A DNA stretch of 10,269 nucleotides from an uncultured Elusimicrobium sp. Its GTDB lineage: Bacteria; Elusimicrobiota; Elusimicrobia; Elusimicrobiales; Elusimicrobiaceae. The translations under genes were made by a program, and so were the position numbers. The notes below the pieces were generated by a model. It worked only from the letters and a program-made list of their open reading frames with translations, was not told where the DNA came from and ran no database searches. Location of the stretch: positions 1-10,269 of the forward strand of contig CAMGSK010000044.1 of the NCBI GenBank assembly GCA_946061795.1, in the 5' to 3' direction. Position 1 is the first letter of the stretch. Each line of letters starts with the position of its first letter. Shown here in pieces: positions 1 through 10,269 of this stretch.

Positions 1-40
1 CACATAATCCAGCACCTAGGCGTTTATCTGCGTAAGGCAT
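1..40 (-). CDS. Partial start of a downstream tail gene, product unknown
   Basis: An ATG at 40-38 opens a frame that reads MPYADKRLGAGLC and leaves the window at base 1. A purine-rich GGAAG lies four bases upstream of the ATG, a fair ribosome binding site. The start overlaps the end of the predicted chaperone frameshift extension (stop at 16-18), which fits the tight gene packing of this operon. In siphophages the gene after the tail assembly chaperones is usually the tape measure protein, but thirteen residues cannot show that. A GTG at 15-13, in the frame of the chaperone extension and directly after its stop, is a less likely alternative start because it lacks a well-placed SD. Confidence 0.4.
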   Translation of the reverse strand, partial: MPYADKRLGAGLC

Positions 41-135
41 AATTCTTCCAGTTTTTCCCCGAAATACTCGCTTATTATTTTGGCGATGCCGCCAAAGCCT
101 GCGTTAGTTTCGGCATTGACCGCACCGCCTGAGTA
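16..135 (-). CDS. Tail assembly chaperone -1 frameshift extension (gpGT-like)
   Basis: This frame is open from a stop at 162-160 to a TAG at 18-16, yet has no ATG, GTG or TTG in its upper part. It is therefore unlikely to be an independent gene. It lies in the -1 frame relative to the tail chaperone, and the canonical heptamer A AAT TTT sits in the overlap at 141-135. Slippage there would join the first 116 chaperone residues to 39 more, beginning YSGGAVNAET and ending CLTQINA, for a product of about 155 aa. Production of G and GT forms by -1 frameshifting is well established for lambda and many other siphophages. The frame, heptamer and position are seen; the slippage itself is inferred. Confidence 0.6.
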   Translation of the reverse strand, partial: YSGGAVNAETNAGFGGIAKIISEYFGEKLEELCLTQINA

Positions 136-482
136 AAATTTGAAATAACCCTGTCCAAATCATTCACGCACCAGACGGCCAACAGCAAATCCGCAAATTC
201 CGCGAATGTGATTTTGTCCGGGTCTATGTGCTTTCCGGGCACGCAAAAAGCCAGAATTTCGGGCAGTTTGGAAAGCAAAAAGCGGTTAAAAGAAGCCGTG
301 TCTTTCGCCGCCGATTTTAACATCTCCGGCGCGCCGCCCAACGCGCCGATAAGCTCCAACGCACGGGCCAATTTGAAGGCTTCTATCACTACCGGCTGTC
401 CGCCGATAGTGACAGTCGCCCGCTTTTTGGCCAAAGCGTCCCGGATGTCCAACTCTTTTTTGCCGGCCGAAAAGCAAAACAT
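75..482 (-). CDS. Tail assembly chaperone (lambda gpG-like position)
   Basis: This 135-aa protein follows the tail tube gene and precedes the expected tape measure position, which is where siphophages encode the chaperone that coats the tape measure protein during tail assembly. The start at 482 is chosen because GGAG sits seven bases upstream; the frame is open farther back to 551 but without a binding site. Start and upstream stop are separated by only two bases (TAA GT ATG), implying coupled translation. The sequence is mostly helical and leucine/alanine rich, with an acidic segment near residues 90-105. There is no catalytic motif. A -1 shift at 141-135 is predicted to add an alternative C-terminus. 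I assign it by synteny and the frameshift signature, not by strong sequence recognition. Confidence 0.7.
   Translation of the reverse strand: MFCFSAGKKELDIRDALAKKRATVTIGGQPVVIEAFKLARALELIGALGGAPEMLKSAAKDTASFNRFLLSKLPEILAFCVPGKHIDPDKITFAEFADLLLAVWCVNDLDRVISNFTQAVRSMPKLTQALAASPK
135..141 (-). promoter_or_regulatory. Predicted -1 slippery heptamer A AAT TTT
   Basis: On the minus strand the chaperone reads TCA AAT TTT ACT. The last A of TCA plus AAT TTT gives an X XXY YYZ heptamer (A AAT TTT) in the correct phase for simultaneous slippage by one base. It is the only good match in the roughly 85-base overlap between the zero frame and the open -1 frame. I did not identify a clear stimulatory hairpin just downstream. 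Confidence 0.55.
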
Positions 483-484
483 AC

Positions 485-1018
485 TTACGCTCCGGCCGGG
501 ACGGATTCCGTAATCTGCAGGAAGTTCACGTTTTCCCCGTCCGTAGGGCAATTAATCAACGTTCCTTCCAAATTGTCCGTCTGCGCGTCCGTACGGCTGA
601 AAGCCAGCTCCGCCGTGCCGCCCAAACGCATTTTGGGGATGTAAAACTCCCGCACGGTTTTTTTGCCGGCGTCATTAACCGGGCCGTCCGTTTCAAACCA
701 TACCTGATAGTATCTTTCGCCGGGAAGGGACGCGTTTCCTTCTTCGTCAAACGCCACTCCGAGTCCAAGAGCCAAGTTGGAAAGCGTCATGGCGGCCAGC
801 GGCGCGGCAAACGTGTAATTGGCTGCGGTCAGAACACTTCTGACTGGCATTAAACTTTGGTCCACCATAACGTCGGTGTATTCCAAAGCGGCGGTCAGGG
901 TCACGTTCCCGTTGGTAAAACCCACATCCGTCGCGTTTTCTTTCGTTGTCCCCAACGGGGCGATTAACAACTTTTTAACGCCGGACACTACAATGTCCTG
1001 GCACTTTTTCTCTGCCAT
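485..1018 (-). CDS. Major tail tube protein
   Basis: This 177-aa protein is placed between the tail terminator and the tail chaperone, the standard slot for the tube subunit that polymerises around the tape measure. The start is the ATG at 1018, with AAAGGAG eight bases upstream; a longer frame to 1051 has no comparable site. The segment at residues 37-87 (NVTLTAALEYTD to NLALGLGVAF) matches the beta-rich N-terminal half typical of siphophage tube proteins, where a helix follows a dqs-pv-type loop. The region at residues 123-150 holds further beta strands. No Ig-like C-terminal domain is attached. Family assignment rests on length, strand pattern and synteny. A minor tail structural protein is the alternative. 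Confidence 0.72.
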   Translation of the reverse strand: MAEKKCQDIVVSGVKKLLIAPLGTTKENATDVGFTNGNVTLTAALEYTDVMVDQSLMPVRSVLTAANYTFAAPLAAMTLSNLALGLGVAFDEEGNASLPGERYYQVWFETDGPVNDAGKKTVREFYIPKMRLGGTAELAFSRTDAQTDNLEGTLINCPTDGENVNFLQITESVPAGA

Positions 1019-1038
1019 ATGTTTTTCTCCTTTGCGCG

Positions 1039-1449
1039 CTATCCGGCGCATTTTGTATATGTAAAATCAAAGCTGGCGACTATTTCCTTCGCCTGTTCCG
1101 TTTCCAGCGAAAAGGAATTGGAAACCGAAGCGGGCACCGCGTGAGCCTCCCGAATGATTACGCCGCTTTTTTGTAAGTCCGAGTAAAAAAAGCCGTCATA
1201 CCTTTGAAGCATTGCATATAAACGCGCCCGTACGGACTGTGCGGACTGAAGGTCCTGCGCGTAAATTTCAAAAGTCAAATTCTGCGAGTATATCCACGGC
1301 TCGCCGACAGGGCTGACCGGAGCGGACGCGCTCATGATCACGCAGGGCAGGGTTTGTACCTGCGCCGAGTCCGGATATATGCGCCCGGCCAACAGTTCCG
1401 CCAGTTCCGCATCCGACTTTAAAACCTTCAAAATAATGTTCTCAATCAT
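1039..1449 (-). CDS. Tail terminator / tail completion protein (DUF3168 family)
   Basis: A 136-aa protein with the N-terminal pattern of DUF3168 (gp17-like tail completion) proteins: a helical start with repeated LKS-DAELAELL, then AGRIYPD at residues 21-27, then a strand LPCVIMSASA at 34-43. The middle (residues 57-90) resembles the strand plus helix of the family, EIYAQD followed by ARLYAMLQRYDG. Known members form a hexameric ring that caps the tail and binds the head-tail interface. Its start overlaps the stop of the gp10-like gene by four bases (ATGA), and its own SD is weak, so translation is probably coupled. Twenty bases separate it from the tail tube gene. Confidence 0.82.
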   Translation of the reverse strand: MIENIILKVLKSDAELAELLAGRIYPDSAQVQTLPCVIMSASAPVSPVGEPWIYSQNLTFEIYAQDLQSAQSVRARLYAMLQRYDGFFYSDLQKSGVIIREAHAVPASVSNSFSLETEQAKEIVASFDFTYTKCAG

Positions 1450-1910
1450 CTTTTACCGCCCGACAAAGGTTTATAATACCGATGAAAGTATTCAATTATC
1501 TTTTTCGCGTTATAAATATCTTTGACGTACCACAAGAACGGACGTTTGGCCTGATGTCCGTTCTCGCCCTCCAAATACTGGGCATATTCCGCCTGTACTT
1601 TTTCTTCCGCGCCGCTTCCGACTTCGCTGCTTACCGTCCGGCCGTGCGGCAAAACCTTCATGCCGACGCTTTTTTGCAGCCTCTCGCTGTGGGCATAAGG
1701 AAGCGAGCCCTTGGGGGATGTTTTGTAATCCGGGTCTTTCCGATTACGCCCGGCGTGCTGGGCAAGGCCCTTTGTCAATTTGTAAACGGCTTCGCCGGCG
1801 GCCTTGGAATGGGCTTTTGTCATTGCGTTGACCACATTTTCTTCTTCCGCCTGCAAACGGCGGGCTAATTCTTCAAGCCCCTGAACGGAAACTTTCAGAA
1901 CGCTACTCAC
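1446..1910 (-). CDS. HK97 gp10-like tail-component / head-tail joining protein
   Basis: A 154-aa protein starting with GTG at 1910. It shows the usual gp10-family features in order: KVSVQGLEELARRL at residues 6-19, a helix of alternating alanines and charges at 21-50, a loop with a S-x-RLQKSVGM turn near 75-84 where the family has tG-x-L-x-x-Si, and EYAQYLEGENG then RPFL at 108-126. Family members take part in head-tail connection in HK97-type siphophages. The GTG lies inside the end of the preceding closure gene (8-base overlap), and GGA about ten bases upstream is a modest SD. No ATG offers a better start: the first methionine, residue 30, would remove the conserved GLEEL motif. Confidence 0.85.
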   Translation of the reverse strand: MSSVLKVSVQGLEELARRLQAEEENVVNAMTKAHSKAAGEAVYKLTKGLAQHAGRNRKDPDYKTSPKGSLPYAHSERLQKSVGMKVLPHGRTVSSEVGSGAEEKVQAEYAQYLEGENGHQAKRPFLWYVKDIYNAKKIIEYFHRYYKPLSGGKR

Positions 1911-2241
1911 AGAGGGCCGTCCTTTCCAAATCCACGCGCAAGTACTTTTTGCGTCCGCCCATGTCTTTGATTTCGCTTATTCGGTACCGTACGCCGCGCA
2001 CTTCAACCACGTGCGTCATTTTTTCCAACAGAAAATCCGGCGGAAACAAATAAATCCGGTCCGTATTGCTCCCGGTAATCAGCCGTCCCGCTCCCAACGC
2101 CCCTCCGCCGTTTTGAAACGCGCAGGGCACATTTTCCGCAGTCTTTTCCAGCGTGAATTTTTGTTCCCCGGTCTCCGGGTCTGCGCTTTCTGCACGCCTG
2201 AAAATGGAACACGTGTCATTTAACAAGGAAGCAAAACTCAT
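1903..2241 (-). CDS. Head closure protein (SPP1 gp16 / HK97 head-tail adaptor family)
   Basis: A 112-aa protein with the layout of the phage head-tail adaptor family: an N-terminal region NDTCSIFRRAES with a DPETGEQ turn (residues 8-26), a central stretch, and a C-terminal pair of strands THVVEVRGVRYRISEIKD then KKYLRVDLER. Members form the ring beneath the connector that closes the capsid after packaging. The ATG at 2241 has GGAG seven bases upstream and overlaps the connector stop by four bases (ATGA). The gene ends with a TAG inside the first codons of the gp10-like gene. The position, second in the connector series after the gp6-like adaptor, agrees with the assignment. Confidence 0.87.
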   Translation of the reverse strand: MSFASLLNDTCSIFRRAESADPETGEQKFTLEKTAENVPCAFQNGGGALGAGRLITGSNTDRIYLFPPDFLLEKMTHVVEVRGVRYRISEIKDMGGRKKYLRVDLERTALCE

Positions 2242-2819
2242 AAACGCACTCCGTCCAAAATACCCGCGACGGCGGCCGGAATACCGCGGACCGTCGCCCC
2301 TTTGGTGTAAGAATAATCCGACAGATGTTCGCTTTGGTATCCGTCCAAGGCGTGCGGGTCGGCAAACAGCCAGCCGAGCAGCCCTTTGGCCGCCGCGGCC
2401 AACAGCGCGGGGGCCTGCGTGTAATCGTCATACAATCCGGCGTTGTAAGTCATTTTTACCGCTCCCACTTTGCCGGGGATTACCCGGGCCGGGACGCGGT
2501 CGGAATACGACGTCAAAAACTGCACGCAGTCGCGGCTGAAAGTATATTGTCCCGTATAGGCCTTATACGTGCCGTCCGCCTGCAACAGCCCGATTTTGGA
2601 AACCGAATTGACAGGGCTTTTGGCGGGCCGGATAATGTTGGACAGCGCATACGGGACCGTTATCTTTTCGTCCGCAAAGTCGGCCTTAATCAGCGTGACG
2701 CCCAGATATCCCTCGATAAGTTCCTGCACCGCAAGCACCTGTGCGACCGCTTCTTCGTCCGTTTTTGCGCCCGTCACGGCCTTTACCTGCTCCAAGTCCA
2801 AAATATATTCGCCCGCCAT
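2238..2819 (-). CDS. Head-tail connector (gp6 / SPP1 gp15-like adaptor)
   Basis: A 193-aa protein of the phage gp6-like connector family. The N-terminal half has the helical LDLEQVKAVTGAKTDEEA and AVQELIEGYLGVTL segments (residues 8-43). Next come RPAKSPVNSVSKI (64-76), which forms the characteristic proline-bearing strand, and VKMTYNAGL (121-129) matching the conserved V-x-V-x-Y-x-aG motif. A long helix (135-152) and the SDYSYTKG loop (167-174) follow. Members bind under the portal as a dodecameric ring. The SD AGGGG lies five bases before the ATG, eight bases after the upstream 54-aa gene. This version is longer than the minimal gp6 (about 100 aa) but within the range of the family. Confidence 0.87.
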   Translation of the reverse strand: MAGEYILDLEQVKAVTGAKTDEEAVAQVLAVQELIEGYLGVTLIKADFADEKITVPYALSNIIRPAKSPVNSVSKIGLLQADGTYKAYTGQYTFSRDCVQFLTSYSDRVPARVIPGKVGAVKMTYNAGLYDDYTQAPALLAAAAKGLLGWLFADPHALDGYQSEHLSDYSYTKGATVRGIPAAVAGILDGVRL

Positions 2820-2827
2820 ATAAGCCC

Positions 2828-2992
2828 CTATTTTTCAGAGATTCGGGAACCCTTCTTTTCTTTGGTTTCCAAGGGCTCGATGTTTTTGGCAAATTCTTCC
2901 GCATCCATTCCGTGGAAACTGACGATTTCGCCCTTTTTATACGGGCCGAAAGCGTTGGTAATTCTGTATTTTTTCAAAGAAAAATCTTTCAT
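2828..2992 (-). CDS. Small 54-aa protein of the head module, unknown function
   Basis: This short gene between the capsid and connector genes begins with an ATG preceded by AAAGGAG seven bases upstream, one of the best ribosome binding sites in the window. The protein starts MKDFSLKKYRITNAFGPYKKGEIV and ends with the charged tail KEKKGSRISEK. The middle has a YKKGEIVSF strand and an acidic helix (DAEEFAKN, residues 30-37). The pattern resembles the small SH3-like or beta-strand proteins often found after phage capsid genes, but I do not recognise a named family. It ends in TAG and leaves eight bases before the connector ATG. A role in head assembly or decoration is possible from position only. 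Confidence 0.8.
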   Translation of the reverse strand: MKDFSLKKYRITNAFGPYKKGEIVSFHGMDAEEFAKNIEPLETKEKKGSRISEK

Positions 2993-3009
2993 TTGTACAC
3001 TCCTTTTTT

Positions 3010-3031
3010 GGGGAGGGAATTACCCCTCCCC
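3010..3031 (-). repeat. Hairpin between capsid gene and downstream genes
   Basis: GGGGAGGG at 3010-3017 and CCCTCCCC at 3024-3031 form a perfect 8-bp, GC-rich stem with a 6-base loop. On the coding strand it is followed by AAAAAAGGAG, not a U-tract, so it is not a standard intrinsic terminator. It lies between the capsid stop (3041-3043) and the SD of the 54-aa gene. It could protect the 3' end of the capsid message or lower downstream expression. The 3' arm also contains CTCC, which could pair with the neighbouring GGAG. Confidence 0.7.
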
Positions 3032-3040
3032 CTGAAACAA

Positions 3041-4264
3041 TTACTCTTTAGTCGGCGCGGGAACCGTGGCCTTGGCCCATACGCTGCCGACAACAGTCAG
3101 ATCCGCCCGCATTTCAAAGCGGTAAGCCTGTTTGTTCTCTTGGAACAGCTGGTGCGTGACCGCGCTGTCGCCGGAGCCTTCCGTGATGGTCGCCACATCG
3201 GTAAAACGGACGTCGAATTCGTTTTTGGGCGAGAAAATGACGTTGCCCAAATCGCCGAATACCGCTTTGCGCGCGCCGATGAGCGAGGTGTCGAGCGCAA
3301 CCACGTCGCTGTTGTCAATTTTCATTTTGCCCTCTTCGTAGTACAGCCACGCGGGAGCGTCCTTTTTGGAGAGGCTCGCCAGCTGGTTGTAAAGCGCGGT
3401 GTCCACATAGAACGAACCGGTGCGGGCGACAAAGCTGGGCACGGCCTGTTTTAAAAGCAGCAGGTCCGTAATCCCGGTCACGGTCGGCGTATGCACGCCG
3501 GAAGCGGTCAAAATGCCCGGGCGGTCGGAGCCGTTGCCGTTGAACAGCCAGTCGTTGAGTTTGTCCACCAACCCCGCGCGGGCTTGGTCCGCAAACAACG
3601 CGGGCAAATCAACCGAGGTGTCGGACATTAACTCTTCGGTCACCAGCACGATAGTCGCCATTTTGGCGAGCTTCTGCGTAATGGTGCCGAACGTAGGATT
3701 GCTGACGGCTTTTTTCGCGCCTTCCCCGACCAAGGTCCACGCAGAACGGGACACCAGATTCGGGATGTCGCGCGTATTTCCGTCCACCCCCCACGCCAAA
3801 CGGCGGGCTTTGGAAATCAAGTCCTCGGATCTGCCCAAAAGGTCCAGCACTTCGGGCAAAAAGCCTTTGGGCACCAAGTAAGACCCGGTGGCCGCGCCGG
3901 ACTGCAGGGCCGCTTTGCTTCCGCCGAAATGGGCGGCTTTCACAGCGGTCAAAAACTGTTTAAAGTCTTTTCCCCGCCCGGAACTCGTGCCTTCGTCCGG
4001 CATGGGCGCGAAATTAATCGGATGCGTGTTTTTGGCCGCGGTCAGTTCGTCCTGCATTTTGGCGGCTTTCGCTTCCGCTTCCTGCGCGCGTTTTTCGGCT
4101 TCTTCCGCGCGTTTCTGCGCTTCTTCCGCACGTTTTTGGGCTTCGGCTGCTTTGGCCTGAGCCCCTTCCGCCGCGGCCAGCACATTGTCCAGTTTCTCGG
4201 AAACAGCTTTCAGCCCGTTATCGGCGGGCGCAGTACCCGGAACGGGTTTATTTTCTCCATCCAT
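3041..4264 (-). CDS. HK97-fold major capsid protein with N-terminal scaffold (delta) domain
   Basis: A 407-aa protein. Residues 19-78 are an alanine, glutamate and lysine-rich coiled coil with near-perfect 7-residue repeats (AEEAQKR units), equivalent to the HK97 delta domain that acts as an internal scaffold and is removed by the protease. The shell domain starts near residue 125 (GSYLVPKGFLPEVLDLL). It includes the typical WTLVGEGAKKAVSNPTFG stretch, the TEELMSDTSVDLPALF helix and the LNDWLFNGNGSDRPGIL segment of HK97-type subunits. The start at 4264 is chosen because AAGGAG lies nine bases upstream; the frame extends to a TTG at 4312 without a good site. The gene overlaps the protease by 17 bases. 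Covalent crosslinking residues cannot be assigned by eye. Confidence 0.95.
   Translation of the reverse strand: MDGENKPVPGTAPADNGLKAVSEKLDNVLAAAEGAQAKAAEAQKRAEEAQKRAEEAEKRAQEAEAKAAKMQDELTAAKNTHPINFAPMPDEGTSSGRGKDFKQFLTAVKAAHFGGSKAALQSGAATGSYLVPKGFLPEVLDLLGRSEDLISKARRLAWGVDGNTRDIPNLVSRSAWTLVGEGAKKAVSNPTFGTITQKLAKMATIVLVTEELMSDTSVDLPALFADQARAGLVDKLNDWLFNGNGSDRPGILTASGVHTPTVTGITDLLLLKQAVPSFVARTGSFYVDTALYNQLASLSKKDAPAWLYYEEGKMKIDNSDVVALDTSLIGARKAVFGDLGNVIFSPKNEFDVRFTDVATITEGSGDSAVTHQLFQENKQAYRFEMRADLTVVGSVWAKATVPAPTKE
4058..4162 (-). repeat. Tandem 21-bp repeats encoding capsid coiled-coil heptads
   Basis: Inside the capsid gene, imperfect 21-bp units (plus strand of the type cgcgtttctgcgcttcttcc) repeat and encode 7-residue steps of the RAEEAQK type, capsid residues 35-69. 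The repeats keep a coiled-coil register and probably expand or contract by slippage without breaking the frame. They explain the biased alanine and glutamate composition here. Confidence 0.75.
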
Positions 4265-4880
4265 TGTTTTTTTCTCCTTGCCCGATAAGGGCTTGTTTGT
4301 GTTGTGCTTCAAATTCGTCCAGCTTTTGCTTCATCTCAAAAGCCGTCAGTTTGGCGGATAGGGCTTGATAATCCTCCGCGCCGGACTTGCCCGCGGATTT
4401 CTCTTCTTCAAACACCGCGTAAGTATCCGCAGGCACGGCTACCAGCGAGATTTCGTAGATTTTAGCCAGCGTCAGCTGGTTGGTATTATCCGGGTTTTCA
4501 AACGACCAAATCCCGCCGATAGATACCGTTTTAAGGTGCCCTTCGCGGATAAGCTGACGCGCGTGTTTGACCTCGGGCAGGTCGGACCGGCTGAGTTCGG
4601 CTTCAAAATACAGTCCGCGCTCGTCTTCGTAAATAGCCGTCACGCTGCCCACAATGTTGCGCACCGACTGGTAATGGTCCGTCAGCAAAACGGGATTGCG
4701 TTTAAACTCGTCCAGGTCGTACACATAGGGGCGGTTATATTCCGTTGGAATATCGCCGTACCGGTCCGCAATGTGCTTGTTGTTGGCGTACCCGCTGATA
4801 CGCACCACGCCGTTTTCTTCGGCGGATTTAAAATCCGTAATGGCAAAATCTTTGCTTCCTTTAAACGTTTTAATTCCCAT
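4248..4880 (-). CDS. Prohead (head maturation) protease, HK97 U35 family
   Basis: A 210-aa serine protease of the HK97 prohead type, which digests the capsid scaffold domain before expansion. The motifs appear in order: a strand GVVRISGYANN at residues 24-34, catalytic-type histidine H69 in LLTDHYQSVRNIVGSV, the helix KHARQLIREGHLKTVSIGG carrying the probable nucleophile S120, and the conserved closing strand KIYEISLVAVPAD (residues 140-152), where E143 is in the usual third position. A charged helical tail (residues 156-210) may act as the part that enters the prohead. The SD GAGGAAG is six bases from the ATG. The gene overlaps the portal by 11 bases and the capsid gene by 17 bases. Confidence 0.93.
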   Translation of the reverse strand: MGIKTFKGSKDFAITDFKSAEENGVVRISGYANNKHIADRYGDIPTEYNRPYVYDLDEFKRNPVLLTDHYQSVRNIVGSVTAIYEDERGLYFEAELSRSDLPEVKHARQLIREGHLKTVSIGGIWSFENPDNTNQLTLAKIYEISLVAVPADTYAVFEEEKSAGKSGAEDYQALSAKLTAFEMKQKLDEFEAQHKQALIGQGEKNNGWRK

Positions 4881-6993
4881 ATTCGTCTTCCTCTAAAACC
4901 CGCGGAGCCATATCGCACAGGCAATTGATGTTTTGACCCGCCTCGTCAAACTGGCCCGGAGCCTTTGCTTCGCCCATCGTCGCAGGGTTTTTAAATAATT
5001 CGTCGATACCTACCGTCTGTCCGTCCATTTCGGCATGGCCCTTATGGTGGTCGGTCACGCCGCGCGTGGTAATCCACGTCTTGCCGTTTACGTAAGGAGT
5101 GGAGTGGAACGCTTCCAGCTGGGATTCGGAAATCGTCGCCAGCACCTCGGTATTGGTAATGGTTTGCACGCGGCTGTATACGGTGTGCCCCGTGCCGCCT
5201 ACAGTATCCGCGGGCTCGTATCCGTTTTCGCTGAAAAACTCCAGTACGCGGCGGTTAATCCATTCGTTGGGCTTCCCCTCCGCAACGCCGTACTTGATGA
5301 TATCGTCCAATTGTTTAAACGTCGTCTGTTCAATGCTGTCCGCCCACAAAAATGCGTAATGTTCCGCCCAAAACCGCACGCGGTCGGACATCGCCTTTTT
5401 ATCCGTAAACCGGAAATCCTTTGCCGGCACCAACGACTGAATATAATCCTGTTCAAATTCCAGACCCGTGTTGAACACCTCCGACAATACCGGCACCTTT
5501 AACGCAAGAAGCGCGTTCACTTGCTTTTCCTGCCCGCCGAACACGGCGGAATAATCAAACGGCGCGTCTGAGTGCCCGCTGTCCAGCCACGCTTTAACCA
5601 GCCCGTACTGGTTGGAGAAATGCGTTTTCATCGCATTCGCCATGAGAACTTTTAACCGCTCAATCAAATCCAGTTTGTCGGCCTTGTGCCGGCGCAGTTG
5701 CGCGGCCGTAGGATGAACATAGCGCGCACGTTTGGTTTGTCCGGGCGCGCTCTTGCCCTGCCCGGACAGAAGCAGCGCGGCCGCCGGATTTTGCGCGGCA
5801 AAAGACCCGAACGCGGAAAGGACCGGATCCGGCGGTTCATCCCCTCCCGGAATATCGCTGAAGGGCAAATCAAGGGCTTTTTTGACCTCGTTAATCGGCC
5901 AGTATTGCGCCAACTGTCCCGCGGCAGAGGCCAACGCTCCCCAGTCCTTCTCCAACGCTTTTACTTTGGAAAAGTCGTACTCGAAATAGACGCTTTCGTC
6001 TTTGTAAAACTCCCCAACCAGATTTTCGTTAATCGCGTCCGAAAACAGCCGCGCCATGGGGATGACGTTCGTCTCGTAGAAAATCTTCTGCTGCTCTTTG
6101 GTGTTGAACTGCGGCGCGTATTCAAACAGGCCCACCAGCGCGGGAGGAACGCCCATGGTGGAGTAAATCTGCTGCATGGAAAACTTCTGCCCTTCGGCAT
6201 ATTCCATGTCTTTATGCGACGTTTTGTAGCTTTCATACTTGCCGCCGTGCGCCAAAATGGCCGTTCGGTGGGCTCTTTCCGCCCCCTGATGCCGGTCATT
6301 AAAAAACGCAAGCAGATTTTCTCTGTCCTGCGGAGTAAGCACGGATCCCTCCGGGAAAGATACCACCCCTCCGACGCTGGCTCCGTTTTTGAAGAAGGCC
6401 AAATTAAACGTTTTGGCCGCCTGTATCGTTTCCGCATCCATTTCACACAGCGCGGAGCGGGAACGCCCTTTTAGAATATTCGCAAGGCTCGGCTCGTAAA
6501 TATGGATGACGTCGTCCAATCCCGCGTTATACACGCCCGAAGTCGTGGCAATTTTGTATCCGGCGGGCTGTCCGCTTACCCGGTCCGTGAGAATCTCTAC
6601 GCTCGGTTTGGGCACCGGAATAAGCAGAGTTGGCAATCCCCGCGTATTCCGCCCGGTCTTTAAAATAAAAACGTCCCCGTAAACCAAAAACTGCGCGCTT
6701 GTGATTCGTTTAAACTGGGTTTCCGTCAAAAACGGCGCAGGTTTATAAAGCAAATCCAGCAGCGGGTTTTTGCCCCTGCGTTCGTAGGGGATTTCTTCCC
6801 CGTCGGCGGTACGCAAACGGATTTCTCCGTTGCAAAACGCGGTGGAAACGGCGCGGATATTGGCTTCCAAAAAGCCGTTTTCCCGGCGCACGCTTTCCGC
6901 GCCGCCCAGCAGAGTGCGCCAGCCCAAAGAGTCCGTTTCTTCCGCCCCGAATAACTTGCGTCCTACGCGTTGAAGTATATTTTTAAGTTTCAT
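4870..6993 (-). CDS. Portal protein fused to MuF-type head morphogenesis domain
   Basis: A 707-aa protein that joins two usually separate phage proteins. Residues 1-390 are an HK97-type portal, the dodecameric ring through which DNA enters. The landmarks are GDVFILKTGRNTRGLPTLLIP (106-126), the IHIYEP strand (163-168), and MGVPPALVGL then NTKEQQKIFYETNVIPM (280-313). A proline and alanine-rich linker (385-430) follows. The C-terminal part is phage Mu gpF-like: TITNTEVLA, W-x-TTRGVTDHHKGHAEMDG with H650 and H653 (642-658), and a terminal NCLC (690-693). MuF proteins enter the capsid in small numbers. The start lies four bases after the terminase stop, with only a weak SD, suggesting coupling. 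I see no frameshift or internal stop separating the two domains. Confidence 0.93.
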   Translation of the reverse strand: MKLKNILQRVGRKLFGAEETDSLGWRTLLGGAESVRRENGFLEANIRAVSTAFCNGEIRLRTADGEEIPYERRGKNPLLDLLYKPAPFLTETQFKRITSAQFLVYGDVFILKTGRNTRGLPTLLIPVPKPSVEILTDRVSGQPAGYKIATTSGVYNAGLDDVIHIYEPSLANILKGRSRSALCEMDAETIQAAKTFNLAFFKNGASVGGVVSFPEGSVLTPQDRENLLAFFNDRHQGAERAHRTAILAHGGKYESYKTSHKDMEYAEGQKFSMQQIYSTMGVPPALVGLFEYAPQFNTKEQQKIFYETNVIPMARLFSDAINENLVGEFYKDESVYFEYDFSKVKALEKDWGALASAAGQLAQYWPINEVKKALDLPFSDIPGGDEPPDPVLSAFGSFAAQNPAAALLLSGQGKSAPGQTKRARYVHPTAAQLRRHKADKLDLIERLKVLMANAMKTHFSNQYGLVKAWLDSGHSDAPFDYSAVFGGQEKQVNALLALKVPVLSEVFNTGLEFEQDYIQSLVPAKDFRFTDKKAMSDRVRFWAEHYAFLWADSIEQTTFKQLDDIIKYGVAEGKPNEWINRRVLEFFSENGYEPADTVGGTGHTVYSRVQTITNTEVLATISESQLEAFHSTPYVNGKTWITTRGVTDHHKGHAEMDGQTVGIDELFKNPATMGEAKAPGQFDEAGQNINCLCDMAPRVLEEDEYGN

Positions 6994-6997
6994 TTTT

Positions 6998-8362
6998 TTA
7001 CCACGTAATAACCGGTCCGCAATTACGTAAAATTTGATTTACTCCGTCGGCCAAGCAGTCCACTTGGTCATCGTGCGCGTGCTTCATGTCCTGCCTAAAC
7101 GCCACGCACTCATCCAAAAAATCTTCCATTCCCTCCTGCGGAATGAACACTTTCCCCGCCGCCACATACGGCACGATGTCGAGCACGCGGGAAAATTTGT
7201 CTTTCTGCCGCGCCAGCGGAACAATGGGCAGGTTCTCCCGTACCAGCTCCTGTATCAGCCCCGTCCCGCTTACTTTGTCCTCAATAAAAAACGCGCCCAC
7301 CGTGCCGAATCGGCTCTGCATTTGCCGGTAAAACACCCGGGCCGTAGAGAGCAGTTCCGGGGCTTCAAACTTGCCCCGCACCTGCGCCAGCAAATAGGCG
7401 TTGCCCTGCACCAGCCCCCACGCTTGGAAAACGGTAAAGTCATTGGTTTGGCCCGTTTTCTGCGCGGTATCGGCCACGATCACCACCCAAGAGGGCGATG
7501 CCGGAAGCTGCGCGTATCGTTTAAACCAAGCCAGCTTCAGCACGTTTCCGCCCGCCACCGTGGGGCTTTGCTGGTAAAGAGCTTCCCAGGCAATCGGCCC
7601 GACGGTCCTCTTCTGCGCTTCCAAGAACTCCAGCGGGCGCAGCTCCGGGAACAACGCTTGCCCCTCCGCCGAAACAGCCGGATAACGGAACGAAAGAACC
7701 CCTTTCAAATCCCGCTTGAGCGTGCCAATCAAATCGTCCACGTGCCACCGGCTGTGCACCACCACAATCATGCTGGGCGTTTGCCGGCGGCTGACGATAT
7801 CGGCCCGAAAGCGGTCCAAGATTTTTTCCCGCATCGTTTGGCTGTACGCTTCTTCCCGGTTTCGGTACGGATCGTCAATCAAGGATATGTGCGACGGGTG
7901 ACCGATGTTCCCGGCTCCCATTAAGCGGAAATCCACCTGTCCGCCGGCCGTACCGTCCGGCTTAACCAAGCCGAGCGTCTCGATATTTTCCGCCTGTCCG
8001 TTCCCCGTCCGCGCCCCGAATACGGCCAAGTAGCGCGGGGAACGTAAAATCAGCTTTACGTTGAGCGACGTTTCAAAGAGCAATTTGTCGGACGCGGTGT
8101 AATAGTTAAACCGCCTGTCCGGGTGCAACCCTGCCAGCCACGCCAAAAAGTGCCGCATAATGGTGGATTTGCCGTGCTGTACGGGGGCCTCCACCGTGGC
8201 GACGGGTAAGCCGCCGTTTAAAAACCGCCAGTAAACTTCGTACTGCAAAAAATCGCAAAACGCTTTAACCCACCAGTTTGTTTTTTGCCCGACCCCGCCG
8301 ACATAGCGGTAAAACGCATAAAAATCACTCTGCAATGTCCGGCGCATCTCGTCCTGCGTCAT
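6998..8362 (-). CDS. terL: Terminase large subunit (packaging ATPase and nuclease)
   Basis: A 454-aa two-domain packaging motor. The ATPase half has a Walker A-type P-loop VEAPVQHGKST (57-67), with K65 in the lysine position, a Walker B strand HISLIDDP (158-165), and a coupling-type motif VVVHSRWHVDD (200-210). The RNase H-like nuclease half has acidic residues at D298 (VIVADTAQKTG), E361/D362 (FFIEDKVSGTGL) and D431, D432 and D435 (HAHDDQVDCLAD), the usual metal-binding set. The YQQSPTVAGG segment (263-272) links the two halves as in many prophage terminases. GGAG lies seven bases before the ATG, and the first 38 bases overlap the small subunit gene. It is complete, of normal length, and no key residue is missing. 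Confidence 0.96.
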   Translation of the reverse strand: MTQDEMRRTLQSDFYAFYRYVGGVGQKTNWWVKAFCDFLQYEVYWRFLNGGLPVATVEAPVQHGKSTIMRHFLAWLAGLHPDRRFNYYTASDKLLFETSLNVKLILRSPRYLAVFGARTGNGQAENIETLGLVKPDGTAGGQVDFRLMGAGNIGHPSHISLIDDPYRNREEAYSQTMREKILDRFRADIVSRRQTPSMIVVVHSRWHVDDLIGTLKRDLKGVLSFRYPAVSAEGQALFPELRPLEFLEAQKRTVGPIAWEALYQQSPTVAGGNVLKLAWFKRYAQLPASPSWVVIVADTAQKTGQTNDFTVFQAWGLVQGNAYLLAQVRGKFEAPELLSTARVFYRQMQSRFGTVGAFFIEDKVSGTGLIQELVRENLPIVPLARQKDKFSRVLDIVPYVAAGKVFIPQEGMEDFLDECVAFRQDMKHAHDDQVDCLADGVNQILRNCGPVITW

Positions 8363-8771
8363 GCAAACGCTCCGCCATAATTTTTTTAAGGTCGTCTTCC
8401 GATATTTTCTCGGTTTTAAGGGTTAAATCCACCTTGCTTTCTGCGGGAGCCAGCAAGCTGATAAGGCTGATGGCCGCCTGAGCCTGCTTATCCGACATAC
8501 ATTCCCCGCCCGCCAAAAAATAGTTCCGCAAACGTACCGCAAAGGCCCGCATGGCAATCCGTGTTTTACCTAATCCGTCCGGCACGGCTTCGGCAAATAC
8601 TTCGGCGATGTTGTCTTTTAACCGGTTGCGCTCGTGCCATTTTTTGAGCCCTTCGCTTTTGGCCTTCGGGCTAGGCTGGTTTTCGCTTGTAAAACGGTGC
8701 TCCGCCGGAGGGACTACGCCGTTCCTCCCGCTTGCTTTGGCCTTTTTCTTTTCCGTTTTGCTGGTCGTCAT
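8325..8771 (-). CDS. terS: Terminase small subunit (probable, DUF5681-like N-terminus)
   Basis: A 148-aa protein directly upstream of, and overlapping by 38 bases, the large terminase, the usual place for the DNA-recognition subunit. The N-terminus is lysine rich and continues RFTSENQPSPKAKSEGLKKW (residues 27-46), similar to the F-x-x-G-x-SGNP-type start of DUF5681 and phage small-terminase proteins. The centre (47-110) is helical and the end (112-148) is acidic. No helix-turn-helix can be called with certainty by eye. The ATG at 8771 has no recognisable SD: it follows closely on the T-tract of a predicted terminator (8791-8814). Translation may be weak or depend on the leader structure. The role is inferred from position and the N-terminal motif. 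Confidence 0.75.
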   Translation of the reverse strand: MTTSKTEKKKAKASGRNGVVPPAEHRFTSENQPSPKAKSEGLKKWHERNRLKDNIAEVFAEAVPDGLGKTRIAMRAFAVRLRNYFLAGGECMSDKQAQAAISLISLLAPAESKVDLTLKTEKISEDDLKKIMAERLHDAGRDAPDIAE

Positions 8772-8790
8772 ATTGAAAAACCGGGGGAAT

Positions 8791-8814
8791 AAAAAACCCC
8801 GCGTTATAGCGGGG
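8791..8814 (-). terminator. Intrinsic terminator B' in the terminase leader
   Basis: CCCCGC (8797-8802) pairs with GCGGGG (8809-8814) around a 6-base loop and is followed on the minus strand by TTTTTT. It lies just 20 bases before the terminase start codon and downstream of promoter-like P2. As written it would stop transcription entering the late operon unless it is suppressed. The stem and tail share an identical 18-bp sequence with terminator B at 9028-9045. Confidence 0.8.
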
Positions 8815-8825
8815 CGTAAGAGTGG

Positions 8826-8879
8826 AAAAAAAGAGAACAGACCACTCAGGCCAGGATTCGGCCTAAATAATCAGTTCTC
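8826..8879 (-). terminator. Long 5' hairpin with U-tract after promoter P2 (A')
   Basis: On the minus strand GAGAAC (8879-8874) and GTTCTC (8838-8833) enclose a continuous arm of Watson-Crick and G-U pairs down to AGGCC/GGCCT, with loop GAATCCT. TTTTTTT follows (8832-8826). Four or more pairs are G-U on the minus-strand RNA and would be A-C mismatches on the plus strand, so the structure favours minus-strand RNA. It begins about five bases after the predicted P2 start. It may terminate transcription or act as an RNA signal. Confidence 0.65.
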
Positions 8880-8890
8880 GCAGTAACCAT

Positions 8891-8919
8891 AGTTTAAATA
8901 AGTTTTAGCGAAAAATCAA
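8891..8919 (-). promoter_or_regulatory. Promoter P2, minus strand, before the terminase operon
   Basis: TTGATT (8919-8914) and TAAACT (8896-8891) are separated by 17 bases, four of six matches to each sigma70 consensus box. The predicted start is near 8884, just before hairpin A'. The -35 box overlaps the stop of the 28-aa ORF. It is weaker than P1, and its call rests partly on the identical layout of the two cassettes. Confidence 0.5.
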
Positions 8920-9002
8920 GTGATACTTAAAAGAAATGAAATTTTTATCAATAAATCCACGATTTCCCGCATTAACGTCAAACATTCCCAGATTTTCTTC
9001 AT
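8916..9002 (-). CDS. Candidate 28-aa leader peptide between the two cassettes
   Basis: An ATG at 9002 with AGGAG nine bases upstream opens a 28-codon frame that ends in TGA. The peptide starts MKKIWECLTLMREIVD and ends LLIKISFLLSIT. It is mostly hydrophobic from residue 8 on, with two or three charged residues on one face, so a short membrane or amphipathic helix is possible. It lies downstream of P1 and its two terminators, and its stop overlaps the -35 box of P2. The same frame is open farther upstream through the terminator hairpins, but that portion is probably chance. I do not recognise a family. It could be a true small peptide (for example a toxin or regulator) or a chance ORF. Confidence 0.38.
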   Translation of the reverse strand: MKKIWECLTLMREIVDLLIKISFLLSIT

Positions 9003-9034
9003 ATACGATTTCTCCTGCATTAATTTCGGGGAAT

Positions 9035-9058
9035 AAAAAACCCCGTCGGTTGACGGGG
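9035..9058 (-). terminator. Intrinsic terminator B after promoter P1
   Basis: CCCCGTC (9041-9047) pairs with GACGGGG (9052-9058) around a 4-base loop and is followed by TTTTTT on the minus strand. The stem start and tail are identical over 18 bp to terminator B'. It lies 75 bases after the P1 -10 box, compared with 77 for B' after P2. Confidence 0.82.
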
Positions 9059-9073
9059 CTTCGGATTGTTTGC

Positions 9074-9126
9074 AAATAAAAAAGCGTACAAACACCACCC
9101 AATTAAGGGCGGATGTATATACGCTT
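9074..9126 (-). terminator. 5' hairpin with U-tract at the P1 start point (A)
   Basis: On the minus strand AAGCGTA (9126-9120) pairs with TACGCTT (9088-9082), with inner helices ACA/TGT and CCGCCC/GGGTGG around loop TTAATT. TTTTATTT follows. One inner pair is G-U on the minus strand and an A-C mismatch on the plus. The hairpin begins at the predicted P1 start (about 9126), so a transcript stopped here would be a bare hairpin of about 50 bases, either a tiny RNA or an RNA signal for readthrough. Confidence 0.65.
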
Positions 9127-9132
9127 ATGGAT

Positions 9133-9161
9133 AGTATAACTAATCAAACGCTATTTTTCAA
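9133..9161 (-). promoter_or_regulatory. Strong promoter-like sequence P1, minus strand
   Basis: TTGAAA (9161-9156), a 17-base spacer, and TATACT (9138-9133) match five of six bases in each sigma70 box with ideal spacing. It faces the terminase operon, with its predicted start near 9126. It is the best promoter-like sequence I found in the window. It is followed within about 100 bases by two terminator-type hairpins. Confidence 0.75.
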
Positions 9162-9185
9162 GGGGCCGCCTGTAAAGGCGACCCC
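9162..9185 (-). repeat. GC-rich inverted repeat abutting the P1 -35 box
   Basis: On the minus strand GGGGTCGCC (9185-9177) pairs with GGCGGCCCC (9170-9162) over nine pairs including one U-G, with loop TTTACA. It ends exactly where the P1 -35 box begins. The plus strand would have an A-C mismatch at the same place. What follows is not U-rich, so it is a weak terminator at most. It could also be an operator. Confidence 0.55.
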
Positions 9186-9290
9186 TGCTTGTTAGTAGGA
9201 GAGAACACATAGGTTATATACGAGAGGAAAAACAGTTTACAGATAGACATATATAAACAAATAAAAAATTTACAAATAGTACCAAGGGAT
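9186..9290. other. AT-rich divergent control region with a direct repeat pair
   Basis: This 105-base stretch separates minus-strand P1 from the plus-strand 55-aa ORF. It contains TTTACAGATAG at 9236-9246 and TTTACAAATAG at 9269-9279, on the same face about three helical turns apart (33 bp). AT-rich boxes such as TATATA (9215-9220, 9250-9255) are present, but none has a well-spaced -35 for the plus strand. A binding site for a regulator is plausible but not shown. Confidence 0.4.
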
Positions 9291-9458
9291 ATGAGCAAAC
9301 GACACTTTAAATTTAAAAAACAGAGGATGGGTAATCTCTTAAAAACCGCTCATTACAAAGGGGAAAATCCTTTTATGGGTTTTTTTAGGACTCCCGATAT
9401 ATGGACGCTAATCGGCCTCATATTGGACGTTATCGGATTATTATTCTTACTAAAATAA
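9291..9458 (+). CDS. Candidate 55-aa single-span membrane peptide, unknown family
   Basis: This is the only credible plus-strand gene. It starts MSKRHFKFKKQRMGNLLK, giving a strongly basic N-terminus, and ends with the hydrophobic stretch IWTLIGLILDVIGLLFLLK (residues 37-55), which fits one transmembrane helix with an aspartate at residue 46. The basic side is expected to face the cytoplasm. AAGGGA lies only a base or two before the ATG, which is too close for a good SD, and later methionines (residues 13 and 29) have no better site. The frame is open back to 9213 without a start codon. It ends five bases before a bidirectional hairpin. A small toxin, holin-like or signalling peptide is conceivable. 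I do not recognise it. Confidence 0.45.
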   Translation: MSKRHFKFKKQRMGNLLKTAHYKGENPFMGFFRTPDIWTLIGLILDVIGLLFLLK

Positions 9459-9487
9459 ATAAATATCCCCCCTGTATCGGGGGGATA
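9450..9487 (-). terminator. Intrinsic terminator of the toxin-antitoxin-like operon
   Basis: TATCCCCCC (9464-9472) and GGGGGGATA (9479-9487) form a perfect 9-bp stem with a 6-base loop. On the minus strand it is followed by TTTATTTATTTTA, so it should end transcription of the minus-strand operon 12 bases after its last stop. The plus-strand 55-aa ORF ends just before it, so two transcripts converge here. The plus-side tail is less U-rich. Confidence 0.85.
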
Positions 9488-9498
9488 GCTTTGAAGCT

Positions 9499-9975
9499 TT
9501 ATTGTTTTAAAACGGGTTTTAAACTATATCCCACCGCGTCAAATAAGCGCAGGATAGTGGATAGTTGCGGCGCGCGGCCTCCGTTTTCCATGCGGGCAAT
9601 ACTGGGCTGGTTGATACCTGTTTTGTCAGCCACTTGCTGTTGCGTCATTTTGGCTTTTTTACGCAGTTCTACAAAACGAGCTACCAGCTCAGCCACGGCT
9701 TCATCTTCGCGCGGTGCGTCGGGCCAGTCCTGCCCGTTAAGATACAGTTCGGATTCGGCCAAATCTAAATTCTCATTCCAACGCACCCCGCACCCGCCGA
9801 AGGCTACCTCCGCCCGTTTAAATAAATTCCAGTTTTCCAACGCGTGAAAAACGGGAATTTCATCCAACAGTTGTTTACAATCGTATTTTTTAAATTCCCC
9901 GTTTTCAAACAGTACGCCCAAAAACATATCTTCCAACGGGTATACTTTGCGTATTTTTAACCATTTGGTCGTCAT
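9499..9975 (-). CDS. DUF2442 domain fused to XRE-family HTH regulator (antitoxin-like)
   Basis: A 158-aa protein. Residues 5-82 match DUF2442: a strand pair IRKVYPLEDMFLGVLFENGEFKKYD, the PVFHALENWNLFKRAEV turn, and VRWNENLDLAESELYLNG. Residues 98-157 are an XRE-type helix-turn-helix of the HigA sort: ELRKKAKMTQQQVADKTGIN, SIARMENGGRAPQLSTILR, then AVGYSLKP. It probably binds DNA to repress its own operon and may neutralise the DUF4160 partner. DUF2442 is often encoded alone next to DUF4160, so the fused HTH is a notable form. The start at 9975 has GGAGG five bases upstream; the frame extends to 10002 without a good site. The stop is followed by a strong terminator. Antitoxin activity is inferred from pairing. 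Confidence 0.82.
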   Translation of the reverse strand: MTTKWLKIRKVYPLEDMFLGVLFENGEFKKYDCKQLLDEIPVFHALENWNLFKRAEVAFGGCGVRWNENLDLAESELYLNGQDWPDAPREDEAVAELVARFVELRKKAKMTQQQVADKTGINQPSIARMENGGRAPQLSTILRLFDAVGYSLKPVLKQ

Positions 9976-10012
9976 AATTACCTCCCTCCTCCCCTTAATC
10001 AAGGGGAGGGAG
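9976..10012 (-). promoter_or_regulatory. Hairpin across DUF4160 stop and DUF2442-XRE ribosome binding site
   Basis: On the minus strand CTCCCTCCCCTT (10012-10001) is followed by loop GATT and AAGGGGAGGAGGGAGG (9996-9981). The adjacent pairing gives a nine to ten-pair stem with CTCCCC. An alternative register could pair CCTCCC with the SD GGGAGG itself. The stem contains the last bases of the first gene (stop 9997-9995), so ribosomes finishing that gene would melt it. This is the arrangement expected for coupling the two proteins. Confidence 0.6.
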
Positions 10013-10240
10013 TTTTACCACTTTCCGTTCATTCCACATTTTTAAAAGTTCCGCTTTGTGCGGTTTGGCCCATTGTTTAACCAGTTTTTCCGCCGTCTTA
10101 GGCAAGTTCCCTTTTACTTTAAGCGTTTCAATTTCAAAACTGGCTTTAAATTCCCCGTATTCAGCGTGAAAATGGGGTGGATTATGCTCTCTATACAGTA
10201 AGCTGATGACTATTCCGTAAAATCTGGCAATTTCGGGCAT
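9995..10240 (-). CDS. DUF4160 protein (toxin-antitoxin-like partner)
   Basis: A complete 81-aa protein that matches DUF4160 closely: MPEIARFYGIVISLLYREHN at the start, then the signature EHNPPHFHAEYGEF (residues 18-31) with histidines at 19, 23 and 25, a LPKTAEKLVKQWAKPHKAELLKMW helix (46-69), and a short KLPPLD end. DUF4160 genes are commonly found next to DUF2442 genes and the pair has been predicted to be a toxin-antitoxin module. The histidine cluster suggests metal or nucleotide binding but has no proven role that I can state. AGGAGG lies about eight bases before the ATG. The stop is 19 bases from the start of the DUF2442-XRE gene, so the two form one operon. Confidence 0.87.
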   Translation of the reverse strand: MPEIARFYGIVISLLYREHNPPHFHAEYGEFKASFEIETLKVKGNLPKTAEKLVKQWAKPHKAELLKMWNERKVVKLPPLD

Positions 10241-10263
10241 TGTGTTTCCCTCCTGTTTTTATA

Positions 10264-10269
10264 TTTATA
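10264..10269 (-). promoter_or_regulatory. Possible -10 box of the DUF4160 operon, cut by the window edge
   Basis: TATAAA on the minus strand is the last sequence in the window, about 23 bases before the DUF4160 ATG. It fits a sigma70 -10 box in position and sequence. The -35 region would lie outside the window, so the call cannot be completed. Confidence 0.3.

Follow-up and report, generated by a model that had tools for sequence, protein, structure and literature searches.

A promoter followed by two terminators recurs before the packaging genes of phages of one bacterial genus and suggests antitermination control

What would a promoter achieve if two terminators follow it directly, and why would that arrangement stand, twice in series, before the packaging genes of a phage? 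The question is raised by the stretch of DNA analysed here (the window), which is one entire 10.3-kb contig of a draft genome and whose late genes encode a large terminase, portal, prohead protease and HK97-type capsid (Pfam/PHROGs). The host is suspected to be a bacterium of the gut Elusimicrobiota (Candidatus Avelusimicrobium). A promoter placed directly before two terminators would be useless as insulation, and by analogy with known systems it has the layout of antitermination control. The same unit before the packaging genes of related phages suggests that a factor letting RNA polymerase through both terminators is needed. We propose, at a probability of roughly 0.7, that the units serve temperate phages as leaders of the late operon, at which a promoter-loaded factor gives readthrough of the two terminators after induction.

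The window holds two minus-strand units, at 8783-8919 and 9028-9161, each beginning with a sigma-70-type promoter, behind which come two hairpins that run into U-tracts, a long one (T1) and then a short GC one (T2). In unit 1, the promoter P1 (9133..9161, minus strand) matches the consensus at 10/12 positions, with TTGAAA at 9161-9156, a spacer of 17 nt and TATACT at 9138-9133. Its T1 (9078..9126, minus strand) folds into a hairpin at 9126-9082 (-26.4 kcal/mol, z -6.2) with T6 at 9083-9078, and its T2 (9028..9062, minus strand) combines a GC hairpin at 9062-9037 (-18.2 kcal/mol, z -4.8), T6 at 9040-9035 and CCCC at 9031-9028. Unit 2 has P2 (8891..8919, minus strand; TTGATT at 8919-8914, 17 nt, TAAACT at 8896-8891), T1' (8826..8879, minus strand; hairpin at 8879-8833, -28.9 kcal/mol, z -6.3; T7 at 8832-8826) and T2' (8783..8815, minus strand; GC hairpin at 8815-8796, -14.3 kcal/mol, z -3.3; T6 at 8796-8791; CCCCC at 8787-8783). 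All four hairpins fold more stably than shuffles (z -3.3 to -6.3), and for T1 and T1' alike 0/200 shuffles were as good as the native fold. The long T1-type hairpin is itself terminator-shaped, which gives each unit two tandem terminators. A distance of 242 nt separates the -10 boxes of P1 and P2, and a 41-nt direct repeat (73% identical) with a spacing of 244 nt contains T2 and T2'. An initial annotation had described two units with the same order and spacing, and we recovered every element on the minus strand together with both distances.

P2 is weak and may be decaying. Its 8/12 match, counted by hand, falls under the 9/12 cut of our promoter scan, and it is therefore outside the scan list; it can be aligned with the promoters of the 10 other units, the nearest being that of genome G051 (70%). 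Promoter-like sites as such are not in excess in the window (8 found versus 7.7 expected from shuffles). A possible 28-aa hydrophobic peptide ORF lies between the units (8916..9002, minus strand; ATG at 9002, stop at 8918-8916, AGGAG upstream), its stop overlapping the -35 box of P2; a search of the 65 other genomes of the genus gave nothing significant for it (best E 0.355). A scan of the window against Rfam gave no family at gathering score.

Directly downstream of unit 2, a putative small terminase gene (ORF 8325..8771, minus strand) has its start codon 19 nt past the T2' U-tract. It is named from position only, having no Pfam or PHROGs match, and its homologues (cluster C9) occupy the same place in relatives. 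The first recognisable late gene is that for the large terminase (6998..8362, minus strand; Terminase_6C, E 6.6e-8; phrog_38, E 4.9e-86). On the other side, the contig ends ~1.1 kb upstream of unit 1 and carries small cargo genes at 9499-10240 (minus strand), a DUF4160 gene and then a DUF2442 plus helix-turn-helix gene (Pfam), which form a toxin-antitoxin-like pair in a cargo position upstream of the late unit. That cargo position differs between phages, with a SocA/Panacea gene, for example, in locus L161. After the cargo genes, a terminator-like hairpin (9464..9487, minus strand; a 9-pair stem with 6 GC pairs and a T-rich tail) would shield the late operon from transcription that arrives from upstream.

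To see where else the unit occurs, we searched 149 genomes of the order and a reversed control with the spaced pattern TTGA-N19-TANACT-N38..68-T5-N15..45-GGGGNT5. There were 11 matches in 10 genomes and 0 in the control. By folding, 10 of the 11 matches were real units, found in 9/66 genus genomes and including the two in the window; the eleventh (G069, of another family) was discarded as a chance match, with a fold of only -9.9 kcal/mol and no terminator pair. A further unit in an IMG/VR contig (UV2; L002) brings the total to 11 distinct units. The large terminases closest to that of the window are those of this contig (80% in the best segment) and of G051 (L007/L026, 76-77%), and both phages have a single unit directly upstream of the late genes. 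In a viral collection, the pattern gave 18 matches, two of which were units (L032, on the UV2 contig, and L161, the unit of G102); the other 16 were judged by eye to be unlike units. Two further scans of that collection returned L161 again and no additional unit, and 50,697 phage records gave no match at the DNA level. No unit was found in the ~1.5 kb flanks of 18 loci with more distant terminases (L008-L025; 15 from the genus and 3 from a different family within the order), so phages of the order do not generally carry it. Literature searches on Elusimicrobi prophages, antitermination, late promoters and put listed nothing that describes a leader of this kind for the host group. The units represent a late-operon leader, conserved and modular, that is shared by phages of one genus.

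Ten of the 11 units precede terminase genes, and window unit 1 precedes unit 2. Sequence and fold give the layout promoter-T1-T2 in 11/11 units, with T1 ending in 6-8 T and T2 in 5-6 T throughout. Where a unit precedes terminase genes, the first late start codon, as assigned by us, lies 17-24 nt after the T2 U-tract (10/10), and no TTGnnn-15..19-TAnnnT site occurs from the -10 box to 60 nt beyond that codon (none in 10/10), a search confined to sigma-70-type promoters. Because T1 and T2 lie between, transcription of the late genes from the unit promoter, or from anything upstream, needs readthrough. The initial annotation had placed the late operon under antitermination, and both the promoter-then-terminators layout (11/11) and the lack of a sigma-70-type promoter after T2 (10/10) speak for it; no antiterminator gene was recognised among the proteins scanned.

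Conservation starts at the -35 box, the preceding 30 nt being only 31-62% identical between units. The top upstream identity (62%) is that of G102 and G007, which have an upstream terminator in common. In G102, G007 and G028, a terminator-shaped hairpin lies within ~21 nt of the -35 box; by the same test, there is none within 400 nt upstream in UV2, G051, G010, G105, G005, G057 or window unit 1.

The terminases behind the units are of several types. By BLASTP, the large terminases form three clusters with no between-cluster link below E 0.9: the first holds the window, UV2 and G051; the second G102, G057, G005, G028 and G007 (Terminase_3/phrog_2, in two subgroups 27-28% identical); and the third the fused small-large terminases of G010 and G105. 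Profiles make clusters 1 and 3 distant kin, with phrog_38 matched by both the window and G105. The apparent fusions, each in one reading frame (L183:892-2559, minus strand, in G010; L184:514-2121, plus strand, in G105), have an N-terminal Terminase_2 domain, which falls below cut-off in G010. Terminase_2 is matched by the small subunit of G102 as well as by the fused N-terminus of G105, and the small subunits of the window, UV2 and G005 have no family match.

Given this position, the conserved block might be a cos or pac packaging site for the adjacent terminase, its terminator shape being incidental and the CCCC being part of it. Besides standing directly before terminase genes, the block has CCCC within a few nt after the T2 U-tract in 11/11 units (for example, window 9028-9062 and 8783-8815) versus 6/68 other CCCC..GGGG terminators in the collected genus loci, a count that is inflated, since all 6 are from loci fetched with a CCCC-containing pattern. 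However, G102 and G005 have nearly the same unit (T1 94% and T2 89% identical), yet their large terminases are only 27% identical and their small subunits differ (Terminase_2 versus no family match), and the block begins at the -35 box of a promoter. We therefore hold a packaging site to be very unlikely. The CCCC after T2 is complementary to the GGGG arm of T2, yet is transcribed past the stop point.

Comparison of the units shows separate histories for promoter, T1 and T2. Window unit 1 and the unit of G105 are identical over 32/32 nt of the promoter and 32/32 nt of T2 (GCCCC..CCCC), while their T1 hairpins are 44% identical, which is background; against all other units, the T1 of window unit 1 is likewise at background (43-52%). 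G028 and G007 have identical promoters and T2 stems and a T1 identity of 55%.

This exchange bears on whether T1 acts like the put RNA of phage HK022, as the initial annotation had raised, by binding polymerase and giving protein-free readthrough of T2 and later terminators. As described for HK022 (PMC9378689), put RNA has two stem-loops of shared sequence and acts in early operons. The resemblance is that of an RNA hairpin made right after a promoter, T1 beginning a few nt past the predicted start as putL does (PMC9378689). T1, by contrast, is variable, having been swapped for unrelated hairpins between units whose promoter and T2 stayed (44% and 55% identity); it has a U-tract of its own; it belongs to the late operon, whereas put acts in early ones; and it is a single hairpin before T2, not two. 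A put-type RNA is thus scarcely credible here, and we do not retain it.

For the proposed antitermination, a factor loading at the promoter would fit better than one reading the hairpin, because T1 differs between units that have kept one and the same promoter. That promoter, T1 and T2 have been swapped independently points to the promoter, not the hairpin, as the part readable by a loading factor. A quite improbable but specific idea is that T1 is an exchangeable specificity cassette, replaced by an unrelated hairpin at least twice (window unit 1/G105 and G007/G028). If T1 does more than stop transcription, it may act as an RNA switch specific to its type and diversify in the manner of an immunity region, so that, for instance, the late genes of a superinfecting relative would stay closed to the factor or short RNA of a resident prophage.

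The same comparison altered our understanding of the doubled unit, which had first been taken as a duplicated control element. Window units 1 and 2 are 60% identical in the promoter, 49% in T1 and 78% in T2. T1' of unit 2 is nearest to the T1 of G007 (69%), and T2' is 84% identical to the T2 of G010. Because each unit resembles those of other phages more than its neighbour, the pair joins two lineages and is not a recent tandem copy. Nor is the paired layout found in homologous phages: the nine other unit-bearing loci (8 genomes and the IMG/VR contig) have one unit each, and the doubled form is seen only in the window.

Control promoters were drawn from the collected loci. In a strict test, two strong terminators followed 6/80 promoters of the form TTGAAA-16..18-TTATACT with 170 nt of downstream sequence, namely five units and one host RNA gene. 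A looser folding test gave two terminators after 16/82 such promoters (five units, six host RNA copies and five others).

A unit could be read as a small-RNA gene with tandem terminators, its short hairpin RNA acting elsewhere and the late genes being reached by readthrough from further upstream or from an unseen promoter. The genus-wide host RNA by tRNA genes is likewise arranged as a promoter, a long hairpin with U-tract and another terminator, and T1 alone could be a ~50-nt RNA. We consider this reading unlikely: units whose promoters are identical do not conserve the sequence of T1, 11/11 units are at the same place before late genes (window unit 1 before unit 2), and terminator-shaped hairpins stand close upstream of the promoter in G102, G007 and G028.

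The host RNA gene itself was met beside tRNA genes at 8 loci in 8 genus genomes (L066:1501-1640, L072:1501-1640 and L093-L098). Its layout is a CTTGAAA promoter, a ~70-80 nt hairpin, a U-tract and a second terminator. The hairpin has a pseudoknot-like core (AACCTATTTTAGGGTTATGCCC.GTAAAAGGGC), and the gene matches no Rfam family at gathering score.

Several possible marks of the unit were set aside. The sequence GGGGTTTTTTATT is present in ordinary terminators of the genus, and CTTGAAA is not phage-specific, its C being present in 41/57 other promoters. A covariance model (R1) found, among the matches listed, 9/10 genus units, three of them outside its training set (G007, window unit 1 and G010); window unit 2 was not among the matches listed. 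R1 was rejected as a discriminator, as ordinary bidirectional terminators score alike (G024, E 4.2e-6). Covariation was modest, with both sides changed in 4/28 pairs and a covariation term of +0.86; in this alignment of seven sequences, several pairs are broken in 1 or 2 of 7. A three-sequence set gave nothing useful in terms of covariation.

The control logic is probably antitermination of the Q/AlpA type, judged by analogy. The host-type promoter of the unit would fire at all times, and polymerase would stop at T1 (~50-65 nt past the -10 box) or T2 (~90-110 nt past it), such that a lysogen would make short RNAs only. After induction, a phage or host factor would load on polymerase at the unit promoter, and the loaded polymerase would pass both terminators, allowing packaging and head genes to be expressed. 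The window's additional unit, which comes from another lineage and stands in series with the first, would tighten the block. The longer sequence L161, the phage of G102, encodes an integrase and an S24-type repressor and is therefore temperate.

Known systems resemble this arrangement to different degrees. In lambdoid phages, a late promoter, PR', with a terminator directly downstream is under control of Q (PMC6606751). The units are similar in having a promoter ahead of late genes with a terminator directly downstream in a temperate phage. They differ in having two terminators within ~110 nt, no recognised Q and another host group; moreover, they show no enrichment of the -10-like pause element that Q promoters have in the first transcribed bases (at least 3/6 matches in 8/11 units versus 38/57 other promoters). 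AlpA of Pseudomonas aeruginosa loads at an element between -35 and -10 and acts at the alpB and PA0807 promoters, the latter with two terminators (PMC7969949). Here the likeness is a promoter separated from the first gene by just one or two intrinsic terminators. AlpA differs by controlling lysis genes and another operon, whereas the units precede packaging genes and protein loading at them is proposed. GafZ of the Caulobacter gene transfer agent cluster is described as an antitermination factor unlike Q or AlpA (PMC11150451). It likewise serves a head/packaging-type cluster, but there the terminator follows the first gene and consists of three 150-bp repeats. The known antiterminators Q, AlpA and GafZ have little or no sequence in common, so leader anatomy may reveal new ones that homology would miss. 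With the unit, phages of a little studied bacterial group have a late-control element that is defined and can be tested, and the hunt for a new antiterminator can concentrate on its carriers.

In agreement with the initial annotation, we recognised neither a Q-like nor an N-like gene in the window, and no antiterminator family was recognised there or among the upstream proteins scanned in relatives. Upstream regions were compared at 10 loci, to which the window and G105 supply only 1.1 and 0.4 kb. A small CxxC-x17-CxxC protein is encoded upstream at 6/10 loci by tblastn (G102, G005, G007, G051, G057 and G028), with only 28/39 residues matching in G028, and G010 has a possible counterpart, read by eye. 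A 93-aa protein (phrog_625, no Pfam match; L161:2502-2783, minus strand, in the phage of G102) lies upstream of the cargo region at 6/10 loci, with homologues in G005, G007, G028, G057 and UV2. A larger zinc protein is found in 7/10 loci, of family C16 (G102, G005 and G007) or C26 (G057, G028, G051 and G010). None of these proteins matches an antiterminator family, and single-sequence structure models of two of the zinc proteins were too poor for use (mean pLDDT 54 and 39). A conserved small regulator outside the window had been named as something to search for; two small proteins and a larger one recur upstream, in 6-7/10 loci, but none has an antiterminator family match, and we regard the small zinc protein, the 93-aa protein and the C16/C26 zinc proteins as candidates only.

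Two features of the promoters themselves were also observed. TRAT stands just upstream of the -10 region in 6/7 promoter haplotypes, but the haplotypes are related. In G051 (L153:1580-1640, minus strand), the late promoter has its -10 box doubled by a 16-nt direct repeat (two copies of TATACTCTTACTGTGG), which creates another extended -10-like site.
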